A stretch of 64,000 nucleotides of DNA, from assembly GCF_900142575.1 (NCBI RefSeq), contig NZ_FRBI01000002.1:124001-188000 (forward strand), in the 5' to 3' direction. Positions within the stretch are counted from its first letter, which is position 1, and each line of letters starts with the position of its first letter. The notes below the pieces were generated by a model. The model had not been told where the DNA came from. It did not search any database and worked only from the letters and a program-made list of their open reading frames with translations. Shown piece by piece: positions 1-64,000 of the stretch. This DNA is from Actinacidiphila paucisporea (lineage in GTDB: Bacteria; Actinomycetota; Actinomycetes; Streptomycetales; Streptomycetaceae). The position numbers and the translations under genes are program-made.

Positions 1-57
1 ACATCCGATGACATCCGTGGACCGTCCGCCGCGGATAACGACGTACGGAGTACCACC

Positions 58-912
58 GTGAAGCTGCTGCGAGTCGGCCCCGCCGGGGCCGAGCGTCCCG
101 CCCTGCTCGACAAGGACGGCGTCGTACGGGACCTCAGCGGGCTCGTCGCCGACATCGACGGAGCCCTGCTCGCCGACGCCGCCGCCCTGGCCTCCGTCGC
201 CGCGGCCGCCGCCGACGGCTCGCTGCCCGCCCTCGACACCCGTCTGCGCGTCGGGCCGCCGCTCACCGGCATCGGCAAGATCGTCTGCATCGGCCTCAAC
301 TACCACGACCACGCGACCGAGACCGGGGCGCAGGTGCCCGGCGAGCCGGTCGTCTTCATGAAGGCACCCGACACGGTGGTCGGCCCCACCGACACGGTGC
401 TGGTGCCGCGCGGCAGCGTGAAGACCGACTGGGAGGTCGAACTCGCCGTCGTCATCGGCCGCGAACTGCGCTACGCGGCCGACGAGGACGAGGCGATGGC
501 GGCCGTCGCCGGCTACGCCGTCGCGCACGACGTCTCCGAGCGCGAATACCAGATCGAACGCGGCGGCCAGTGGGACAAGGGCAAGAACTGCGAGACCTTC
601 AACCCGCTGGGCCCGTGGCTCGTGACGGCCGACGAGGTCCCCGACCCGCAGTCGCTCGGCCTCCGGCTGTGGGTCAACGGCACCCTGCGCCAGGACGGCA
701 GCACCCGCGACCAGATCTTCCCGGTCGCCGAAGTCGTGCGGTATCTCAGCCACTTCATGACCCTCTACCCGGGTGACGTCATCAACACCGGCACCCCCGC
801 CGGCGTGGCCCTGGGCCAGCCCGAGCCCCGCCCCTACCTCCGCCCCGGCGACGTCGTGGAGCTCACGATCGACGGCCTCGGGCGCCAGCGCCAGGTGCTG
901 GCTTCCGCGTAG
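58..912 (+). CDS. Fumarylacetoacetate hydrolase (FAH) family protein
   Basis: A 284-residue soluble enzyme of the FAH/2-keto-acid hydratase-hydrolase fold, which acts on diketo or 2-oxo acids with a divalent metal. The N-terminal 60 residues form the short cap region and the catalytic domain starts near IGKIVCIGLNYHDHA. The acidic metal-binding stretch is visible in DWEVELAVVIGR, and the C-terminal NTGTPAGVALG is a family hallmark. Full length for the short single-domain class. The GTG start is chosen because GGAG lies 7 bases upstream. The substrate cannot be told from sequence: sugar-acid catabolism (for example of 2,4-diketo-3-deoxy-fuconate) and aromatic catabolism are both possible. The genes before it lie outside the window, so its operon is unknown. 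The next gene is convergent. Confidence 0.9.
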   Translation: MKLLRVGPAGAERPALLDKDGVVRDLSGLVADIDGALLADAAALASVAAAAADGSLPALDTRLRVGPPLTGIGKIVCIGLNYHDHATETGAQVPGEPVVFMKAPDTVVGPTDTVLVPRGSVKTDWEVELAVVIGRELRYAADEDEAMAAVAGYAVAHDVSEREYQIERGGQWDKGKNCETFNPLGPWLVTADEVPDPQSLGLRLWVNGTLRQDGSTRDQIFPVAEVVRYLSHFMTLYPGDVINTGTPAGVALGQPEPRPYLRPGDVVELTIDGLGRQRQVLASA

Positions 913-930
913 CGGGGCCCTCGGAAGGGG

Positions 931-1392
931 TCACTCCAGGAACCGGGTGAGCGCGTGCACGACGAGCGCGTGGTCCTCGGCCTGGGGGAGGCCCGAGACG
1001 CCGACGACGCCGACGACGCCGACGCCCGCCACCCGCAGCGGGAAGGCCCCGCCGTGCGCGGCGAAGAGTGCGGGATCGAGGTGGGAGGACGCCTCGAACG
1101 TGGTGCCCTTGGCGCGGAAGCGCTCGCCGACGGCCAGCGACGACGTGCCGTACCGCAGGACGACGGCCGACTTGCGGTCGAGCCACGCGTCGTTGTCCGG
1201 CGACGTGCCCTCCAGGGCGCAGTGGAAGAGCTGCTGCCCGCCCCGGCGGATGTCGATCGCGACGGCGGCGCCGCGCTCGCGCGCGAGGGAGACCAGCAGG
1301 GAGCCGAGCCGCCACGCGTCGTCGTTGGTGAAGTGCGGAAGGACCAGGGCCCTTTCCTGTTCGGCCAGTTCGGCCGGCAGATCGGTGCTCAC
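931..1392 (-). CDS. Heme-degrading-domain (UPF0303/HbpS-like) protein
   Basis: A 153-residue protein resembling the UPF0303 branch of the GlcG/HbpS superfamily; members are small alpha/beta proteins and some bind or degrade heme. The family-like core runs from RRGGQQLFHCALEG through NDAWLDRKSAVVLRYGTSSL to HGGAFPLRVAGVGVVG, followed by a C-terminal helix. The GTG start overlaps the stop codon of the upstream oxidoreductase by 4 bases, so the two are almost certainly translationally coupled in one transcript. It may therefore have a role in the same small-molecule pathway rather than in heme metabolism. The Val-Gly-rich run VAGVGVVGVVGVSG is encoded by a locally repetitive stretch. Biochemical function is unproven. 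Confidence 0.8.
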   Translation of the reverse strand: MSTDLPAELAEQERALVLPHFTNDDAWRLGSLLVSLARERGAAVAIDIRRGGQQLFHCALEGTSPDNDAWLDRKSAVVLRYGTSSLAVGERFRAKGTTFEASSHLDPALFAAHGGAFPLRVAGVGVVGVVGVSGLPQAEDHALVVHALTRFLE

Positions 1393-2456
1393 AGGGCCAC
1401 CGCCAGGCCGGTGCGGGCGGACTGCCCGGCCGCCTCGATGACCTCGATCGCGGCGGCTGCCTCCAGCGCGGTGACCGGTGGCGGCGTGCCCTCGCGCAGG
1501 GCGGTCGCGACGGCCGCGTAGAAGGCGGGGTAGTCGCCGGGGAGCGAGGGGACGGGCCGTACGTTCTCGTCGGTGCCCGCCGTGCCCCACGCGGACTCCG
1601 GCTCGGCGCCCCACGCGGTGCCCTCGACGGGCCGCAGGCCCTCGCGCAGCGCGGCCTCCTGCGGGTCGAGGCCGTAGGTGACGTAGCCGCCGGTGCTGCC
1701 GAGCACCCGGAAGCGCGGGCCGATGCGTGCGGTGGTGGCGCTCATCCACAGGTGCGAGCGGACGCCGCCGGCGTGGGTGATCGCGATGAAGTCGTCGTCG
1801 TCCGCGGCGGCCCCCGGGCGGCGGACGTCGGACTCGGCGTAGACGAGGCGGGCCGGGCCGAAGAGGGTCAGGGCCTGGTCGACCAGGTGGCTGCCGAGGT
1901 CGTAGAGCAGGCCGCCGATCTCGGCCGGGTCGCCGGACTCGCGCCAGCCGCCCTTGGGCTGCGGGCGCCACCGCTCGAAACGGGACTCGAAGCGGTGGAC
2001 CTCGCCCAGCTCGCTGCGTTCGAGCAGGGCGCGCAGGGTGCGGAAGTCGCTGTCCCAGCGGCGGTTGTGGAAGACGGTGAGCAGCAGCCCCCGCCGCTCG
2101 GCGAGCGCGGCCAGCTCGCGGGCCTCCGCGGCGGTGGCGGCCAGCGGCTTGTCGACGACGACCGGCAGCCCGGCCTCCAGCGCGGCGGTCGCCAGCGGTA
2201 CGTGCGTGCGGTTGGGCGAGGCGAGGACGACCAGGTCCAGCTCGCCGGCCCGCGCCCACAGCTCCTCGGCGGTGCCGGCGAAGGCCACCCCCGGGTGCTC
2301 GGCGGCGGCCTGCGCGCGGCGGTCGCTGTTGCCGGTGACGATGGTGTCGAGGACCAGCCCCGGCGTCGCGGCGATCAGCGGGGCGTGGAAGAAGGAGCCG
2401 GCCGGGCCGTATCCGACCAGGGCGACGCGGAGGGGGGCGGTGCCGGGAGTGCTCAT
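1389..2456 (-). CDS. Gfo/Idh/MocA-family NAD(P)-dependent oxidoreductase
   Basis: A 355-residue dehydrogenase of the glucose-fructose oxidoreductase / inositol dehydrogenase family. The N-terminal Rossmann fold begins at LRVALVGYGPAGSFFHAPLI, followed by the family signature VDKPLAATAAEARELAALAE (lysine of the EKP-like motif) near residues 95-115, and the C-terminal beta-sheet substrate domain. The ATG at 2456 gives a full-length family member. It is the first gene of a two-gene operon with the HbpS-like gene (4-base overlap). It is divergent from a ROK regulator, and a near-perfect palindrome lies between the two starts, so repression by that ROK protein with release by a sugar is likely. 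The sugar is not identifiable from sequence. Confidence 0.92.
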   Translation of the reverse strand: MSTPGTAPLRVALVGYGPAGSFFHAPLIAATPGLVLDTIVTGNSDRRAQAAAEHPGVAFAGTAEELWARAGELDLVVLASPNRTHVPLATAALEAGLPVVVDKPLAATAAEARELAALAERRGLLLTVFHNRRWDSDFRTLRALLERSELGEVHRFESRFERWRPQPKGGWRESGDPAEIGGLLYDLGSHLVDQALTLFGPARLVYAESDVRRPGAAADDDDFIAITHAGGVRSHLWMSATTARIGPRFRVLGSTGGYVTYGLDPQEAALREGLRPVEGTAWGAEPESAWGTAGTDENVRPVPSLPGDYPAFYAAVATALREGTPPPVTALEAAAAIEVIEAAGQSARTGLAVAL

Positions 2457-2463
2457 GGGGCAA

Positions 2464-2486
2464 CTTTGGCAACAGTGTTGCGAAAG
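2464..2486. promoter_or_regulatory. Palindromic operator between oxidoreductase and ROK regulator
   Basis: A 23-base imperfect palindrome centred on 2475. The left arm is CTTTGGCAACA and the right arm TGTTGCGAAAG; only one arm position and the central base break symmetry. It fills most of the 55-base gap between the two divergent starts at 2456 and 2512. Its size and TTTxGCAACA-type arms fit operators of ROK/XylR-type repressors, so it probably controls both genes. The binding protein is an inference from position. Confidence 0.75.
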
Positions 2487-2511
2487 TGCAAGCGCACGGG
2501 ACAATGAGGGG

Positions 2512-3879
2512 GTGACCCCGCCCCCCGCATCCGACCCGTCCGGCCCCTGCCGAGCCCCCGCCCCCGGGCCGCACGCGAGCCCCGCGCCCGGACCGGGCGC
2601 GGACGCGGACGCCGCGTCGGGCGCGAGCCCGGCACCCGCGCCGGACGCGGGCGCCGTGTCGGGAGCGAGCCCCGTGCCCCCGCCGGGTCCGCGTACCGGA
2701 CCGGGCGAGGGTGCGCTCTCAGCCGGTCCGGCCCCCGCGGGACGCGCGGGCGCGGCGTGGCCGGCCGGGGCCCGCGCGGGCGAGCACCCCGTTCCGCACC
2801 CCGCGCAGGGGCCCGGCGCGAACCTGCCCGCCCTGCGCAGCCACAACGCCGCGCTCGTCCTCGGGCTGCTGCGCGACGCCGCCACCGCCGGCAGCGGCGG
2901 GATCAGCCGGCTCGAACTGGCCGAGCGGACCGGGCTCACACCGCAGGCGGTCAGCAAGATCACCGCGCGGCTGCGGGCGGACGGGCTGCTGGAGGACGCC
3001 GGACGGCTCGCGTCGACCGGCGGGAAGCCGCGCACGGAGCTGCGGCTCGCGGCCGGTGCGCGGTGCGCGGTGGGGGCGCACCTCGACGGCGAGAGCCTGA
3101 CGGCCGTGGTGGCCGACCTCGCAGGGCGTACGGTCGCGGAGCACGCCGCGCCGCTCGACCTCGGGCTGCCGGTCGGGACGGGACTGGCCGCGATGGTGCG
3201 CGAGCTGCGTACGGCCGTCGGGCTGGCGCCGGCGCCGGTGCTCGGGGTGGGAGTGGGGATACGCGGGCCGCTGGACCACCGCACCGGCACCCTGCACGAG
3301 GTCACCGGCTTCCCGCACTGGTCGGGGTGCCCGCTGCGTACCGAACTGGCGCGCGGGCTCGGCCTCCCGGTGGCGGTCGACAAGAACACCAACGCGGCGG
3401 CGCTGTCGATCCTGGCCGAGCCGCAAGCCGGCCCGGGAGCCGGCTCGTTCGGGTATCTGCACCTCGGTACGGGCCTGGGCGCCGCCCTCGTGCTGGGCGG
3501 CCGGCCGCACCGCGGCGGGCGGGCGGGGGCGGGGGAGTTCGGGCACCAGGTGGTGCAACTCGACGGGCCGCCCTGCAAGTGCGGCAAGCGCGGCTGCCTG
3601 GAGGCGCTGTGCCTGGCGGCGGTCGCAGGCGGCGACACCGAGGGCGCGGCCCGCCTGCTGGGCGTCGGCGCCGCGAACCTCGTCGCGCTGCTGGACATCG
3701 ACCGGGTCGTCCTCGGCGGCCGTACGGTCCTCGCCGCCCCCGGCGTCTTCCTGGCCGGCGTCGCCGCGGCCCTCGGCCCCACCCCCGTCACCCTCGCCGC
3801 GGCCGGCTCCCGCGCGGTGGCCGAGGGCGCCGCCCTGCTCGCGCTGGCCCCCCTCTTCGCCCGCGCCTCCCTGAGCTGA
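2512..3879 (+). CDS. ROK-family transcriptional regulator
   Basis: A 455-residue sugar-responsive repressor. After an unusual Pro/Ala/Gly-rich, low-complexity N-terminal tail of about 100 residues comes a winged helix-turn-helix (LRSHNAALVLGLLR through LAERTGLTPQAVSKITARLRADGLL). The ROK kinase-like domain follows, with YLHLGTGLGAALVLGG and the ROK zinc motif CKCGKRGCLEALC preceded by GEFGHQ. The GTG at 2512 is chosen because an earlier in-frame ATG (2455) would overlap the divergent gene and the operator. The disordered tail makes the true start uncertain, and a start further inside the tail is possible. It is divergent from the oxidoreductase operon and likely autoregulated through the palindrome at 2464-2486. 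Confidence 0.88.
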   Translation: MTPPPASDPSGPCRAPAPGPHASPAPGPGADADAASGASPAPAPDAGAVSGASPVPPPGPRTGPGEGALSAGPAPAGRAGAAWPAGARAGEHPVPHPAQGPGANLPALRSHNAALVLGLLRDAATAGSGGISRLELAERTGLTPQAVSKITARLRADGLLEDAGRLASTGGKPRTELRLAAGARCAVGAHLDGESLTAVVADLAGRTVAEHAAPLDLGLPVGTGLAAMVRELRTAVGLAPAPVLGVGVGIRGPLDHRTGTLHEVTGFPHWSGCPLRTELARGLGLPVAVDKNTNAAALSILAEPQAGPGAGSFGYLHLGTGLGAALVLGGRPHRGGRAGAGEFGHQVVQLDGPPCKCGKRGCLEALCLAAVAGGDTEGAARLLGVGAANLVALLDIDRVVLGGRTVLAAPGVFLAGVAAALGPTPVTLAAAGSRAVAEGAALLALAPLFARASLS

Positions 3880-3935
3880 TCCCCTGGCCCGGCCACCTGC
3901 GCCCCGGCGGGCCCGGCCCCTGGGAGGATCGCGGG

Positions 3936-4694
3936 ATGAGCGATGCGGCAGACCCCCATGCCCCGATCCGCGCGGGCATTCCGGAGCACGGCAGGGTGCC
4001 GAAGTACTTCGCGGTGAAGACGCGGCTGGAGAGCGTGCTGGACGAGCTGGGGGAAGGGGGGCTGCTGCCGACCGAGCGGGAGCTGGCGGCGCGGTTCGAG
4101 GTGGCGCGGGAGACCGTGCGGCAGGCCCTGCGGGAGCTGCTGATCCAGGGGCGGGTGCGGCGCAAGGGCCGGGGCACGGTGGTGGCGGGGCCGAAGCTCG
4201 TCCAGCCGCTGTCGACGTCGAGTTGCACCGAGGGGGTGCGACGGCAGGGGCGCACGCCGCGCCGGCAGCTGATCGCCCTGGAGCAGCTGGACGCCGACCC
4301 GGTGCTGGCCGGCGAGCTGCGGATCGGGGCCGGGGCGCCGGTGTGGCACATGGAGCGGGTGCTGCTCGCGGACGACGAGCGGGTCGGCCTGGAGAGCACC
4401 TATCTGGCGGTGTCCCGACTACCGGGCCTGGCACGGGACTTCGCGCCCGACACGTCCTTCTACGCCTTCCTGCGCGAGCACCTGGGCGTGGAGCCGGTCT
4501 CGGTGGACGAGCGGATCGAGACGGTGCTGGCGACCCCGCGCGAGGCGCTGCTGATCGGCACGCCGCCCGCGCTGCCGATGCTGCTGCTGCACCGGTCGAG
4601 CCGGGACGCGAACGGTGAGCCGCTGGAGCGCGTGCGCTCGCTCTACCGCGGGGACCGCTTCAGCTTCACCGTCCACCTGGACAAGAAGGCCTGA
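3936..4694 (+). CDS. GntR/HutC-family regulator, DasR-like
   Basis: A 252-residue regulator with an N-terminal GntR winged helix (PTERELAARFEVARETVRQALRELLIQGRVRRKGRGT, about residues 45-80) and a C-terminal UTRA effector domain. The pattern VPKYFAVK...L..TERELA, TSSCTEGVRRQG, ETVLATPREALLIGT and LYRGDRF follows DasR, the N-acetylglucosamine-responsive repressor of chitin genes in Streptomyces, closely enough to suggest a DasR paralogue rather than DasR itself. The ATG has GGGAGG 8 bases upstream. It is 56 bases downstream of the ROK gene on the same strand. No DasR-type operator is visible beside it, so its targets are unknown. A GH18 chitinase with DasR-type repeats lies 13 kb away. Confidence 0.88.
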   Translation: MSDAADPHAPIRAGIPEHGRVPKYFAVKTRLESVLDELGEGGLLPTERELAARFEVARETVRQALRELLIQGRVRRKGRGTVVAGPKLVQPLSTSSCTEGVRRQGRTPRRQLIALEQLDADPVLAGELRIGAGAPVWHMERVLLADDERVGLESTYLAVSRLPGLARDFAPDTSFYAFLREHLGVEPVSVDERIETVLATPREALLIGTPPALPMLLLHRSSRDANGEPLERVRSLYRGDRFSFTVHLDKKA

Positions 4695-4752
4695 GCCGTG
4701 CGAGCTGTCCCCGGCCATCGGGTAACGGGAAGATACTGTCGTAGGAGCCGGG

Positions 4753-4854
4753 GTGCTGGGCACCATGCCGGACGTCTTCACCCCCGACTGGTCCGACATC
4801 GACAGCAACCTGTCCGCGTACGTCAGCGCCTGGCAGTCCGCCACCGGCAGCTGA
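4753..4854 (+). other. Possible 33-codon ORF or gene remnant
   Basis: A short open frame (GTG at 4753, alternative ATG at 4765, TGA at 4852) that ends in [13 protein letters not shown]. Composition is protein-like (Asp, Trp, Tyr and Ser content unlike the Arg/Pro-rich noise frames nearby). It has no clear ribosome binding site, and the frame opens only 27 bases upstream of the GTG after a TAA. It could be the leftover C-terminus of a decayed extracellular protein or a small peptide gene. No family is recognised. Confidence 0.25.
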
Positions 4855-4908
4855 CCCGCCGCCGGCCGGCGGCCGTGCCCGCAGCGGCCGGACCGGCACG
4901 CGAGACGA

Positions 4909-4933
4909 CCGGGGCGGGGCAACCCCGCCCCGG
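4909..4933. terminator. Strong GC hairpin
   Basis: A perfect 11-base stem (CCGGGGCGGGG with its complement) and 3-base loop, lying between the GntR gene and the HAD phosphatase gene. There is no T-run, as is usual in this group. It is probably a transcription terminator for the upstream genes. Confidence 0.6.
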
Positions 4934-4991
4934 TTACGCTGGGGCATCCGCCCTCGTACGGGCTACAGGCACGACGACAGGAGAGCGACCG

Positions 4992-5771
4992 GTGTCGACC
5001 CGCAGGCCCATCGACTCGTGGCTGACCGACATGGACGGAGTGCTCATCCACGAGGGCACCCCGATCCCCGGCGCCGACGCCTTCATCAAGGGCCTCAAGG
5101 AATCGGGCAAGCCCTTCCTGGTGCTCACCAACAACTCCATCTACACCCCGCGCGACCTGCACGCGCGGCTGTCCAGGATGGGCCTCGACGTGCCGGTCGC
5201 CAACATCTGGACCTCGGCGCTGGCCACCGCGAAATTCCTCGACGACCAGCGGCCCGGCGGCACCGCCTACGTCATCGGCGAGGCGGGCCTGACCACCGCG
5301 CTGCACGACGTCGGCTACATCCTCACCGACGCCGACCCCGACTACGTGGTGCTCGGCGAGACCCGTACGTACAGCTTCGAGGCGCTCACCAAGGCGATCC
5401 GGCTCATCCGCGGCGGCGCCCGCTTCATCGCCACCAACCCCGACGAGACCGGCCCGTCCCCGGAGGGCGTGCTGCCCGCGACCGGCTCGGTCGCCGCGCT
5501 GATCACCAAGGCCACCGGGCAGGAGCCGTACTTCGTCGGCAAGCCCAACCCGCTGATGATGCGCGCCGGCCTCAACGCGATCGGCGCGCACTCCGAGACC
5601 AGCGCCATGATCGGCGACCGGATGGACACCGACGTGCTCGCCGGCCTCGAATCCGGCATGACCACCTTCCTGGTGCTCACCGGCCTCACCGCCGTGCCCG
5701 ACATCGAGCGCTACCCCTTCAAGCCGTCCCGAGTCGTGGAATCCATCGCCGACCTGGTCGGCGAGATCTGA
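4992..5771 (+). CDS. HAD-IIA family hydrolase (NagD-like phosphatase)
   Basis: A 259-residue haloacid-dehalogenase-type phosphatase of subfamily IIA. All four motifs are present: nucleophile Asp in LTDMDGVL (Asp13/Asp15), Thr in LVLTNNS, the lysine of VGKPNPLMM, and the acidic pair of [10 protein letters not shown]. The IIA cap domain sits between motifs II and III. NagD proteins dephosphorylate UMP and other nucleotide or sugar phosphates in the cytoplasm; the substrate here is not defined. The GTG start is chosen because AGGAGAG precedes it by about 8 bases and the protein aligns from the first residue of the family. It stands alone, after a strong hairpin. Confidence 0.93.
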
Positions 5772-5891
5772 TCACTCTGCGTAGTGCAGGCGTCACCCTG
5801 ATGGGTCACCGCGCGTGCATGCCGGACCGGTCGCGGGGATCTTCGTAAGCACCGGGCGCGAGTCCCCGCCCCCGGCCGAGCGGAGGTCCCC

Positions 5892-6503
5892 ATGTTTGGT
5901 CTGAAACTGCCCGTCATCGCCGCGGCCGGTGCCCTCGGCGTCATCGCCGTCGGCGGTGTGACGGGGCTGCCGAAGCAGGCGTTCGCCGACGAGGGGGGCG
6001 GAGGATCGTCCGCCTCCTCCTCGTCGTCGTCCTCGTCCTCCGCGTCGTCCGGCTCCGGCATGGACATCTCACCCGCCACCGTCGCCCCCGGCGGTGTGGT
6101 GACCCTGCACCTCAAGGCCTCCTGCAAGTCCGGCGCCAAGGCCCAGGCCAGCGCCGAGGTCTTCGTCGACGCGGTCACCCTCGCGCCGTCCGGTGACGGC
6201 TCCGACGGCTGGGACGGAACGGCCTTCATCAAGTCCGACGCCGTCGACGGCTCCTACGCCGTCTCCGTCCAGTGCAACGGCTCCACCAGCTCCGCGTCCG
6301 CGACCGTCACCGTGACGACCGGCGGCGGCCCGCTGGTCCCGGTCAACCCCGTCCCCGCGGGCGGCGGCGGCACCGCGCAGCTCGCCGCCGGCCCGGCGGC
6401 CGCCGGCACCAGCACCGGCCCGCTGCTCGTCACCGGCGGCGTCGCCGCGGCCGGCCTGGCCGGCCTGGCGCTCCACCGCCGCCGCGCCGCCGCCCGCGGC
6501 TGA
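5892..6503 (+). CDS. Secreted, C-terminally anchored surface protein (sortase neighbour)
   Basis: A 203-residue exported protein of unknown role. It has a signal peptide (residues 1-33, cleavage after AFA), a poly-Ser segment (about 38-54), and a central beta-rich domain beginning MDISPATVAPGGVVTLHLKASC with two cysteines. A Gly/Pro/Ala linker follows. The C-terminus has a hydrophobic helix (TGGVAAAGLAGLAL) and a short HRRRAAARG tail. That layout is a cell-wall sorting signal, but no LPxTG-type pentapeptide is evident. It is 5 bases upstream of a class F sortase gene, so it is the likely substrate or partner of that enzyme. RBS GGAGG lies 7 bases before the ATG. Confidence 0.82.
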   Translation: MFGLKLPVIAAAGALGVIAVGGVTGLPKQAFADEGGGGSSASSSSSSSSSASSGSGMDISPATVAPGGVVTLHLKASCKSGAKAQASAEVFVDAVTLAPSGDGSDGWDGTAFIKSDAVDGSYAVSVQCNGSTSSASATVTVTTGGGPLVPVNPVPAGGGGTAQLAAGPAAAGTSTGPLLVTGGVAAAGLAGLALHRRRAAARG

Positions 6504-6508
6504 CCGGC

Positions 6509-7180
6509 ATGGCAGCGGGGGAGGACCACACCGGTGCCGAGCGCGCCGAGACCGGCAGGACCTGGGCGGCCGTCGCGGTCGGCCTGGTCCTGCTGGCCGC
6601 GTGGCTCCTCGGCCACGGTGGGCCCGGCACCCCCGCCGCGACGCCCGGCCCCCGCAGCTTCGCCGCCGCCGCGGCCGCCGACCGGCCCGCGCAGGTCTAC
6701 GCCCCCCACGCGCCGCTGCCCGACGCCGTCCCCCTGCGCATCGACATCCCGTCCGTGGGAATCCACGCCGCTCTCGTCGCCCGCGGCCTGAAGGACGGCG
6801 CCGTCGACCCGCCCCCTTACTCCACCCCCGACGTCGCCGGCTGGTACCGCGACGGCCCCCCGCCGGGCGCCTCCGGCGCGGCCGTCATCGTCGGCCACGT
6901 CGACACCGAGACGCGAGCCGCGGTCTTCTACGGCCTCAGCACCATCCGGCGCGGCGCCCTGGTGGAAGTCCCCCGCTCCGACGGCACGGTCGCCGAATTC
7001 TCCGTCGAGGCGGTCGAGGTCATCGAGAAGTCCCACTTCGACGCCACCCGCGTCTACGGTTCCGCCGGTCGCCCGGAGCTGCGCCTCATCACTTGCGGTG
7101 GGCAGTTCGACAAGGCCGAGCAGACGTACTCGGCCAACGTGGTGGTCTTCGCCGCACTCACGAACTCCCACCCCGCCTGA
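6509..7180 (+). CDS. Class F sortase
   Basis: A 223-residue membrane-anchored transpeptidase. One N-terminal transmembrane helix (residues 19-35) is followed by an Ala/Pro linker and the sortase barrel starting at VPLRIDIPSVGIHAALV. The catalytic His is in IVGHVDT (His130) and the catalytic Cys in LITCGG (Cys196). A candidate third residue, Arg, was not assigned with confidence. Class F enzymes are the common short sortases of actinomycetes. The gene starts 5 bases after the surface-protein gene, so the two form one operon and the enzyme probably acts on that neighbour outside the membrane. The following gap contains repeats and no further gene. Confidence 0.93.
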   Translation: MAAGEDHTGAERAETGRTWAAVAVGLVLLAAWLLGHGGPGTPAATPGPRSFAAAAAADRPAQVYAPHAPLPDAVPLRIDIPSVGIHAALVARGLKDGAVDPPPYSTPDVAGWYRDGPPPGASGAAVIVGHVDTETRAAVFYGLSTIRRGALVEVPRSDGTVAEFSVEAVEVIEKSHFDATRVYGSAGRPELRLITCGGQFDKAEQTYSANVVVFAALTNSHPA

Positions 7181-7240
7181 CCCCCCTTGCGCAGGGGGGC
7201 GCCCCCGCCTGACGCGGTGCGTTGCTTGCATGCGGCTGCG

Positions 7241-7530
7241 TCGTGGTTGCGCGCGCAGTTCCCCGCGCCCCTTTGGGCCCTGCCCCTCACGGTGCGTCCC
7301 CTGCCTGCGGCGCCGTCGTGGCTGAGCGCGCAGTTCCCCGCGCCCCTGGGTGCTTGCCCCTTGCGGTGGGTTGCTTGCTTTCCCGCCTGTTCGGCGGGGC
7401 GCTCCGTTCTCCCCCAGGCGGAGCTTGTGGGGAGAACGGAGCGACAAGCCACGACGAACCGCAACTGTGATCGCCGCAGAACTGGGCAGCCCCCCAGGGG
7501 CGCGGGGAACTGCGCGACAAGCCACGACGG
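7241..7530. repeat. Dispersed GC-rich intergenic repeat cluster, three copies
   Basis: Three copies of one 20-base core fill this gap: GCGCAGTTCCCCGCGCCCCT at 7253-7272 and 7328-7347, and its exact complement at 7496-7515. The conserved flank GACAAGCCACGACG or its complement (CGTGG..) accompanies them. The same core recurs at 28817-29038, 21 kb away, so this is a dispersed family. Opposed copies can fold into long hairpins and may terminate transcription from the sortase operon. No protein-coding gene is supported between 7181 and 7593. Confidence 0.85.
7400..7443. terminator. 15-base perfect inverted repeat inside the repeat cluster
   Basis: CGCTCCGTTCTCCCC at 7400-7414 is exactly complementary to 7429-7443, with a 14-base loop containing GGCGGAGCTTG. 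It is a very stable hairpin, probably a bidirectional terminator between the sortase operon and the convergent GAF-ANTAR gene. Sequence of the same type (TTCTCCCCCAGAGCTTCG) occurs at 36056-36172. Confidence 0.6.
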
Positions 7531-7593
7531 CGCCGCGGGCAAGGGACGCACCCGGACGGGGCAGGGCCCGCGGGGGACGCGCGGAGCGACGGT

Positions 7594-8328
7594 TCAGGGG
7601 CCCGGTGGGGGGAGATGGGTGCGGCCGGTGATGACGCCGATCGCGAGATCGGCTACGCGGAGGCGGTGGGCCCGCGCATGGGCCCGGAGGTGGGCGAAGG
7701 CCTCCTCGACGCTCACGTGCCAGCGTTCCGCGAGGACCCCCTTGGCCTGTTCGACGGGAACGCGCGTGTCCAGCGCGCTCTGGAGCTGCGCCGCCAGGCG
7801 CTGGTGGTGGCGGCGGGTGCGGCGCTGGAGGACGCCGACGGCCGCGGCGTCGGCGAGGGCGCGGGCCACGGCCGCGGTTTCGGCGGGCAGCGGCCCGGCG
7901 GTGGTGCGGTAGAGGACCAGCGCGCCCAGGACTTCCTTGCGGTGCCGCACAGGTATGGCGAAGACCGCGACATAGCCGGCGGCCAGCGCGCGGCGGGCGA
8001 AGTCCGCCGGGAGGGGGTCGAGGGGCCGCCCGAGGTCGGCCACGCCGACGTCGGCGCCGCTGCGGTAGCACTCGGGGCCGGGCCCGTCCGCCGCGGTGAG
8101 CAGCCGCGCGGGCTCCCCGGACGCGCCGATCACCCGGATGTCCCCGTGCTCGTCGGCGAGCAGCAGCCCGGCCGCGGCGACGGCGGTGAGCCGCACGCAG
8201 CGGCCGGCCAGCCGGCGCAGCGCCGCGTCGGGCTCGCCGTCGTCGCCGAGGGTGTCGGCCAGCTCCACCAGGGTGCCGGCCAGCAGCCGGCGTCCCGCCC
8301 CTGACCCGTCCGGCAGATCATCGTGCAC
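7594..8328 (-). CDS. GAF and ANTAR domain-containing RNA-binding regulator
   Basis: A 244-residue two-domain regulator. The N-terminal GAF domain (about residues 15-155) begins LLAGTLVELADTLGDD and includes VFAIPVRHRKEVLGALVLYR. The C-terminal ANTAR helical bundle (about 172-230) includes QLQSALDTRVPVEQAKGVLAERWHVSVEEAFAHLRAHAR. ANTAR domains bind paired RNA hairpins and act by antitermination. Such stand-alone GAF-ANTAR proteins are frequent in actinomycetes and sense small ligands or redox state. The GTG start is chosen because AAGGGGAAC precedes it. It is divergent from the large FAD/Fe-S oxidoreductase gene across about 150 bases, but a functional link is not shown. Confidence 0.92.
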   Translation of the reverse strand: MHDDLPDGSGAGRRLLAGTLVELADTLGDDGEPDAALRRLAGRCVRLTAVAAAGLLLADEHGDIRVIGASGEPARLLTAADGPGPECYRSGADVGVADLGRPLDPLPADFARRALAAGYVAVFAIPVRHRKEVLGALVLYRTTAGPLPAETAAVARALADAAAVGVLQRRTRRHHQRLAAQLQSALDTRVPVEQAKGVLAERWHVSVEEAFAHLRAHARAHRLRVADLAIGVITGRTHLPPPGP

Positions 8329-8481
8329 GCCGTTCCCCTTCCCCCCGTCGGACGGGTTCCGGCCACGAGTATTGCCGGTGGCCGGCCGCTTCCGCGTCCG
8401 TCCCAGGGCGGAGAAGGCCAGCGGTTTCCCAAAAACGGGCATAGCTTGGCGAACGGTATGTTTCTCCGCGAGGAGGTCCCG

Positions 8482-11424
<2,943 letters not shown>

Positions 11425-11445
11425 CGGCCGCGCGCGACGGCGGGG

Positions 11446-12600
11446 TCAGGCGGCGTCCGGGTGGGTCGGGTCCGGGGGGTGCGCCGGGAGGGCGCCGGGC
11501 CGGGGCGAGAGCAGCAGGAGGACCACGTCGTCGGAGAGGGAACCGCCGGCGTGCAGGAGAAGGTCGGCGTAGACCCGCTCGACCGCCGTGTCCAGGTCGG
11601 TCCCGGCGGAGGCGACGAGCGGCCCGACCCGCTCGACCAGGGGGTAGAACGTGCCGTCGAGCGGGCTGCGCGCCTCGATGACCCCGTCGGTGCACAGGAC
11701 CAGCACGTCCCCGGGGCGCAGGGGGACGCGCCAGGACGTGGGCCCGCCGGAGACGAGGTCGGCGAGGCCGAGGGGGATCCAGGGATCGGCGGGGTAGAGG
11801 GTGTGGACGGCGCCGTCGCGGGAGACCAGCAGCGGCGCGACGTGGCCGTAGTGCAGCAGTTCGACGCTGTCGGGCTCGTCGAACTGGGCGAAGAGCGCGG
11901 TGATGAAGTCCCCGGTGCTGACGTGCCGTCCGACGCTGGTGTCGACGCGGCGGGCGACCGTGTCGAGCCCGCCCTCGTCGAACGCGGCCTCGCGGAAGGC
12001 GCCGAGGACCACCGCCGAGGTCTGCACCGCGGGGAGCCCTTTGCCACGGACGTCGCCGATGAGCGCTCTTACGCCGTGCGGGGTGTCGAGCACGGCGTAG
12101 AGGTCGCCGCCGATCTGCGCGGCGTCGGCGGCGGAGACGTACCGTACGGCGAGCCGGACGGTGCCCACCTGCGGCTCGGGCGGGCGCATCAGGGCGTGTT
12201 GCGCGGCCTCGGCGACGGAGGTGATGGCGGTGAAGGCCTTGGCCCCGGTCTCGCGGCGCCAGGCGATGTAGACGCTGAAGAGGGTGACGAAGACGTACGC
12301 GAAGGCCTGGCCGAAGAAGACGTCGTGGTCGGGGATGTCGGTGATGCCGTCGTAGGGCGCGAGCGCGGCCTGGCTGAGCAGGCCGAGCACGCCGACGAGG
12401 AGCGTCTTGCGCCAGGTCACGGTGATCGCGGCGAGCGGCGGGGCGGCCACGATGCCGGGGGTGAGGAAGTGGTCCCGGCCGGCGATCAGGTCCGCGCCGA
12501 CGACGACGGCGATGGCCGCCAGCGGCAGTGACAGGCCCGCGCGGGCCAGATACTCGCTCTCCAACCGCTGGAGGGTCCTGGTCAGCCAGACAATCTTCAC
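11446..12600 (-). CDS. Membrane PP2C-type (SpoIIE/RsbU-like) serine phosphatase
   Basis: A 384-residue protein. Four hydrophobic helices (about 23-41, 45-61, 66-85 and 93-113) precede a cytoplasmic SpoIIE-type PP2C phosphatase domain (about 140-365). Metal-binding acidic motifs are seen in AAQIGGDLYAVL, ALIGDVRGKG, LVLCTDGVIEAR and SLSDDVVLLLL. Such phosphatases usually dephosphorylate anti-anti-sigma factors in stress or development pathways. No sensor domain other than the membrane segment is visible, and no anti-sigma or antagonist gene lies next to it. The long oxidoreductase gene converges on it with a 21-base gap. The ATG start gives a protein beginning just before the first helix. Confidence 0.92.
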   Translation of the reverse strand: MKIVWLTRTLQRLESEYLARAGLSLPLAAIAVVVGADLIAGRDHFLTPGIVAAPPLAAITVTWRKTLLVGVLGLLSQAALAPYDGITDIPDHDVFFGQAFAYVFVTLFSVYIAWRRETGAKAFTAITSVAEAAQHALMRPPEPQVGTVRLAVRYVSAADAAQIGGDLYAVLDTPHGVRALIGDVRGKGLPAVQTSAVVLGAFREAAFDEGGLDTVARRVDTSVGRHVSTGDFITALFAQFDEPDSVELLHYGHVAPLLVSRDGAVHTLYPADPWIPLGLADLVSGGPTSWRVPLRPGDVLVLCTDGVIEARSPLDGTFYPLVERVGPLVASAGTDLDTAVERVYADLLLHAGGSLSDDVVLLLLSPRPGALPAHPPDPTHPDAA

Positions 12601-12852
12601 ATGGTGAACCTATCCGCCCGCATCCGTGGCGTCAGCCGCGCGCGGGGGTGATCAACACCATGGGGCGGGGTGCGGAAGGGGACGGCCGCGGTGTTCCCGC
12701 GGCATACCGGTGGGGCCGGGCGGTGTGTTGCGCCGGGTGAATGTTCTGCGACAGGCGGGGGGCGCGGGGTGGCTGGGGCGGCCGGATCTTCCTAGGGTGT
12801 CGTCGTGTACCTGCCACCCATGGGGCTGACCGCGCCCCGCTGGAGGACTTCT

Positions 12853-14259
12853 GTGCGCAAGAGAGTGATCGCTTCCGCTGCCGCCGCCCTCGGCTTCCTG
12901 CTGGTGATCCCGGCATCCGCCGCCGACGCGGGGCCCGGGGCCCCCGGGATAGGCGATCCGTACTACCCGACGTACGGCAACGGCGGCTACGACGTCTCCC
13001 ACTACGGCCTCGACCTCAGCTACCAGCCCGCCACCGACACGCTCTCCGGCACCGCCACCCTCCAGGCGACCGCCACCCAGGGCCTGACCAGCTTCGACCT
13101 GGACTTCGCACTGACCGTCAGCAAGGTGACCGTGGACGGCCGCCCGGCCCGCTTCGCCACCAGCGGCGAGCAGGAACTGGTGATCACCCCGGACCGGGCC
13201 GTCCCGCGCGGCCACCGCATCACCGTCGCCGTCACCTACTCCGGCGTGCCCTCCAGCGTCGAGCGCTACGGCTTCACCTCCTGGCAGCGCACCCCCGACG
13301 GCGGGGTCGCGGCCAACGAGCCGGAGTCGGCCTGGTGGTGGTTCCCCAGCAACGACCATCCGCTGGACAAGGCGACCTACGACGTGAACGTCCGCGTCCC
13401 GGCCGGCGAGCAGGCCGTCAGCAACGGCCTGCTGCTCTCCCAGCGCACCTCGGGCGGCTGGACCGCCTACCACTGGCGGCAGGACGAGCCGCAGGCCACG
13501 TATCTGGCCACCCTCGCGCTCGGCCACTTCGCCTTCACCCACAGCCGCACCCGTACCGGCGTGCCCGTCATCAACGCCTACAGCACCGACCTGCCCGCGG
13601 CCACCGCCGCGAACGCCCGCGCGGGCGTCGACCGCACCGGCGAGATCATCGACTTCCTCAGCACCTGGTTCGGCCCCTACCCGTTCGACGCGGCCGGCGG
13701 CTACGTGCCGAACGTCCCCACGCACTTCTCCCTCGAAGCGCAGACCCGGGTCTTCTACAGCCCCGCGGTCTTCGCCACCACCGACGGCATCGGCACCGTC
13801 GCGCACGAGCTGTCGCACCAGTGGTGGGGCGACGACGTCTCGCTCGCCCGCTGGTCGGACATCTGGCTGAACGAGGGCTTCGCCACCTACGGCAGCTGGC
13901 TGTGGGCCGAGCACCAGGGCAAGGGCACCGTGCAGCAGATCGCCCGGCAGACCTACGACTCCTATCCGGCGGACGACCCGTTCTGGACCGTGGAGCCGGG
14001 CGACCCGGGACCGGCCAGGCAGTTCGACGACGCCGTCTACGACCGTGGTGCGGTCGCCATCCAGGCACTCCGCACCACCATCGGCGAGCGCCCCTTCCGC
14101 GCCCTGCTCAAGGCCTGGCCGGCCCGGCACCGCTACGGCAACGGCACCATCGCCGAATTCCGCGCGCTGGCCGAGAAGCTGTCGGGGCAGGACCTGGGCG
14201 GCTTCTTCCAGACCTGGCTCTACACCCCGGCCAAGCCCGCCGTGCTCCCAGGCGGGTGA
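12853..14259 (+). CDS. Secreted M1-family metallopeptidase
   Basis: A 468-residue exported zinc aminopeptidase of the short M1 class. The N-terminus MRKRVIASAAAALGFLLVIPASA is a signal peptide. The M1 N-terminal beta domain follows (YDVSHYGLDLSYQPATDTLSG). The catalytic domain has HELSHQWWG (zinc His318 and His322) and the third ligand Glu in LNEGFATYG. The GAMEN exopeptidase motif is replaced by a region around THFSLEAQT, as in other short actinomycete M1 enzymes. The GTG at 12853 is used because GGAGGA lies 6 bases upstream; an ATG at 12805 would put a hydrophilic stretch before the signal peptide. Stands alone and probably scavenges peptides outside the cell. Confidence 0.92.
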   Translation: MRKRVIASAAAALGFLLVIPASAADAGPGAPGIGDPYYPTYGNGGYDVSHYGLDLSYQPATDTLSGTATLQATATQGLTSFDLDFALTVSKVTVDGRPARFATSGEQELVITPDRAVPRGHRITVAVTYSGVPSSVERYGFTSWQRTPDGGVAANEPESAWWWFPSNDHPLDKATYDVNVRVPAGEQAVSNGLLLSQRTSGGWTAYHWRQDEPQATYLATLALGHFAFTHSRTRTGVPVINAYSTDLPAATAANARAGVDRTGEIIDFLSTWFGPYPFDAAGGYVPNVPTHFSLEAQTRVFYSPAVFATTDGIGTVAHELSHQWWGDDVSLARWSDIWLNEGFATYGSWLWAEHQGKGTVQQIARQTYDSYPADDPFWTVEPGDPGPARQFDDAVYDRGAVAIQALRTTIGERPFRALLKAWPARHRYGNGTIAEFRALAEKLSGQDLGGFFQTWLYTPAKPAVLPGG

Positions 14260-14312
14260 CCACCGGCCGATAGGGCACGATGGACCCGGGTGGAGCCGGC
14301 GAAGGGACCAGG

Positions 14313-15113
14313 GTGGAGCACAGCGAACTGCGGGCGGACTGCGGCAACTGCTTCGGGCTGTGCTGCGTCGCCCTCGCCTTCACCCGGTCCGCCGACTTCG
14401 CCCGGGACAAGGCCGCGGGCGAGCCCTGCGGCCACCTCGGCGCCGACCACCGCTGCACGATCCATGACCGGCTCCGCGACCGCGGCTACGCCGGCTGCAC
14501 CGTCTACGACTGCCTCGGGGCGGGCCAGAAGGTCTCCCGGCACACCTTCGCCGGGCATGACTGGCGGGACGCGGCGGACGGCGGCCGGGCGATGTTCGCG
14601 GTGCTGCCGGTGGTGCGGCAGCTGCACGAGCTGCTCCGCCACCTCGCCGAGCTCCGCACCCTGCCGGCCGCCGCCACGCTGTACGGACCCGCCGCCGCGG
14701 CGGCCGCGCGTATCGAGGAGCTGAGCCTCGGCACCGCGCAGTCGCTGCTCGCGCTGGACGTCGCCGCCGAGCGCTCGCAGGTCGCCGAGCTGCTGCGCGC
14801 CGCCTCCGCCCTGGCCCGCGCCGCCTTCCCCCGCCGCAAGGACCACCGCGGGGCCGACCTGATGGGCTCCCGCCTGCGCGGGGCGGACCTGCGCGGAGCC
14901 GATCTGCGCGGCGCCTACCTGATCGGGGCGGACCTGCGCGGTGCCGATCTGCGCGGCGCGGACCTGCTGGGCACCGACTTCCGCGGCGCCGACCTGCGGG
15001 AGGCGGATCTGCGGGACGCCCTCTTCCTGACCGCCCCGCAGCTCACCGCCGCGTCCGGCGCCGCCACGACCCGGCTCCCGCCCGGCCTGCCGTACCCGTC
15101 CCACTGGGCGTGA
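14313..15113 (+). CDS. Pentapeptide-repeat protein with N-terminal cysteine cluster
   Basis: A 266-residue protein in two parts. Residues 1-80 carry a cysteine-rich module ([11 protein letters not shown], then GEPCGHL, HRCTIH, GCTVYDC) that could bind a metal or an Fe-S cluster. A helical middle follows. Residues about 180-240 hold pentapeptide repeats of the A(D/N)LRG type ([18 protein letters not shown]...). These repeats fold into a right-handed beta helix; some relatives mimic DNA. The role is unknown. The GTG at 14313 begins [11 protein letters not shown], where the conserved region appears to start; an ATG at 14280 would add 11 residues. It is followed by a bidirectional terminator. Confidence 0.87.
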
Positions 15114-15127
15114 AGCCCGCCGCACAT

Positions 15128-15164
15128 GAAGAAGGCCCCCCACCTGCCGTGGGAGGCCTTCTTC
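15128..15164. terminator. Bidirectional terminator between pentapeptide gene and tRNA-Lys
   Basis: GAAGAAGGCC pairs with GGCCTTCTTC, and the inner CCCAC pairs with GTGGG around a CTGCC loop. It serves the plus-strand gene ending at 15113 and the minus-strand tRNA. Confidence 0.75.
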
Positions 15165-15175
15165 ACTCTGCGAAG

Positions 15176-15249
15176 TGCGCCGCCAGGGACTCGAACCCCG
15201 GACCCGCTGATTAAGAGTCAGCTGCTCTAACCAACTGAGCTAGCGGCGC
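15176..15249 (-). tRNA. tRNA-Lys (anticodon CTT)
   Basis: A complete cloverleaf on the minus strand. The acceptor GCGCCGC pairs with GCGGCGC, the D-arm is GCTCAGTTGGTTAGAGC, the anticodon arm GCTGA-CTCTTAA-TCAGC gives anticodon CTT, and the T-arm has GGTTCGAGTCC. Discriminator A; CCA is not encoded. A TATAGT -10 sequence lies at 15260-15265 upstream. Its sequence is identical to the plus-strand tRNA at 33391. Confidence 0.97.
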
Positions 15250-15314
15250 AACGAGGACAACTATACGTCCTCCCGCCGGGTGCTTCGGACCACCCCTGCC
15301 GAGGGGGCCCGCGC

Positions 15315-16070
15315 TCAGAGGCTCATGGACAGCAGGACCGGAGCGGCCCGCTGGTTGAGGGTGTCGACCGCCGGCTTGAGGCGGTGCGCCTCGGCCAGCG
15401 GCATCGAGAGGGCGAGGCAGGCGACCGTCTTGCCGATGGTGACCGGGATCGCCGCGCACACCGTGCCGACCGCGTATTCCTGCAGGTCCAGCGTGGGAAC
15501 GCTGGCCGGCTGGCGTTCGAGCTTGGTGAGCAGCGCGCGGTCGTCGATCTCGGTGCGTGAGGTGAGCCGGGCGGGCCGGTGCCGGGAGAGGTGTTCGAGC
15601 CGCGAGTCGTGGTCGAGCTGCGCGAGCAGGCACTTGCCGACCGCGCTGGCGTGGGCGGCCGAGCGGAAGTCGACCCACTCGTTGACCTTGGGTGCGTTCG
15701 GGCCGTCGGCGAAGTCGATGATGCGGACCTCGCCGTCGTCGTAGCGGCTGAAATACACCGCGGCGCCGACCTCGTCGCGCAGCTCCGCCAGGATCGCCCG
15801 CAGCTTCTCGGCCAGCGCCTCGTCGTGGTTGGCGGCGCCGAGCAGCACCAGGGTCTCGCCGAGCACGTAGCCGCCGCCAGGCAGGAAACCCAGATAGCGT
15901 TCGCGTTGCAGCATGGCCAGGAGCTGTGTGAGGTAGCCGACCGGCACCCCTATCTCCCGGGCGAGCTGCTCGGCGGAGACGCCGTGCCGGTGCGTGTCGA
16001 CGGATTCCAGCACGCGCAGTGCGTGCTGGACCGCGTAGACCGGCGCGGTCTGTCGGTGCTCTAGCGCCAC
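15315..16070 (-). CDS. IclR-family transcriptional regulator
   Basis: A 251-residue regulator with an N-terminal winged helix (YAVQHALRVLESVDTH, LAREIGVPVGYLTQLLAMLQRERYL) and a C-terminal IclR effector domain (about 85-245; HASAVGKCLLAQLD, YAVGTVCAAIPVTIGKTVACLALSMP). Members bind small ligands and control nearby catabolic or developmental genes. The GTG start at 16070 follows AGGGGGCTA and matches the usual N-terminus; a longer frame upstream is only a GC-rich extension. It is divergent from a luciferase-like oxidoreductase across 324 bases, which is its most likely target. Whether it relates to the developmental IclR regulator SsgR cannot be told here; no ssgA gene is adjacent. Confidence 0.9.
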   Translation of the reverse strand: MALEHRQTAPVYAVQHALRVLESVDTHRHGVSAEQLAREIGVPVGYLTQLLAMLQRERYLGFLPGGGYVLGETLVLLGAANHDEALAEKLRAILAELRDEVGAAVYFSRYDDGEVRIIDFADGPNAPKVNEWVDFRSAAHASAVGKCLLAQLDHDSRLEHLSRHRPARLTSRTEIDDRALLTKLERQPASVPTLDLQEYAVGTVCAAIPVTIGKTVACLALSMPLAEAHRLKPAVDTLNQRAAPVLLSMSL

Positions 16071-16394
16071 GGTAGCCCCCTGCAGGTGTGACCGTTTGCG
16101 TCCCGGTTGTCGCTGCTGGTCACGATCGGGGCTCGACGGAGTTCCGATCGGCAGCTTGACCGGATTCCACGATAGCCCCAATACCGTTGTCGGTAGAGGC
16201 GGTTGGCCACTTCTCCGGGGCCGCGCAGGCGTATATGCAGGAAGGGGCCACTCTGGCATATGCCATGGTCACTGCCCGATTGGCGAGATCGGTGAATAGG
16301 CGGCGGGAATAACCGGACGAGTGCTCCGGTTGTCGTTTGTCTGGCTGTTTCCGTGCGCCGGGCGCACGGGTGGACGATCGAGGAGGCGCTAGCT
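16071..16394. other. Intergenic region between IclR gene and luciferase-like gene
   Basis: A 324-base divergent gap with lower GC than its surroundings. It contains runs such as GAATAGGCGGCGGGAATAACC and several CCGATTG/CGATCGGG stretches. It should hold the promoters of both genes, but no convincing -35/-10 pair or operator could be fixed by eye. No ORF in it looks coding. Confidence 0.5.
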
Positions 16395-17546
16395 GTGGGT
16401 GACGACGTGGTGCGAGGCGGCGGCGGCAACGGCGGCGGCAGGGGTACGGCCGACCACGGAATCCGCGGCACCGTCCGCGGTACCGCGCCCGTACCGCTGT
16501 CCGTGCTCGACCTGGCAGGCGTCGGCGCCGGCCTGACGGCCGGGGACGCGCTGCGCAACAGTGTCGAGATCGCCAGGACCGCGGAGACCCGCGGCTACCA
16601 CCGGATGTGGGTGGCCGAGCACCACTCCATGCCCGGGGTGGCCAGCTCCTCGCCCGCGGTGATCCTGGCCCATCTGGCCGCCTTCACCCGCACCCTGCGG
16701 CTCGGCTCGGGCGGCGTGATGCTGCCCAACCACGCGCCGCTGGTCATCGCCGAGCAGTTCGGCACCCTGGAGGCGCTGGCCCCCGGCCGGATCGACCTGG
16801 GCCTGGGCCGCGCACCGGGCACGGACGGGGCGACCGCGGCGGCGCTGCGCAGGACCGAGTCGCTGCACGAGGGTGCCGACGAATTCCCGCAGCAGCTCGC
16901 CGAGCTGGTCCGCTTCCTGGACGACGACTTCCCCGACGGCCACCGCTACGCCCGTATCCACGCGGTACCCGGGCCGGTGCAGGGCAGCACCGCCGGCGGG
17001 GTGCAGTCCGCGGGCCGGCCCAGTGTCTGGCTGCTCGGCTCGTCCGGTTTCAGCGCGCAGCTGGCCGGGGCGCTGGGGCTGCCGTTCTCCTTCGCGCACC
17101 ACTTCTCCGCCGCCAACACCGTGCCGGCGCTCGCCCTCTACCGCGAGTCCTTCCGCCCGTCGGAGATCCTGGACCGCCCCTACGCCTCGATCGGGGTGGC
17201 GGCGCTGGCGACCGAGGACCCCGAGCAGGCCCGCGCCCAGGTGCTGGCCGGCGCGCTGGGCATGCTGCGGCTGCGTACCGGGCGCCCCGGGCTCATCCCG
17301 ACGCCCGAGGAGGCGGCGGCCCATCCGTTCAGCCCCGCGGAGCGGGAGTTCGTGGAGTCCTGGATGGCCACCATCGTGCACGGCGACCCGCAGACGGTCA
17401 GGGCGGGCCTCGACGAGCTGGTCGCGCGGACCGGCGCCGACGAGCTGGTGATCACGGCCAACGCGCACACGCCGGCCGTGCGGCTGCGCTCGTACGACCT
17501 CATCGCCGACGCGTACGGCTTCCCGAAGGACATCGCGGCCGGTTAA
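16395..17546 (+). CDS. LLM-class flavin-dependent oxidoreductase (luciferase-like)
   Basis: A 383-residue TIM-barrel monooxygenase-like protein of the group 1 luciferase family, using reduced flavin from a separate reductase. The family core starts at [31 protein letters not shown] and continues with [68 protein letters not shown] and a C-terminal ITANAHT region. The N-terminal 35 residues are Gly-rich and not conserved. The GTG at 16395 has AGGAGG 8 bases upstream. Such proteins are common and most lack a known substrate. It ends at two strong hairpins. Confidence 0.92.
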
Positions 17547-17562
17547 ATACCGGTTTCCTGCC

Positions 17563-17596
17563 GGCCCGTGGTCCAACCTTGGACCGACCACGGGCC
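17563..17596. terminator. Hairpin after luciferase-like gene
   Basis: GGCCCGTGGTC at 17563-17573 pairs exactly with 17586-17596. The loop contains CCAACCTTGG, itself a small palindrome. It is the first of two tandem terminators. Confidence 0.7.
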
Positions 17597-17614
17597 ATGC
17601 CTTAACCAGGGGTT

Positions 17615-17648
17615 AAAGCCCCTCGTCACCCGGTTGACGAGGGGCTTT
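17615..17648. terminator. Second, 14-base-stem terminator
   Basis: AAAGCCCCTCGTCA at 17615-17628 pairs perfectly with 17635-17648 around a 6-base loop, ending in TTT. It insulates the chitinase promoter that begins about 45 bases later. Confidence 0.8.
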
Positions 17649-17692
17649 GCTCACGTCGTGAACGAATCGGCGGGCCATCGGCACCCCCGAAT

Positions 17693-17721
17693 TGGTCTAG
17701 TCCTGGCTTTGGTTCAGACCA
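17693..17721 (+). promoter_or_regulatory. Direct repeats of the chitinase-promoter (DasR-type) class
   Basis: Two 12-base boxes, TGGTCTAGTCCT (17693-17704) and TGGTTCAGACCA (17710-17721), start 17 bases apart and end directly at the -35 box. They match the TGGTCCAGACCT-type direct repeats known in Streptomyces chitinase promoters, and the first contains the TGGTCTAG half of the DasR dre palindrome. They are the likely sites for chitin/N-acetylglucosamine control. Confidence 0.75.
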
Positions 17722-17751
17722 TTGACGTGCACTTGATCAGAGGGCTATCCA
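17722..17751 (+). promoter_or_regulatory. Promoter of the GH18 chitinase gene
   Basis: -35 TTGACG at 17722-17727 and -10 TATCCA at 17746-17751, spacing 18. It directly follows the two direct repeats and lies about 48 bases before the GTG start. Confidence 0.65.
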
Positions 17752-17798
17752 TACCCCACAGCCCCCTGTTGTTCCTCCCTCTCCCCCCGGAGGTTCTC

Positions 17799-19568
17799 GT
17801 GCAGTCCAGGAAGAGAGCGCTCGTGGCCGCGGCCACCAGCGCCGCGCTCGCCCTCGGCGCGCTGACCGCGCTGGTCGGCGGCCTCGGCACCGCCCAGGCG
17901 GACACCGCCGCCGCCCAACCCGCCGCGGCCGCCGCCGCGAGCAGCGGCGGCGTCAAGATCGCGTACTACGACCAGTGGAGCGTCTACGGCAACGCCTTCT
18001 ACCCCAAGAACCTCGACACCGAGGGGATCGCCGGGAAGCTCAACATCCTCAACTACTCCTTCGAGAACATCGACCCGGTCAACCTCACCTGTTTCGAGGC
18101 GACCAAGGCGTCGGACTCCACCAACGAGTCCAACCCCAACGCCGGTGACGGGGCGGGCGACGCCTTCGCCGACTACCAGAAGTCCTACGGCGCCGACATC
18201 AGCGTCAACGGCACCGCGGACACCTGGAACCAGCCGCTGGTCGGCAACTTCAACCAGCTCAAGCAGCTCAAGGCGAAGTACCCGAACCTGAAGATCGTCG
18301 CCTCGCTCGGCGGCTGGACGTACTCGAAGTACTTCTCCGACGCCGCCGCCACCGACGCCAGCCGCAAGAAGCTGGTCAGCTCCTGCATCGACATGTTCAT
18401 CAAGGGCAACCTGCCCGTCCAGGGCGGTTACGGCGGCACCGGCTCCGCGGCCGGCATCTTCGACGGCTTCGACATCGACTGGGAGTACCCCGGCTCGCCC
18501 GGCGGCCACACCGGCAACCACTACAGCGCGAACGACACGGCCAACTACACCGCGCTGGCTGCCGAGTTCCGCAGCGAGCTGGACGCCTACGGCGCCGCCA
18601 ACGGCGGCCGCAAGATGCTGCTCACCGCGGCGCTGCCGGCCGGTCAGGACAAGATCGCGAAGCTCCAGACCAACAAGCTCGGGCAGTACCTCGACTACGC
18701 GAACATCATGACGTACGACATGCACGGGGCCTTCGAGACCAACGGCCCGACCAACTTCCAGGACCCGCTGTACCAGTCGCCCAGCGACCCCTCCAACCCG
18801 GTCTCGCCCGGGAACGAGAAGTACAGCACCGACCACGCCATCACGGCCTGGACCACCGGTGACGCCGCCTACGGCATCCCCGGCGGCTTCCCCGCCAACA
18901 AGATCACCCTGGGCTACCCGACCTACTACCGCGGCTGGTCCGGTGTGGCCGCGGGCAGCAACCACGGCCTCTATCAGCCCGCTTCCGGTCCCGCCGCGGC
19001 CCGCGGCATCAGCCAGGTCGCGGGGACGGCGTACTACAAGGAGCTGACCGGCGTCGTCGACAACCCCGCCGACACCTTCTACGACGCCGCCTCGCAGACC
19101 AACTGGTTCTACAACGGCAGCGAGTTCTGGACCGGTCTCGGCGCGCAGGCGATCCAGGCCAAGGCCGACTACGGGCACTGCCACGGGCTGGCCGGCTCGA
19201 TGATGTACTCGCTGCTCGACCTGGACCCGGCGGCCACCCTCTTCAACAAGATCGTGACCGCGACCAACGGCTCCGCCTCGGGCTGCGGCACGCAGACCAC
19301 CCCGCCGACCACCCCTCCGACCACTCCTCCGACCACGCCGCCCACGACGCCGCCGACCACCCCGCCGACGACGCCCCCGACCACCCCGCCCACCACCCCG
19401 CCGGGCGGCACCTGCACCCTGCCCTCCTGGTCCGCCTCGGCCGTCTACGTGAACGGCAACCAGGTCTCCTGGAAGGGCCACAAGTGGAACGCCAAGTGGT
19501 GGACCACGAACGAGGAGCCCGGCACGACCGGTGAATGGGGAGTCTGGCAGGACCTGGGCGCCTGCTGA
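17799..19568 (+). CDS. Secreted GH18 chitinase with C-terminal chitin-binding domain
   Basis: A 589-residue exported endochitinase-type enzyme. Signal peptide: residues 1-34 (RKRALVAAATSAALALGALTAL). The GH18 catalytic barrel spans about 50-480, with the active-site motif FDGFDIDWEYPG (catalytic Glu229) and MTYDMHGAFE. A (TTPP)n linker covers about 500-536. The C-terminal CBM5/12 chitin-binding module has aromatic residues in WSASAVYVNGNQVSWKGHKWNAKWWT. The GTG is chosen for GGAGG 5 bases upstream. It has its own promoter with DasR-type direct repeats, so it is expected to be induced by chitin breakdown products. The gene is monocistronic, followed by a hairpin. Confidence 0.95.
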   Translation: MQSRKRALVAAATSAALALGALTALVGGLGTAQADTAAAQPAAAAAASSGGVKIAYYDQWSVYGNAFYPKNLDTEGIAGKLNILNYSFENIDPVNLTCFEATKASDSTNESNPNAGDGAGDAFADYQKSYGADISVNGTADTWNQPLVGNFNQLKQLKAKYPNLKIVASLGGWTYSKYFSDAAATDASRKKLVSSCIDMFIKGNLPVQGGYGGTGSAAGIFDGFDIDWEYPGSPGGHTGNHYSANDTANYTALAAEFRSELDAYGAANGGRKMLLTAALPAGQDKIAKLQTNKLGQYLDYANIMTYDMHGAFETNGPTNFQDPLYQSPSDPSNPVSPGNEKYSTDHAITAWTTGDAAYGIPGGFPANKITLGYPTYYRGWSGVAAGSNHGLYQPASGPAAARGISQVAGTAYYKELTGVVDNPADTFYDAASQTNWFYNGSEFWTGLGAQAIQAKADYGHCHGLAGSMMYSLLDLDPAATLFNKIVTATNGSASGCGTQTTPPTTPPTTPPTTPPTTPPTTPPTTPPTTPPTTPPGGTCTLPSWSASAVYVNGNQVSWKGHKWNAKWWTTNEEPGTTGEWGVWQDLGAC

Positions 19569-19586
19569 CCTGACCCGCCCCTGCCC

Positions 19587-19625
19587 GGGACCCGCGTCCT
19601 CCCTCCCCCCGAGGACGCGGGTCCC
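19587..19625. terminator. Bidirectional terminator after chitinase
   Basis: GGGACCCGCGTCCTC at 19587-19601 pairs perfectly with 19611-19625. It separates the chitinase from the convergent GGDEF-EAL gene, whose stop codon follows immediately. Confidence 0.8.
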
Positions 19626-21404
19626 TCAGTGCAGCAGGCCCGAGATGACGTCCGGGCCGACAGGGCGGGAGTAGTGCCACCCCTGGCCCGTGTCGCAGCC
19701 GATACGCCGCAGGCGCTCCGCCTGCTCCGCGTTCTCGACGCATTCGGCCGTCACTGTCAGGCCCAGGCGGTGGGCGAGGTCGACCAGGGCCTCGACGATC
19801 GTCTCGTCGGCCGGGTTGGGGTGTTCCGCGGAGCGGAAGCCCTGCACGAAGGAGCCGTCGAGCTTGAGGGCGGAGACCGGGAGCCGGCTCATGTAGGCCA
19901 GGTTCGAGTAGCCGGTGCCGAAGTCGTCGATGGCGATCCGCACGCCCATCTCGTGCAGCGCGTGCAGCGCCTGGAGGGGCCGCCCCGCCGAGCCCATGAC
20001 CGCCGACTCGGTCAGTTCGAGTTGCAGCAGCCGCGGCGGCAGCCCGGTGTCGGCGAGGATCTCGGCGACGTCGGCGACCAGGTCGGAGTCCCACATCTGG
20101 CGGACCGCCACATTGACGCTGACCACGAGCGGCGCGGCCGGGTGGGCCAGTTGCCAGGCGCGGGCCTGTCGGCAGCCCTCGGCGAGCACCCAGCGGCCGA
20201 GCTGGACGATGGAGCCGTCCTCCTCCGCCAGGCCGATGAAGCGGTTGGGGGCCAGCCGCCCGAAGTGCGGGTGCTCCCAGCGCACCAGGGCCTCCACCCC
20301 GCGCAGCTCGCCGGTGTCGAGGGCGACCAGCGGCTGGTAGTCCAGCACGAACTCGCCGCGCTCCACCGCCTGCCGCAGCGTGCGGGACAGCGCCTGCCGG
20401 GTCATCCGGTGCTCGTTGCGCTCGGGGTCGAAAAGCGTCCAGCGGGCCTTGCCGTCGGCCTTGGCCCAATACAGCGTGGTGTCGGCGGCCTGCATCAGGC
20501 CGGTGGCCGAGCTCCCCGGCGCCTCCCGCTCGACCACTCCGATGCTCGCCGAGACCGCGAGCCGCTGCCCGGCCACGTCGAACGGCTGCTGGAGCGCGGT
20601 CAGTACGGACTCCGCCAGCGCTGTGGCCTGCCCGGTGCCGGTGGAGTCCCGCACCAGCAGCGCGAACTCGTCGCCGCCGAGCCGGGCCACCAGGTGCCCG
20701 CCGGGCTCGGCGCAGGCCAGCAGCCGGCGGGCGACGGCGGCGAGCAGCTCGTCGCCGACCCGGTGGCCGAGGGTGTCGTTGACGGCCTTGAAGCCGTCCA
20801 GGTCGAGATAGCACAGCCCGATGCGCCCGGTGCCGCGGCCCGGCGCGCTGTCGCAGGCGTCGGTGAGCCGCTCGAAGAACAGCGCCCTGTTGGGCAGCCT
20901 GGTCACCGGGTCGTGCATCCGCAGGTGCCGCAACTGCTCGCGCAGCGCGTCCCGTTCGCCGACGTCCTCGACGGTCAGCAGCAGCGGGTTCGCCCCGGTG
21001 CGCGACAGGGTGACCTCGGCCAGCAGTGCCGCGCCGTCCTGCCGGGTGATCCGACGGGTGCAGCGCAGCCGGTCGCGGCGGCCGGTGAGCACGTCGTGGA
21101 AGGCGGCCCTGGCGTGCGGATCGCCGGCCAGGCCGAGCAGCGCGCCCGCGCCGACCGCCGCGAGGCGCTCGGGCGCCGCGCCCAGCAGGGTCGCCAGCGC
21201 CGGGTTGGCGGCCAGCACGTCGCCCTCGGGCGACAGCAGCGCCATCGCCGACCTGGCCACCGCGAAGGCGGCCCGGTAGTCGCGCAGCTCGGCTTCCTCG
21301 CGTGCCGCCGTGTCGCGCGGGCGTGGGGCAGAAGTGTGACTCTGTGTGATGATCTGTGCTGTGCTGTCGGGGTCGACGCCGGGGCCGCCCGCGGGTCCGC
21401 CCAT
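19626..21404 (-). CDS. PAS-GGDEF-EAL protein (cyclic di-GMP turnover)
   Basis: A 592-residue cytoplasmic signalling protein. A PAS-type sensor (about 40-150; RAAFAVARSAMALLSPEGDVLAANPALATLLG) is followed by a diguanylate cyclase domain with intact motif ARLGGDEFAL (about 170-335) and a phosphodiesterase domain with intact motif GVEALVRWEHP (about 350-590). The EAL domain also has TESAVMGS, AIDDFGTGYSNLAYM and the lysine of ALKLDGSFV, so both activities look possible. No transmembrane helix is seen. c-di-GMP controls development in Streptomyces through BldD; this enzyme may set its level. The ATG gives a short nonconserved N-terminus, and the true start could be slightly inside. Confidence 0.94.
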   Translation of the reverse strand: MGGPAGGPGVDPDSTAQIITQSHTSAPRPRDTAAREEAELRDYRAAFAVARSAMALLSPEGDVLAANPALATLLGAAPERLAAVGAGALLGLAGDPHARAAFHDVLTGRRDRLRCTRRITRQDGAALLAEVTLSRTGANPLLLTVEDVGERDALREQLRHLRMHDPVTRLPNRALFFERLTDACDSAPGRGTGRIGLCYLDLDGFKAVNDTLGHRVGDELLAAVARRLLACAEPGGHLVARLGGDEFALLVRDSTGTGQATALAESVLTALQQPFDVAGQRLAVSASIGVVEREAPGSSATGLMQAADTTLYWAKADGKARWTLFDPERNEHRMTRQALSRTLRQAVERGEFVLDYQPLVALDTGELRGVEALVRWEHPHFGRLAPNRFIGLAEEDGSIVQLGRWVLAEGCRQARAWQLAHPAAPLVVSVNVAVRQMWDSDLVADVAEILADTGLPPRLLQLELTESAVMGSAGRPLQALHALHEMGVRIAIDDFGTGYSNLAYMSRLPVSALKLDGSFVQGFRSAEHPNPADETIVEALVDLAHRLGLTVTAECVENAEQAERLRRIGCDTGQGWHYSRPVGPDVISGLLH

Positions 21405-21717
21405 GGCCTGCTCCCCGTGTCGCGCTCGTCTCGCACGCGATCATATGGGCTGTTGGAGCAGGCGATCCAGCGTTGGCGTGGTGATTCTCCGCACGGGCAC
21501 CCGCGGGCCGACCGTTTCTGCGCGATTGGGCGCCGGTCCTGATCGCTTCACCTGGACTGTTACGGAAAGTGATGCCGTCGGCCGTCCAGGTGTTCGCCGT
21601 ACGCGGTGCCGTACGTACCACCCGGGCGGAGCAGTCGGACCCCGCATACCACCGTAATTCATAGCAAGGTGGTCACGGTGTCCCGAACGGGCTCGCGAAC
21701 CCTCCCCGGAGGTCCAT
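21405..21717. other. Divergent intergenic region (GGDEF-EAL / metalloprotease)
   Basis: A 313-base gap with no credible ORF. It holds the upstream regions of both divergent genes. AT-richer patches such as CTGTTACGGAAAGTGATG (21556-21573) and CCGTAATTCATAGCAAGG (near 21653-21670) are the best promoter candidates, but no confident -35/-10 pair was assigned. Confidence 0.4.
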
Positions 21718-23034
21718 GTGCGGCGGTCAGGCATCTCGGCAGGCGACACGCGCGGCGCTGGAAGCGTTCGGCCCGCGCGTGGCGCCGCGAACGCGCCCCG
21801 GCGCCCGCGCGGGGTGCGCTCGGCGGCGTCCGGGGCCTTCGTGCTGAGCGCGCTGGTCGCCTGGACGCTGGCCACCGGACCGTCCGCGCACGCCGCCCCC
21901 GCGTCCGCGGTGTGCCTGCTGCCGCGCACCGAGGTGCACCACTCCGAGGGCGTGGACACCGCCCCCGGCGGCTACGCCAGGGCGACGGGCGACGTGAAGG
22001 CCCTGATGGTCTTCCTGTCCTTCCCCGACGCCGCCCCCACGCTGACCCCGCAGGAGGTCGCCGCCGACCACTACCCGGCGACCGCCGACTTCTACGACCA
22101 GGCGTCCTACGGCCAGTTCCGGCTGCACCTGCACACCGTGGGCCACTGGGTGCGGATGCCGCGCTCGGCGACCGCGTACGCCATCAGCCGCGACTGGCGG
22201 GCCGCCGACCGGACCGCGTACCTGCGCGACGCCCTGACCGCGGCCGACCCGGTGGTGGACTTCAGCGGCTACGAGGTGGTCTACCTCGTCGCCGACCCCG
22301 ACGCGCCCGGCGTGGACTCCGACGCCACCAAGGTCGTCAACCTCGCCTCGCCCGTCACCCTCGACGGCAACCCGCTGGCCCGCCTGGTGACCGTCTTCGA
22401 ACGGCACCCCCCGGACCGCAACGTGCTCGCCCACGAGACCGGCCACGTCTTCGACCTGCCCGACCTCTACTACCGGCCGCCGGTCGGCAGCAACGCCGAC
22501 TGGGACACCCACGTCGGCGACTGGGACCTGATGGGCAGCCAGTTCGGCATGGCCCCCGAGCCCTTCGCCTGGCACAAGTGGAAGCTCGGCTGGCTGCGGC
22601 CCGGCCAGGTCGGCTGCGTCACCGGCACCGGCACGACCTACCACGACCTCAGCCCCGACGAGACGCCCGGCGGCACCAAGCTGCTGGTCGTCCGCACCGG
22701 CGCCGACACCGCGCTGGCCATAGAGGCCCGCAGCGCCGCGGGCAACGACAGCACCGCCTGCCGGCAGGGCGTCCTGCTCTACGAGGTGCGCTCCGACCGC
22801 GAGTCCGGCGACGGGCCCGTCGACGTCATCGACGGCCACCCCGGCCACTCCGCCTGCACGGCCACCTCGGTCTACCCGCCGCTGGCCGATGCCCCGCTCG
22901 GTGTGGGGGAGTCCTACGCCCTGCGCGACGGCACCACCCGCGTCACCGTCACCGGCCACGAGCCCGACGGCGACTGGGCGGTCAAGGTCACCGAGAGCGC
23001 ACCGGGCGGTGACGGTGCCGGCCGCCCGGGGTAG
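21718..23034 (+). CDS. Secreted M6-type (immune inhibitor A-like) metalloprotease, copy 1
   Basis: A 438-residue exported zinc protease. The signal segment lies at about 33-58 (SAASGAFVLSALVAWTLATGPSAHA). The catalytic domain has the zinc motif HETGH (His239 and His243) followed by VFDLPDLYY and WDLMGSQFG, which supplies the Met-turn region typical of M6-like enzymes. A C-terminal beta domain carries paired cysteines (VGCVTG, TACRQG, SACTAT). The GTG is chosen for GGAGG 4-5 bases upstream. The next gene overlaps its 3' end and encodes a close relative, so the pair arose by tandem duplication and is co-transcribed. Target proteins are unknown. Confidence 0.87.
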   Translation: MRRSGISAGDTRGAGSVRPARGAANAPRRPRGVRSAASGAFVLSALVAWTLATGPSAHAAPASAVCLLPRTEVHHSEGVDTAPGGYARATGDVKALMVFLSFPDAAPTLTPQEVAADHYPATADFYDQASYGQFRLHLHTVGHWVRMPRSATAYAISRDWRAADRTAYLRDALTAADPVVDFSGYEVVYLVADPDAPGVDSDATKVVNLASPVTLDGNPLARLVTVFERHPPDRNVLAHETGHVFDLPDLYYRPPVGSNADWDTHVGDWDLMGSQFGMAPEPFAWHKWKLGWLRPGQVGCVTGTGTTYHDLSPDETPGGTKLLVVRTGADTALAIEARSAAGNDSTACRQGVLLYEVRSDRESGDGPVDVIDGHPGHSACTATSVYPPLADAPLGVGESYALRDGTTRVTVTGHEPDGDWAVKVTESAPGGDGAGRPG

Positions 23035-24292
23035 TGCGCCTCCCGGCGGCGTGCGGCGGCTCGCCGCGCGGGGCGCCCGGACGGCGGCCCTCGGGGCGGC
23101 CGGGCTGCTCGCCGTCGGCAGCTCGGTGTCCGCCGGCTCCGGGCCGCCCGCGATGCCCGCCTCCCCGCCTGCCGCCCGGCCCTGCGCGCTGCGCGCCGTC
23201 CCCGGCGTAGCCATGTCCGAGGGCTTCCCGGACTCCACCGAGCGCGGCCCCGACGCCGAGTTCGCCCCGTCCACCGGCACGGTCCGCGCCCTGACCCTGC
23301 TGATCGACTTCCCCGACGCCCCCGCGCCCTACGGCGCCCGCGAGCGGTACGCCGAGTTCTTCCCGGCAGTCAGGCAGTGGTACAAGTCCGCGTCGTACGG
23401 CAGGCTCGACTACCGGTCCACGCCGGTGCTGCGCTACATACGCATGCCGCAGCCCTTCAGCGCGTACGGGATAGGCCGCGGCTACGGATGGGACGCGCAC
23501 ACCGCGATGATGCGCGACCTGCTCAAGGCCGCCGACCCGACGATTAACTTTCGCGGCTACGACCTGGTCAACGTCCTGGTCACCCCCAACGCGGGACCGC
23601 CCGCCGACGAGGCGGTGCTGTCGGTCACCTGGACCGGCGCCTCCGCCGCGACCACCGACGACGGCGCCCACCTCAACAAGGTCTCGCTCATCTACGGGCA
23701 CGACCAGTCGGGTTCACGGGTCCTCAGCCACGAGAACGGCCACGACTTCGGGCTCCCCGACCTCTACGCCGCCGACGACTTCCAGCGCACCGACGGCCTC
23801 GCCGGCCAGTGGGACACCATGTCACTGGACTGGGGCCTGCAGGGGGACCTCTTCGCCTGGCACAAGTGGCGGCTCGGCTGGATCACCGACCGCCAGGTCG
23901 CCTGCGTGACCTCGCGCGGCACCACCACCTACCACCTCAGCCCGGTGGAGGTGCCCGGCGGGCGCAAGGCCGTGATGATCCCCTACGGGCCCACCGGGGT
24001 CTTCGTGATCGAGGCCAGGGCCGCCGTCGGCGACGACCACGACGCCTGCCGCCAGGGCGTGCTGGCCTACCGGGTGCGTACCGACATCGACTCGGGCAAG
24101 GGCCCGGTCACCGTCGTGGACGGCCACCCCGGCACCTCCGCCTGCGACTTCAGCAGCGGCGCCTTCAACTCCCTCAACGACGCGCCCTTCACCGCGGGCC
24201 AGACGTACACCGACAAGGCGGCGCACGTCTCCTTCACGGTGGACGGCCGCGACGCGGCGGGCGACTGGATGATACGCGTCACCCGCCGCTGA
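23009..24292 (+). CDS. Secreted M6-type metalloprotease, copy 2
   Basis: A 427-residue paralogue of the preceding protease with the same plan. A signal segment (ARTAALGAAGLLAVGSSVSA) is followed by the catalytic domain with HENGH (about His241) then DFGLPDLYAADDF, the WDTMSLDWG Met-turn region, LFAWHKWRLGWI shared with copy 1, and the C-terminal Cys-containing beta domain. The start is uncertain: GTG at 23009 overlaps the previous gene by 26 bases, GTG at 23015 is possible, and GTG at 23051 would place the signal peptide at the very N-terminus. Translational coupling to copy 1 is likely whichever start is used. One stretch (CCGACGATTAACTTT) uses rare codons. Confidence 0.85.
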   Translation: MTVPAARGSAPPGGVRRLAARGARTAALGAAGLLAVGSSVSAGSGPPAMPASPPAARPCALRAVPGVAMSEGFPDSTERGPDAEFAPSTGTVRALTLLIDFPDAPAPYGARERYAEFFPAVRQWYKSASYGRLDYRSTPVLRYIRMPQPFSAYGIGRGYGWDAHTAMMRDLLKAADPTINFRGYDLVNVLVTPNAGPPADEAVLSVTWTGASAATTDDGAHLNKVSLIYGHDQSGSRVLSHENGHDFGLPDLYAADDFQRTDGLAGQWDTMSLDWGLQGDLFAWHKWRLGWITDRQVACVTSRGTTTYHLSPVEVPGGRKAVMIPYGPTGVFVIEARAAVGDDHDACRQGVLAYRVRTDIDSGKGPVTVVDGHPGTSACDFSSGAFNSLNDAPFTAGQTYTDKAAHVSFTVDGRDAAGDWMIRVTRR

Positions 24293-24308
24293 CCCGAACG
24301 ACCGTGGC

Positions 24309-24737
24309 TCAGCTGAGCAGTTCGGCCTCAAGGGTGATGTTCACGCCGGCGAGCGCCTTGCTGACCGGGCAGTTGGCCTTCGCGTCCTGCGCGGCCGCCT
24401 CGAACGCCTCGGCCGACAGGCCGGGGACGCGGGCCTTCACCGACAGCGTGATGCCGGTGATGCCCTCGCCGGGCTGGAAGGTGACGTTCGCGACCGTCTG
24501 CACGGTCTCCGGCGGGGTGCCCGCGCCGGCCAGGCCGTGCGAAAGGGCCATCGAGTAGCACGAGGAGTGGGCCGCGGCGATCAGCTCCTCCGGGCTGGTC
24601 TTGCCGTTGGCGGCCTCGGCGCGCGAGGGCCAGGAGACCTCGTAGGTGCCGACGCCCGAGGTGTCGAGCGAGACGGTGCCGGCGCCGCCGATCAGCGCGC
24701 CCTTCCACTGGGTGGTCGCGGTGCGGGTGGTTGCCAT
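24309..24737 (-). CDS. OsmC-family peroxiredoxin-like protein
   Basis: A 142-residue thiol peroxidase of the OsmC/Ohr family, which reduces organic hydroperoxides in the cytoplasm. The two catalytic cysteines are present in AAHSSCYSMALS and AKANCPVSKAL, with the conserved SPEELIAAAH helix. Full length. The ATG at 24737 is preceded by GGAGG 8 bases upstream; another ATG 15 bases further upstream is part of that region. It converges with the metalloprotease pair. Single gene, probably oxidative-stress controlled, although no regulator lies beside it. Confidence 0.95.
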   Translation of the reverse strand: MATTRTATTQWKGALIGGAGTVSLDTSGVGTYEVSWPSRAEAANGKTSPEELIAAAHSSCYSMALSHGLAGAGTPPETVQTVANVTFQPGEGITGITLSVKARVPGLSAEAFEAAAQDAKANCPVSKALAGVNITLEAELLS

Positions 24738-24889
24738 GAGGAAAGCCTCCATCGAGTACGTACCGTCGGTCCGCGGCTCCCGCCGCCTTCCCGAACGCTA
24801 CCGGGTCGCGCCCTGCGACCGGTGCCGGCGCCCTGCCCCGCGGACCCGGTCCGCCGCCGCGGACGGGCCGCCGTCCCCCCGCCGGCGCC

Positions 24890-25480
24890 TCAGCCCAGGT
24901 GGCCGGTGTCGTTCCAGCGCTCGATCGCCGGCTCGCCGTACGCCCATCCGAGAACCGACAGCGACGCCGGGTCCAGCCGTAGCGCCGCGCCGAAGGACGG
25001 CGGCAGCCCCAGCCAGCGGGCGCCCAGCATGCGCAGCACATGGCCGTGCGCGAAGACCAGCACGTCGCGCGGCGCCGACCTGGCCCAGGCGACCACGTCG
25101 TCGGCGCGCGCCGCCACGTCGTCGGGCGACTCGCCGTTCGGCACGCCGTCCCGCCATATGCTCCAGCCCGGACGCAGCTCCTGCAGCTGGGCCGGGGTGC
25201 GGCCCTCGTAGTCGCCGTAGTCCCACTCCAGCAGCGCGTCCCACTCCTTGGCGCCGGGGAAGCCCGCCAGCCGGCAGGTGTCCGCGGCCCGCAGCAGCGG
25301 GCTGGTGCGCGCCTCGGCGTCGCGCAGCCCGTCCCAGGGCCTGCCCGCCAGCCGGTCGCCGAGCAGCCGGGCCGTCCTGCGGCCCTCCTCGGTCAGCGGG
25401 ATGTCGGTACGGCCGGTGTGGCGGCCGGACAGTGACCATTCCGTCTGGCCGTGCCTGACCAGAAGGATGCGCGCAGCCAT
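24890..25480 (-). CDS. Histidine phosphatase family protein
   Basis: A 196-residue phosphoglycerate-mutase-like phosphatase. The phosphate-accepting motif LVRHGQTEW is at residues 7-15, the second conserved Arg is in the [11 protein letters not shown] region, the acidic residue is in [11 protein letters not shown], and the second His is in [12 protein letters not shown]. Such enzymes remove phosphate from sugars or small metabolites; the EGRTP motif resembles proteins annotated as acid phosphatase or broad-specificity phosphatase in Streptomyces. The ATG at 25480 is the family start. It lies just downstream of the TetR regulator on the same strand, with a 44-base gap. Confidence 0.92.
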
Positions 25481-25524
25481 GCAGGGCGGCCTCTCATGCG
25501 GGGGCGGGAGACCCCCATCATCAC

Positions 25525-26214
25525 TCAGACCTGCGGTGTCCCGCCCAGCAGCCCCCGCAGCAGCCCGTCGAGGCCGTACTCGAACTGCCCGGTGCCCTCG
25601 CTCTTCTGGCACAGCAGCTCGGGCGCGAGCGCGACCAGCGACGGGTAGGTGTCGCTGGGCAGCGCGGCGATCCTGGCCCGCACCCGCTCCCTGGCGCCCT
25701 CCTGGCACAGCGCCCGGGCCCGCCGGGTGTTCCACAGCGCGGACCCCACCGTGTACTGCATCAGCGCGACGTGGGCGTGCGCCGCGTCCGCGCGGCCCAG
25801 CCCGGCCCGCCGCAGCAGCCCCAGCATCCGGTCGATCAGCGCGATCGCGTCGTCGCCGCGCAGCGGCCTTCCCGCCAGCAGTTCGAGCGCCGACGGATGT
25901 TCGGTGAACAGCCGGTACACCCCGACGCACACCTCGCGCAATTCACTTTCCGGGTCCTCCGAACCACCCGGCGGAAGCTCTATCGTGTCCAGCAGCCGCT
26001 GGGCGACGGCGTCACTGATCTCGTCCTTGCCACGGAAGTGCGAGTAGACGGCCATCGTGCCGACACCGAGCTGCTGGGCGAGGCCGCGCATGGTGAAGGC
26101 CTCGGCGCCGTCGCGGTCGAGCAGGGTGAGCGCGGCATCGAGGATACGGTCGGGGTTGAGCGAATTGCGCGGGGCGCGGCGCCGTGGGGGACGGACCGGC
26201 TGGGTCACGGACAT
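25525..26214 (-). CDS. TetR/AcrR-family transcriptional regulator
   Basis: A 229-residue repressor. The N-terminal helix-turn-helix (about 20-65) includes [44 protein letters not shown]. The C-terminal ligand-binding helical domain is of the TetR_C type ([23 protein letters not shown]). The ATG at 26214 fits the family start. It is divergent from the PAP2-family membrane protein across about 300 bases that contain clustered CGTACG palindromes, the most likely operator. The inducer is unknown. The histidine phosphatase gene downstream may be co-transcribed. Confidence 0.92.
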
Positions 26215-26514
26215 CGGGTTCTCTTGTTCTCGTCCTTCGCTGCGGTGCGCGGATGCTGCGGTCGGTTGCGCACGGGTCTCTCTTGCGACACGGGGGGGCA
26301 ACCCGGGACGGTGCGCAAGGCGTCCTTGGCCTTGCATACCCCCGTGATGAAAGGTTGAACACCGTACGAGCGTTGAACGCCAGGGTAAATCGGGGTTCTG
26401 GCGCTATGACCGGGGCGGTGTGCGTACGGTTTAGCGTACGTCGTACGGTAGAGGGTACGCGACAAGTCCATGACCGCCACCTGCGGCCTTCGGAGAACCT
26501 GGAGATACGCCCGC
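26215..26514. promoter_or_regulatory. TetR-PAP2 divergent regulatory region with clustered CGTACG palindromes
   Basis: A 300-base divergent gap. The self-complementary hexamer CGTACG occurs at 26363-26368, 26423-26428, 26435-26440 and 26442-26447, and GTACGC follows at 26455-26460. The 26422-26460 stretch is therefore a dense nest of overlapping inverted and direct repeats just upstream of the PAP2 gene. It is a good candidate operator for the adjacent TetR protein. No coding ORF is supported here. Confidence 0.6.
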
Positions 26515-27522
26515 ATGACGATCACCGCCACCGCGCCGCGAGCTGCCGCCTATCGTGGCAAATTGCGCTGGTGGACCGAGCTGCCGCTTATCGCCGTGGT
26601 CTACGCGCTGTATTCGGGCGCGAGACTCCTGGTGCGTGGCGATGTGGACGACGCGGTGGAACACGGTGCCGACATCCTGCACTTCGAGCAGTTGACCCAC
26701 CTGGACCCGGAGCGCTGGTTCAACCAGCTCCTCACCCACCACGCCTTCCTCGGCGTGCCGGCGGACTTCGCGTACGCCTCGCTGCACTACGTGGTGACCC
26801 CCTCGATCCTGGTCTGGCTCTGGCTCCGCCGCCCCACCCACTACCGGGTGGCCCGCACGTGGCTGCTCGTCTCCACCCTGATCGGCCTGATCGGCTTCAC
26901 CCTCGTCCCGACCGCCCCGCCGCGGCTGCTCCCCGGCGCGCACGGCTTCATGGACACGATGGCCCAGTACGGCTCCTACGGCTGGTGGGGCACCGACGCG
27001 AGCGCCCCCCGGGGACTGGGCCATCTCACCAACGAGTACGCGGCCATGCCCAGCCTGCACGTCGGCTGGTCCCTGTGGTGCGGCATCATGCTCTTCCGCT
27101 ACGGCCGCCACCGCGCCGTCCGCGCGCTGGGCATCCTCTACCCGCTGACCACCGCCTTCGTGGTCATGGGCACCGCCAACCACTACCTGATGGACGCGGC
27201 AGCCGGCGTCGCCACGATGGGCGTCGGCTTCCTGCTGGCCCGCCCCGCCCTGCGCCTGGTCGACCGCACCCAGCTCAAGGTCCGCGGCCGGTCCGCCCCG
27301 CAGCAGCCGGTCACGATCGCCTCGGCCGGCGCCTCCTCCGCCCAGCCGCCGGTCACCGTGCCGTCGGGCGGCGCCCCCGCCCGGGCCCACGACCTGACGG
27401 CCCGCGAAGCCGGCGGCGCCGGGAAGGTGCCGTCGCCCCGAGCGAGGCCGACGGGGCACGACGACCCCGACGCGGGCGGCACCAGCGAGGTCGGGCGCGG
27501 CGAGCGCAGCCGGATGTCCTAG
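26515..27522 (+). CDS. PAP2-superfamily integral membrane phosphatase
   Basis: A 335-residue membrane protein with about six hydrophobic segments between residues 20 and 245. The PAP2 motifs are AMPSLHVGWSLW (the catalytic histidine region) and GTANHYLMDAAAG, a pattern seen in the inositol phosphotransferase / aureobasidin-resistance branch. Roughly the last 90 residues form a Pro/Ala/Gly-rich, charged cytoplasmic tail. It probably acts on a phospholipid or prenyl-phosphate substrate at the membrane. The ATG at 26515 follows GGAG and begins just before the first helix; an earlier ATG at 26470 is less likely. It is the probable target of the divergent TetR regulator. Confidence 0.9.
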   Translation: MTITATAPRAAAYRGKLRWWTELPLIAVVYALYSGARLLVRGDVDDAVEHGADILHFEQLTHLDPERWFNQLLTHHAFLGVPADFAYASLHYVVTPSILVWLWLRRPTHYRVARTWLLVSTLIGLIGFTLVPTAPPRLLPGAHGFMDTMAQYGSYGWWGTDASAPRGLGHLTNEYAAMPSLHVGWSLWCGIMLFRYGRHRAVRALGILYPLTTAFVVMGTANHYLMDAAAGVATMGVGFLLARPALRLVDRTQLKVRGRSAPQQPVTIASAGASSAQPPVTVPSGGAPARAHDLTAREAGGAGKVPSPRARPTGHDDPDAGGTSEVGRGERSRMS

Positions 27523-27607
27523 CACCGCATCGGCCGCCCCGGCCGGGCGGGTCGGCCCTCGGGCGGCCACGCCCCCTGAGGGGCCTTCGTGCCAGGGGTG
27601 GAGTGGG

Positions 27608-28714
27608 ATGTCGTACGCGGATGCCACACTTTCGCGGGTGAGAACTGTGCACCACACGCTGCCGGAGCGGCTGGCCGCCCTGCGCGGGCCGGACGTCGCA
27701 CCCCGACCGCTCGACGCGCGGGCGCTGGCCGCGCTCGCCGCGAACCCCGGCTGCCGGCGCCGCGCCCTGCTCGACGCCGCCGGCGTCGACAAGGGCGCCG
27801 TCGCCGAGGCGCTCGGGGCCCCCGCCCGCTTCGGCCAGTCGCGGTTCGCCTTCTCCCGCGGCCACGCCTTCGAAGCCAGGGTCAAGGCCGACGGCTGCGC
27901 CGAGCTGCTGCGGCTGCTGGGCGCCGACGGGGCGCACGCGGAGGTCCCCGACCTCGGCGCGGCGGGCCCCGAGGGGCGGGCCGCCCGCACCAGGCTCGCC
28001 CTGGCCGAGGCGGCGCCCGGGTCCTGGACGCTGCTCGACCACCCGCTGCTGGCCCTGGACGTCGCCGGCTCCACGGTCTTCCTCGAACCCGACGCGGTAG
28101 CCGTCGCCCCCGACGGCGCCTGGACCGTCGCCGAGATCAAGTCCTTCCCGATCCTGGACGGCGGCGCCGACGCCGTGAAGGTCGGTGCGGCCGCCCGGCA
28201 GGCGGCGGTCTACGTACTGGCCCTCGACGCGATCGAAGCCGGCCGGGCCCGCACCGACGTGCTCCTGGTCTGCCCCAAGGACTTCTCCAACCTGCCCACC
28301 GCGGAATGGGTCGACGTCCGCAAGCAGCTTGCCGTCACCCGGCGCCAGCTCGCCCGGCTCACCCGCATCGAGGAGATCGCCGCCGCGCTCCCCGAGGGCA
28401 CCACCTTCGACCCGGCGCGACCCGGCCCCGACCTCACCGCGGCGGTGGACTCCGTCCCGGCCGCCTACGCCCCCGAGTGCCTGTCCAGCTGCGAGCTGGC
28501 CTTCCACTGCCGTGACCGCGCGCGGGCCGCCGACTCGGTCGACGCGCTGGGCCGGGGTCTGCGCTCCGACCTCGGCGCCCTCACCACGGTCGGCGCGGTC
28601 CTGTCCGCGGCCACCTCCGCACCCTGCGACGGTGAGGACGACCCGGCGGTCACCGCGCTCCGCCGTGCGGCAGCCCTCCGCGCCGAAGCGCTCCGCGCGC
28701 ACCCCACCTCATGA
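27608..28714 (+). CDS. RecB-family Fe-S nuclease (Cas4/AddB/Dna2-like), first gene of a nuclease-helicase set
   Basis: A 368-residue PD-(D/E)xK nuclease candidate. The core motifs are in order: the SRGHAFEARV helix (His86, Glu89), LEPDAVAV (Asp162), VAEIKSF (Glu176, Lys178) and the RecB-type Q-x3-Y helix RQAAVYVL (Gln198, Tyr202). One cysteine lies N-terminal to the core (NPGCRRRALL, Cys49) and three C-terminal (CLSSCELAFHC, Cys291, Cys295, Cys301). This is the spacing used by Cas4, AddB and Dna2 to hold a 4Fe-4S cluster that clamps the fold. The ATG has GGTGGAG just upstream; GTG at 27638 is an alternative. No cas gene is nearby. The next two plus-strand genes encode an unknown protein and an SF1 helicase, so a joint DNA-processing role is inferred. 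Confidence 0.82.
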   Translation: MSYADATLSRVRTVHHTLPERLAALRGPDVAPRPLDARALAALAANPGCRRRALLDAAGVDKGAVAEALGAPARFGQSRFAFSRGHAFEARVKADGCAELLRLLGADGAHAEVPDLGAAGPEGRAARTRLALAEAAPGSWTLLDHPLLALDVAGSTVFLEPDAVAVAPDGAWTVAEIKSFPILDGGADAVKVGAAARQAAVYVLALDAIEAGRARTDVLLVCPKDFSNLPTAEWVDVRKQLAVTRRQLARLTRIEEIAAALPEGTTFDPARPGPDLTAAVDSVPAAYAPECLSSCELAFHCRDRARAADSVDALGRGLRSDLGALTTVGAVLSAATSAPCDGEDDPAVTALRRAAALRAEALRAHPTS

Positions 28715-29213
28715 CCCGCCCCGAACCCGGGCGCCGACTCCTCACGCGGTTCCCCGCACCCACGGGTGGCAGCCCCGTCCTGCCGCGCCCACAGCCCCGC
28801 CACGCCGTGGCTGGGCGCGCAGTTCCCCGCGCCCCTCGAACCCCCGCGCCCCCCGCCCCGAGGGCCACCCCCCAGGGGTGCGGGGATCTGCGCGCCCAGC
28901 CGAAACGCACCGCAAGATGCGTATGCCACCGCGGAGGGCAGGACCTCAGGGGCGCGGGGAACTGCGCGACAAGCCCCCCACACACCGCGACTGTGGAGTC
29001 CGTAACAGCACCCCGCAGGGAGCGGCGGGGAACTGCGCGCCCAGCCACGAGCCGGCCGGTGGCCCGGCGACACCAGACGCACCCCCGTCGGGGCGGCGCC
29101 GACGTGTGGCAGGTGCATCCCGCAGGGGGTGGCGCCGACGTGTGGCAGGTGCATCCCGCTGGGGCTGGCGCCGGCGTACGGCAAGGGCACCCCGCAGGGA
29201 GTGGCGGGGTCGC
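28715..29213. repeat. Repeat-filled gap: dispersed inverted repeats plus a tandem array
   Basis: A 499-base gap without a credible gene. Copies of the dispersed core seen at 7.2-7.5 kb occur as GCGCAGTTCCCCGCGCCCCT at 28817-28836, complementary versions at 28874-28893 (two changes) and 28948-28967 (exact), and a partial copy at 29021-29038. The first and the later copies are inverted relative to each other and can fold into hairpins. They may reduce read-through between the nuclease gene and the next gene. Confidence 0.85.
29095..29202. repeat. 36-base tandem repeat, three units
   Basis: Three head-to-tail units start with GGCGCC at 29095, 29131 and 29167. Units 1 and 2 share GGCGCCGACGTGTGGCAGGT and a GCATCCCGC tail nearly identically; unit 3 is diverged (GGCGCCGGCGTACGGCAAGG). 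The array ends about 10 bases before the next gene's start codon, so it forms that gene's 5' flank. Confidence 0.8.
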
Positions 29214-30788
29214 GTGACGGTCATGAATGTGCTGGCCCGCGCGGAGGCCGTCGCCCGCGGGCGGGCAGTGCCCGCCGCGACGGTACGGCACCACCGGCTC
29301 GCCGAGAGCCCGCTGGTGTTCGTGCCGCTGACCACCGCGGGTGAGGCCGGCGCCCCGCTCGGGGCGATGATCGGCACCGAGCGGACCGCCCCGACCGTGC
29401 TGGTGGTGCCGCAGCCACTCGACCGCGCCCAGCGCTTCGACTTCTTCGCGGGCCTGGCCGCGGCGATCCTCCCGGCCATCGAGGAGTACGCCGACGACGT
29501 CGAGACGGAGCCGGCCACCCGCAACCGGGAGGAGGCGGAGGTCTGCGCCGACGCCCCGCAGATGATCGTGCCGAACGCCGCCGCGCTGGAGTACGTACGG
29601 CTGCTCGGCCGGTCCACCCGCTATCTGCGGACGGTCGAGGACCCGGAGGCCCCGCACCCGGTGCCGGTACCGGTACCGCTTCTGGGGCGCTGGCTCACGC
29701 ATCTGGCCGAGCGGGCGCGCACCCCCGGCAGCGCGCTGCTGGTCGCGATGACGGACCTGCTGACCCGGCACTGGGCCACCGGCCAGAGTGCGATGGAGGA
29801 CCAGCACCTGGGCGGCCTGCTGGGCTGGATCGACCCGCCGCCGGGGATGGACGGGCCGGCCGCGGCGGCGCGCGCGCAGACCGGGCGCGACCGGCACGGG
29901 CTGCTGCTGAGCCCGCCGGCGGGGCCGGCCACCGACCCGGTGTTCGACAACCGCGTGCTGGCACCGGCCCTGGAGCGCTACGACGCGGCCAGGTCGGCGG
30001 GCACGGCGGGCCCGCTGCGGGTCGCGGAGGCGGACGTGCGGCGGCTGGTGACGTCGCAGTTGCAGCCGACGTGGGACGACGTGTGGCACGGCGTGGATCT
30101 GCTGCGGGCACTGCCCGAGGGCGCGCATGTGGCCGAGCGCTGGAAGCGCGACCGCTGGTCCTTCACCGGCCACCGCGACCGCGTCCGCGCGGGCGAGCCG
30201 CCGCAGCCGAAGCGCGACGACGCGGTGACGGCCGCGCAGAAGCTCGCGGGCCGCGAGACCGCCCAGGCCCGGCTGTTCGCCCAGGAGGCGCTGGACGACC
30301 CGCTGGTGATGGCGGCCAGGCGCCTGGGCGGCGAGGCCTTCGCGGGCACGGTGCTCGCGGTGGAGATGACGTATTCCGAGGGCCGCCGCCCGATGCCCCG
30401 CCCGGTGCTGACCGTGGCCACCCCCGACGTCCCCCAGGCGGACCCGGGGGCTAAGGCCTACCGCGCGCTCCCGGACACGAGGTCCGCCCAGAGCGCCGAG
30501 GTGCTGGACGTCGTACCGGCCCGAGGGTCCGCCGAGTGCACCGTCACGGTCAAGATCACCGGCGGGATGGGTACGGGCAAGCTACCGCGGGAAGGCTCGG
30601 TGCCGGAGGTGGGGGAGAGGGTGACGTTCACGCTGTTCGCGCACGACCCGCGCGGCGGGCCCGCGCTGCCCGAGGCGGAGGCGACGCCGTGGACGCACGG
30701 CGGGCCGCCCGGCGCGGGCGGCACCGGCGCGGGCGGCACCGGACCGGGGGACGTACCGGACGTGGTGACGGCGGAGGACTTCCTGTGA
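29214..30788 (+). CDS. Unknown protein between Fe-S nuclease and SF1 helicase
   Basis: A 524-residue protein with no family recognised by eye. The N-terminal two thirds are mostly helical (for example RAQRFDFFAGLAAAILPAIEEYADDVE, GRWLTHLAERARTPGSALLVAMTDLL) with a central DDVWHGVDLLRALPEGAHVAERWKRDRWSFTGHRDRV stretch. The C-terminal 110 residues look like a small beta domain (SAEVLDVVPARGSAECTVTVKITGG, VGERVTFTLFAHDP) before a Gly-rich tail. That resembles the beta-barrel/stalk preceding the motor in Upf1/Dna2-type helicases, but this is only a suggestion. Start: GTG 29214 or ATG 29223. The helicase gene overlaps its stop by 4 bases, so the two proteins are translationally coupled and may form one complex. 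Confidence 0.75.
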   Translation: MTVMNVLARAEAVARGRAVPAATVRHHRLAESPLVFVPLTTAGEAGAPLGAMIGTERTAPTVLVVPQPLDRAQRFDFFAGLAAAILPAIEEYADDVETEPATRNREEAEVCADAPQMIVPNAAALEYVRLLGRSTRYLRTVEDPEAPHPVPVPVPLLGRWLTHLAERARTPGSALLVAMTDLLTRHWATGQSAMEDQHLGGLLGWIDPPPGMDGPAAAARAQTGRDRHGLLLSPPAGPATDPVFDNRVLAPALERYDAARSAGTAGPLRVAEADVRRLVTSQLQPTWDDVWHGVDLLRALPEGAHVAERWKRDRWSFTGHRDRVRAGEPPQPKRDDAVTAAQKLAGRETAQARLFAQEALDDPLVMAARRLGGEAFAGTVLAVEMTYSEGRRPMPRPVLTVATPDVPQADPGAKAYRALPDTRSAQSAEVLDVVPARGSAECTVTVKITGGMGTGKLPREGSVPEVGERVTFTLFAHDPRGGPALPEAEATPWTHGGPPGAGGTGAGGTGPGDVPDVVTAEDFL

Positions 30789-32158
30789 CGCGGGGCGGGG
30801 ACCAGGCCGGCGGCCCCGGCGGCCGCTTCGACCCGGGGGCCGAGGCCGCCGCGGCGACCGCGGCGATCTTGGACAGCACGCTGCACGGCACTGCCCGCGG
30901 CGTGGTCGTGGACTCGCCGCCCGGGGCGGGGAAGTCGACGCTCGTGGTGCGCGCGGCCCGCGAACTGGCCGCCGCCGGCGAGCGGTTGATGATCGTCGCG
31001 CAGACGAACGCGCAGGTGGACGACCTCGCGGATCGGCTCGCCACCGCGGAGCCGACGCTGCCGGTGGGGCGGCTGCACGGCGCGGACTCGCCTCCCGACC
31101 CGGTGCTCGACCGGCACCCGGAGGTCATGAAGTCCTCCTCGGTCGCCGACCTCCGCGACCGCACGGTGGTGATCGCGACGGCCGCGAAATGGGCGTACGT
31201 GAAGGACGTCGAGCCCTGGCGGCACGCCATCGTGGACGAGGCGTACCAGATGCGGTCCGACGCGCTGCTGCAGGTGGCGGGGCTGTTCGAGCGGGCCCTG
31301 TTCGTCGGGGACCCGGGGCAGCTCGACCCCTTCAGCGTGGTCGGCGCCGAGCAGTGGGCGGGGCTGAGCTGGGACCCGTCGGCGAGCGCGGTGCTCACGC
31401 TGCTGGCGCACAACCCGGGGCTGCCGCAGCACCGGCTGCCGGTGTCGTGGCGGCTGCCGGCGTCGGCGGCGCCGCTGGTGTCGCGGGCGTTCTACCCGTA
31501 CACGCCGTTCAGGAGCGGTACGGGGCACGGTGACCGGCGGCTGGCCTTCGGGGTGCCGGGGGACGGCGGCGGGCCGGACCGGGTGGTGGACGAGGCGGCC
31601 GAGTCCGGGTGGGGGCTGCTCGAACTGCCCGCCCGGCACACCCCGCGCACCGACCCGGAGGCGGTACGCGCGGTCGCCGCGGTCGTACGGCGGCTGCTGG
31701 ACCGCGGCGGGGTGACGTACTCGGAGCGCGGCGAGGCCCCCGCGCCGCTGACCGCCGACCGGATCGCGGTCGGCACCGCGCACCGCGACCAGGCCGCCGC
31801 GGTGCGCGGTGCGCTGGCCGAACTCGGCGTGCGGGCCGGGCCGGGCGGGGTTGCGGTGGACACCGCGAACCGCCTGCAGGGCAGGGAGTTCGACGTCACC
31901 GTCGTCCTGCACCCGCTGTCGGGGCGCCCGGACGCCACCGCCTTCCACCTGGAGACGGGCCGGCTGTGCGTCCTGGCCTCCCGGCACCGGCACGCCTGCA
32001 TCGTGGTCTGCCGGGCCGGCGTCGCGGACCTGTTGGACGAGCACCCGTCCTCGGAGCCGGTACGGCTCGGCGTCACCGTGAAGTTCCCCGACGGCTGGGA
32101 GGCCAACCACGCGGTCCTCGCCCATCTCGCGGAACACCGGGTGAGCTGGCGCCCCTGA
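30785..32158 (+). CDS. Superfamily 1 DNA/RNA helicase (Dna2/Upf1-like motor)
   Basis: A 457-residue helicase motor. Walker A SPPGAGKST (Lys50), motif Ia IVAQTNAQVDDLADRL, motif II AIVDEAYQM (Asp151, Glu152), motif III FVGDPGQLDPF (Gln179), motif IV-like VSWRLPASAAPLVS, motif V VDTANRLQGREFDVTVVL and motif VI LCVLASRHRHACIVV are all in order. The variant DEAY and the QGREFD motif fit the SF1B Upf1/Dna2 group more than UvrD. It lacks large N-terminal accessory domains, which the coupled upstream protein may supply. The GTG start lies inside the GTGA overlap with that gene. With the Fe-S nuclease upstream, a DNA end-processing or defence role is inferred, not shown. Confidence 0.88.
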   Translation: MTRGGDQAGGPGGRFDPGAEAAAATAAILDSTLHGTARGVVVDSPPGAGKSTLVVRAARELAAAGERLMIVAQTNAQVDDLADRLATAEPTLPVGRLHGADSPPDPVLDRHPEVMKSSSVADLRDRTVVIATAAKWAYVKDVEPWRHAIVDEAYQMRSDALLQVAGLFERALFVGDPGQLDPFSVVGAEQWAGLSWDPSASAVLTLLAHNPGLPQHRLPVSWRLPASAAPLVSRAFYPYTPFRSGTGHGDRRLAFGVPGDGGGPDRVVDEAAESGWGLLELPARHTPRTDPEAVRAVAAVVRRLLDRGGVTYSERGEAPAPLTADRIAVGTAHRDQAAAVRGALAELGVRAGPGGVAVDTANRLQGREFDVTVVLHPLSGRPDATAFHLETGRLCVLASRHRHACIVVCRAGVADLLDEHPSSEPVRLGVTVKFPDGWEANHAVLAHLAEHRVSWRP

Positions 32159-32232
32159 CCGGGGGCCTGGCCCGTGGGGGGACTTGCGGGGCGCGGGACA
32201 ATGGAAGGCGGAACCGACCCCGGAGGTATCGC

Positions 32233-32622
32233 ATGTCCGAGCCGCGACCGGCTCGCCCGTCCCGCGAGTCCCGTGAGCCGCACGAGTCCCGCGCCGACCG
32301 GCCCAAACGCCCCGCGCCACTGCTGTTCGAACCCGGTGCGCCGACCGACACCGGCGGCGACCGCTTCTTCGAGCTGGAATCGATGGACGACCCGCGGCGG
32401 CTGCTGGCCCGGGCCACCGAGCTGGAGCAGGCGTTCCGCACCGCGGCCGACCGGGCGAGCGAATTCCAGGCCATCGCCGCCGCCCAGCTCACCGACCCGC
32501 GCCGCTTCGACCGGCTCACCGCCGCCGACCTGGCAGTACAGGCCGGCTGGACCGAGGACTACGCCAGGAAGATGGCGGAGTACGGGCAGAGCCTGATCGC
32601 CGGCGACGGTGTCACCCCGTAA
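32233..32622 (+). CDS. Small hypothetical protein
   Basis: A 129-residue soluble protein of unknown function. The first 45 residues are charged and disordered (Arg/Pro/Glu-rich). The rest is helical: DRFFELESMDDPRRLLARATELEQAFRTAADRASEFQAIAAAQLTDPRRFDRLTAADLAVQAGWTEDYARKM. GGAGG lies 6 bases before the ATG and codon use is typical, so it is very likely real. It follows the helicase gene by 74 bases on the same strand and may belong to the same transcript, but it need not share its function. Confidence 0.8.
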   Translation: MSEPRPARPSRESREPHESRADRPKRPAPLLFEPGAPTDTGGDRFFELESMDDPRRLLARATELEQAFRTAADRASEFQAIAAAQLTDPRRFDRLTAADLAVQAGWTEDYARKMAEYGQSLIAGDGVTP

Positions 32623-32731
32623 TGGGCCGGTCGCCGTGCGGGGTCGATAGGGTACGCCTCCCTTCCGCTCCTGTCCCGTATTCGGCGGATTTACCGGGGC
32701 ACCGCCGGGCAGGGCGGTACCTGTAGATGCC

Positions 32732-33334
32732 ATGGACGAATGGCAGGGGAGCACCAGCGTCGTCGGGATCGTCACCGAGGCCCAGCGGCGGCAGCACACT
32801 GCGTTTGTCACCCCGGAAGGCGCCGCCTGGCTGGCCTCCGCGAGCGCCTTCCCGCGCAGCGTCGAGGCCCTGTGGTCGGCCCGCCCGGGCGCCCCGAGCG
32901 TGCTGCCCTGCGGCAGGACCTTCGACGTGGTCAATCTCACCGCCCTGTTCGGCCGCCGGGTGCTCGAACAGCTCTGGTCCGTGGGACCCGGCAGCGGGCC
33001 GGTCGCCGTCCACCGCGGCCGGGTCCTGTTGCTGGTCGCCCCCGGTACCGCCCAGCGGCTGCCCGCGCTGCTGGGCTGGGAGGAGTGGGCCGCCGCCGTC
33101 CCGCCGATGCTGTGCCACGGCGCCGGCGACGCGGTGACCGTCCCGCCGCTCTACCAGGACCCCGCCGCCGACGCCCGCGACGGCACCGGGATGTCCCGCT
33201 GGGTCGTCGCCCCCGACACCCGGCACCCCTGGCTGCCGGGCCCCGACGTCCTGCTCTGGGCCTGCGTCCGGGCCGCCAGGACCGTCCCGGCGCCCGCCCC
33301 CGCGGCCCTGGCAGGGGTGCCGGGAAGGGCGTGA
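32732..33334 (+). CDS. Small Prim-Pol-related / conserved hypothetical protein
   Basis: A 200-residue protein resembling short Streptomyces proteins annotated as bifunctional DNA primase/polymerase N-terminal domain proteins. Visible features are AFVTPEGAAWLASASAFPRSVEALWSARPG, SVLPCGRTFDVVNLTALFGRRVLEQL, GPVAVHRGRVLLLVAPGTAQRLPALLGWEEW and WLPGPDVLLWACVRAAR. It lacks the complete set of catalytic acidic residues expected of an active primase-polymerase, so the name reflects fold kinship only. No obvious Shine-Dalgarno precedes the ATG at 32732; a TGTAGAT stretch just before it could be a -10, so a leaderless mRNA is possible. tRNA-Lys follows 56 bases downstream. Confidence 0.7.
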   Translation: MDEWQGSTSVVGIVTEAQRRQHTAFVTPEGAAWLASASAFPRSVEALWSARPGAPSVLPCGRTFDVVNLTALFGRRVLEQLWSVGPGSGPVAVHRGRVLLLVAPGTAQRLPALLGWEEWAAAVPPMLCHGAGDAVTVPPLYQDPAADARDGTGMSRWVVAPDTRHPWLPGPDVLLWACVRAARTVPAPAPAALAGVPGRA

Positions 33335-33390
33335 CCCTTATCGATTTTCCAGGTCGCGGGGGTCGGTGCTAATGTCTACGACGTCAGCAG

Positions 33391-33464
33391 GCGCCGCTAG
33401 CTCAGTTGGTTAGAGCAGCTGACTCTTAATCAGCGGGTCCGGGGTTCGAGTCCCTGGCGGCGCA
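33391..33464 (+). tRNA. tRNA-Lys (anticodon CTT), second copy
   Basis: A complete cloverleaf on the plus strand, identical base for base to the minus-strand tRNA at 15176-15249: acceptor GCGCCGC/GCGGCGC, anticodon loop CTCTTAA, T-loop TTCGAGT, discriminator A, no encoded CCA. A TAATGT -10-like element lies at 33370-33375. Confidence 0.97.
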
Positions 33465-33472
33465 CCTGAAGC

Positions 33473-33502
33473 GAAGGCCCTCCGTTCTCACGGGGGGCCT
33501 TC
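33473..33502 (+). terminator. tRNA-Lys terminator
   Basis: GAAGGCCCTCC pairs with GGGGGGCCTTC (one G-T pair) around an 8-base loop, 8 bases after the tRNA. Confidence 0.75.
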
Positions 33503-33571
33503 GGCGTACCCGGACCGTGCCGCACGGCGCGCCGCCCGGCCCGGAAGGGCGGCGACCACCACGCTGGTCCC

Positions 33572-36016
33572 ATGGGGCACTGGTCGCTGACCGAGGCCGT
33601 CCGGGTGGAGATCTCCGGCACCGGCGGCCGGACACCGCTGTTCCTGCTGCTCGCGGGCCTGCTCGGGTCGTTCCTCTTCATCCGCTTCAGCGTCCGGATG
33701 ATCCGCAGGGGCGTGTCCTGGTGGCCCGGTAACGTCCAGCCCGGCGGGCTGCACATCCACCATGTCGTCTTCGGCCAGGTGATGATGCTGGTCGGCGGCG
33801 TCGGCTCGTTCGCCGTCCACGGCGGCCCGCTCGTCCACAACATCCTCGCCTTCGTCTTCGGCGCCGGCTGCGGCCTGGTCCTGGACGAATTCGCGCTGGT
33901 CCTGCACCTGGAGGACGTCTACTGGCGCGAGGAGGGCCGGCAGTCCGTCGACGCGGTCATCCTCGCCGTCTCCGTCATCGGCCTGCTGCTCATCGGCCAG
34001 GCCCCCCTCGGCGGCTTCGTCGGCGGCACCTCCTGGACCCCTTACGCCGTCGCCGCCGTACTGCTCGGCTTCGTTGTGCTGTGCATGCTCAAGGGCAAGG
34101 TGTGGACCGGCCTGCTCGGCGTGATGCTGCCCTTCCTCGCGGTCATCGGCGCCCTGCGGCTCGCCCGGCCCGCCAGTCCCTGGGCCCGCTGGCGCTACGG
34201 CAGCAGGCCGCGCCGGATGGCCCGCGCGGAGCGCCGGGAGGACCGTATCCACCGGCGGATGGTCGCCCTGAAGACCCGCGCCATGGACGCCGTCGCCGGC
34301 GCCCCCAACCCGGTGTCCCTGACCAAGGCCCCGCCGACCCGCGCCACCATCGTCGACCTGCCGCCCTCCCGGCTCGAAGTGCTGCTCGCCCGGGTGCTGC
34401 GGCCGCTGCGCGACCCGGGCGCCGCCGCCGCCGTCTGGTATCTGCGGGCCGCCACCGCGGTCAACGTCGTCACCGGCGTCGTCGTCCCCTTCCGCGACCG
34501 GGTGCGCGCGGCCACCAACGGCGAATACGTCACCGCCTTCCTGGTCAGCCCCGGCTTCACCGGCGCCGCCCTCGCCCTGGTCCTGTCGATCAGCCTGCGC
34601 CGCCGCAAACGCGCCGCCTGGATCGTCACCACCGTCCTGACCGTCGCCTACACCGTCACCATCGGCACCACCATCGCCGCCGTCCGCGAATCCCGCGGCC
34701 ACCCCTTCAACTGGGCCTCGCTCGCCATCACCCTGCTCTTCCTCACCGCCCTGCTGGTCTCCCGCCCGCTCTTCAACGTCCGCGGCGAACCCGGCAACGC
34801 CGCACTCGGCCTGACCAGCCTGCTCGTCGGCGCGGTCATCGCCGTCGGCGTCGGCACCCTGCTGGTCCACGCCACCGACCAGGCACCGCCCCGCCAGTGG
34901 AGCGCCAGCCTGCGCTACGCGGTCGTCCGCGTCCTGACCGTCTCCGGCCTGTTCGACCTGCCCGGCATCACCGTGCCCGGCTGGACCGACCTGGCCATCA
35001 ACATCCTCAGCGTCGCCCTGATGCTCGTCGTCCTGCTGGCCTTCTTCCGCGCCCCCCGCGGCCGCGCCCGCCTCGTCCCCGCCGACGAACGCCGGCTCCG
35101 CGCGCTGCTCCGCGCCTACGGCCGCCGCGACTCGCTCGGCTACTTCGCCCTGCGCCGCGACAAGTCCGTCTGCTGGAGCCCGTCCCGCGACGCCGCGATC
35201 CTCTACCGCGTCGTCAACGGCGTCGCCCTCGCAACCGGCGACCCCCTCGGACCCCGTACCGCCTGGCCCGCCGCCGTCGCCAACTGGCTCGCCCACACCC
35301 ACCGCCACGCCTGGGTCGCCGCGGTCACCAACGCCGGACCCGACGCCGTGGAGGCATACGAGGCGGCCGGCTTCCACGGCTTCGCCTCCGGCGAGGAAGC
35401 GGTGGTCCAGGTGGGGACGCTGGCGGCCGACGCGTCCGCCGCGGGCGGCGGCGGGGCCTACGAGGCGGGCGCCACCGGGCTCGTCGAGGCGCACCGGCTC
35501 GTCGCGGGCGCCGGCTACACCACCGCCTACCGGCGGCAGGCCGCCATCGGCGCCGACGAATTCCGCCGCCTCGGCCAGCTCGCCGACGCATGGCGCCGGC
35601 ATCCCGCCGAACGCCGCTTCGCCGCCGCCCTCGGGCGGCTCGGCGACCCCGCCGACGGGGACTACCTCCTCGCGGAGTGCCGCGACCCCAACGGCCGCAC
35701 CTGCGCCCTCCTCGGCTTCGTCCCCTGGGGCCGGGACGGCCTCACCCTCGACCTCCTGCGCCACGACCGAGACTCCGGCCTGGCGCCCGTCGACCACCTC
35801 CTGACCGACCTCCTCCTGACCGCCGCCCGCGCCACCACCCCGCCCCTGTCCGGCGTGACCCGCCTCTCCCTCAACATCACCTCCACCCGCCCCCGCCCCT
35901 GGCGCTCCCCCGACCCCCCCTACGCCCCCTACGCCCCCCACCGCCACCCCCGCTACCTCCTCTACGAACGCCGCCTGGACCTCCCGCGAGTCGCCGTGGT
36001 CGCCCTCCGCGGCTGA
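33572..36016 (+). CDS. MprF-like phosphatidylglycerol lysyltransferase (DUF2156) with extra N-terminal membrane domain
   Basis: An 814-residue membrane protein. Residues 1-210 form a membrane module of several helices with the His-rich loop GGLHIHHVVFGQVMM. An Arg-rich cytoplasmic linker (about 205-245; RRMARAERREDRIHRRM) leads to a second block of about six helices (290-495). The C-terminal soluble catalytic domain (about 505-814) begins DERRLRALLRAYGRRDSLGYFALRRDKS and includes VNGVALATGDPLG and VEAYEAAGFHGF, typical of DUF2156/MprF. MprF enzymes move lysine from Lys-tRNA to phosphatidylglycerol, which lowers membrane charge. The extra N-terminal module is unusual compared with MprF. The tRNA-Lys gene lies 108 bases upstream on the same strand. 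The start is weakly supported (GGAAGGGCGG lies about 20 bases upstream). Confidence 0.85.
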   Translation: MGHWSLTEAVRVEISGTGGRTPLFLLLAGLLGSFLFIRFSVRMIRRGVSWWPGNVQPGGLHIHHVVFGQVMMLVGGVGSFAVHGGPLVHNILAFVFGAGCGLVLDEFALVLHLEDVYWREEGRQSVDAVILAVSVIGLLLIGQAPLGGFVGGTSWTPYAVAAVLLGFVVLCMLKGKVWTGLLGVMLPFLAVIGALRLARPASPWARWRYGSRPRRMARAERREDRIHRRMVALKTRAMDAVAGAPNPVSLTKAPPTRATIVDLPPSRLEVLLARVLRPLRDPGAAAAVWYLRAATAVNVVTGVVVPFRDRVRAATNGEYVTAFLVSPGFTGAALALVLSISLRRRKRAAWIVTTVLTVAYTVTIGTTIAAVRESRGHPFNWASLAITLLFLTALLVSRPLFNVRGEPGNAALGLTSLLVGAVIAVGVGTLLVHATDQAPPRQWSASLRYAVVRVLTVSGLFDLPGITVPGWTDLAINILSVALMLVVLLAFFRAPRGRARLVPADERRLRALLRAYGRRDSLGYFALRRDKSVCWSPSRDAAILYRVVNGVALATGDPLGPRTAWPAAVANWLAHTHRHAWVAAVTNAGPDAVEAYEAAGFHGFASGEEAVVQVGTLAADASAAGGGGAYEAGATGLVEAHRLVAGAGYTTAYRRQAAIGADEFRRLGQLADAWRRHPAERRFAAALGRLGDPADGDYLLAECRDPNGRTCALLGFVPWGRDGLTLDLLRHDRDSGLAPVDHLLTDLLLTAARATTPPLSGVTRLSLNITSTRPRPWRSPDPPYAPYAPHRHPRYLLYERRLDLPRVAVVALRG

Positions 36017-36055
36017 GGGCTGCACGTCGGCACCGTCCGGAAGGGGCTGTCCGGT

Positions 36056-36172
36056 CCTCCCCCAGAGCTTCGCCTGGGAGGTGCCCCCATCTCGCTTCGC
36101 TCGGGACCACCGGCCGGTGGTGGGCTGAGCGCGCCGTTCTCCCCCAGAGCTTCGCCTGGGGTACCCCCACGC
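36056..36172. repeat. Two-copy intergenic repeat with AGAGCTTCGCCTGGG
   Basis: CTCCCCCAGAGCTTCGCCTGGG occurs near 36057-36078 and again near 36138-36160, each followed by a short C-rich GTGCCCCCA/GTACCCCCA tail. Each copy can form a small hairpin (CCCCAG/CTGGGG type). It resembles the 7400-7443 element. It lies between the convergent lysyltransferase and hydrolase genes and may act as a terminator. Confidence 0.7.
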
Positions 36173-36186
36173 GCCCCCGGGGGGGA

Positions 36187-37656
36187 TCAGCACACCGCGC
36201 CGCGGGCCGGCATCGCGCCGTCGAGCAGGTACGCCTCGACCGTCGAGGTCACGCACCGGTTGTGCGCGAAATACGCGCCGTGCCCCTCGCCCCGATAGGT
36301 CAGCACTCGGCTGCCGTTGCCGAGCGCCGCCGCCATGTGGGCCGCGCCGGGGTACGGCGTCGCCGGATCCGCCGTCGTGCTGACGAGCAGCGCCTCCGGC
36401 GCGGAGGGGGCCGACACCCGGCGGGACGCGGGGTCGCCGGGCGCCCAGCCGGAACAGGAGAGCAGTGTCGCCTCTATGGTCGGCCCGAACACCGGGGAGG
36501 CGGCCGCGAAGCGGCCGTCGAGGGCGTGCACGGCGGCGGCACTGTGCCGCTCCGGCGTATCGCGGCAGTCGATCGCGAGCTTGGCCATCTCGTAGTTGTC
36601 CGGCGCCGACCAGGTCGACGCCACCGGGGCCGGGGCCACCCCGAGCTGGCCGGGGTAGGCGAGCTGCATCATCGGCTCGCCGTCACCGCCGCGCAGCGCG
36701 CCGAGCGCGTCCCGCAGGAAGGGCCAGTCGTCCTTGGAGTACAGCGCGTTCTGCACCCCTTGCAGGAAGCCCGCCCGGTCCAGTCGGCCGGACACGGTCG
36801 CCACGCCGTTCCCGCCCAGGCTCCGGCTCGTCGCCGCGATGCCGGCCACCACGTCGGCGCCGGTGCGGCCCGGCACCGGGCAGCCGCGGGCCGCGCAGTC
36901 AGCCGCGAAGTCGCCGAGGGCGTGCTGGAAGGCCGCCGCCTGGGCCAGCGCCGTCTGCGTGTCGTCCAGTGTCGGGTCCGGCACCCCGTCCAGCACGACC
37001 CGGCCCGTGTGCTGCGGGAATTCGTGCGCGTAGACCGAGCCGAGGCGGCCGCCGTAGGAGAAGCCGAGGTAGCTCAGGCGGTCGTCGCCGAGGGCGGACC
37101 GTACGACGTCGAGGTCCCTTGCGGCATTCGGGGTGCCCACCCAGGGCAGCAGCCCGCCGGAGTGCCGGCGGCAGGCCTGCGCCACCTGGCGGGCCTGGGC
37201 CACCGGGTCGGTGGCGGTCACCCCGGCCAGGTCCCCGCAGTCCACCGGGGAGCTGCGGCCGGTGCCGCGGGCGTCGAAGCCGATGAGGTCGTAGCGGCGG
37301 TTGAGGCGGCCCAGCTCGCCGGCCGCGGTGCGTTGGGCCAGTTCCGTGATGCCGGGGATGCCGGGGCCGCCGAAGTTCACCACGAGCGAGCCCAGGCGCG
37401 GGCCCGGGCCCGTCGCCGGTATGCGGCTCACCGCGATGTCCAGATCGTCGGACTTCCTGGGGTGGGCGTAGTCGCGGGGCACCGTGAGGGTGCCGCACTC
37501 CATCGCGGTGGGTCCCTGGACGCCGGAGCAGCCGGCCCAGCTGATCTTCTGGCCGTACGGGGCGGGGGTGGCCGAGCTGCCCGCCCGCGGCGGGGCCGCC
37601 AGGGCGGTCGCCGCCAGTGCCGCGGCGACGGCGGCGACGGTTCTCATGCGGGCCAT
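36187..37656 (-). CDS. Secreted alpha/beta hydrolase (tripeptidyl aminopeptidase-like)
   Basis: A 489-residue exported serine hydrolase of the Streptomyces proline/tripeptidyl aminopeptidase family (SlpD/SlpE-like). Signal peptide residues 1-28 (MRTVAAVAAALAATALAA). The alpha/beta core has NFGGPGIPGI (oxyanion hole), YDLIGFDARGTGRS, the nucleophile elbow LGFSYGGRLG, the catalytic Asp in STTADPATPY and the His in GEGHGAYF. Six or more cysteines suggest disulfides (CSGVQ, MECGT, ARGCPVPG, RCVTST). Relatives remove N-terminal di- or tripeptides from extracellular peptides and proproteins. The ATG at 37656 is used; MRTV 9 bases later is an alternative. Confidence 0.93.
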   Translation of the reverse strand: MARMRTVAAVAAALAATALAAPPRAGSSATPAPYGQKISWAGCSGVQGPTAMECGTLTVPRDYAHPRKSDDLDIAVSRIPATGPGPRLGSLVVNFGGPGIPGITELAQRTAAGELGRLNRRYDLIGFDARGTGRSSPVDCGDLAGVTATDPVAQARQVAQACRRHSGGLLPWVGTPNAARDLDVVRSALGDDRLSYLGFSYGGRLGSVYAHEFPQHTGRVVLDGVPDPTLDDTQTALAQAAAFQHALGDFAADCAARGCPVPGRTGADVVAGIAATSRSLGGNGVATVSGRLDRAGFLQGVQNALYSKDDWPFLRDALGALRGGDGEPMMQLAYPGQLGVAPAPVASTWSAPDNYEMAKLAIDCRDTPERHSAAAVHALDGRFAAASPVFGPTIEATLLSCSGWAPGDPASRRVSAPSAPEALLVSTTADPATPYPGAAHMAAALGNGSRVLTYRGEGHGAYFAHNRCVTSTVEAYLLDGAMPARGAVC

Positions 37657-37740
37657 GGAGCCAACGTAGGTCCGTTTTTTCGGGTCTGCCCGTTCGCCCG
37701 CCCCCGCCGCCTCAGGTGGGCGGGCAGGCGGCCCGCCCGG

Positions 37741-38973
37741 TCACACGGAGGTGAGCAGTGTGCGGACCCGGGAGGAGCGGACGCCCGGGAGGAGGCGGCG
37801 GGCGATCGAGGCGACGGACGAGGCTTCCGTGGGGGAGCCGGCGCGGCGGAGGTTCACGGCGAGCTCGGCCTGGTAAAGGGCGAGGTTGCGGACGAAGTGC
37901 GGGTCCTGGAGGTGCACCGCGTGCCGGGCGGCCCCGGCAGCCCTGGCGGGCCGGCCCAGCGCCGCCCAGGCCTGCGCTTCGAGCCAGGCGAACTCGGCTT
38001 CGCCGAAGAAGCTCATCCAGGCGGGGTCGCGGTCGCGCGGCCCCCGCCCGTAGAGGCTGTGGGCCCGGGCGAGGGCGAGCTCGCAGCGGCGGAGTTCGCC
38101 GAGCCCGGCGAGCCCGGCGGCTTCGCGCAGGGCGAGGAGGGACAGCAGCCGGGGGGAGCCGAGGTCGCGGGCGAGGACCTGCGCGGCCTGCGCGGCGCGC
38201 AGGGCCTCCCGGTGGCAGCCGGCGTCCCTGGCCAGGAAGGACGTGTTGCAGAAGGCGTGCACTTCGAGCGCGGGGTCGGACGCCATCCGGGCGGTGGCGA
38301 GGGCTTCCGCGTAGTGGGACCGGGCCTCCGGCAGCCGCCCGGAGTCGTGGGCGAGCCAGCCGACCGAGATGGCCAGCTCCCCGGCCCCTGAGGCCAGCCT
38401 CGTCGCGGTGGCCGGGCTGTGGGTGGTCTCGTCGAGCAGGTGGTAGGCGCCGCGCAGCGCACTGGCGGCGGCGCTGTAGAGCCCGTCGCCGCCGTGGCGG
38501 TCGTCGTGCAGCCTGATCTGCCGTACGGCTTCGTGGACGGCGGCCACCTCCGCCGCGCCGGCCCGGGCGGGCCGGTCGGCGCGGGACAGCAGTGTGGTGG
38601 CGAAGGCGGCCGGGCCGCCGGTCATGAACGCGCGACGCTGCACGTCGCTCTCCTCGTACGCCGGATCGAGCGGGGCGGCGGGTGTCACGGCGCCGCGGCG
38701 GCCGCGTACCGCCTGCCGGGGCGCGAAGCCGAGGTCCGCGGGGCCGAGCCCGGGGAACATGTGGCGGAAGACCCGCTCGTAGGCGTAGTTGGGGCAGCGG
38801 ATCTCGCCGCTTTCCAGCCGCCCGATGTAGCGGGCGTCGCAGCTGACGTGCTCGCCGATCTCGCGGGCGGCCCGCCGGACGGCCGCGGCGAATTCGGCCG
38901 GCGACCGGTCGCCGCGGAGCCGCCGGATCGCGGTGTTCACGGGCTGGGTGGGCGGGGCAGGGGACGGCGGCAT
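37741..38973 (-). CDS. Helix-turn-helix regulator with TPR-like C-terminal domain
   Basis: A 410-residue regulator of a type common in Streptomyces. The N-terminal DNA-binding part (about 10-75) reads TAIRRLRGDRSPAEFAAAVRRAAREIGEHVSCDARYIGRLESGEIRCPNYAYERVFRHMF. A variable linker follows. Residues 130-410 are a helical repeat array with alternating amphipathic helices (GLYSAAASALRGAYHLLDETTHSPATATRLASGAGELAISVGWLAHDSGR), consistent with tetratricopeptide repeats that bind peptides or proteins. The ATG at 38973 is chosen for GGGAG about 6 bases upstream; a longer frame exists but has no support. It is divergent from a small protein gene, a pairing seen for such regulators. Autoregulation through the repeats at 39085-39118 is plausible. 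Confidence 0.87.
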   Translation of the reverse strand: MPPSPAPPTQPVNTAIRRLRGDRSPAEFAAAVRRAAREIGEHVSCDARYIGRLESGEIRCPNYAYERVFRHMFPGLGPADLGFAPRQAVRGRRGAVTPAAPLDPAYEESDVQRRAFMTGGPAAFATTLLSRADRPARAGAAEVAAVHEAVRQIRLHDDRHGGDGLYSAAASALRGAYHLLDETTHSPATATRLASGAGELAISVGWLAHDSGRLPEARSHYAEALATARMASDPALEVHAFCNTSFLARDAGCHREALRAAQAAQVLARDLGSPRLLSLLALREAAGLAGLGELRRCELALARAHSLYGRGPRDRDPAWMSFFGEAEFAWLEAQAWAALGRPARAAGAARHAVHLQDPHFVRNLALYQAELAVNLRRAGSPTEASSVASIARRLLPGVRSSRVRTLLTSV

Positions 38974-39084
38974 GACGAGCTCCCACGACGTTCGGCGCCG
39001 CTCGGCGGCGGGACGAACGTACCGGCCGACGGGAAGCGCGAAATGGCTGATACCCACTGAAAAGGGATATATGGTGTGCGATCT

Positions 39085-39118
39085 GCCATGAAACGCCACC
39101 CCTTACGGCATGAAACGC
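39085..39118. promoter_or_regulatory. 22-base-spaced direct repeats between regulator and small gene
   Basis: GCCATGAAACGC (39085-39096) and GGCATGAAACGC (39107-39118) differ by one base and start exactly 22 bases apart, two helical turns. They sit in the 228-base divergent gap between the TPR regulator (start 38973) and the small gene (start 39202), and are candidate operator sites. Confidence 0.5.
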
Positions 39119-39201
39119 ACGTAGCCGTTGACGCCGTGCGGCGTTGTACGGGTGTGGCACAAGAACAGCGTGCGCCGATCCCCTCGTGAGGAGCGTTTGC
39201 C

Positions 39202-39615
39202 TTGTTGGACGTCAGCGGTACGCATACGTCGGGTCCGAGCGCGGAGCGCAGTGAACTGCCGCCTCCGTGCGATCTGGTGACCGTGCCGACCCGGCAGGGT
39301 CTCGAAGCGGTGGACCTGCTGCGGCACGGCAGCGGTGTCGGCCCGGTGCTGCACGACGACGCCGGCGCCAGCCTGGGCTTCCTGGTGCCGCGCGGCACCG
39401 CGGACTGCTGGGACCTGCCGGGCAGTTCGTGCACCCGCACCGACGGCCGCGGCCTGGTATTGGACGGGGCGCCGCCGGTCGCCGACTCTCGGTGGCTGCT
39501 GCCGCCGCGCACCGACACCGCGGTGACCGACCCCGCGGTGCTGCGGGCCGCGCTCGGCGAGGCCGCCAGGACCATCGAGCTGGTCGACGGCTGCCAGGGC
39601 CTGCGCGCGCACTAG
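39202..39615 (+). CDS. Small protein paired with the TPR regulator
   Basis: A 137-residue soluble protein of unknown function. Visible core: CDLVTVPTRQGLEAVDLL, GVGPVLHDDAGASLGFLVPRGTADCWDLPGSSC and DPAVLRAALGEAARTIELVDGC, with four cysteines in total. Similar short proteins with a VPTRQG...FLVPRGT core sit beside helix-turn-helix/TPR regulators in Streptomyces, so the two probably work together. The start is a TTG with GTGAGGAG about 9 bases upstream; no ATG or GTG in frame fits better. Confidence 0.78.
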   Translation: MLDVSGTHTSGPSAERSELPPPCDLVTVPTRQGLEAVDLLRHGSGVGPVLHDDAGASLGFLVPRGTADCWDLPGSSCTRTDGRGLVLDGAPPVADSRWLLPPRTDTAVTDPAVLRAALGEAARTIELVDGCQGLRAH

Positions 39616-39639
39616 CCGTCCTGCACCGATAATCGGCGC

Positions 39640-40509
39640 ATGGCAGGCAAGAAAGAGCGCGGCGGCCGGGCCCGCACACCCGACGCGGTCACCGCGCAGG
39701 TCGGGGGCGGCGCCGCGGCCCTCGTACCGGACCGGGAGCGCCCGCACGCCTGGGCGCTGGTCGTCGAGGGCGCCCCGCAGTCCCATGTCGACCTGGCCGT
39801 GCCCGACCATCTCGGCTTCTCCTACCAGCGCAGGCTGGGCCACGTCATCGACCTGGTCGCGCCCCCGGGCATGCCGCTGCGGGTGCTCCACCTCGGCGGC
39901 GGCGGGCTGACCCTGGCCCGCTACACCGCCTACACGCGGCCGCGCTCCACCCAGCAGGTCATCGAGCTGGACTCGGCGCTGGTGGACCTGGTCAGGACGC
40001 ATCTGCCGTGGGACCGCGGCTGGCGGATCAAGGTACGCGGCGGCGACGCGCGCGCCGGCCTGGCGAAGCTGCCGGACGGCTGGGCCGACCTGGTGATCGC
40101 CGACGTCTTCGGGGGCGCGCGCACCCCCGCCCACCTGACCAGCGCGGAATTCCTCGCGGACGTCCGCAGGGTGCTGCGGCCCGGCGGCGACTACGCCGCC
40201 AACCTCACCGACGGCGGCGCCCTGACCTTCCTGCGCGGCCAGATCGCCACGGTGCGCTCCGCCTTCGCCGAGGTCTGCCTCGCCGCCGACCCCGCCGTCC
40301 TGCGCGGCAAGCGCTTCGGCAACGCCGTGCTGTGGGCCGCCGACCACGACCTCCCCGTCGCCGACCTCACCCGCCGCGTCGCCACCGACCCCCACCCCGG
40401 CCGCGTCGAACACGGCCCCCCGCTGGCCGGTTTCACCGCCGGCGCGGCCGTGGTGACCGACGCCACCGCCCTCCCCTCACCTCCGCCGCCCCCCGACGCC
40501 TTCGGCTAG
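39640..40509 (+). CDS. Spermidine synthase-like / SAM-dependent methyltransferase-fold protein
   Basis: A 289-residue cytoplasmic protein with the spermidine-synthase Rossmann core. The nucleotide loop VLHLGGGGLTLARYTA, the acidic residue in VIELDSALVDLVRTHL, GDARAGLAKLPDGWADLVIADVFGG and a C-terminal sheet are present. Polyamine synthase active-site tyrosine and aspartate residues are not all recognisable, so it may be one of the actinobacterial spermidine-synthase-like proteins without that activity. The ATG is 24 bases after the preceding small gene, so they may be co-transcribed. Confidence 0.87.
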   Translation: MAGKKERGGRARTPDAVTAQVGGGAAALVPDRERPHAWALVVEGAPQSHVDLAVPDHLGFSYQRRLGHVIDLVAPPGMPLRVLHLGGGGLTLARYTAYTRPRSTQQVIELDSALVDLVRTHLPWDRGWRIKVRGGDARAGLAKLPDGWADLVIADVFGGARTPAHLTSAEFLADVRRVLRPGGDYAANLTDGGALTFLRGQIATVRSAFAEVCLAADPAVLRGKRFGNAVLWAADHDLPVADLTRRVATDPHPGRVEHGPPLAGFTAGAAVVTDATALPSPPPPPDAFG

Positions 40510-40558
40510 GACCGCTCGCCGCGCGAGGGTACGCGGAAAGCCGCGCTCACCGCGGGGG

Positions 40559-41059
40559 TTACTCCTCGTACGACTGCACCGCGGGCGGATGCCCGTTCCA
40601 CGTGCAGAAAACCGTCGACGCCGAACCACCGGAGGTGAAGGTGACCCTCAGCCACCCGTCCTCCGGCCAGACCTGCATGTCCCACCCGGGGTTCGGCGTC
40701 GCCGAGACGAGCGTGGCCGTGCTCGGCCCGAGCGCGAGGACCACCCGGCCGCCCCGCATCGTGTAGCCGTGCACATGGCCGGGAGCCGAGGTGGAGGGCG
40801 ACGAGGAGGGGGAGGGCGAGGCGGAACGGGACGGCGGGCGTGTGGACGGGCGGCGCCGGGCGGGGGTGGCCGGGGCGACCGTCCGGGGGCGGTGGGTCGA
40901 GGAGGCCACCGCGGGCGCCGTCACCGGCAGGGCGCGCGGCGGGTCGTAGGCGGTGCCCCGCAGCACGCTGTGGACGCCGAACCAGGACAGCGTCGCCGCC
41001 GCCGCGGTGGTCAGCGCCCAGACGCAGGTGTGGAGGAGCCCTCGGTGCACATCGGCCAT
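40559..41059 (-). CDS. Membrane-anchored hypothetical protein
   Basis: A 166-residue protein of unknown role. A transmembrane or signal-anchor helix (about residues 8-28; LLHTCVWALTTAAAATLSWFGVHSVL) is followed by a long Pro/Ser/Thr-rich extracellular linker (about 45-90). The C-terminal compact beta region includes GYTMRGGRVVLALGPSTATLVSATPNPGWDMQVW and TFTSGGSASTVFCTWNG. The gene is divergent from a two-component regulator gene with only 43 bases between starts, which suggests it is a target of, or a sensor partner for, that system. Confidence 0.78.
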   Translation of the reverse strand: MADVHRGLLHTCVWALTTAAAATLSWFGVHSVLRGTAYDPPRALPVTAPAVASSTHRPRTVAPATPARRRPSTRPPSRSASPSPSSSPSTSAPGHVHGYTMRGGRVVLALGPSTATLVSATPNPGWDMQVWPEDGWLRVTFTSGGSASTVFCTWNGHPPAVQSYEE

Positions 41060-41102
41060 ACTGCCGCACCACGCGGCGGCGTAACACGCTAGGTTGCCGC
41101 GC

Positions 41103-41792
41103 ATGGCAAGTGTGCTCGTGGTCGAGGACGACCAGTTCGTGCGCTCGGCCCTGATCCGGCATCTGACGGACGCGTCCCACACCGTACGCAGCGTGGGGAC
41201 CGCGCTGGAGGCGCTGCGGGAGGTCGCACAGGTCGGGTTCGACGTGGTGATCCTGGATCTCGGGCTGCCCGACCTCGACGGGTCGGAGGCGCTCAAGATG
41301 CTGCGCGGGCTCAGCGACGTACCGGTGATCGTGGCGACCGCGCGGGACGACGAGGCGGAGATCGTCCGGCTGCTCAATGCGGGCGCCGACGACTACCTGG
41401 TGAAACCGTTCTCCGTGGAGCACCTGTCGGCCCGGCTGACGGCGGTGCTGCGCCGGGCGCGCAGCCGGTCGGCGGCGCCCGCGGCGGACGCGGTCATCGC
41501 GGTCGGCGGGCTGACCATCGACGTGCGGCGCAGACTGGCCGTGCTGGACGGGGTGACGCTGGACCTGACGCGGCGGGAGTTCGACCTGCTGAGCTTCCTG
41601 GCCGCCAGGCCCGGCGTGGTCGTGGCCCGGCGGGAGCTGCTCGCCGAGGTGTGGCAGCAGTCGTACGGCGACGACCAGACGATCGACGTGCATCTGTCGT
41701 GGCTGCGCAGGAAGTTGGGGGAGACCGCCGCGAGGCCCCGGTATCTGCACACGCTGCGCGGGGTGGGGGTCAAGCTGGAGCCGCCGGTATGA
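41103..41792 (+). CDS. OmpR-family response regulator
   Basis: A 229-residue two-component regulator. The receiver domain (2-118) has the acidic pair VVEDD, the phospho-acceptor Asp in VVILDLGLPDLDG (Asp53), Thr in VIVATARDD and Lys in YLVKPF. The winged-helix DNA-binding domain (about 130-228) includes LTRREFDLLSFLAARPGVVVARRELLAEVW and VHLSWLRRKLGE. The ATG at 41103 fits the family; a TTG at 41094 is possible. The kinase gene overlaps by ATGA. The ligand or stress sensed is unknown. Confidence 0.95.
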   Translation: MASVLVVEDDQFVRSALIRHLTDASHTVRSVGTALEALREVAQVGFDVVILDLGLPDLDGSEALKMLRGLSDVPVIVATARDDEAEIVRLLNAGADDYLVKPFSVEHLSARLTAVLRRARSRSAAPAADAVIAVGGLTIDVRRRLAVLDGVTLDLTRREFDLLSFLAARPGVVVARRELLAEVWQQSYGDDQTIDVHLSWLRRKLGETAARPRYLHTLRGVGVKLEPPV

Positions 41793-43153
41793 GGTGGTCC
41801 CTGGTCCGGGTCTCGCTGGCGGTCACGGCGATGGTGGTGATCGCCTTCGCGGTGCCGCTGGGCCTGGTGGTCAAGGAGCTGGCCAGGGACCGGGCGCTGA
41901 CGAATGCCGAGCGGCAGGCCGCGGCCATCGCCCCCGCACTGGCGATCACCACCGACCGGGGGCAGTTGGAGCGGGCGGTGGCGACCACGCAGGCGGGGGC
42001 GATGCAGCGGATCGCGCTGCGCATCCCGCCGACCCGGGACACCGCGGAGGTGCGGATCGGGCAGCCGCACGCGGCGCGGGCCGCGCTGGACGGCGCCTCG
42101 GCGCACGGTGAGGCGGCCACGCTGCGGGTCGCGGGCGGCTACGCGCTGCTGCGGCCGACCGCGGTGGGATCGGGGACGATCGCGGTCGTCGAGGTCTTCG
42201 TGCCGGACGGCGACGTCACCCGGGGGGTGGCCACCGCGTGGCTGGTGCTCGCCGCGGTGGGTCTCGCGCTGATCGTCGGCTCGGTCGCCGTCGCGGACCG
42301 GCTGGGCAGCCGGATGGTGCGGCCCGCCGTGCAACTTGCTGGAGCGGCGCACCGGTTGGGGAAGGGGGACCTGGCGGTGCGGGTACCGGAGGCGGGGCCC
42401 GACGAGCTGCGGTCGGCCGCGGCCGCCTTCAACGCGATGGCCGACCAGGTGGTGCATCTGCTGGCCGCGGAAAGGGAGTTGGCCGCCGACCTGTCGCACC
42501 GGCTGCGTACGCCGCTGACCGTGCTGCGGCTCAACACCGCCTCGCTGGGCGAGGGTCCGGCCGCCGACCAGACCAGGGCCGCGGTCGCCCAGCTGGAGCG
42601 GGAGGTCGACCAGATCATCACGGCCGCGCGGGAGCAGCGCGTCCCCGCCTCGGCGGCCGGCTGCGACGCGGCGGAGGTGATCAGGGAGCGGATGGCCTTC
42701 TGGTCGGCGCTGGCGGAGGACGAGGCCCGCGAAGTGCGCACGGCGGGCGCCGACCGGCCGGTACGGGTCCCGGTGGCGCGGGGCGAACTGGCCGCCGCCC
42801 TCGACGCGATGCTCGGCAACGTCTTCCGGCACACCCCCGAGGGCACCGCCTTCGCCGTCGACGTGCACCGCGCGGACGACGCGGTGATCGTGCTGGTCTC
42901 CGACGCCGGGCCCGGGGTCGCGGACCCGGCGGCCGCGGTGCGGCGCGGCCACGGTGACGGCGGGCAGGGGTCGACGGGGCTCGGCCTGGACATCGTGCGC
43001 AGGGTCGCCGAGTCCACCGGCGGCGACATGCGGATCGGCCGCAGCGTGCTGGGCGGCGCGGAGATACGGGTCTGGCTCGCGCTCGGCGCACCCGCCGCTG
43101 TCGCACCCGGTCACAAGCGGCGCGGCAGGCCCGCCGCGCGCGGCCACCTTTAA
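41789..43153 (+). CDS. Sensor histidine kinase
   Basis: A 454-residue membrane kinase. Transmembrane helices at about 7-27 and 150-173 flank an extracellular sensor of about 120 residues. A HAMP segment (MVRPAVQLAGAAHRLGKGDLAVRV) leads to the phospho-acceptor H-box ELAADLSHRLRTPLTVLRL and an ATPase domain. The N-box is MLGNVFRHTPEGTAFAV, and the G-boxes are VSDAGPGVADP and GSTGLGLDIVRRVAE. The tail is Arg-rich. Its ATG overlaps the response-regulator stop, so the pair is translationally coupled and cognate. RHT in place of NAI/NAV in the N-box is a mild variant also found in other actinomycete kinases. Confidence 0.95.
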   Translation: MRWSLVRVSLAVTAMVVIAFAVPLGLVVKELARDRALTNAERQAAAIAPALAITTDRGQLERAVATTQAGAMQRIALRIPPTRDTAEVRIGQPHAARAALDGASAHGEAATLRVAGGYALLRPTAVGSGTIAVVEVFVPDGDVTRGVATAWLVLAAVGLALIVGSVAVADRLGSRMVRPAVQLAGAAHRLGKGDLAVRVPEAGPDELRSAAAAFNAMADQVVHLLAAERELAADLSHRLRTPLTVLRLNTASLGEGPAADQTRAAVAQLEREVDQIITAAREQRVPASAAGCDAAEVIRERMAFWSALAEDEAREVRTAGADRPVRVPVARGELAAALDAMLGNVFRHTPEGTAFAVDVHRADDAVIVLVSDAGPGVADPAAAVRRGHGDGGQGSTGLGLDIVRRVAESTGGDMRIGRSVLGGAEIRVWLALGAPAAVAPGHKRRGRPAARGHL

Positions 43154-43283
43154 CGGGTCCCTTGCCGTTGCTTAAGCCCGCCATAAGAAGCCGCCGGGGC
43201 GTCCTGAACAGGGCTTTCGTCCGGCTGACTGCCGTTAGCGTGCAGCGCGTCACCCCCTCTCCCCGAACCGAGGCAGGCAGCAC

Positions 43284-44738
43284 ATGGCACGCACGCACCG
43301 TCGCCGTTCCCGTCGCAAGGTCCAGCTGACCGTCGCCGTCGCCGTCGCGGCGGCGCTCGCGGGCGGCGGCTTCGCCCTCGCGGGGTCCGCCGGCGCGGCC
43401 ACGGTCGGGGCCGCGTACTCCAAGACCAGCGACTGGGGCAGCGGTTACACCGGGCAGTACGTGATCAGCAACTCCACCAGCGGCACCCTCAGCGGCTGGA
43501 CGCTGACCTTCCAGCTGCCCGCGGGCACGGCGATCAGCTCGCTGTGGAACGGCACCTACACCGTGTCGGGGCAGACCGTGACGGTGAAGCCGGAGAGCTG
43601 GAACTCCTCGATAGCCGCCGGCGCGACGGCCGAGGTCGGCTTCGTGGCGAGCGCGACCGGGACCGCGGGCGACCCGCTCGGCTGCCTGATCAACGGTGCC
43701 AAGTGCTCGGTGGACAGCGGCCCGACGCCGACCCCCACCGGCCACCCCACGGCCACCCCCACCCCGACCCGGACCGCGACCCCCACCCCCACGGCGACCC
43801 CCACCGCCACCGCCACGACCGGCCCGGGCAGCGGCTCGGCCACCGGCGGCGGCTTCGCGCCCTACGTCGACACCTCGCTCTACCCGGCCTACGACCTGGT
43901 CGCCGCCTCCAAGGCAGGCGGCGTCAAGCAGTTCAACCTGGCCTTCGTCGTCTCCGGCGCCGGCTGCGTCCCCAAGTGGGGCGGTGTCACCGACCTCGGC
44001 AGCGACGCGGTCGCCGCCCAGATCGGCGCCCTGCGCGCGGCGGGCGGCGACGTCCGGGTCTCCTTCGGCGGCGCCAACGGTACGGAGCTGGCCTCGGCCT
44101 GCTCCTCGGCCGGCGACCTGGCGGCCGCGTACGGCAAGGTCGTCGACCGATACGGCCTGACGAAGGTCGACTTCGACGTCGAGGGCGGCGCGCTGCCCGA
44201 CACCGCGGCCAACACCCGCCGCGCCCAGGCCGTCGCCCAGCTCCAGCGCGGCCACAGCGGACTCCAGGTCTCGTACACGCTGCCCGCGATGCCCACCGGG
44301 CTGACCCAGGACGGTATCGACCTGCTGTCGAACGCCAAGGCCAACGGCGTGGACGTGCACGCGGTCAACATCATGGCGATGGACTACGGGGCGTCCTTCA
44401 CCGGCGACATGGGGCAGTACGCGATCGACGCCGCCACCGCGACCCAGGCGCAGGTCAAGAGCGTGCTCGGACTCTCCGACGCCGCCGCCTGGCAGAAGAT
44501 CGCGGTCACCCCGATGATCGGCGTCAACGACGTCGCCACCGAGGTCTTCACCGTCGCCGACGCCGCCCGGCTGGTGGGCTTCGCCAGGGCCCAGGGCCTG
44601 GCCTGGCTGTCGATGTGGTCGGCGACCCGCGACAAGCAGTGCCCGGGCGGCGCCCAGAGCTGGGCCGACGCGAGCTGCAGCTCCGTCACGCAGAGCGCGG
44701 GTGCCTTCTCGCAGGCCTTCGCCGGCTACACCGGCTGA
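43284..44738 (+). CDS. Secreted CBM2-GH18 chitinase-like enzyme
   Basis: A 484-residue exported glycosidase. Signal peptide 1-38. An N-terminal CBM2 carbohydrate-binding module (about 39-142; SDWGSGYTGQYVISNSTSG, SGWTLTFQLPAG, WNGTYTVSGQTVTV, disulfide cysteines GCLINGAKC) is followed by a Thr/Pro linker (TPTPT...) and a C-terminal GH18 barrel. The barrel has the active-site motif VDFDVEGG (Glu300), NIMAMDYG and WSMWSATRDKQCPGG. This compact GH18 form resembles ChiC/Chi-D-type bacterial enzymes that bind chitin or cellulose via CBM2. No DasR-type repeat is visible in its 130-base upstream gap, so it is probably controlled differently from the chitinase at 17.8 kb. AGGCAGG precedes the ATG. 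Confidence 0.93.
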   Translation: MARTHRRRSRRKVQLTVAVAVAAALAGGGFALAGSAGAATVGAAYSKTSDWGSGYTGQYVISNSTSGTLSGWTLTFQLPAGTAISSLWNGTYTVSGQTVTVKPESWNSSIAAGATAEVGFVASATGTAGDPLGCLINGAKCSVDSGPTPTPTGHPTATPTPTRTATPTPTATPTATATTGPGSGSATGGGFAPYVDTSLYPAYDLVAASKAGGVKQFNLAFVVSGAGCVPKWGGVTDLGSDAVAAQIGALRAAGGDVRVSFGGANGTELASACSSAGDLAAAYGKVVDRYGLTKVDFDVEGGALPDTAANTRRAQAVAQLQRGHSGLQVSYTLPAMPTGLTQDGIDLLSNAKANGVDVHAVNIMAMDYGASFTGDMGQYAIDAATATQAQVKSVLGLSDAAAWQKIAVTPMIGVNDVATEVFTVADAARLVGFARAQGLAWLSMWSATRDKQCPGGAQSWADASCSSVTQSAGAFSQAFAGYTG

Positions 44739-44783
44739 CACCACGAGCCCGGTCCTCTCCCACCCCCACGGAAGAGGAACGGC

Positions 44784-44830
44784 AAGGAGCGGTACGGCAG
44801 CACCCTCGAACCGCCGTACCGCTCCTTTTT
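44784..44830. terminator. Intrinsic terminator between chitinase and bglC
   Basis: AAGGAGCGGTACGGC (44784-44798) pairs perfectly with 44813-44827 around a 14-base loop, followed by TTT. One of the clearest rho-independent terminators in the window; it serves both converging genes. Confidence 0.88.
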
Positions 44831-44840
44831 CTCCGTCCCC

Positions 44841-46322
44841 TCAGGACTTCCCGTCCTCCTCCGGCAGGTCCTGAAGGACGTTTCCGCGCGCCACCGAGGC
44901 GTACCAGTGGGCGCTCTGCTTGGGGATCCGGCGCTGCGTGCCGAAGTCCACGTAGACGGCGCCGAAGCGCTTGCTGTAGCCGTAGGACCACTCGAAGTTG
45001 TCCATCAGCGACCACAGGAAGTAGCCGCGGACGTCGGCGCCCGCGCTCAGCGCCTGGTGCACCGCGGACAGGTGGCCGTGCAGGTAGGCGATCCGCTCGG
45101 GGTCGTTGACCTGGCCCTCGGGCGAGATGTAGTCGTCGTAGGCGGCGCCGTTCTCGGTCACCATCATCGGCAGGCCCGGGTGCTCGCGGCTGATCCGCTG
45201 GATCAGGTCGCGCAGCCCCGTCGCGTCGACCGCCCAGCGCATCGCCGTGGTCTCGCCCGGGGGCAGGTGGAAGGCGACGTGCTCGGAGCCGGGCCACGGC
45301 GAGTAGTCGCTCGCGCCGTGCCCGTCGTTGCGCGGCGCCGAGGCGCCGTCGGAGTGCACCCGGCCGTCGGAGACCAGCGTCGGGGTGTAGTAGTTCAGGC
45401 CCAGCAGGTCGATGGGGCGGCCGATCTCGGCGAGGTCGCCGTCCTTGACCAGCGACTCCCAGTCGACCAGGTGGGCGGTGTCGTCCAGCAGGTCGGCGGG
45501 GTAGCCGTCGCCGAGGATCGGGCCCAGGAAGACCCGGTTGCCCACCGCGTCGATGCGGCGGGCCGCGTCCAGGTCGGCGGCGGAGTCGGTGAGCGGGCGG
45601 ATCTGGTGCAGGTTGAGGGTGATCGAGGTCTGCGCTGTAGCGGGGAGAACGGAACGCAGAACCCCGATCGCCCGGCCGTGGGCGAGGTTGAGGTGGTGGA
45701 CGGCCTTGAGCGCCGCCTCGGGCTCGGTGCGCCCGGGGGCGTGCACGCCCGAGCCGTAGCCGAGGTAGGCCGAGCACCACGGCTCGTTCATCGTCGTCCA
45801 GAAGGGCACCCGGTCGCCGAGCGCGTTCGCCATGATCCCGGCGTACTCGGCGAACCGCTCGGTGGTGTCGCGTACGGTCCAGCCGCCGACGTCCTCCAGG
45901 TCCTGCGGGAGGTCCCAGTGGTAGAGCGTGACGACCGGGGTGATGCCCTTGTCGAGCAGCTCGTCGGTGAGCTGCCGGTAGAAGTCGAGGCCGCGCTGCA
46001 CCGCGGGGCCCCGGCCGGTCGGCTGGACGCGGGACCAGGACACCGAGAAGCGGTACGCGCCCAGGCCCAGATCCGCCATCAGGGCGACGTCGTCGCGGAA
46101 CCGGTGGTAGTGGTCGGCAGCGATGTCGCCGGTGTCCCCGTTGCGGACCCGGCCCGGGGTGTGGCTGAAGGTGTCCCAGATCGAGGGCGTACGGCCGTCC
46201 TCGGCTGCGGCGCCCTCGATCTGATAGGCGGCGGTGGCCGCCCCCCAGACGAAGCCGGGGGGGAAGCGGAGCGAGGCCGGGCTGGCAGAAAGCTCCGGGC
46301 TCTCTGATCGGACAGCTGTCAT
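44841..46322 (-). CDS. bglC: GH1 beta-glucosidase of the ceb operon
   Basis: A 493-residue intracellular family 1 beta-glucosidase that hydrolyses imported cellobiose and cello-oligosaccharides to glucose. The barrel starts [19 protein letters not shown]. The acid/base is in TTMNEPW (Glu180), the nucleophile in [10 protein letters not shown] (Glu390), and the C-terminal signature in [14 protein letters not shown]. No signal peptide, as expected for BglC. The ATG at 46322 is the likely start; a longer frame adds 23 unsupported residues. It is the last gene of the cebE-cebF-cebG-bglC unit, 96 bases after cebG. A GC-rich hairpin-like stretch near 46379-46411 lies in that gap. Regulation by CebR is expected through the upstream operon promoter. 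Confidence 0.95.
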
Positions 46323-46418
46323 AACGGGGGACTCCAGGGGAATCAGGGGGTAGTCGGGGGAGAAGGGGGCTCCCGCCGGCCCGCGCGGCACGAGGGTGCG
46401 GCCCCGCGGGCTGGGAGT

Positions 46419-47336
46419 TCAGCTCTTGACGGCACCCGCGGTGATGCCGCCGACGATGTGCTTGCCGAGGAAGGCGAAGACCAGGAGCAGCGGCAGTGTG
46501 GCGACCAGTGCGGCGGTGACGACCGCGGCGTGGTCGATGGTGTGGTTGCCGGAGCCGACGCCCGCCAGTGCGACCTGCACCGTCGGGTTCTGCTGGTTCA
46601 GTGCGATCAGCGGCCAGAAGAAGTCGTTCCAGGCCTGCACGAACACCAGCATGCCCAGCACGGCCATCGCGGGCCGGGCGATCGGGAAGACGACGTGCCA
46701 CAGGATGCGCAGGCTGTGCGCTCCGTCGACCCGGGCGGCCTCCACCAGTTCGATGGGCAGCGCCTCGGAGAGGAACTGCCGCATGAAGAACACGCCGAAG
46801 GCGGCGACCAGCGACGGCAGGATGACGGACTGCAGGTGGCCGACCCAGCCCACGTTGGTGATGATCTGGTACAGCGGGATCACGCTGAGCTGCGGCGGGA
46901 TCGTCATGGTGGCGACCACGATCATCAACAGGATGTTGCGCCCGCGGAACTGCAGCTTGGCGAAGGCGAATCCGGCCAGCGTCGCGAACAGCACGGTGGT
47001 CAGCGCGACACAGCCCGCCACGATGGTGGAGTTGATGAGGGCCGTGGTCATGTCGACCTCGTTCCACACCACCTTGAGGTTCTGCACCAGGTGGCTGCCG
47101 GGCAGCAGCGGGGTCGGCGGCTGGGTGATGTCGGTGTCGGTGTGCGACGCGGCGACGACCGTCCAGTAGAGCGGGAAGAGCGAGATCGCCGCGGCGACGA
47201 TCAGCAGGACGTACGCGACGGGCCCGGCGTTCTGCTGCTTGCCCGCCCCGCCGGCCTTGACGCGCCGGCGGCGGGTGGGGACGGCGGAGGAGTGGCGCGG
47301 TCCCGCGGTCCGTGCGGCCTCGGTCAGTTGAGCCAT
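46419..47336 (-). CDS. cebG: Cellobiose/cello-oligosaccharide ABC transporter permease CebG
   Basis: A 305-residue inner-membrane permease with about six transmembrane helices and an N-terminal basic cytoplasmic tail. The EAA loop that docks the ATPase reads EAARVDGAHSLRILWHVVFPIARPAM. It pairs with CebF, receives sugar from lipoprotein CebE, and, as known for the Streptomyces system, uses the shared ATPase MsiK encoded elsewhere; no ATPase gene is present here. The start codon is 2 bases after the cebF stop, so they are translationally coupled. ATG at 47336. Confidence 0.93.
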   Translation of the reverse strand: MAQLTEAARTAGPRHSSAVPTRRRRVKAGGAGKQQNAGPVAYVLLIVAAAISLFPLYWTVVAASHTDTDITQPPTPLLPGSHLVQNLKVVWNEVDMTTALINSTIVAGCVALTTVLFATLAGFAFAKLQFRGRNILLMIVVATMTIPPQLSVIPLYQIITNVGWVGHLQSVILPSLVAAFGVFFMRQFLSEALPIELVEAARVDGAHSLRILWHVVFPIARPAMAVLGMLVFVQAWNDFFWPLIALNQQNPTVQVALAGVGSGNHTIDHAAVVTAALVATLPLLLVFAFLGKHIVGGITAGAVKS

Positions 47337-47338
47337 GG

Positions 47339-48340
47339 TCAGGCCCCCAGCTTCCGGCGGTTGGAGCGCACGATCAGCAGGTTGACGGCGCCGATGAGCA
47401 GCAGGATCAGCAGCATCACCCAGGCCACGGCGGAGGCCTGGCCGAGTTCGCCGGTGTTCCAGCCCTTGTCGTACATGTAGAGGCTGAGCGTCTGGTACTG
47501 GTGGTCGGTGCCGCCGGTCACACCGACGCCGCCGCCGAACATCAGCGGCTCGCCGAACAGCTGGGTCGCGCCGATGGTGGAGACGATGATGGTGAACAGG
47601 ATCGTCGGCCGGATCGACGGGATCGTGACGCTGATGAACTGCCGCCAGCGCGACGCGCCGTCCAGCGCGGCCGCCTCGTAGAGGTCGGCGGGCACGGCCT
47701 GCATCGCGGCCAGGTAGATCAGCGCGTTGTAGCCGGTCCAGCGCCAGGTCACGATGGTCGAGATGGCTATCTGGGCGGGCCACTTGGAGGACTCCCAGTC
47801 GACGTGGCCGAGCCCGATGTGGCCGAACAGCTGGTTGATCATCCCGTAGTCGGGGTTGAACATCTGGATGAAGACCAGCGTGGCGGCGGCGACCGAGGTG
47901 GCGTACGGCGCCAGCACCGCGACCCGGAAGAAGCCCCGGCCGCGCAGCTTGTAGTTGAGCAGGTGCGCGAGGCCCAGCGCGATCATCAGCTGCGGCACGG
48001 TGGAGATCACGCCGAGCGTGAAGGTGTTGCGCAGCGCCTTCCAGAAGAACTGGTTGTCCCACAGGCCGGTGTAGTTGTCGAAGCCGACCCACTTCGCGTG
48101 GGTGCCCAGCTCCACCTGGTGCAGCGAGAGCCAGCCGGTGTAGATCAGCGGGAAGAGGCCGAAGGCGGCGAAGAGGATGAAGAAGGGCGCCACGTAGGCG
48201 TACGGGGACGCCTTGGTGTCGAACCGGAAGAGCTTGGTGCGCCAGCCGGGAGGACGGCTGCCGCTCTTGTCTGACGTGCTCGGGGCGGGCCGGGACGACG
48301 GCGGGCTGCCGTCGGACGTCGCCCTGACGGAGGTGGCCAC
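47339..48340 (-). CDS. cebF: Cellobiose/cello-oligosaccharide ABC transporter permease CebF
   Basis: A 333-residue permease of the MalF/UgpA type. A Ser/Pro-rich cytoplasmic N-terminus (about 35 residues) is followed by about six transmembrane helices (first: YAYVAPFFILFAAFGLFPLIYTGWL). The EAA loop is YEAAALDGASRWRQFISVTIPSIRPTI. It forms the membrane channel with CebG. GTG start at 48340. It lies 167 bases downstream of cebE, after a strong stem-loop that probably makes its mRNA less abundant than that of the binding protein. Confidence 0.93.
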   Translation of the reverse strand: MATSVRATSDGSPPSSRPAPSTSDKSGSRPPGWRTKLFRFDTKASPYAYVAPFFILFAAFGLFPLIYTGWLSLHQVELGTHAKWVGFDNYTGLWDNQFFWKALRNTFTLGVISTVPQLMIALGLAHLLNYKLRGRGFFRVAVLAPYATSVAAATLVFIQMFNPDYGMINQLFGHIGLGHVDWESSKWPAQIAISTIVTWRWTGYNALIYLAAMQAVPADLYEAAALDGASRWRQFISVTIPSIRPTILFTIIVSTIGATQLFGEPLMFGGGVGVTGGTDHQYQTLSLYMYDKGWNTGELGQASAVAWVMLLILLLIGAVNLLIVRSNRRKLGA

Positions 48341-48462
48341 GAGTGGCGTCCTTCCCGTAGGGGTGCGGGCGGTGGACCGGGGGGCGGGGGGAGGGTTGTT
48401 CAGAAGTTGAAGTGGCCTGGGGCCGGATGCGTTCACTTCTCGCAGCAAGCCCTGAATACGGA

Positions 48463-48494
48463 CCGCCCGGCAGGTGGGAGACACTGCCGGGCGG
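48463..48494 (-). terminator. Stem-loop between cebE and cebF
   Basis: CCGCCCGGCAG pairs perfectly with CTGCCGGGCGG around a 10-base loop, 14 bases after the cebE stop codon. Such hairpins after binding-protein genes often act as partial terminators or 3' stabilisers that give more binding protein than permease. Confidence 0.75.
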
Positions 48495-48507
48495 CCCCGC
48501 CTGGGTA

Positions 48508-49869
48508 CTACTGGACGACGGTGTCCTTGATCTGGTTCACCGCGTTCGACCACGCCTTGTCCTTGGCCGTACCGCGCTTCTCCATGTCGAGGATGCCGTT
48601 CTTGGTGATGATGTCCTTGACGTTGCCGTCCCACGGACCGATCGGGGCCGGGGTGATGTTCTTGGCGGCACTCGCGAAGATCTTGCCCATCGGGGTGCTG
48701 GGGAAGTACGGGTTGACCAGGTTCTGCACGGCCGGGTCGCTCAGGGCCTGGGTCGAGGACGGGATGTTCCCGAACTTCTGGAAGACCTTGATCTCCTGCG
48801 CCGAGGCGGTCAGCCACTGCGCCAGCGCGGTCGCCTCCTTGACGTGCTTGCCGGACTTCGGCACGGCGAGGAACGAGCCGCCCCAGTTGCCGACCTGCGG
48901 CGGAGCCGCGACGTCCCACTTGCCCTTGCCCGCGTCACCGGAGTTGGTCGCCACCAGGCCGACCATCCAGCTCGGGCAGGTGACGGTGGCGAACTTGCCG
49001 GTCTTGAAGGCCGCCGCCCACGCGTTGGCCGGGTCCAGCTGCTGGTAGCCGGCCGTCAGGCCGTCCTGCACGGCTTCGGTGGCGATGTTCCACGCCGTCT
49101 TGACGCCCGCGCTGGTGTCGTAGATCAGCTTGCCGCTCGCGTCGGAGTACTGCGTCGGCTGGCTGGCGAGCACCGCGTTGAACAGGCCGCTGCCGGAGTC
49201 GGAGAACTTCATGCCCTTGGGCGCGGTCTTGCTGGCCGCGAACTGCTTGCCCAGGTCGATGAACTTCTGCCAGTCGCCGTTCCAGTTGGCCGCGAGGGTG
49301 TCGCGGTCGGTCGGCAGGCCGGCCTTCTGGAAGGCGTCCTTGTTGTAGCAGATCGCGGTCGGGCCCGCGTCCGTACCCACACCGATGACCTTGCCGTCGG
49401 AGGTGGTGGCCTGCTTCTCCTTGTACGGCAGCCAGTCCTCGGCCTTGAAGCCGTCGACCGTCTTGAAGTCCACGAACTTCGACGCGAGGTTCGGCTGGAT
49501 GGCCAGACCGATGTAACCCACCTCGATGGCCTGGATGTCGTCCAGGCCGCTGTTCTGCGTCAGGTGGAGCTTCAGCGAGTTCCAGTACTGCTGGCCGTCG
49601 GCGACGGCGTCCTCAACGATCGTGATGTTGGGGTGCAGCTTGTGGTACTCGGCGTAGAGGGCCGCGCCGGTCTTGTCGTCGTAGCCGAACGAGCCGAAGT
49701 CGCCGACGTGCAGGGTGATCTTCTCGGTGGACGACGAGGAGCTGCTGCCGGAGCTGCCCTTGTCGTCCTTCTTGCTGTCGCTGCTGCAGCCGGTGATCAG
49801 GGTCGCGCAGGCTGCGAGACCCGCGACCGCGATGACGGCGGTCTTGCGGGTTCTGCCGGAAGTGCGCAT
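48508..49869 (-). CDS. cebE: Cello-oligosaccharide-binding lipoprotein CebE
   Basis: A 453-residue extracellular solute-binding protein, family 1. It has a lipoprotein signal (MRTSGRTRKTAVIAVAGL, lipobox LITGC, lipidated Cys28), a Ser/Lys-rich linker (SSSSSSSTEK), and a binding domain with EYHKLHPNITIVEDAV, NWNGDWQKFIDLGKQF and AVPKSGKHVKEATALAQWL. Its place in front of cebFG-bglC and opposite cebR identifies it as CebE, which binds cellobiose and longer cello-oligosaccharides. ATG with AAGGAGAG upstream. A TTGACA/TGAATG promoter and a perfect CebR palindrome precede it, so it is repressed without cello-oligosaccharides. Confidence 0.95.
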   Translation of the reverse strand: MRTSGRTRKTAVIAVAGLAACATLITGCSSDSKKDDKGSSGSSSSSSTEKITLHVGDFGSFGYDDKTGAALYAEYHKLHPNITIVEDAVADGQQYWNSLKLHLTQNSGLDDIQAIEVGYIGLAIQPNLASKFVDFKTVDGFKAEDWLPYKEKQATTSDGKVIGVGTDAGPTAICYNKDAFQKAGLPTDRDTLAANWNGDWQKFIDLGKQFAASKTAPKGMKFSDSGSGLFNAVLASQPTQYSDASGKLIYDTSAGVKTAWNIATEAVQDGLTAGYQQLDPANAWAAAFKTGKFATVTCPSWMVGLVATNSGDAGKGKWDVAAPPQVGNWGGSFLAVPKSGKHVKEATALAQWLTASAQEIKVFQKFGNIPSSTQALSDPAVQNLVNPYFPSTPMGKIFASAAKNITPAPIGPWDGNVKDIITKNGILDMEKRGTAKDKAWSNAVNQIKDTVVQ

Positions 49870-49945
49870 TCCACTCTCCTTGTCAGGGTGGGTCAGCGTG
49901 CGGGTGGTGCGTGGGTCCCCGGGGGCGTACGAACGGATGGCGCTG

Positions 49946-49959
49946 TGGGAGCGCTCCCA
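49946..49959. promoter_or_regulatory. CebR operator, cebE (perfect)
   Basis: TGGGAGCGCTCCCA, the exact 14-base CebR consensus palindrome. It lies 77 bases before the cebE start and just downstream of the cebE promoter -10, a position that blocks initiation or elongation. Confidence 0.92.
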
Positions 49960-49975
49960 CGTAGGCTTTCCGGAA

Positions 49976-50004
49976 CATTCACGCCTGGGAGGGGTCAGTG
50001 TCAA
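49976..50004 (-). promoter_or_regulatory. Promoter of the cebEFG-bglC operon
   Basis: On the minus strand -35 TTGACA (49999-50004) and -10 TGAATG (49976-49981), spacing 17 bases. The CebR box follows about 17 bases downstream. Confidence 0.65.
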
Positions 50005-50093
50005 GATGTGAAGTCCATTTCGTTGCCGGAACGTGTCCGGAGCTGACTCTTGATTACTTCTTGAACGGAAGCTCCCGCCTGGGGCTTGTAGTG

Positions 50094-50107
50094 TGGGAGC
50101 GCTCTCA
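50094..50107. promoter_or_regulatory. CebR operator, cebR (one mismatch)
   Basis: TGGGAGCGCTCTCA, one base from the consensus, 64 bases before the cebR start. A TTGAAC -35-like box lies at 50061-50066. It predicts autorepression. Confidence 0.85.
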
Positions 50108-50171
50108 AGAACCGCTCCTGCGGGGAAGGACCGGGCGCTAAGGTGGCGCGAAATGAGTACAGGAGGCGGCA

Positions 50172-51212
50172 GTGGCCATGAACGGGCGGCACAGCGGACG
50201 TCCCACCCTTGAGGAGGTGGCGCTGCGCGCCGGAGTCGGGCGGGGCACGGTCTCCCGGGTGATCAACGGATCACCGCGGGTGAGCGACCGCGCGAAGGCC
50301 GCCGTCGAGGCCGCCATCGCCGAACTGGGGTACGTCCCCAACCGGGCGGCCCGGGCGCTGGCGGGCAACCGCACGGACGCCATCGCGCTGGTCATCCCGG
50401 AACCGGAGACCCGGCTGTTCGCCGAGCCGTACTTCTCCGACATCATCCGCGGCATCGGCGCGGAGCTGGCCGACACCGACATGCAGCTGCTGCTGACGCT
50501 GATCCGCACCCCCAAGGAGCGGGCGCGCTTCGCGCAGTACCTGGCAGCGCACCGGGTCGACGGGGTGCTGCTGGTCTCCGTGCACGAGGACGACCCGCTG
50601 CCCGACCTGCTGGAGCAGCTGGAGATGCCGGCGGTGCTCAACGGCCGGCGCAGCGATCTGGAGTCGGTCTCCTATGTCGACGCCGACAACGTCGGCGGCG
50701 CGCGGGCCGCGGTCGCCCACCTGATCGCCCGCGGGCGGCGGCAGGTCGCCACCATCACCGGGCCGCCGGACATGTACGTGGCGCGCAGCCGGCTCGACGG
50801 CTACCGGCAGGCCGTCGAGGCCGCGGCCGGCGGCCTGGACTCCGGCTTCGACACCGCGCTGGTCGCCCGCGGCGACTTCACCGAGGAGGGCGGCCGGCGG
50901 GCGATGCGCGAGCTGCTGGTCCGCCGCCCCGGCATCGACGCGGTCTTCGCCGCCTCCGACGTGATGGCCGCCGGCGCCAGGGCGGTGCTCCGCGAGACCG
51001 GCCGCCGGGTGCCCGACGACGTCGCGCTGGTCGGCTTCGAGGACTCGGCCATCGCCCGCCACATGGACCCGGCCCTCACCAGCGTCCGCCAGCCCACCGA
51101 GGAGATGGGCCGCACCATGGCCCGGGTCCTGCTGGAGGAGATCGCCGAGCGCGAGTCCGTACGCCGGCATGTGGTGCTGGCCACGGAACTGGTCCAGCGC
51201 GACTCGGTCTGA
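50172..51212 (+). CDS. cebR: LacI-family repressor CebR
   Basis: A 346-residue LacI/GalR repressor. The helix-turn-helix and hinge occupy about 9-60 (TLEEVALRAGVGRGTVSRVINGSPRVSDRAKAAVEAAIAELGYVPNRAARALAG). The periplasmic-binding-like effector domain follows (IALVIPEPETRLFAEPYF, VDADNVGGARAAVAHLIARGRRQVATITG, VFAASDVMAAGA, LVGFEDSAIARHMDPALTSVRQP). CebR binds TGGGAGCGCTCCCA sites and is released by cellobiose/cellotriose. It is divergent from cebE. GTG at 50172 is preferred over ATG at 50178 because AGGAGG ends 5 bases before it. Confidence 0.95.
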   Translation: MAMNGRHSGRPTLEEVALRAGVGRGTVSRVINGSPRVSDRAKAAVEAAIAELGYVPNRAARALAGNRTDAIALVIPEPETRLFAEPYFSDIIRGIGAELADTDMQLLLTLIRTPKERARFAQYLAAHRVDGVLLVSVHEDDPLPDLLEQLEMPAVLNGRRSDLESVSYVDADNVGGARAAVAHLIARGRRQVATITGPPDMYVARSRLDGYRQAVEAAAGGLDSGFDTALVARGDFTEEGGRRAMRELLVRRPGIDAVFAASDVMAAGARAVLRETGRRVPDDVALVGFEDSAIARHMDPALTSVRQPTEEMGRTMARVLLEEIAERESVRRHVVLATELVQRDSV

Positions 51213-51218
51213 GGGCCC

Positions 51219-51251
51219 GCGCGGCCTCCCAGGCCCCGCGTGAGGCCGCGC
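51219..51251 (+). terminator. cebR terminator hairpin
   Basis: GCGCGGCCTC (51219-51228) pairs perfectly with GAGGCCGCGC (51242-51251), 7 bases after the cebR stop. Confidence 0.65.
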
Positions 51252-51334
51252 GGCGGCCCCGCCGCCCCCGGACGGCGCAGGGGAGGCCCCCGGCGCCGCA
51301 GGGGCCCGCCACGGCCCTTCCGCACCCCGCTGAA

Positions 51335-51348
51335 TGGGAGCGCTCCCG
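51335..51348. promoter_or_regulatory. CebR-like operator in a convergent gap (one mismatch)
   Basis: TGGGAGCGCTCCCG, 13 of 14 consensus bases. It is 123 bases after cebR and over 220 bases from the 3' end of the convergent GH64 gene, so it has no obvious promoter to control. Confidence 0.75.
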
Positions 51349-51575
51349 TGCCCGCGGCACGATTCCCCGAACGCCCGCACCGCGGGAACGCGCGGCGCGG
51401 ACGGCGGACACCGGGCGGGCACGCCGTATACGCGCCGGGTCCGGGACGGCACGCCGCCGGGGGCGGGAGCCGGCACACGTGGGGCGTGTACCGGACCCGC
51501 CCCCGGCGGTTGTGGGGGGATGTGGGGGGTTCCGGGGAACGTCGGGGTGACCGCGGGAGGCTTGCCGGCGAGGGC

Positions 51576-53393
51576 CTAGAAGCCGACCGCGACCTCCATC
51601 CACTGGGGGTTCTGCTGGGAGGCGTAGGCGGCCTGGCCGGCGACGTCGTCGTACGGGAAGCCGTAGGCGAGGTGGTTGATGCCGTGGTCGTGCCAGTACT
51701 TGGCGTACCAGTTGGCCGGGTCGCCGCCGGTGTAGAACTTGGTCGGATCCTGCTGCTGGGCCGCCGGCAGGTTCGCGGTGTGCCGGTTGAGCGCCGCGCA
51801 CTTCGCGGCGTCGGCGCCCATGGTGCCGGCGCAGCCGAAGATGTTCGACGTGGGCTCGTTCACGCCGACCGACTGGGCGTACGCCGTGTAGTAGTTGGCG
51901 TTGACGCCGCCCGCGCGGAAGCTCGGGTCGCTGCCCGGGGCGATGATCCGGTAGGGCGCCTGGGTCTGCGCGAGCACCTTGAACTGCTGCGGCACCGCGT
52001 TCTGGAAGGACTGGAAGACCTGGTCGCGGGACATGGTGAACAGGTCCTGGCTGTCACCGAGCTGGATGTCCTCGCCGCTGTGCGAGTGCAGCCTGATGGC
52101 CAGCGGCAGCGCCCACGCGTCCACGCGGGTGGTGTTGCCGTTGAAGACCGCCGCGCCGATGGTGAACTCGATGAAGTCGTTGTACTGGCTGGTCGGCGAG
52201 CCGACGTAGAAGTACATCCGGCCCGAGGAGTTCGCCGGCATGTCGAAGTACGGCTGGTCGGCGATGGAGTGCACCTGGCCGTTGAAGCTCCAGTAGACCT
52301 GGCTGTCCGGGTAGGCGCCGTTGGTCCGGTTGAGGATCTTCAGTTCCATCACGTTGTGCGCGGCCGGGATGTCGTCCGTGGTGCCCCAGAAGGAGTCGGG
52401 CGGCGTCGTCGTGCCGCCGGTGGTCCCGCCGGTGGTCGATCCGCCGCCGTTGGTGTGCACCTGGAACTCCCACAGGGAGTCGCCGTAGGCGGTGGCGCGG
52501 GCGGTGGCGTTGACCCGGATGTAGCGGCCGGTGCCGGTCACGTTCAGGTTCTGCACGCCACCGGTGGAGGTGGTGGTGGAGTAGATCGTGGTCCAGGTGC
52601 CTGACGGGTTGTCGGTGACCTGGATCTGGTAGGCGGTCGCGTAGGCCGCCTCCCAGTTCAGGCCGACGCCGCAGACCTGCTGCGAGGAGCCGAGGTCGAC
52701 CTGGAGCCACTGCGGGTCGGAGAAGGTGCTCGACCAGCGGGTGCCGGTGTTGCCGTCGACGGCCGCCGAGGCGGGGGTGCCGGCGTTCTCCGCGGACGAG
52801 GCGGTGGCCGTCTTGCCCTGGGCGGTGTTCGCGGTGCCGCACGCCGAGGGGCTGGTCGCGCCGCCGGCGCCGTAGACCTGGAACTCCCACAGCGAGTAGC
52901 CGTACTGGGTGGCCCGGACGGTCCCGTTGACCCGCACGTAGCGGCCGGAACCGTTTACGGCCAGGTTCTGCACGCCGCCGGTGCCGGTGGTGGTGGAGTA
53001 GACGTTCGTCCAGGTCGTGCCGTTGTCGGACGTCTGGACGGTGAAGGCCTTGGCGTACGCGGCCTCCCAGTTGAGCGTCACCTGGTTGATGGCCTGGCTG
53101 CTGCCGAGGTCGACCTGGATCCACTGGGGGTCGGCGGCCGCGCTGGACCAGCGGGTGCCGGTGTTGCCGTCGACGGCCGCGGAGGCGGGCGTGCCGGCGT
53201 TCTCGGTCGACGACGCGGTGGCCGGCTTGCCCTGCGAGAGCAGGGTGCCCGCGGCGCGCGCCGGTGACTGCGAGGTCACCACGAGGACGAGCCCCGCCAG
53301 CAGGGCGAGCAGGGCGGTGAGCACCAGATACGGCTGGCGTCCGCGGTGGCGCCCTGGCCGTCGGCGCACCAGTAGGGAAGTGCTGCCTGACAT
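51576..53393 (-). CDS. Secreted discoidin-discoidin-GH64 beta-1,3-glucanase
   Basis: A 605-residue exported enzyme. A signal segment (about 20-48) is followed by two F5/8 type C (discoidin, CBM32-like) domains (about 49-178 and 185-313; both contain TASS.ENAGTPASAAVDGNTGTRWSS and DPQW.QVDLGSSQ). A Gly/Thr linker leads to the C-terminal GH64/thaumatin-like catalytic domain, with VMELKILNRTNGAYPDSQVYWSFNGQVHSI, FDMPANSSGRMYFYVGS and WALPLAIRLHSHSGEDIQ. GH64 enzymes release laminaripentaose from beta-1,3-glucan (callose, fungal wall). The two discoidin domains are near-identical in places, pointing to recent duplication. Its promoter carries a CebR-type palindrome, so it may be co-induced with cellulases. 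Confidence 0.9.
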   Translation of the reverse strand: MSGSTSLLVRRRPGRHRGRQPYLVLTALLALLAGLVLVVTSQSPARAAGTLLSQGKPATASSTENAGTPASAAVDGNTGTRWSSAAADPQWIQVDLGSSQAINQVTLNWEAAYAKAFTVQTSDNGTTWTNVYSTTTGTGGVQNLAVNGSGRYVRVNGTVRATQYGYSLWEFQVYGAGGATSPSACGTANTAQGKTATASSAENAGTPASAAVDGNTGTRWSSTFSDPQWLQVDLGSSQQVCGVGLNWEAAYATAYQIQVTDNPSGTWTTIYSTTTSTGGVQNLNVTGTGRYIRVNATARATAYGDSLWEFQVHTNGGGSTTGGTTGGTTTPPDSFWGTTDDIPAAHNVMELKILNRTNGAYPDSQVYWSFNGQVHSIADQPYFDMPANSSGRMYFYVGSPTSQYNDFIEFTIGAAVFNGNTTRVDAWALPLAIRLHSHSGEDIQLGDSQDLFTMSRDQVFQSFQNAVPQQFKVLAQTQAPYRIIAPGSDPSFRAGGVNANYYTAYAQSVGVNEPTSNIFGCAGTMGADAAKCAALNRHTANLPAAQQQDPTKFYTGGDPANWYAKYWHDHGINHLAYGFPYDDVAGQAAYASQQNPQWMEVAVGF

Positions 53394-53444
53394 GTGTTCT
53401 CCTCAACCGGGTGGGGGTCCGTGACGGAGGCCACCAGAGCGCGG

Positions 53445-53458
53445 TGAGAGCGCTCTCT
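53445..53458. promoter_or_regulatory. CebR-type operator, GH64 gene
   Basis: TGAGAGCGCTCTCT: the core GAGAGCGCTCTC is a perfect palindrome but both arms carry A/T in place of G/C of the CebR consensus, so 11 of 14 bases match. It lies 52 bases before the GH64 start and downstream of a good promoter. It could bind CebR weakly or a paralogous LacI protein. Confidence 0.7.
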
Positions 53459-53469
53459 TGGCGAGGTGA

Positions 53470-53498
53470 TGTTTACAAGGCGCGTACATCCGCGTCAA
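53470..53498 (-). promoter_or_regulatory. Promoter of the GH64 glucanase gene
   Basis: Minus strand: -35 TTGACG (53493-53498), 17-base spacer, -10 TAAACA (53470-53475), in an AT-richer patch. The operator follows directly. Confidence 0.6.
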
Positions 53499-53656
53499 TA
53501 AGTTGTTCAATAATGGCCAGTTGAGACTTCGCGCGACTACGAGACTCGAACGGACGCGCTCACGGCCGACGCCGGCTCAGCCCCTGCTCAGACGGCTGAT
53601 CGGGCGCGGTGGAGCCCCTGTTCGGCATCGGCTGCCCGTCCGGCGGACATGAGGGA

Positions 53657-53697
53657 GGGGCGGGCCCGTGCACGCCATCCATGCACGGGACCGCCCC
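53657..53697. terminator. Terminator of the GH5 cellulase gene
   Basis: A 16-base stem with one mismatch (53657-53672 with 53682-53697) and 9-base loop, starting 22 bases beyond the GH5 stop codon on the minus strand. The rest of the 53499-53656 gap shows nothing else. Confidence 0.75.
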
Positions 53698-53719
53698 CGT
53701 TCTCGGGGTGCCGCCGGGG

Positions 53720-55276
53720 TCAGCCCAGCGACGCCAGGTGGTTCTTCAGGCCGAGGCCGTATGCGGTCGGGGTGCCGTCGTAGGCGGAGATCAGCGACGG
53801 GCCCGACGAGCAGTCCCAGGTGTTCCAGGTCCACCCGAGATAGGACAGCTGGTGCGCGTCCAGCCAGTTCATGAAGCTGTCCACGAACGAGTGGGCGCAG
53901 GTGTTCTCGCCCATCTCACCGGCCACCAGCGGCACCTTGGCCGCGACCGGCGCCAGCTGGGAGTCCCAGCAGGAGGTGTTCGCGCACGAGTTGAAGTTGT
54001 ATACGTGCACGGCCGCGGCCAGGTTGCCGGTCGGATCGGTCGGCTCGTGGGCGAGCCAGCCGGTCAGGTCGTTGGAGTAGGCCAGGCCGCCGAGCAGGAC
54101 CACGTTCTGCGCGCCGGTGCCGCGTACCGCGTCCAGCATGTCCTGCATACCCGCGACGGGGTAACTGATGCCGGGGCAGGTGCCGCCGTCCTTCCAGCAG
54201 GACCAGGCCTGCTCGGTGGTGGAGGTGGCGCGGTCCGGGTAGGGCTCGTTGAACAGGTCGAAGACGATCGAGGTGTTCGACTTGAAGGTGTTCGCCACGC
54301 TGGTCCAGAACGGCACCGCGTACTGCGCGTCCGGCATCGGCTTCTGGCAGGTCGCGTTGACGTCCGTGCAGCCGGCCGAGTTGCCGGTGTAGGTGCCGTG
54401 CGTCCAGTGCAGCTCGACGATCGGCGTGATGCCGTGCGCGACCAGCCGGTTGACCCAGCCGGTGATCGCCGCGATGTAGTTGGCGCCGCCGTCGGCCGCC
54501 GGGACGTACGACAGGCCCTCCCAGCAGTCCTCGTTGAGCGGGACCCGGACCGCCGTGACGCCCTTCCAGCTCTTGATCGCGTTGATGGCCGTGTCGTCCA
54601 CCGGGCCGTCGAAGATCCCGTTGCCCTGCGAGCAGGCGAACTCGGTGCCGGAACGGTTCACGCCGTGGAGGACGACCTGCTTGCCGGTGGAGTCGACCAG
54701 CTTGTTTCCGGCCACGTGCAGCTTGGGCGGCGCGGTGTCACCGCCGGGGGGCGTGGTGGGCGGGGTGGTCGGCGGCGTCGTGGGGGGCGTCGTCGGCGGG
54801 GTGGTCGGGGGTGTGGTGGGCGGCGTGGTCGGCGGTGTCGTCGTCGGCTGGCCGACCGCCGTGCAGGCGGCGCCGTTGAGCGTGAAGCCGGTCGGCAGCG
54901 GGTTCTTGCCCGACCAGCTGCCGAGGAAGCCCGCGCTGACCGTGCCGCCGGTCGGGATGGCACCGTTGTACGACAGCGAGGTGGCGTGCACGGTCGCGCC
55001 GGACTGGGTCCAGGTGGCGTTCCAGCCCTGGGTCACCTTCTGGCCGGCGGCGAAGCCGAAGCTCAGGTCCCAACTGGTGGTCGCCGCACCGGTGTTGGCT
55101 ATGACAACGTTGCCCTGGAAGCCGGTGTCCCACTGGTTGGTGACCGTGTAGGTGACCGAACAGGCCGGTGCGGCACCGGCCGCGGGGCTGGTGAGCGCGG
55201 GGAGCAGCGCGGCGGCCGTGGCCGCCGTGGTGACGGCGGCGATGGCGAGCGCCGCGGTGCGCGTGGGTCGTCGCAT
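53720..55276 (-). CDS. Secreted CBM2-GH5 cellulase
   Basis: A 518-residue exported endoglucanase. Signal peptide 1-36. An N-terminal CBM2 cellulose-binding module (about 37-142; TNQWDTGFQGNVVIANTG, GWNATWTQSGATVHATSLSYN, disulfide pair ACSV and GAACTA) is followed by a (TTPP)n linker (about 145-175) and a C-terminal GH5 barrel. The barrel has LHGVNRSGTEF, VRVPLNEDCWEG, acid/base FDLFNEPYPD (Glu344) and nucleophile region LVAGEMGENTC. Full length for this architecture. The ATG at 55276 is followed by basic residues of a normal signal peptide. Divergent from the GH48 gene across 293 bases that hold CebR-type boxes for both, so the two cellulases should be co-induced. Confidence 0.95.
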   Translation of the reverse strand: MRRPTRTAALAIAAVTTAATAAALLPALTSPAAGAAPACSVTYTVTNQWDTGFQGNVVIANTGAATTSWDLSFGFAAGQKVTQGWNATWTQSGATVHATSLSYNGAIPTGGTVSAGFLGSWSGKNPLPTGFTLNGAACTAVGQPTTTPPTTPPTTPPTTPPTTPPTTPPTTPPTTPPGGDTAPPKLHVAGNKLVDSTGKQVVLHGVNRSGTEFACSQGNGIFDGPVDDTAINAIKSWKGVTAVRVPLNEDCWEGLSYVPAADGGANYIAAITGWVNRLVAHGITPIVELHWTHGTYTGNSAGCTDVNATCQKPMPDAQYAVPFWTSVANTFKSNTSIVFDLFNEPYPDRATSTTEQAWSCWKDGGTCPGISYPVAGMQDMLDAVRGTGAQNVVLLGGLAYSNDLTGWLAHEPTDPTGNLAAAVHVYNFNSCANTSCWDSQLAPVAAKVPLVAGEMGENTCAHSFVDSFMNWLDAHQLSYLGWTWNTWDCSSGPSLISAYDGTPTAYGLGLKNHLASLG

Positions 55277-55328
55277 GTGCGACTCCTCATGATGTGGGGG
55301 ATCGAGAGAAATCGAGTGAACGAAAGAG

Positions 55329-55342
55329 TGGACGCGCTCCCA
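55329..55342. promoter_or_regulatory. CebR operator, GH5 cellulase (two mismatches)
   Basis: TGGACGCGCTCCCA, 12 of 14 consensus bases, 53 bases before the GH5 start codon. One half-site (CGCTCCCA) is perfect. Confidence 0.75.
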
Positions 55343-55464
55343 CTGGTCCGCCGCAGACCTTAGCGCCAAGTCCCTCCCAATGGTAGAGGGGTGTTTCGCC
55401 GGCGCGGGCTGTCTGGCGGCTGACGCAGACGGAGCCCGGTCAACAGGCGTTTCTGGTGCACCTC

Positions 55465-55493
55465 TTGACAGTTCTTCATCAACGCCTTGATGG
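55465..55493 (+). promoter_or_regulatory. Promoter of the GH48 cellulase gene
   Basis: -35 TTGACA at 55465-55470, 17-base spacer, weak -10 TGATGG at 55488-55493, ending at the CebR box. Confidence 0.6.
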
Positions 55494-55507
55494 TGGGAGC
55501 GCTCCCA
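55494..55507. promoter_or_regulatory. CebR operator, GH48 cellulase (perfect)
   Basis: TGGGAGCGCTCCCA, the exact consensus, covering the expected transcription start 63 bases before the GH48 ATG. Confidence 0.92.
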
Positions 55508-55569
55508 CTGGTTCACAGCTTCATCGCCCAACCCATCCCCCCACGAGAACCGCGAGGAGGACCTCTCGC

Positions 55570-58500
55570 ATGTCCGGAGGAAGACCGATCAGAACGCGGA
55601 CCAGGCGACTGCTGACCGCGCTGACCGCCGCGCTCGCCCTGCCGCTCGGCCTGACCATGGCCACCGGCAGCGGTGTCGCGCACGCGGCCGGCCTGCAGTG
55701 CAGCGTCGACTACACGACCAATGACTGGGGTTCCGGTTTCACCGCGAACACCAAGATCACCAACCTCGGCACCGCCGCGATCGACGGCTGGACACTGACG
55801 TACTCCTACGCCGGCAACCAGACACTGCAGAGCGGCTGGAACGGCACCTGGTCGCAGTCCGGCAAGGCCGTCACTGTCAAGTCGCTGGACTGGAACAAGA
55901 CAATCGCGCCCAGCGCGAACGTCACCGCGAGTGCCAACTTCAACTACAGCGGCACCAATGCCGCGCCGACCAGTTTCACCGTGAACGGCACGGTCTGCGG
56001 GGGCGCGCACCAGCCGCCGCTTCCGGTGCTCACCAGCCCGTCGGCCGGTGCGACCTTCAGTGCGGGCGCCACCATCCCGCTGGCCGCGACCGCGGTCGCC
56101 GCGGACTCGGCGACCATCACCAAGGTCGAGTTCTACAGCGACACCACGCTGCTGGGCACCGACACCACCGCGCCCTACTCGGTCAACTGGGCCTCGGTGC
56201 CGGCCGGTGACTACTCGCTCTACGCCAAGGCCTACGACAGCCTCGGCGCCTCCGCGGAGTCCACCCCGGTGGGCGTGCACGTCGCGACCGGCCCGGCGAT
56301 CGTCGCCTCGCCGACGACCGTGTCCGTCCAGCAGGGCAAGACCGGCACCTTCGGCGTGAAGCTGTCCAGCGCCCCCGCGGCGAACGTGACGGTCGCCGTG
56401 GCGCGCACCGCGGGCAACAGCTCGCTGAGCGTCCAGTCCGGGGCCAGCCTCACCTTCACCCCGGCGAACTGGTCGACCGCGCAGAACGTCACCGTCGCGG
56501 CCGCGGCCACCGGTACGGGCTCGGCGACCTTCTCGGCGACCGCGACCGGCTACAGCACGGCGGCCGTCACGGTCAACGAGATCAGCGCGACCAGCGGCGC
56601 CTACGCCGCGCGGTTCCTGTCGCTCTACGGGAAGATCACCGACCCGGCCAGCGGCTACTTCTCGCCCCAGGGTGTTCCCTACCACTCGGTCGAGACGCTG
56701 ATCGTCGAGGCGCCGGACTACGGTCACGAGACCACGTCCGAGGCGTACTCGTACATGATCTGGCTGCAGGCGATGTACGGCCAGGTCAGCGGCGACTGGA
56801 CCAAGTTCAACGCGTCGTGGGCGACCATGGAGCAGTACATGATCCCCACCCACGCGGACCAGCCGACGAACAGCTTCTACAACCCCAACTCGCCGGCCAC
56901 CTACGCCCCCGAGCACCCGCTGCCGTCCGACTACCCCTCGCAGCTGGACAGCAGCGTCAAGTCCGGTGTCGACCCGATCGCGGGCGAGCTGAAGTCGGCC
57001 TACGGCACGGACGACATCTACGGCATGCACTGGCTGCAAGATGTGGACAACATCTACGGCTTCGGTGACACGCCCGGTGGCGGCTGCGAGCTCGGCCCGA
57101 CGGCCAAGGGCCCGTCGTACATCAACACCTTCCAGCGCGGTGAGCAGGAGTCGGTGTGGGAGACCGTGCCGCAGCCGACCTGCGACGCGTTCAAGTACGG
57201 CGGCAAGAACGGCTACCTCGACCTGTTCACCGGGGACTCGGCCTACTCGCAGCAGTGGAAGTACACCGACGCACCCGACGCCGACGCGCGCGCGATCCAG
57301 GCCGCCTACTGGGCGGACACCTGGGCCAAGGCGCAGGGCAAGGGCGCCGACGTCGCGGCCACCGTCGCCAAGGCCGGCAAGATGGGTGACTACCTGCGGT
57401 ACTCGTTCTTCGACAAGTACTTCAAGAAGATCGGCAACTGCACCAGCCCGACCACCTGCCCGGCAGGCACCGGCAAGGACAGCGAGCACTACCTGCTGTC
57501 CTGGTACTACGCCTGGGGCGGCTCGTCCGGCTCCGGCGGCGGCTGGGCCTGGCGCATCGGTGACGGCGCCTCGCACTTCGGCTACCAGAACCCGCTGGCG
57601 GCCTACGCGCTGACCACCGACCCGGCCATGGCGCCGAAGTCGACCACCGGCAAGCAGGACTGGACCACCAGCCTGGGCCGGCAGCTGGAGTTCTACCAGT
57701 GGCTGCAGTCCAACGAGGGTGCCATCGCCGGTGGCGCCACCAACAGCTGGAACGGCTCCTACGGCACGCCCCCGGCCGGCACGCCCACCTTCTACGGGAT
57801 GGCGTACGACTGGGAGCCCGTCTACCACGACCCGCCGTCGAACCAGTGGTTCGGCATGCAGGCCTGGTCGATGGAGCGGGTCGCGGAGTACTACCAGCAG
57901 ACCGGTGACGCCAAGGCCAAGGCCATCCTCGACAAGTGGGTGACCTGGGCGATCTCCCAGACCACCATCAACGCGGACGGCACCTTCAAGATCCCGTCCG
58001 ACCTCCAGTGGACCGGCGCGCCGGACACCTGGAACGCGAGCAGCCCGGGCAAGAACACCGGCCTGCACGTGACGGTCTCGGCGTACGGCAACGACCTGGG
58101 CGTCGCGGCGGCCTACGCCAAGACGCTGTCCTACTACGCCGCCAAGTCCGGCAACGCCGCGGCCAAGACCACCGCCAAGGCACTGCTCGACGGCATGTGG
58201 GGCAATTACCAGGACCCGCTGGGCATCGCCACCCCCGAGACGCGGAAGGACTTCAGCCGGTTCAACGACCCGGTCTACGTGCCGTCCAGCTTCTCCGGCA
58301 CGATGCCCAACGGTGACAAGATCAACTCGAGTTCCACCTTCATCGAGCTGCGGTCCTTCTACAAGAACGACCCCAACTGGCCGAAGGTGCAGGCGTACCT
58401 CAACGGCGGCAACGCGCCGAGCTTCACCTATCACCGCTTCTGGGCCCAGGCGGACATCGCGATGGCGATGGGTGCCTACGGCCTGCTCTTCGGCGAGTGA
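55570..58500 (+). CDS. Secreted CBM2-Ig-like-GH48 cellulase (reducing-end cellobiohydrolase)
   Basis: A 976-residue exported processive cellulase. Signal peptide 1-37. A CBM2 module (about 38-142; NDWGSGFTANTKITNLGTAAIDGWTLTY, WNGTWSQSGKAVTVKSLDWN) is followed by a Big_7-type Ig-like domain (about 155-240; VEFYSDTTLLGTDTTAPYSVNW) and a second Ser/Thr-rich beta domain (about 245-340; TVSVQQGKTGTFGVKLSSAP). The GH48 catalytic barrel starts YAARFLSLYGKITDPASGYFSPQGVPYHSVETLIVEAPDYGHETTSEA and includes DDIYGMHWLQDVDNIYGFG and YHRFWAQADIAMAMGAYG. GH48 enzymes release cellobiose from reducing ends and work with GH6 and GH5 enzymes. The ATG has GAGGAGG 9 bases upstream. CebR-controlled promoter. Confidence 0.96.
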   Translation: MSGGRPIRTRTRRLLTALTAALALPLGLTMATGSGVAHAAGLQCSVDYTTNDWGSGFTANTKITNLGTAAIDGWTLTYSYAGNQTLQSGWNGTWSQSGKAVTVKSLDWNKTIAPSANVTASANFNYSGTNAAPTSFTVNGTVCGGAHQPPLPVLTSPSAGATFSAGATIPLAATAVAADSATITKVEFYSDTTLLGTDTTAPYSVNWASVPAGDYSLYAKAYDSLGASAESTPVGVHVATGPAIVASPTTVSVQQGKTGTFGVKLSSAPAANVTVAVARTAGNSSLSVQSGASLTFTPANWSTAQNVTVAAAATGTGSATFSATATGYSTAAVTVNEISATSGAYAARFLSLYGKITDPASGYFSPQGVPYHSVETLIVEAPDYGHETTSEAYSYMIWLQAMYGQVSGDWTKFNASWATMEQYMIPTHADQPTNSFYNPNSPATYAPEHPLPSDYPSQLDSSVKSGVDPIAGELKSAYGTDDIYGMHWLQDVDNIYGFGDTPGGGCELGPTAKGPSYINTFQRGEQESVWETVPQPTCDAFKYGGKNGYLDLFTGDSAYSQQWKYTDAPDADARAIQAAYWADTWAKAQGKGADVAATVAKAGKMGDYLRYSFFDKYFKKIGNCTSPTTCPAGTGKDSEHYLLSWYYAWGGSSGSGGGWAWRIGDGASHFGYQNPLAAYALTTDPAMAPKSTTGKQDWTTSLGRQLEFYQWLQSNEGAIAGGATNSWNGSYGTPPAGTPTFYGMAYDWEPVYHDPPSNQWFGMQAWSMERVAEYYQQTGDAKAKAILDKWVTWAISQTTINADGTFKIPSDLQWTGAPDTWNASSPGKNTGLHVTVSAYGNDLGVAAAYAKTLSYYAAKSGNAAAKTTAKALLDGMWGNYQDPLGIATPETRKDFSRFNDPVYVPSSFSGTMPNGDKINSSSTFIELRSFYKNDPNWPKVQAYLNGGNAPSFTYHRFWAQADIAMAMGAYGLLFGE

Positions 58501-58509
58501 CACCACGCC

Positions 58510-58581
58510 CCGGCGGGAGCCGGGACGGGAGATGACCCGGGTTTCCTGACAGTCACCCGGCCCGTCCCGGCCCCCCGCCGG
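58510..58581. terminator. Large stem-loop between GH48 and amidase genes
   Basis: GCCGGGACGGG (58519-58529) pairs with 58561-58571, and an outer CCGGCGGG/CCCGCCGG pair extends it. Inner CCGGGT/ACCCGG can also pair. The right arm overlaps the end of the convergent amidase gene. Confidence 0.55.
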
Positions 58582-59413
58582 ACCCGGGCCGCGGCCCCGC
58601 CCCTCCACCGGCACTCGGAGGGTGCGGGGCCGCGGTACGTCCCGTCACACCGCCCTTCGGCACCCGCAGCGCGTCCCAGGCGGGCTTCCTAGAGGTGGGC
58701 TCTTTGGGGGCGGGCTTTTGCGGGGCGGGCGGCTTCGGTACGGGAGCCTTCGGTACGGGCGGCTTCGGTACGGGCGGCTTCGGAACGGGCGTTGTGCCGG
58801 GGTGGATGGCGAGTCGGGCCTTCACCTCGTCGCGGAAGCGGACGATGTCGAAGGAGGGGTCGTTCTTCCGGTCGCTCCACTCGGCGTGCGCGATGACGGA
58901 CTTCTCGGACCACCCGTGGTGGCGGCAGACGGCCGCCGCCCACCTCACCGCGGCCTGGCGCTGCGCCGCCGGGTACGGGTCCTCCCCGTCCCCCCAGTTG
59001 CTGATCTCCAGGCCGTAGAAGTGCGCGTTCCCGTCGGTCGCACCGGGGGAGCCCTCGTGGAAGCGCGTGGCGGGCGGCCTGCTGCCGTAGTCGTCGCCGA
59101 CCACCGCGGCCAGTACGGCCGGGTCGCCGCCGCCCGCGTGGTTGGTCCGGCCGTTGCCGGTCATCGTGACGACACCGGACTTGGCGAGGTAGCAGTGCGC
59201 CAGGGGCCCCGGCAGGTCGGCGCGGCCGCCCCAGACCACACCGGCGTCACCGGGTGCCCCGCCCCCGGTGTGGTGGATCACCACCCCGTTCACCGGCCCC
59301 CAGGGGCCGTGCCCGGCACGGTTGTGGCTGCGCCAGCCGGGATGCTCGGCGACGGTGACCCCCTCGGCCTCGAGCACGGCGAGGAATCGGTCCGCGGACA
59401 TCGGAGCGGCCAT
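58553..59413 (-). CDS. N-acetylmuramoyl-L-alanine amidase (Amidase_2/PGRP type)
   Basis: A 286-residue peptidoglycan amidase. The Amidase_2 domain (about 10-185) has the zinc/catalytic region GVVIHHTGGG, LAHCYLAKSGVVTMTGNGRTNHAGGG and VIAHAEWSDRKNDPSFDI. The C-terminus is a Lys/Pro linker of repeated PVPKPP units (about 208-240) and a Gly/Pro tail with no recognisable wall-binding domain. No signal peptide is evident, so it may be a phage-type endolysin relic or be exported by another route. The ATG at 59413 is chosen for GAGGTGG 5 bases upstream. Convergent with GH48. Confidence 0.9.
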   Translation of the reverse strand: MAAPMSADRFLAVLEAEGVTVAEHPGWRSHNRAGHGPWGPVNGVVIHHTGGGAPGDAGVVWGGRADLPGPLAHCYLAKSGVVTMTGNGRTNHAGGGDPAVLAAVVGDDYGSRPPATRFHEGSPGATDGNAHFYGLEISNWGDGEDPYPAAQRQAAVRWAAAVCRHHGWSEKSVIAHAEWSDRKNDPSFDIVRFRDEVKARLAIHPGTTPVPKPPVPKPPVPKAPVPKPPAPQKPAPKEPTSRKPAWDALRVPKGGVTGRTAAPHPPSAGGGAGPRPGSGGGPGRAG

Positions 59414-59776
59414 CCGGCCACCTCTTTCGGAGCGTTCTGGCGGGAGGGTCGGCACCACGGCGATCGGGTCTCCCGCGACGCCGGGGGCTATGGCGGTCTC
59501 TGGTCTCCCGCGACGCCCGTACGGCGGTCAGGTCTCCCGTGACGCCGGGACGGCGGCGGTCAGGTCGCCCGCGGCATCCGGGACTTCGGTGATCAAGTCC
59601 GATATATCCGCGCGATTCCCTTACTGTCCCAGACCCCGCACCGGCGCCGCAGCAAAACCGGGCGGCCGCCGGCGCGGGAGGTCGCCGGAAGCCCGGCAGA
59701 GACGACGAAATGCGGCGGAGACGACGATAGAGGCCGCCGCACCGCGTTTCCGCGGCACGACGGCCTCTATCAGCAG
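59414..59776. other. Gap between amidase gene and tRNA-His, with degenerate repeats
   Basis: A 363-base gap with no credible gene. GGTCTCCCGCGACGCC occurs at 59467-59482 and 59502-59517, with a one-base variant at 59531-59546 and a weaker copy near 59563, spaced 29-35 bases. The amidase promoter must lie at the left edge. Downstream of tRNA-His (minus strand), complementary stretches at 59717-59732 and 59756-59771 around GAGGCCGCCGCAC form a likely tRNA terminator. Confidence 0.55.
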
Positions 59777-59850
59777 GGTGAGTGACGGGACTCGAACCCG
59801 CGGCATCCTGGACCACAACCAGGTGCTCTACCAGCTGAGCTACACCCACC
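59777..59850 (-). tRNA. tRNA-His (anticodon GTG)
   Basis: A complete cloverleaf on the minus strand: acceptor GTGGGTG with CACTCAC, anticodon loop TTGTGGT, T-arm GGTTCGAGTCC. The extra 5' G(-1) faces discriminator C73, the histidine identity pair. CCA is not encoded. It sits just downstream of the orn 3' end, a neighbourhood typical of the Streptomyces adpA-ornA locus. Confidence 0.96.
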
Positions 59851-59950
59851 ATGAGCGGCGCTGTCCCGGCTGAACTTGCTGCTGGGGTGGCGCCGCCTCG
59901 AAAAGTGTACAGGGTGGCGGGGGGTGGTCGCGCCCTTGTTTCCCGCGCCC

Positions 59951-60030
59951 CGGCCTACGCGTCCCCGCCCCGGCCTACGCGTCCCCGCCCCGGCCTACGC
60001 GTCCCCGCCCTGCCCTACGCGTCCCCGCTC
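59951..60030. repeat. 20-base tandem repeat at the 3' end of orn
   Basis: CGGCCTACGCGTCCCCGCCC is repeated exactly at 59951, 59971 and 59991, and a fourth unit at 60011-60030 differs by three bases and runs into the orn stop codon. Each unit contains ACGCGT. The array lies between orn and tRNA-His and is likely to vary in copy number between strains. Confidence 0.9.
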
Positions 60031-60625
60031 ATCGCACGACGTGGCGGGCCGCGATGGTGCGGGCCGTGTCGCTGTCCGGGCCGGGCTGGGGGACGAAGAC
60101 GGCCTCGCGGTAGTAGCGCAGCTCCGCGATGGACTCGCGGATGTCGGCCAGCGCCCGGTGGTTGCCGTTCTTGTCCGGGCTGTTGAAGTACGCCCGGGGA
60201 TACCAGCGGCGGGCCAGCTCCTTGATCGAGGAGACGTCCACGATGCGGTAGTGCAGGTGCTGCTCGAGGGTGGGCATGTCGCGGGCCAGGAAACCGCGGT
60301 CGGTGGACACCGAGTTGCCGCACAGCGGAGCCTTGCGCGGCTCGGCGACCTGCGACCGTACGTAGTCGAGCACGATCGTCTCGGCCTCGGCCAGCGCCAC
60401 CCCGCCGGCCAGCTCCTCCAGCAGCCCGGAGGCGGTGTGCATCTGCCGGACCACGTCCGGCATCGTGTCGAGCGCCTCGGCGGGCGGGCGGATGACGATG
60501 TCCACCCCCTCGCCGAGCACGTTCAGCTCCGAGTCGGTGACCAGCGCCGCCACCTCGACCAGCGCGTCGTGCGCCAGTGACAGGCCGGTCATCTCACAGT
60601 CGATCCACACCATCCGGTCGTTCAT
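60029..60625 (-). CDS. orn: Oligoribonuclease
   Basis: A 198-residue 3'-5' exoribonuclease of the DEDDh family that degrades 2-5-nucleotide RNAs and pGpG, the c-di-GMP breakdown product. Motifs: [22 protein letters not shown] (first Asp/Glu pair), [37 protein letters not shown] and [19 protein letters not shown] (final His and Asp). Full length. It starts 5 bases after the adpA stop codon, so adpA and orn form one operon as in other Streptomyces, where the gene is called ornA. ATG at 60625; earlier in-frame ATG codes only MRR. Confidence 0.96.
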
Positions 60626-60630
60626 GCGTC

Positions 60631-61953
60631 TCACCCTACGGGGCGATCACGCGGTCCCGGCAAGGCGGCGCCCACACCGCGTCCGGCGCGCAGCCGGCCG
60701 CGCCCGGGGCCGTCCGCCGGGTCGCCCCTGCCCGGCTGCTCGGGCACCCGGGCGGCGAAGCCGTCGCTGTCCGGTTTCCCGGGCGCCGTCAGCACCTGGG
60801 AGACCGGCACGTGCCCGGCGGCGATGGGCACGCCGGTGGTGCGGCGCAGCGCGGCCAGGTCGGCGGGAGCCGGCGGGCGCTCCTGGTCGTCCTGCGGGCT
60901 GCGGGCCCGGTAGGCGGCCCGGTAGGACGCGGGGGAGGAGCCGAGCTGCCGCCGGAAGTGGCCGCGCAGGGCGACCGGGGAGCGGAAGCCGCAGCGGCCC
61001 GCGACCTCGTCCACCGAGTAGTCCGACGTCTCCAGCAGCCGCTGCGCCTGCAGCACCCGCTGGGTGATCAGCCACTGCAGCGGCGCGCTGCCGGTCAGCG
61101 ACCTGAACCTGCGGTCGAAGGTCCGCCGGCTCATGTAGGCGCGGGCGGCCAGCGCCTCGACGTCGAACTGCTCGTGCAGGTGCTCCAGCGCCCAGGCGAC
61201 GACCTCGGCCAGCGGGTCGGCGCCGATCTCCTCGGGTAAAGACCTGTCGAGGTGCCGCTGCCCGCTCTGCCAGTCGGCCCGTCGCGGCGGTACGACCAGC
61301 CGCCTCGCCAGCGCGGCGGCCGCCTCGCCGCCGTGGTCGGTGCGCACCACGTGCAGGCACAGGTCGATTCCGGCCGCGGTGCCGGCCGACGTCAGGACGT
61401 CGCCGTCGTCCACGAACAGCTCCCTGGGGTCCACATGGACCGACGGGTAGCGCTTGGCGAGCGTGGGCGCGTACATCCAGTGCGTGGTGGCGGGCCGGCC
61501 GTCCAGCAGCCCGGCCGCCGCCAGCACGAAGGCGCCGGTGCACAGGCCGATGATCCTGGCGCCCTCCTCGTGGGCCCTGCGGATCGACTCCAGGGCCTCG
61601 GGCGGCGGCGCCTGGGAGATCGACCGCCAGGTCGGCACCACGACCGTGCCGGCCCGGGAGAGCGCTTCCAGGCCGTACGGCGCGGTCAGTTCGAGGCCGC
61701 CGGTGGTGCGCAGCGGCCCGTCCTCGCCGGCGCAGACCAGCAGCCGGTAGCGGGGTACCCCCGCGTCCTGGCGGTCTATGCCGAAGACGGACAGCGGTAT
61801 GGAGCTCTCGAAGATCGGGCCACCGCTGAAGAGCAGCACGGCGACCACTTCGGGCCGCCGGCGCGCGGAGAGCTTACGGATGGCGCGAGGTGATGCCGAT
61901 GCTGCTTGCGACGGACTCTCCGTCGCCGTACCGGAACCGGACTCCTGGCTCAT
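60631..61953 (-). CDS. adpA: Global developmental regulator AdpA (AraC/GlxA family)
   Basis: A 440-residue regulator of morphological development and secondary metabolism. The N-terminal DJ-1/PfpI-like dimerisation domain (about 33-215; [46 protein letters not shown]) leads to a C-terminal AraC-type DNA-binding domain (about 240-340; [78 protein letters not shown]). Both are nearly the same as known AdpA. Leu239, just before the AraC domain, is encoded by TTA (minus strand 61239-61237), so translation depends on the bldA tRNA as in other Streptomyces. The Pro/Gly/Arg-rich C-terminal tail is variable. Co-transcribed with orn. Confidence 0.97.
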
Positions 61954-62725
61954 GGAGCTCAAGCCCCCCTCGAATCGACGCGTCGTCACCTCGGTCCTGC
62001 ACGTTCCCCCCCGCGAGGCCACCCATGATCAAATCTACTGTGCCAGGTGGGGCGCAAGTGACACCTTCGGCACCTGACGGCAAGTCGACAAGACAACGTG
62101 GCGTAAAGCATTCGATCACGAAGCGTTTCACTCGTGGCGCCATGAGGGAAGTACGCCTCCCGTCACTTCGGCCACGCAGCGCGTCATCCGCGACACGCCG
62201 CATCGTAGAACCGCAGGTGGCAGAGGTGTTAGCGGGCGCGAATCCGAACGGAAGCGCAGGGCTGAGAAGTTGGCCGAAAAAAGCCGTTCAGGAGCCGGAT
62301 GCGCGTAAAAGGCGCCGGGTGGTGCGCCGGGGTGCCGTACCGGGGCCCTCGCGCGGCAGGGTCGAACGGTTCATTCCGGCGGATTTGCCGTGGCCGGAGC
62401 GGGTATGAGCCGGATACGGCGCACGGCCGCCCGCGGGTGATCCGATGCGCCCCCGAGATGCTCCGGTGCGCCGCGGCGTGCAGCCGGTTGGCGGGATGGC
62501 GTTGCGCTCTCGCCGCCGCTCCGGCATTCTCCTGGGAACTCGGGGTAAACGCCCCGCGAGGCCACCGGCGCATCTGTGCAGGCGGACTTCGCGGCCGTAC
62601 TCTGGAGAGAGCGGGACGGGAAGTGACGAACTGGCCCATAACGGCCGATCCGGCGGACCGCCCCGCAAGCACCGTCCTGTCCGCTGCTCGGCGCGTCAGC
62701 GCCGCCCTCGCCGAGAATCCGCATC
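61954..62725. promoter_or_regulatory. Long upstream region of adpA / universal stress protein gene
   Basis: A 772-base divergent gap, much longer than any other here. The part next to adpA (about 61990-62220) is less GC-rich and contains near-palindromic stretches, for example AGGTG/CACCT around 62046-62075 and AAAGC...GCGTTT around 62106-62130. These fit a complex, multi-input promoter as known for adpA. From 62280 on the DNA is GC-rich, and overlapping frames on both strands have Arg/Cys-rich noise composition. No gene is called in it. Confidence 0.6.
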
Positions 62726-63247
62726 ATGGCCGGTCATGACTTCCCCGAGCCCGCCGATCGCAGGCCGCTCGCCGAATCGGCGGCACTGCCCGAGCAGGCC
62801 CCAGCCCTGAGCCACGCCTGTGATCCCGCCTTTCGGCACGGCGTCGTGGTGGGCTTCGACGGTTCCGTTTCCAGCGAGCGCGCGCTGTCGTACGCCATCG
62901 GTATGGCACGCAGGACGCATTCCGCGCTGATCATCGTGCATGTCGCCAACCGGCTGCCGGCCACCGTGTGGGCGGGCTGCGAGCCGCCCGTCTTCGTCGA
63001 CGTCCCCGACCACCGCACCGAGGTCCTCGGACTGGAGCTGGCCTGCGCCGACCACCTCGCCGAGATCTCCTGGGTGCTGGTCGAGCGCGGCGGCGACATC
63101 TGCCACGAGCTGGAGGAGGTCGGCCGGGAGTACGAGGCCGACGCGATCGTCGTCGGCGGCACGCACGGGCTGGCCGGGCGGATCTTCGGCTCGGTCGCCG
63201 GACGGCTGGCCCGGCGGGCGCAGCGGCCGGTGGTGGTCATCCCGTAG
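62726..63247 (+). CDS. Universal stress protein (UspA family)
   Basis: A 173-residue single-domain Usp. The first 40 residues are variable. The fold begins VVVGFDGSVSSERALSYAIGMARRTHSALIIVHVANR and ends with the nucleotide-binding pattern DAIVVGGTHGLAGRIFGSVAGRLARRAQRPVVVIP (G-2x-G-9x-G-S/T type), so it probably binds ATP. Usp proteins respond to hypoxia and other stresses. The ATG at 62726 gives an N-terminus with no clear Shine-Dalgarno; an internal GTG near VVVGFDG is possible. Divergent from adpA and convergent with glmS. Confidence 0.88.
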   Translation: MAGHDFPEPADRRPLAESAALPEQAPALSHACDPAFRHGVVVGFDGSVSSERALSYAIGMARRTHSALIIVHVANRLPATVWAGCEPPVFVDVPDHRTEVLGLELACADHLAEISWVLVERGGDICHELEEVGREYEADAIVVGGTHGLAGRIFGSVAGRLARRAQRPVVVIP

Positions 63248-63260
63248 CACCGCACGACGC

Positions 63261-63297
63261 ACGGGTGGGGCCGGTCCGAGCGACCGGCCCCACCCGT
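63261..63297. terminator. 16-base perfect terminator hairpin
   Basis: ACGGGTGGGGCCGGTC (63261-63276) pairs perfectly with 63282-63297 around CGAGC. It serves both the stress protein gene and the convergent glmS. Confidence 0.88.
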
Positions 63298-63343
63298 ATG
63301 CGTACGCGCGCGTGGCGTGCGGACGGCTGCCCCGCCGTGGCGG

Positions 63344-64000
63344 CTACTCCACCGTGACGGACTTCGCCAGGTTGCGCGGCTTGTCGATGTCCCGGCCCAG
63401 CGCCAGCGCCGTGTGGTAGGCGAAGAGCTGGAGCGGGATGCCCATCAGGATCGGGTCCAGCTCGTCCTCGTTCTTCGGCACCAGGATGGTGTGGTCGGCC
63501 TTCTCCTGCTCCTGGTGCGCGACCGCCAGGATCCGGCCGCTGCGGGCCTTGATCTCCTCCAGCGCCGCGCGGTTCTTCTCCAGCAGGTCGTCGTCGGGGA
63601 TGATCGCGACGGTCGGCATCGACGGGTCGATCAGCGCCAGCGGCCCGTGCTTCAGCTCCGAGGCCGGGTAGGCCTCGGCGTGGATGTAGCTGACCTCCTT
63701 GAGCTTCAGCGAGGCCTCGCGGGCCACCGGGTAGCCCCGGACCCGGCCGATGAAGAGCATCGAACGGGCGTCCGCGTAGGCCTTCGCCAGCTGCTTGATC
63801 TCCGGCTCGGTCTTGAGGATCTCCTCGATCTGGGCCGGCAGCCTGCGCAGCCCCTCGATGATCCGCTTGCCGTCGGTCACCGACAGGTCCCGCACCCGGC
63901 CCAGGTGCAGCGCCAGAAGCGCGAAGGCGACCACGGTGTTGGTGAAGCACTTGGTGGACACCACGCACACCTCGGGCCCGGCGTGCACGTAGGTGCCGCC
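63344..64000 (-). CDS. glmS: Glutamine-fructose-6-phosphate aminotransferase, C-terminal part
   Basis: The 3' portion of a GlmS gene; the visible 218 codons run off the right edge of the window, so the N-terminal glutaminase domain is outside. Visible are the isomerase (SIS) domains: STKCFTNTVVAFALLALHLG, MLFIGRVRGYPVAREASLKLKEVSYIHAEAYPASELKHGPLALI (the fructose-6-phosphate site) and the C-terminal PKNLAKSVTVE signature (here PRNLAKSVTVE). GlmS makes glucosamine-6-phosphate for peptidoglycan. A glmS copy next to the adpA locus is a known Streptomyces arrangement. Apparently intact where visible. Confidence 0.95.
   Translation of the reverse strand, partial: GGTYVHAGPEVCVVSTKCFTNTVVAFALLALHLGRVRDLSVTDGKRIIEGLRRLPAQIEEILKTEPEIKQLAKAYADARSMLFIGRVRGYPVAREASLKLKEVSYIHAEAYPASELKHGPLALIDPSMPTVAIIPDDDLLEKNRAALEEIKARSGRILAVAHQEQEKADHTILVPKNEDELDPILMGIPLQLFAYHTALALGRDIDKPRNLAKSVTVE

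Follow-up and report, generated by a model that had tools for sequence, protein, structure and literature searches.

The systems closest to the one treated here have been described in Streptomyces. The operator consensus published for CebR of this genus is TGGGAGCGCTCCCA (PMC4898821), and two CebR-binding sites are reported within the txt cluster of S. scabiei (PMC8914351). The SigR motifs of Streptomyces are given as GGAAT-N18-GTT and also as GGGAA-N18,20-CGTT (PMC2375139). Our literature searches found no paper joining Actinacidiphila and CebR, and among the matches listed for orphan sites and gene loss, judged by titles and the starts of abstracts, there was no comparable case.

We analysed a stretch of 64,000 nt of Actinacidiphila paucisporea (NZ_FRBI01000002.1, positions 124,001-188,000), hereafter the window, and all coordinates are counted within it. 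In this stretch, a CebR box lies between cebR and a GH64 gene (Table 1). Because the former is on the + strand and the latter on the - strand, the space that holds the box is a gap between two 3' ends. Close relatives carry a small gene at this place that is deleted in the window, and most likely, therefore, the site is a switch that has outlived its gene and has nothing left to control. We put the probability that the box is an operator left behind by a deleted gene at about 0.8.

Table 1 Features of the cebR-GH64 region, in window coordinates
Feature	Position	Strand	Description
Perfect CebR box	49946-49959		Upstream of the cebE-like gene
Second CebR box	50094-50107		TGGGAGCGCTCTCA; between the cebE-like gene and cebR
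cebR	50172-51212	+	LacI-family repressor, 346 aa
Convergent gap	51213-51575		363 nt; cebR 3' end to GH64 3' end
Orphan CebR box	51335-51348		TGGGAGCGCTCCCG; 13/14 to consensus TGGGAGCGCTCCCA; same 14-mer in G031, G011 and G013
Decayed leader with the predicted promoter of the lost gene	51349-51420	+	Between the box and the former start codon
Lost-gene remnant	51421-51438	+	ACG CCG TAT ACG CGC CGG (TPYTRR) versus MPYTRR in G031; rest deleted
Probable deletion junction	51431-51437		7-base overlap in the two-piece match to G031
Strong hairpin	51450-51514		-57.2 kcal/mol, z -6.1
GH64 gene	51576-53393	-	Beta-1,3-glucanase with F5/8-type-C domains

The box and its genomic setting

We called CebR operators at up to one mismatch to TGGGAGCGCTCCCA, and TGGGAGCGCTCCCG falls within this limit. 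The first-pass annotation had described the site as a 13/14 match and a 14-base palindrome, placed between converging genes with no protein gene start nearby and unlikely to arise by chance. The single mismatch was verified. The palindrome is perfect across the inner 12 bases (GGGAGCGCTCCC) and does not extend to the outer pair, T..G, and the description stands in that reduced form. The placement was also borne out, as the 3' ends of cebR and of the GH64 gene flank the box, and a crude codon-usage gene finder called zero genes in 51213-51575 and no start facing the box.

Regarding chance, we counted 27 sites at up to one mismatch in the genome (8.16 Mb) against two for a reversed control pattern. 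At the rate of this control, arithmetic gives an expectation of about 9e-5 sites in 363 nt, in agreement with the earlier judgement. At up to two mismatches the excess is small (78 sites versus 54 for the control), and at up to three mismatches there is no real excess in the window, with 13 sites found, 8.3 expected and 9 of 100 shuffles reaching 13. The significance of the box comes from the excess in the class of zero to one mismatch and from conservation in relatives. The box is real.

The other boxes of the genome indicate what such a site usually accompanies. Stretches of 6 kb were taken around 22 of the 27 sites; the remaining five are those at 49946, 50094, 51335 and 55494 of the window and one located 86 bases from a fetched site. 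Boxes were assigned to genes with the starts called by the crude codon-usage gene finder. By these calls, 23 of the 27 boxes are intergenic and upstream of a start, two are inside genes (L128 and L131) and another is just inside a called start (L132), and the box at 51335 is the sole intergenic one without a facing gene start. Among the other 26 boxes, 24 lie at or upstream of a gene start as called by this finder. The nearest facing start, again as called, is 3 to 151 nt away for the 17 fetched perfect boxes, and the box-to-ATG distance of the small gene in relatives (71-72 nt) is usual for this genome.

Ten target proteins were scanned, one per locus at 10 of the 22 fetched loci, and all ten had a CBM2 cellulose-binding domain, suggesting that this class of box marks cellulose-related genes in this genome. 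Together with the position of 24 of the 26 other boxes at or upstream of starts, this suggests that the boxes mark cellulose-related promoters. The genome therefore both encodes a CebR-like repressor and carries cellulose-related genes behind the same box.

Some further sites were observed. A two-mismatch box (55329-55342) and a perfect box (55494-55507) precede a + strand gene called at 55570. A CebR-like palindrome with three mismatches, TGAGAGCGCTCTCT, lies at 53445-53458 upstream of the GH64 gene. The boxes of L128 and L131, at position 3001 of each locus, have one mismatch each and are located within genes called by the crude finder.

A small gene in related genomes and its remains in the window

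A match to cebR at E ≤1e-140 was found in 34 of 35 genomes of the genus, and the CebR protein is 98-99% identical across the five nearest genomes. We surveyed for boxes the 30 genus genomes with loci at hand, extending the search some 1500 nt beyond the cebR match. Two boxes precede cebR in 29 of them, and one in G029. Downstream, a box with at most one mismatch occurs in four of the 30 (the window, G031, G011 and G013). G006 displays a decayed two-mismatch box, CGGGAGCGCTCCTA, and no small gene. There is no box at up to two mismatches downstream of cebR in 25 of the 30 genomes, and none in G026 and G015, the next relatives out. The first-pass annotation had made the case for the box depend in part on its conservation in relatives: it is indeed kept there, but within the near clade only. 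When the first 30 of 80 named loci were surveyed up to 3 kb past cebR, boxes were also seen in L012, L019, L020, L026, L029 and L030 at other distances (at least 515 nt); the one of L020 (Streptomyces sp. RB17) is a perfect CebR box, 515 nt beyond the point where the cebR match ends.

Alignment of the flanks indicates where the conserved unit begins. When the window or its sister G031 was compared with G013 or G011, the 50 nt upstream of the box did not align (z -0.8 to 0.2), while the box was identical (14/14) and the 50 nt downstream aligned (z 5.5 to 17.9), which, for these genomes, places the beginning of the conserved unit at the box. The upstream 50 nt of G013 and G011 gave z 1.6 against each other, and between the window and G031 both flanks align (z 10.6 and 10.2).

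In G031, G011 (L001, A. cocklensis) and G013 (L002, A. bryophytorum), the identical 14-mer stands 85-86 nt before the ATG of an unannotated + strand ORF of 86 aa, which is followed by a terminator hairpin as in the window. The box is thus upstream of a gene start in these three genomes and not in the window. The records L001 and L002, named as two species, both bear DSM 42138, and their sequences differ. An intact homologue between cebR and the GH64 gene is found in four genomes (G031, G011, G013 and G020), the three other cebR-side copies being 76-79% identical to that of G031.

The small protein displays, by eye, one clear N-terminal hydrophobic segment and is probably membrane-bound or secreted. 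Scans of its L001 copy against Pfam (E ≤1) and NCBIfam (E ≤0.1) gave no match. A profile search of 394 family genomes recovered the gene in 10 of them at E below 1e-14; 11 further marginal matches (2.7e-4 to 9.8e-4) were left out of the count. These ten homologues comprise the four beside cebR and six at other places (G017, G022, G026, G032, G061 and G024). Members of the family, such as L082:1772-2032, L001:7193-7453, L002:7178-7438 and L085:1179-1457, are 86-92 aa long. Third codon positions vary most in 20 of the 21 pairs formed by seven of the ten homologues which, together with the profile matches in 10 of 394 genomes, suggests that the ORF is real. Amino-acid-changing codons outnumber silent ones in nine of the 21 pairs, and the constraint on the protein therefore seems modest. 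The G032 copy (L146), in which codon 6 is an in-frame TAG and the promoter spacer is shorter by one base, is probably a pseudogene.

The copies elsewhere had no common theme among their neighbours (10 neighbours at five of the six loci); two of the 10 chosen neighbours are TetR regulators, at different loci. A tree of the ten homologues, with G024, the sixth copy elsewhere, as outgroup, unites the other five copies elsewhere, G026 included (92/96, no starred branch), and gives no firm order for the four cebR-side copies.

All ten homologues share a SigR-like motif, GGAA[C/T]-N17-19-CGTT, upstream of the ATG, and the window lacks it. In nine of them the motif reads GGAAC-N18-CGTT and starts at -35 of the ATG; in G032 the spacer is N17 and the start is at -34. 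The motif ends 9-10 nt upstream of, or close to, the ATG in all ten, a proximity suggesting that the transcript would be nearly leaderless. The window has kept GGAAC at 51385-51389, and the CGTT that forms the -10 of the relatives reads CACC at 51409-51412. The three box-bearing copies (L139, L140 and L141) have in their leader an inverted repeat, CGCCCGCACC...GGTGCGGGCG in G031, that overlaps the -35. Its folding gave z -3.4 to -4.8 in G031, G011 and G013 and is weaker in the window (z -2.2); its left arm is absent, by eye, in G020. The hairpin that follows the remnant in the window is probably a transcription terminator. It is also found in seven other aligned genomes, and is diverged in G015, for which the other strand was aligned.

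The window retains six codons of the gene, with ACG (51421) in place of the ATG of the relatives. According to the two-piece match to G031, 252 bases are missing from the window, and the gap as a whole is 240 bases shorter (363 versus 603 in G031). The exact junction is uncertain because the global alignment placed the gap elsewhere than the two-piece match did. From box to start codon, 76 columns could be aligned and, with G013 and G011 as reference for polarity, 14 changes are specific to the window, one is specific to G031 and one is ambiguous. A two-sided binomial on 14 versus 1 gives about 0.001 by arithmetic in which adjacent changes are counted singly. The box itself displays no change in 14 positions on the window's branch. 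Upstream of it, 8 of 49 aligned positions differ between the window and G031, against 13 of 231 fourfold sites of cebR, suggesting that the whole gap evolves fast.

The cebR tree joins the window and G031 as sisters (96/87). They belong to a clade of five genomes (97/96), in which the four besides the window all carry the small gene at the cebR-GH64 place. The remnant codons and this nesting among gene bearers show that the gene was present and then lost on the window's branch: there is a homologue in relatives, its remains in the window are truncated, and the pattern is one of loss rather than of lack of gain. A lost gene was among the options raised by the first-pass annotation, and it is the one that gained substance, with a box-led gene at the same place in three relatives and a truncated start still readable in the window. 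At the level of aligned sequences, this comparison establishes the homologous unit in relatives, the deletion with its accompanying decay, and the branch of the loss.

In the sister species, the + strand unit consists of the CebR box, a leader, the SigR-like promoter, the start codon, the 86-aa ORF and, after the stop, the terminator hairpin. In the window's species a deletion, perhaps at a 7-base repeat, has taken all but the first six codons; the start codon and the -10 of the promoter have also mutated, leaving a box without a gene start to control. CebR presumably binds the predicted box, would have repressed the small gene until cello-oligosaccharide appeared, and at present would have no target there. 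Since the box is located upstream of the SigR-like promoter and not over it, simple occlusion fails to explain repression. CebR may perhaps have repressed through a second promoter at the box; inspection of the three relatives by eye revealed no shared promoter overlapping the box.

Competing explanations

The link between box and gene is not universal. At the cebR-GH64 place G020 has the gene and its promoter and lacks a box. For the six homologues elsewhere, a search allowing up to three mismatches found none within 700 nt, and G006 has a decayed box alone. Taken together, these cases suggest that the box might be a local addition on the cebR side, or might precede the gene. The latter alternative, a box older than the gene with the small gene and its promoter landing downstream of it afterwards, is possible if tentative, and it is compatible with a later loss in the window. 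It derives from G006, the first branch of the six-genome clade, where a decayed box occurs without the gene, and from the homologues elsewhere, which have in common the promoter and the ORF and not the box, so that these two look like a moving unit. The leader of the window also fails to align with that of G006 (z 0.1). However, the sequence downstream in G006 does resemble that of G031, G011 and G013 (z 4.8, 4.6 and 3.2), as expected after a loss, and the boxless state of G026 and G015 also speaks against an older box.

That the box still works, being bound by CebR and acting on read-through from cebR, on antisense transcription into cebR or the GH64 gene, or by titration of the repressor, is unlikely. 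Residual function is conceivable because the box is intact beside a decayed leader: its 14 bases are unchanged relative to three relatives although 14 of the 76 adjacent columns changed. At the leader rate, arithmetic gives about a 6% chance of no change in 14 bases, a weak figure because neighbouring changes may be single events. The unusual placement also has a precedent among the CebR sites reported for the S. scabiei txt cluster (PMC8914351). Against a working box, 25 of the 30 genomes surveyed lack any box past cebR, and in G006, where the gene is likewise absent, the box has decayed. An Rfam scan of 50000-53600 at E ≤1 also returned nothing. The small RNA or antisense transcript that the first-pass annotation had considered accordingly found no support, with Rfam empty and the SigR-like promoter broken in the window. 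A scan of 51150-51650 for sigma-70-like promoters and T-tailed terminators found none, and says little because shuffles also gave 0. No match to 51150-51620 was found in a plasmid collection at E ≤1e-5. We consider it quite improbable that the orphan operator has been retained for a separate role, such as titrating the repressor or controlling a non-coding transcript that spans the two 3' ends, and that the lost gene belonged to an undescribed small-protein family governed jointly by CebR, through cellulose sensing, and by a SigR-like stress sigma factor.

The first-pass annotation had also raised a distal or looping site. As an auxiliary operator, the box would act together with the two located 1.2-1.4 kb away, between cebE and cebR, whose presence is what favours this idea. 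The C-terminal tail of LacI is its tetramerising part. CebR (346 aa) matches positions 7-330 of a 358-position LacI-subfamily model and is without the part beyond position 330. Moreover, the upstream boxes occur in 29 of 30 genomes and the gap box (at most one mismatch) in four of 30. Since CebR has no such tail and 25 of 30 genomes are boxless downstream of cebR, looping is very unlikely.

A chance match in GC-rich DNA, for which the small genomic excess at two mismatches and the lack of a clear excess at three in the window would speak, is hardly credible in view of the 27 sites versus 2 at up to one mismatch and of the exact 14-mer in three relatives, the upstream flanks of two of these failing to align.

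Comparison with described systems

An operator left behind by a deleted gene remains our preferred explanation, and the case is most likely specific without being unusual in type: a small gene that the sister species keep was deleted, and its operator became an orphan. What was an odd regulatory site can thereby be read as the loss of a gene on a defined branch of a tree. The case also calls for caution, as predictions of the CebR regulon may include operators without targets. It further brings out a small protein family without Pfam or NCBIfam match which, in three species, has a CebR box ahead of it and cebR as a neighbour. Sister genomes that have or lack the gene and the box provide a natural comparison of operator decay.

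Compared with the CebR operators of Streptomyces, the box is alike in sequence (13/14) and in adjoining cebR, and other sites of the genome precede CBM2-bearing proteins. It differs in that no gene start faces it and in that it lies between two 3' ends. The promoters of the small-gene homologues, known here from sequence, resemble the SigR promoters of Streptomyces in spacing and in CGTT; they differ in having GGAAC and not GGAAT, and in the window the -10 is lost. Remnants of operators whose genes were deleted are familiar as a general notion. The locus agrees with this notion in its truncated ORF, its dead start codon and -10, and its kept terminator, and differs from it in that the operator is intact while the rest has decayed.
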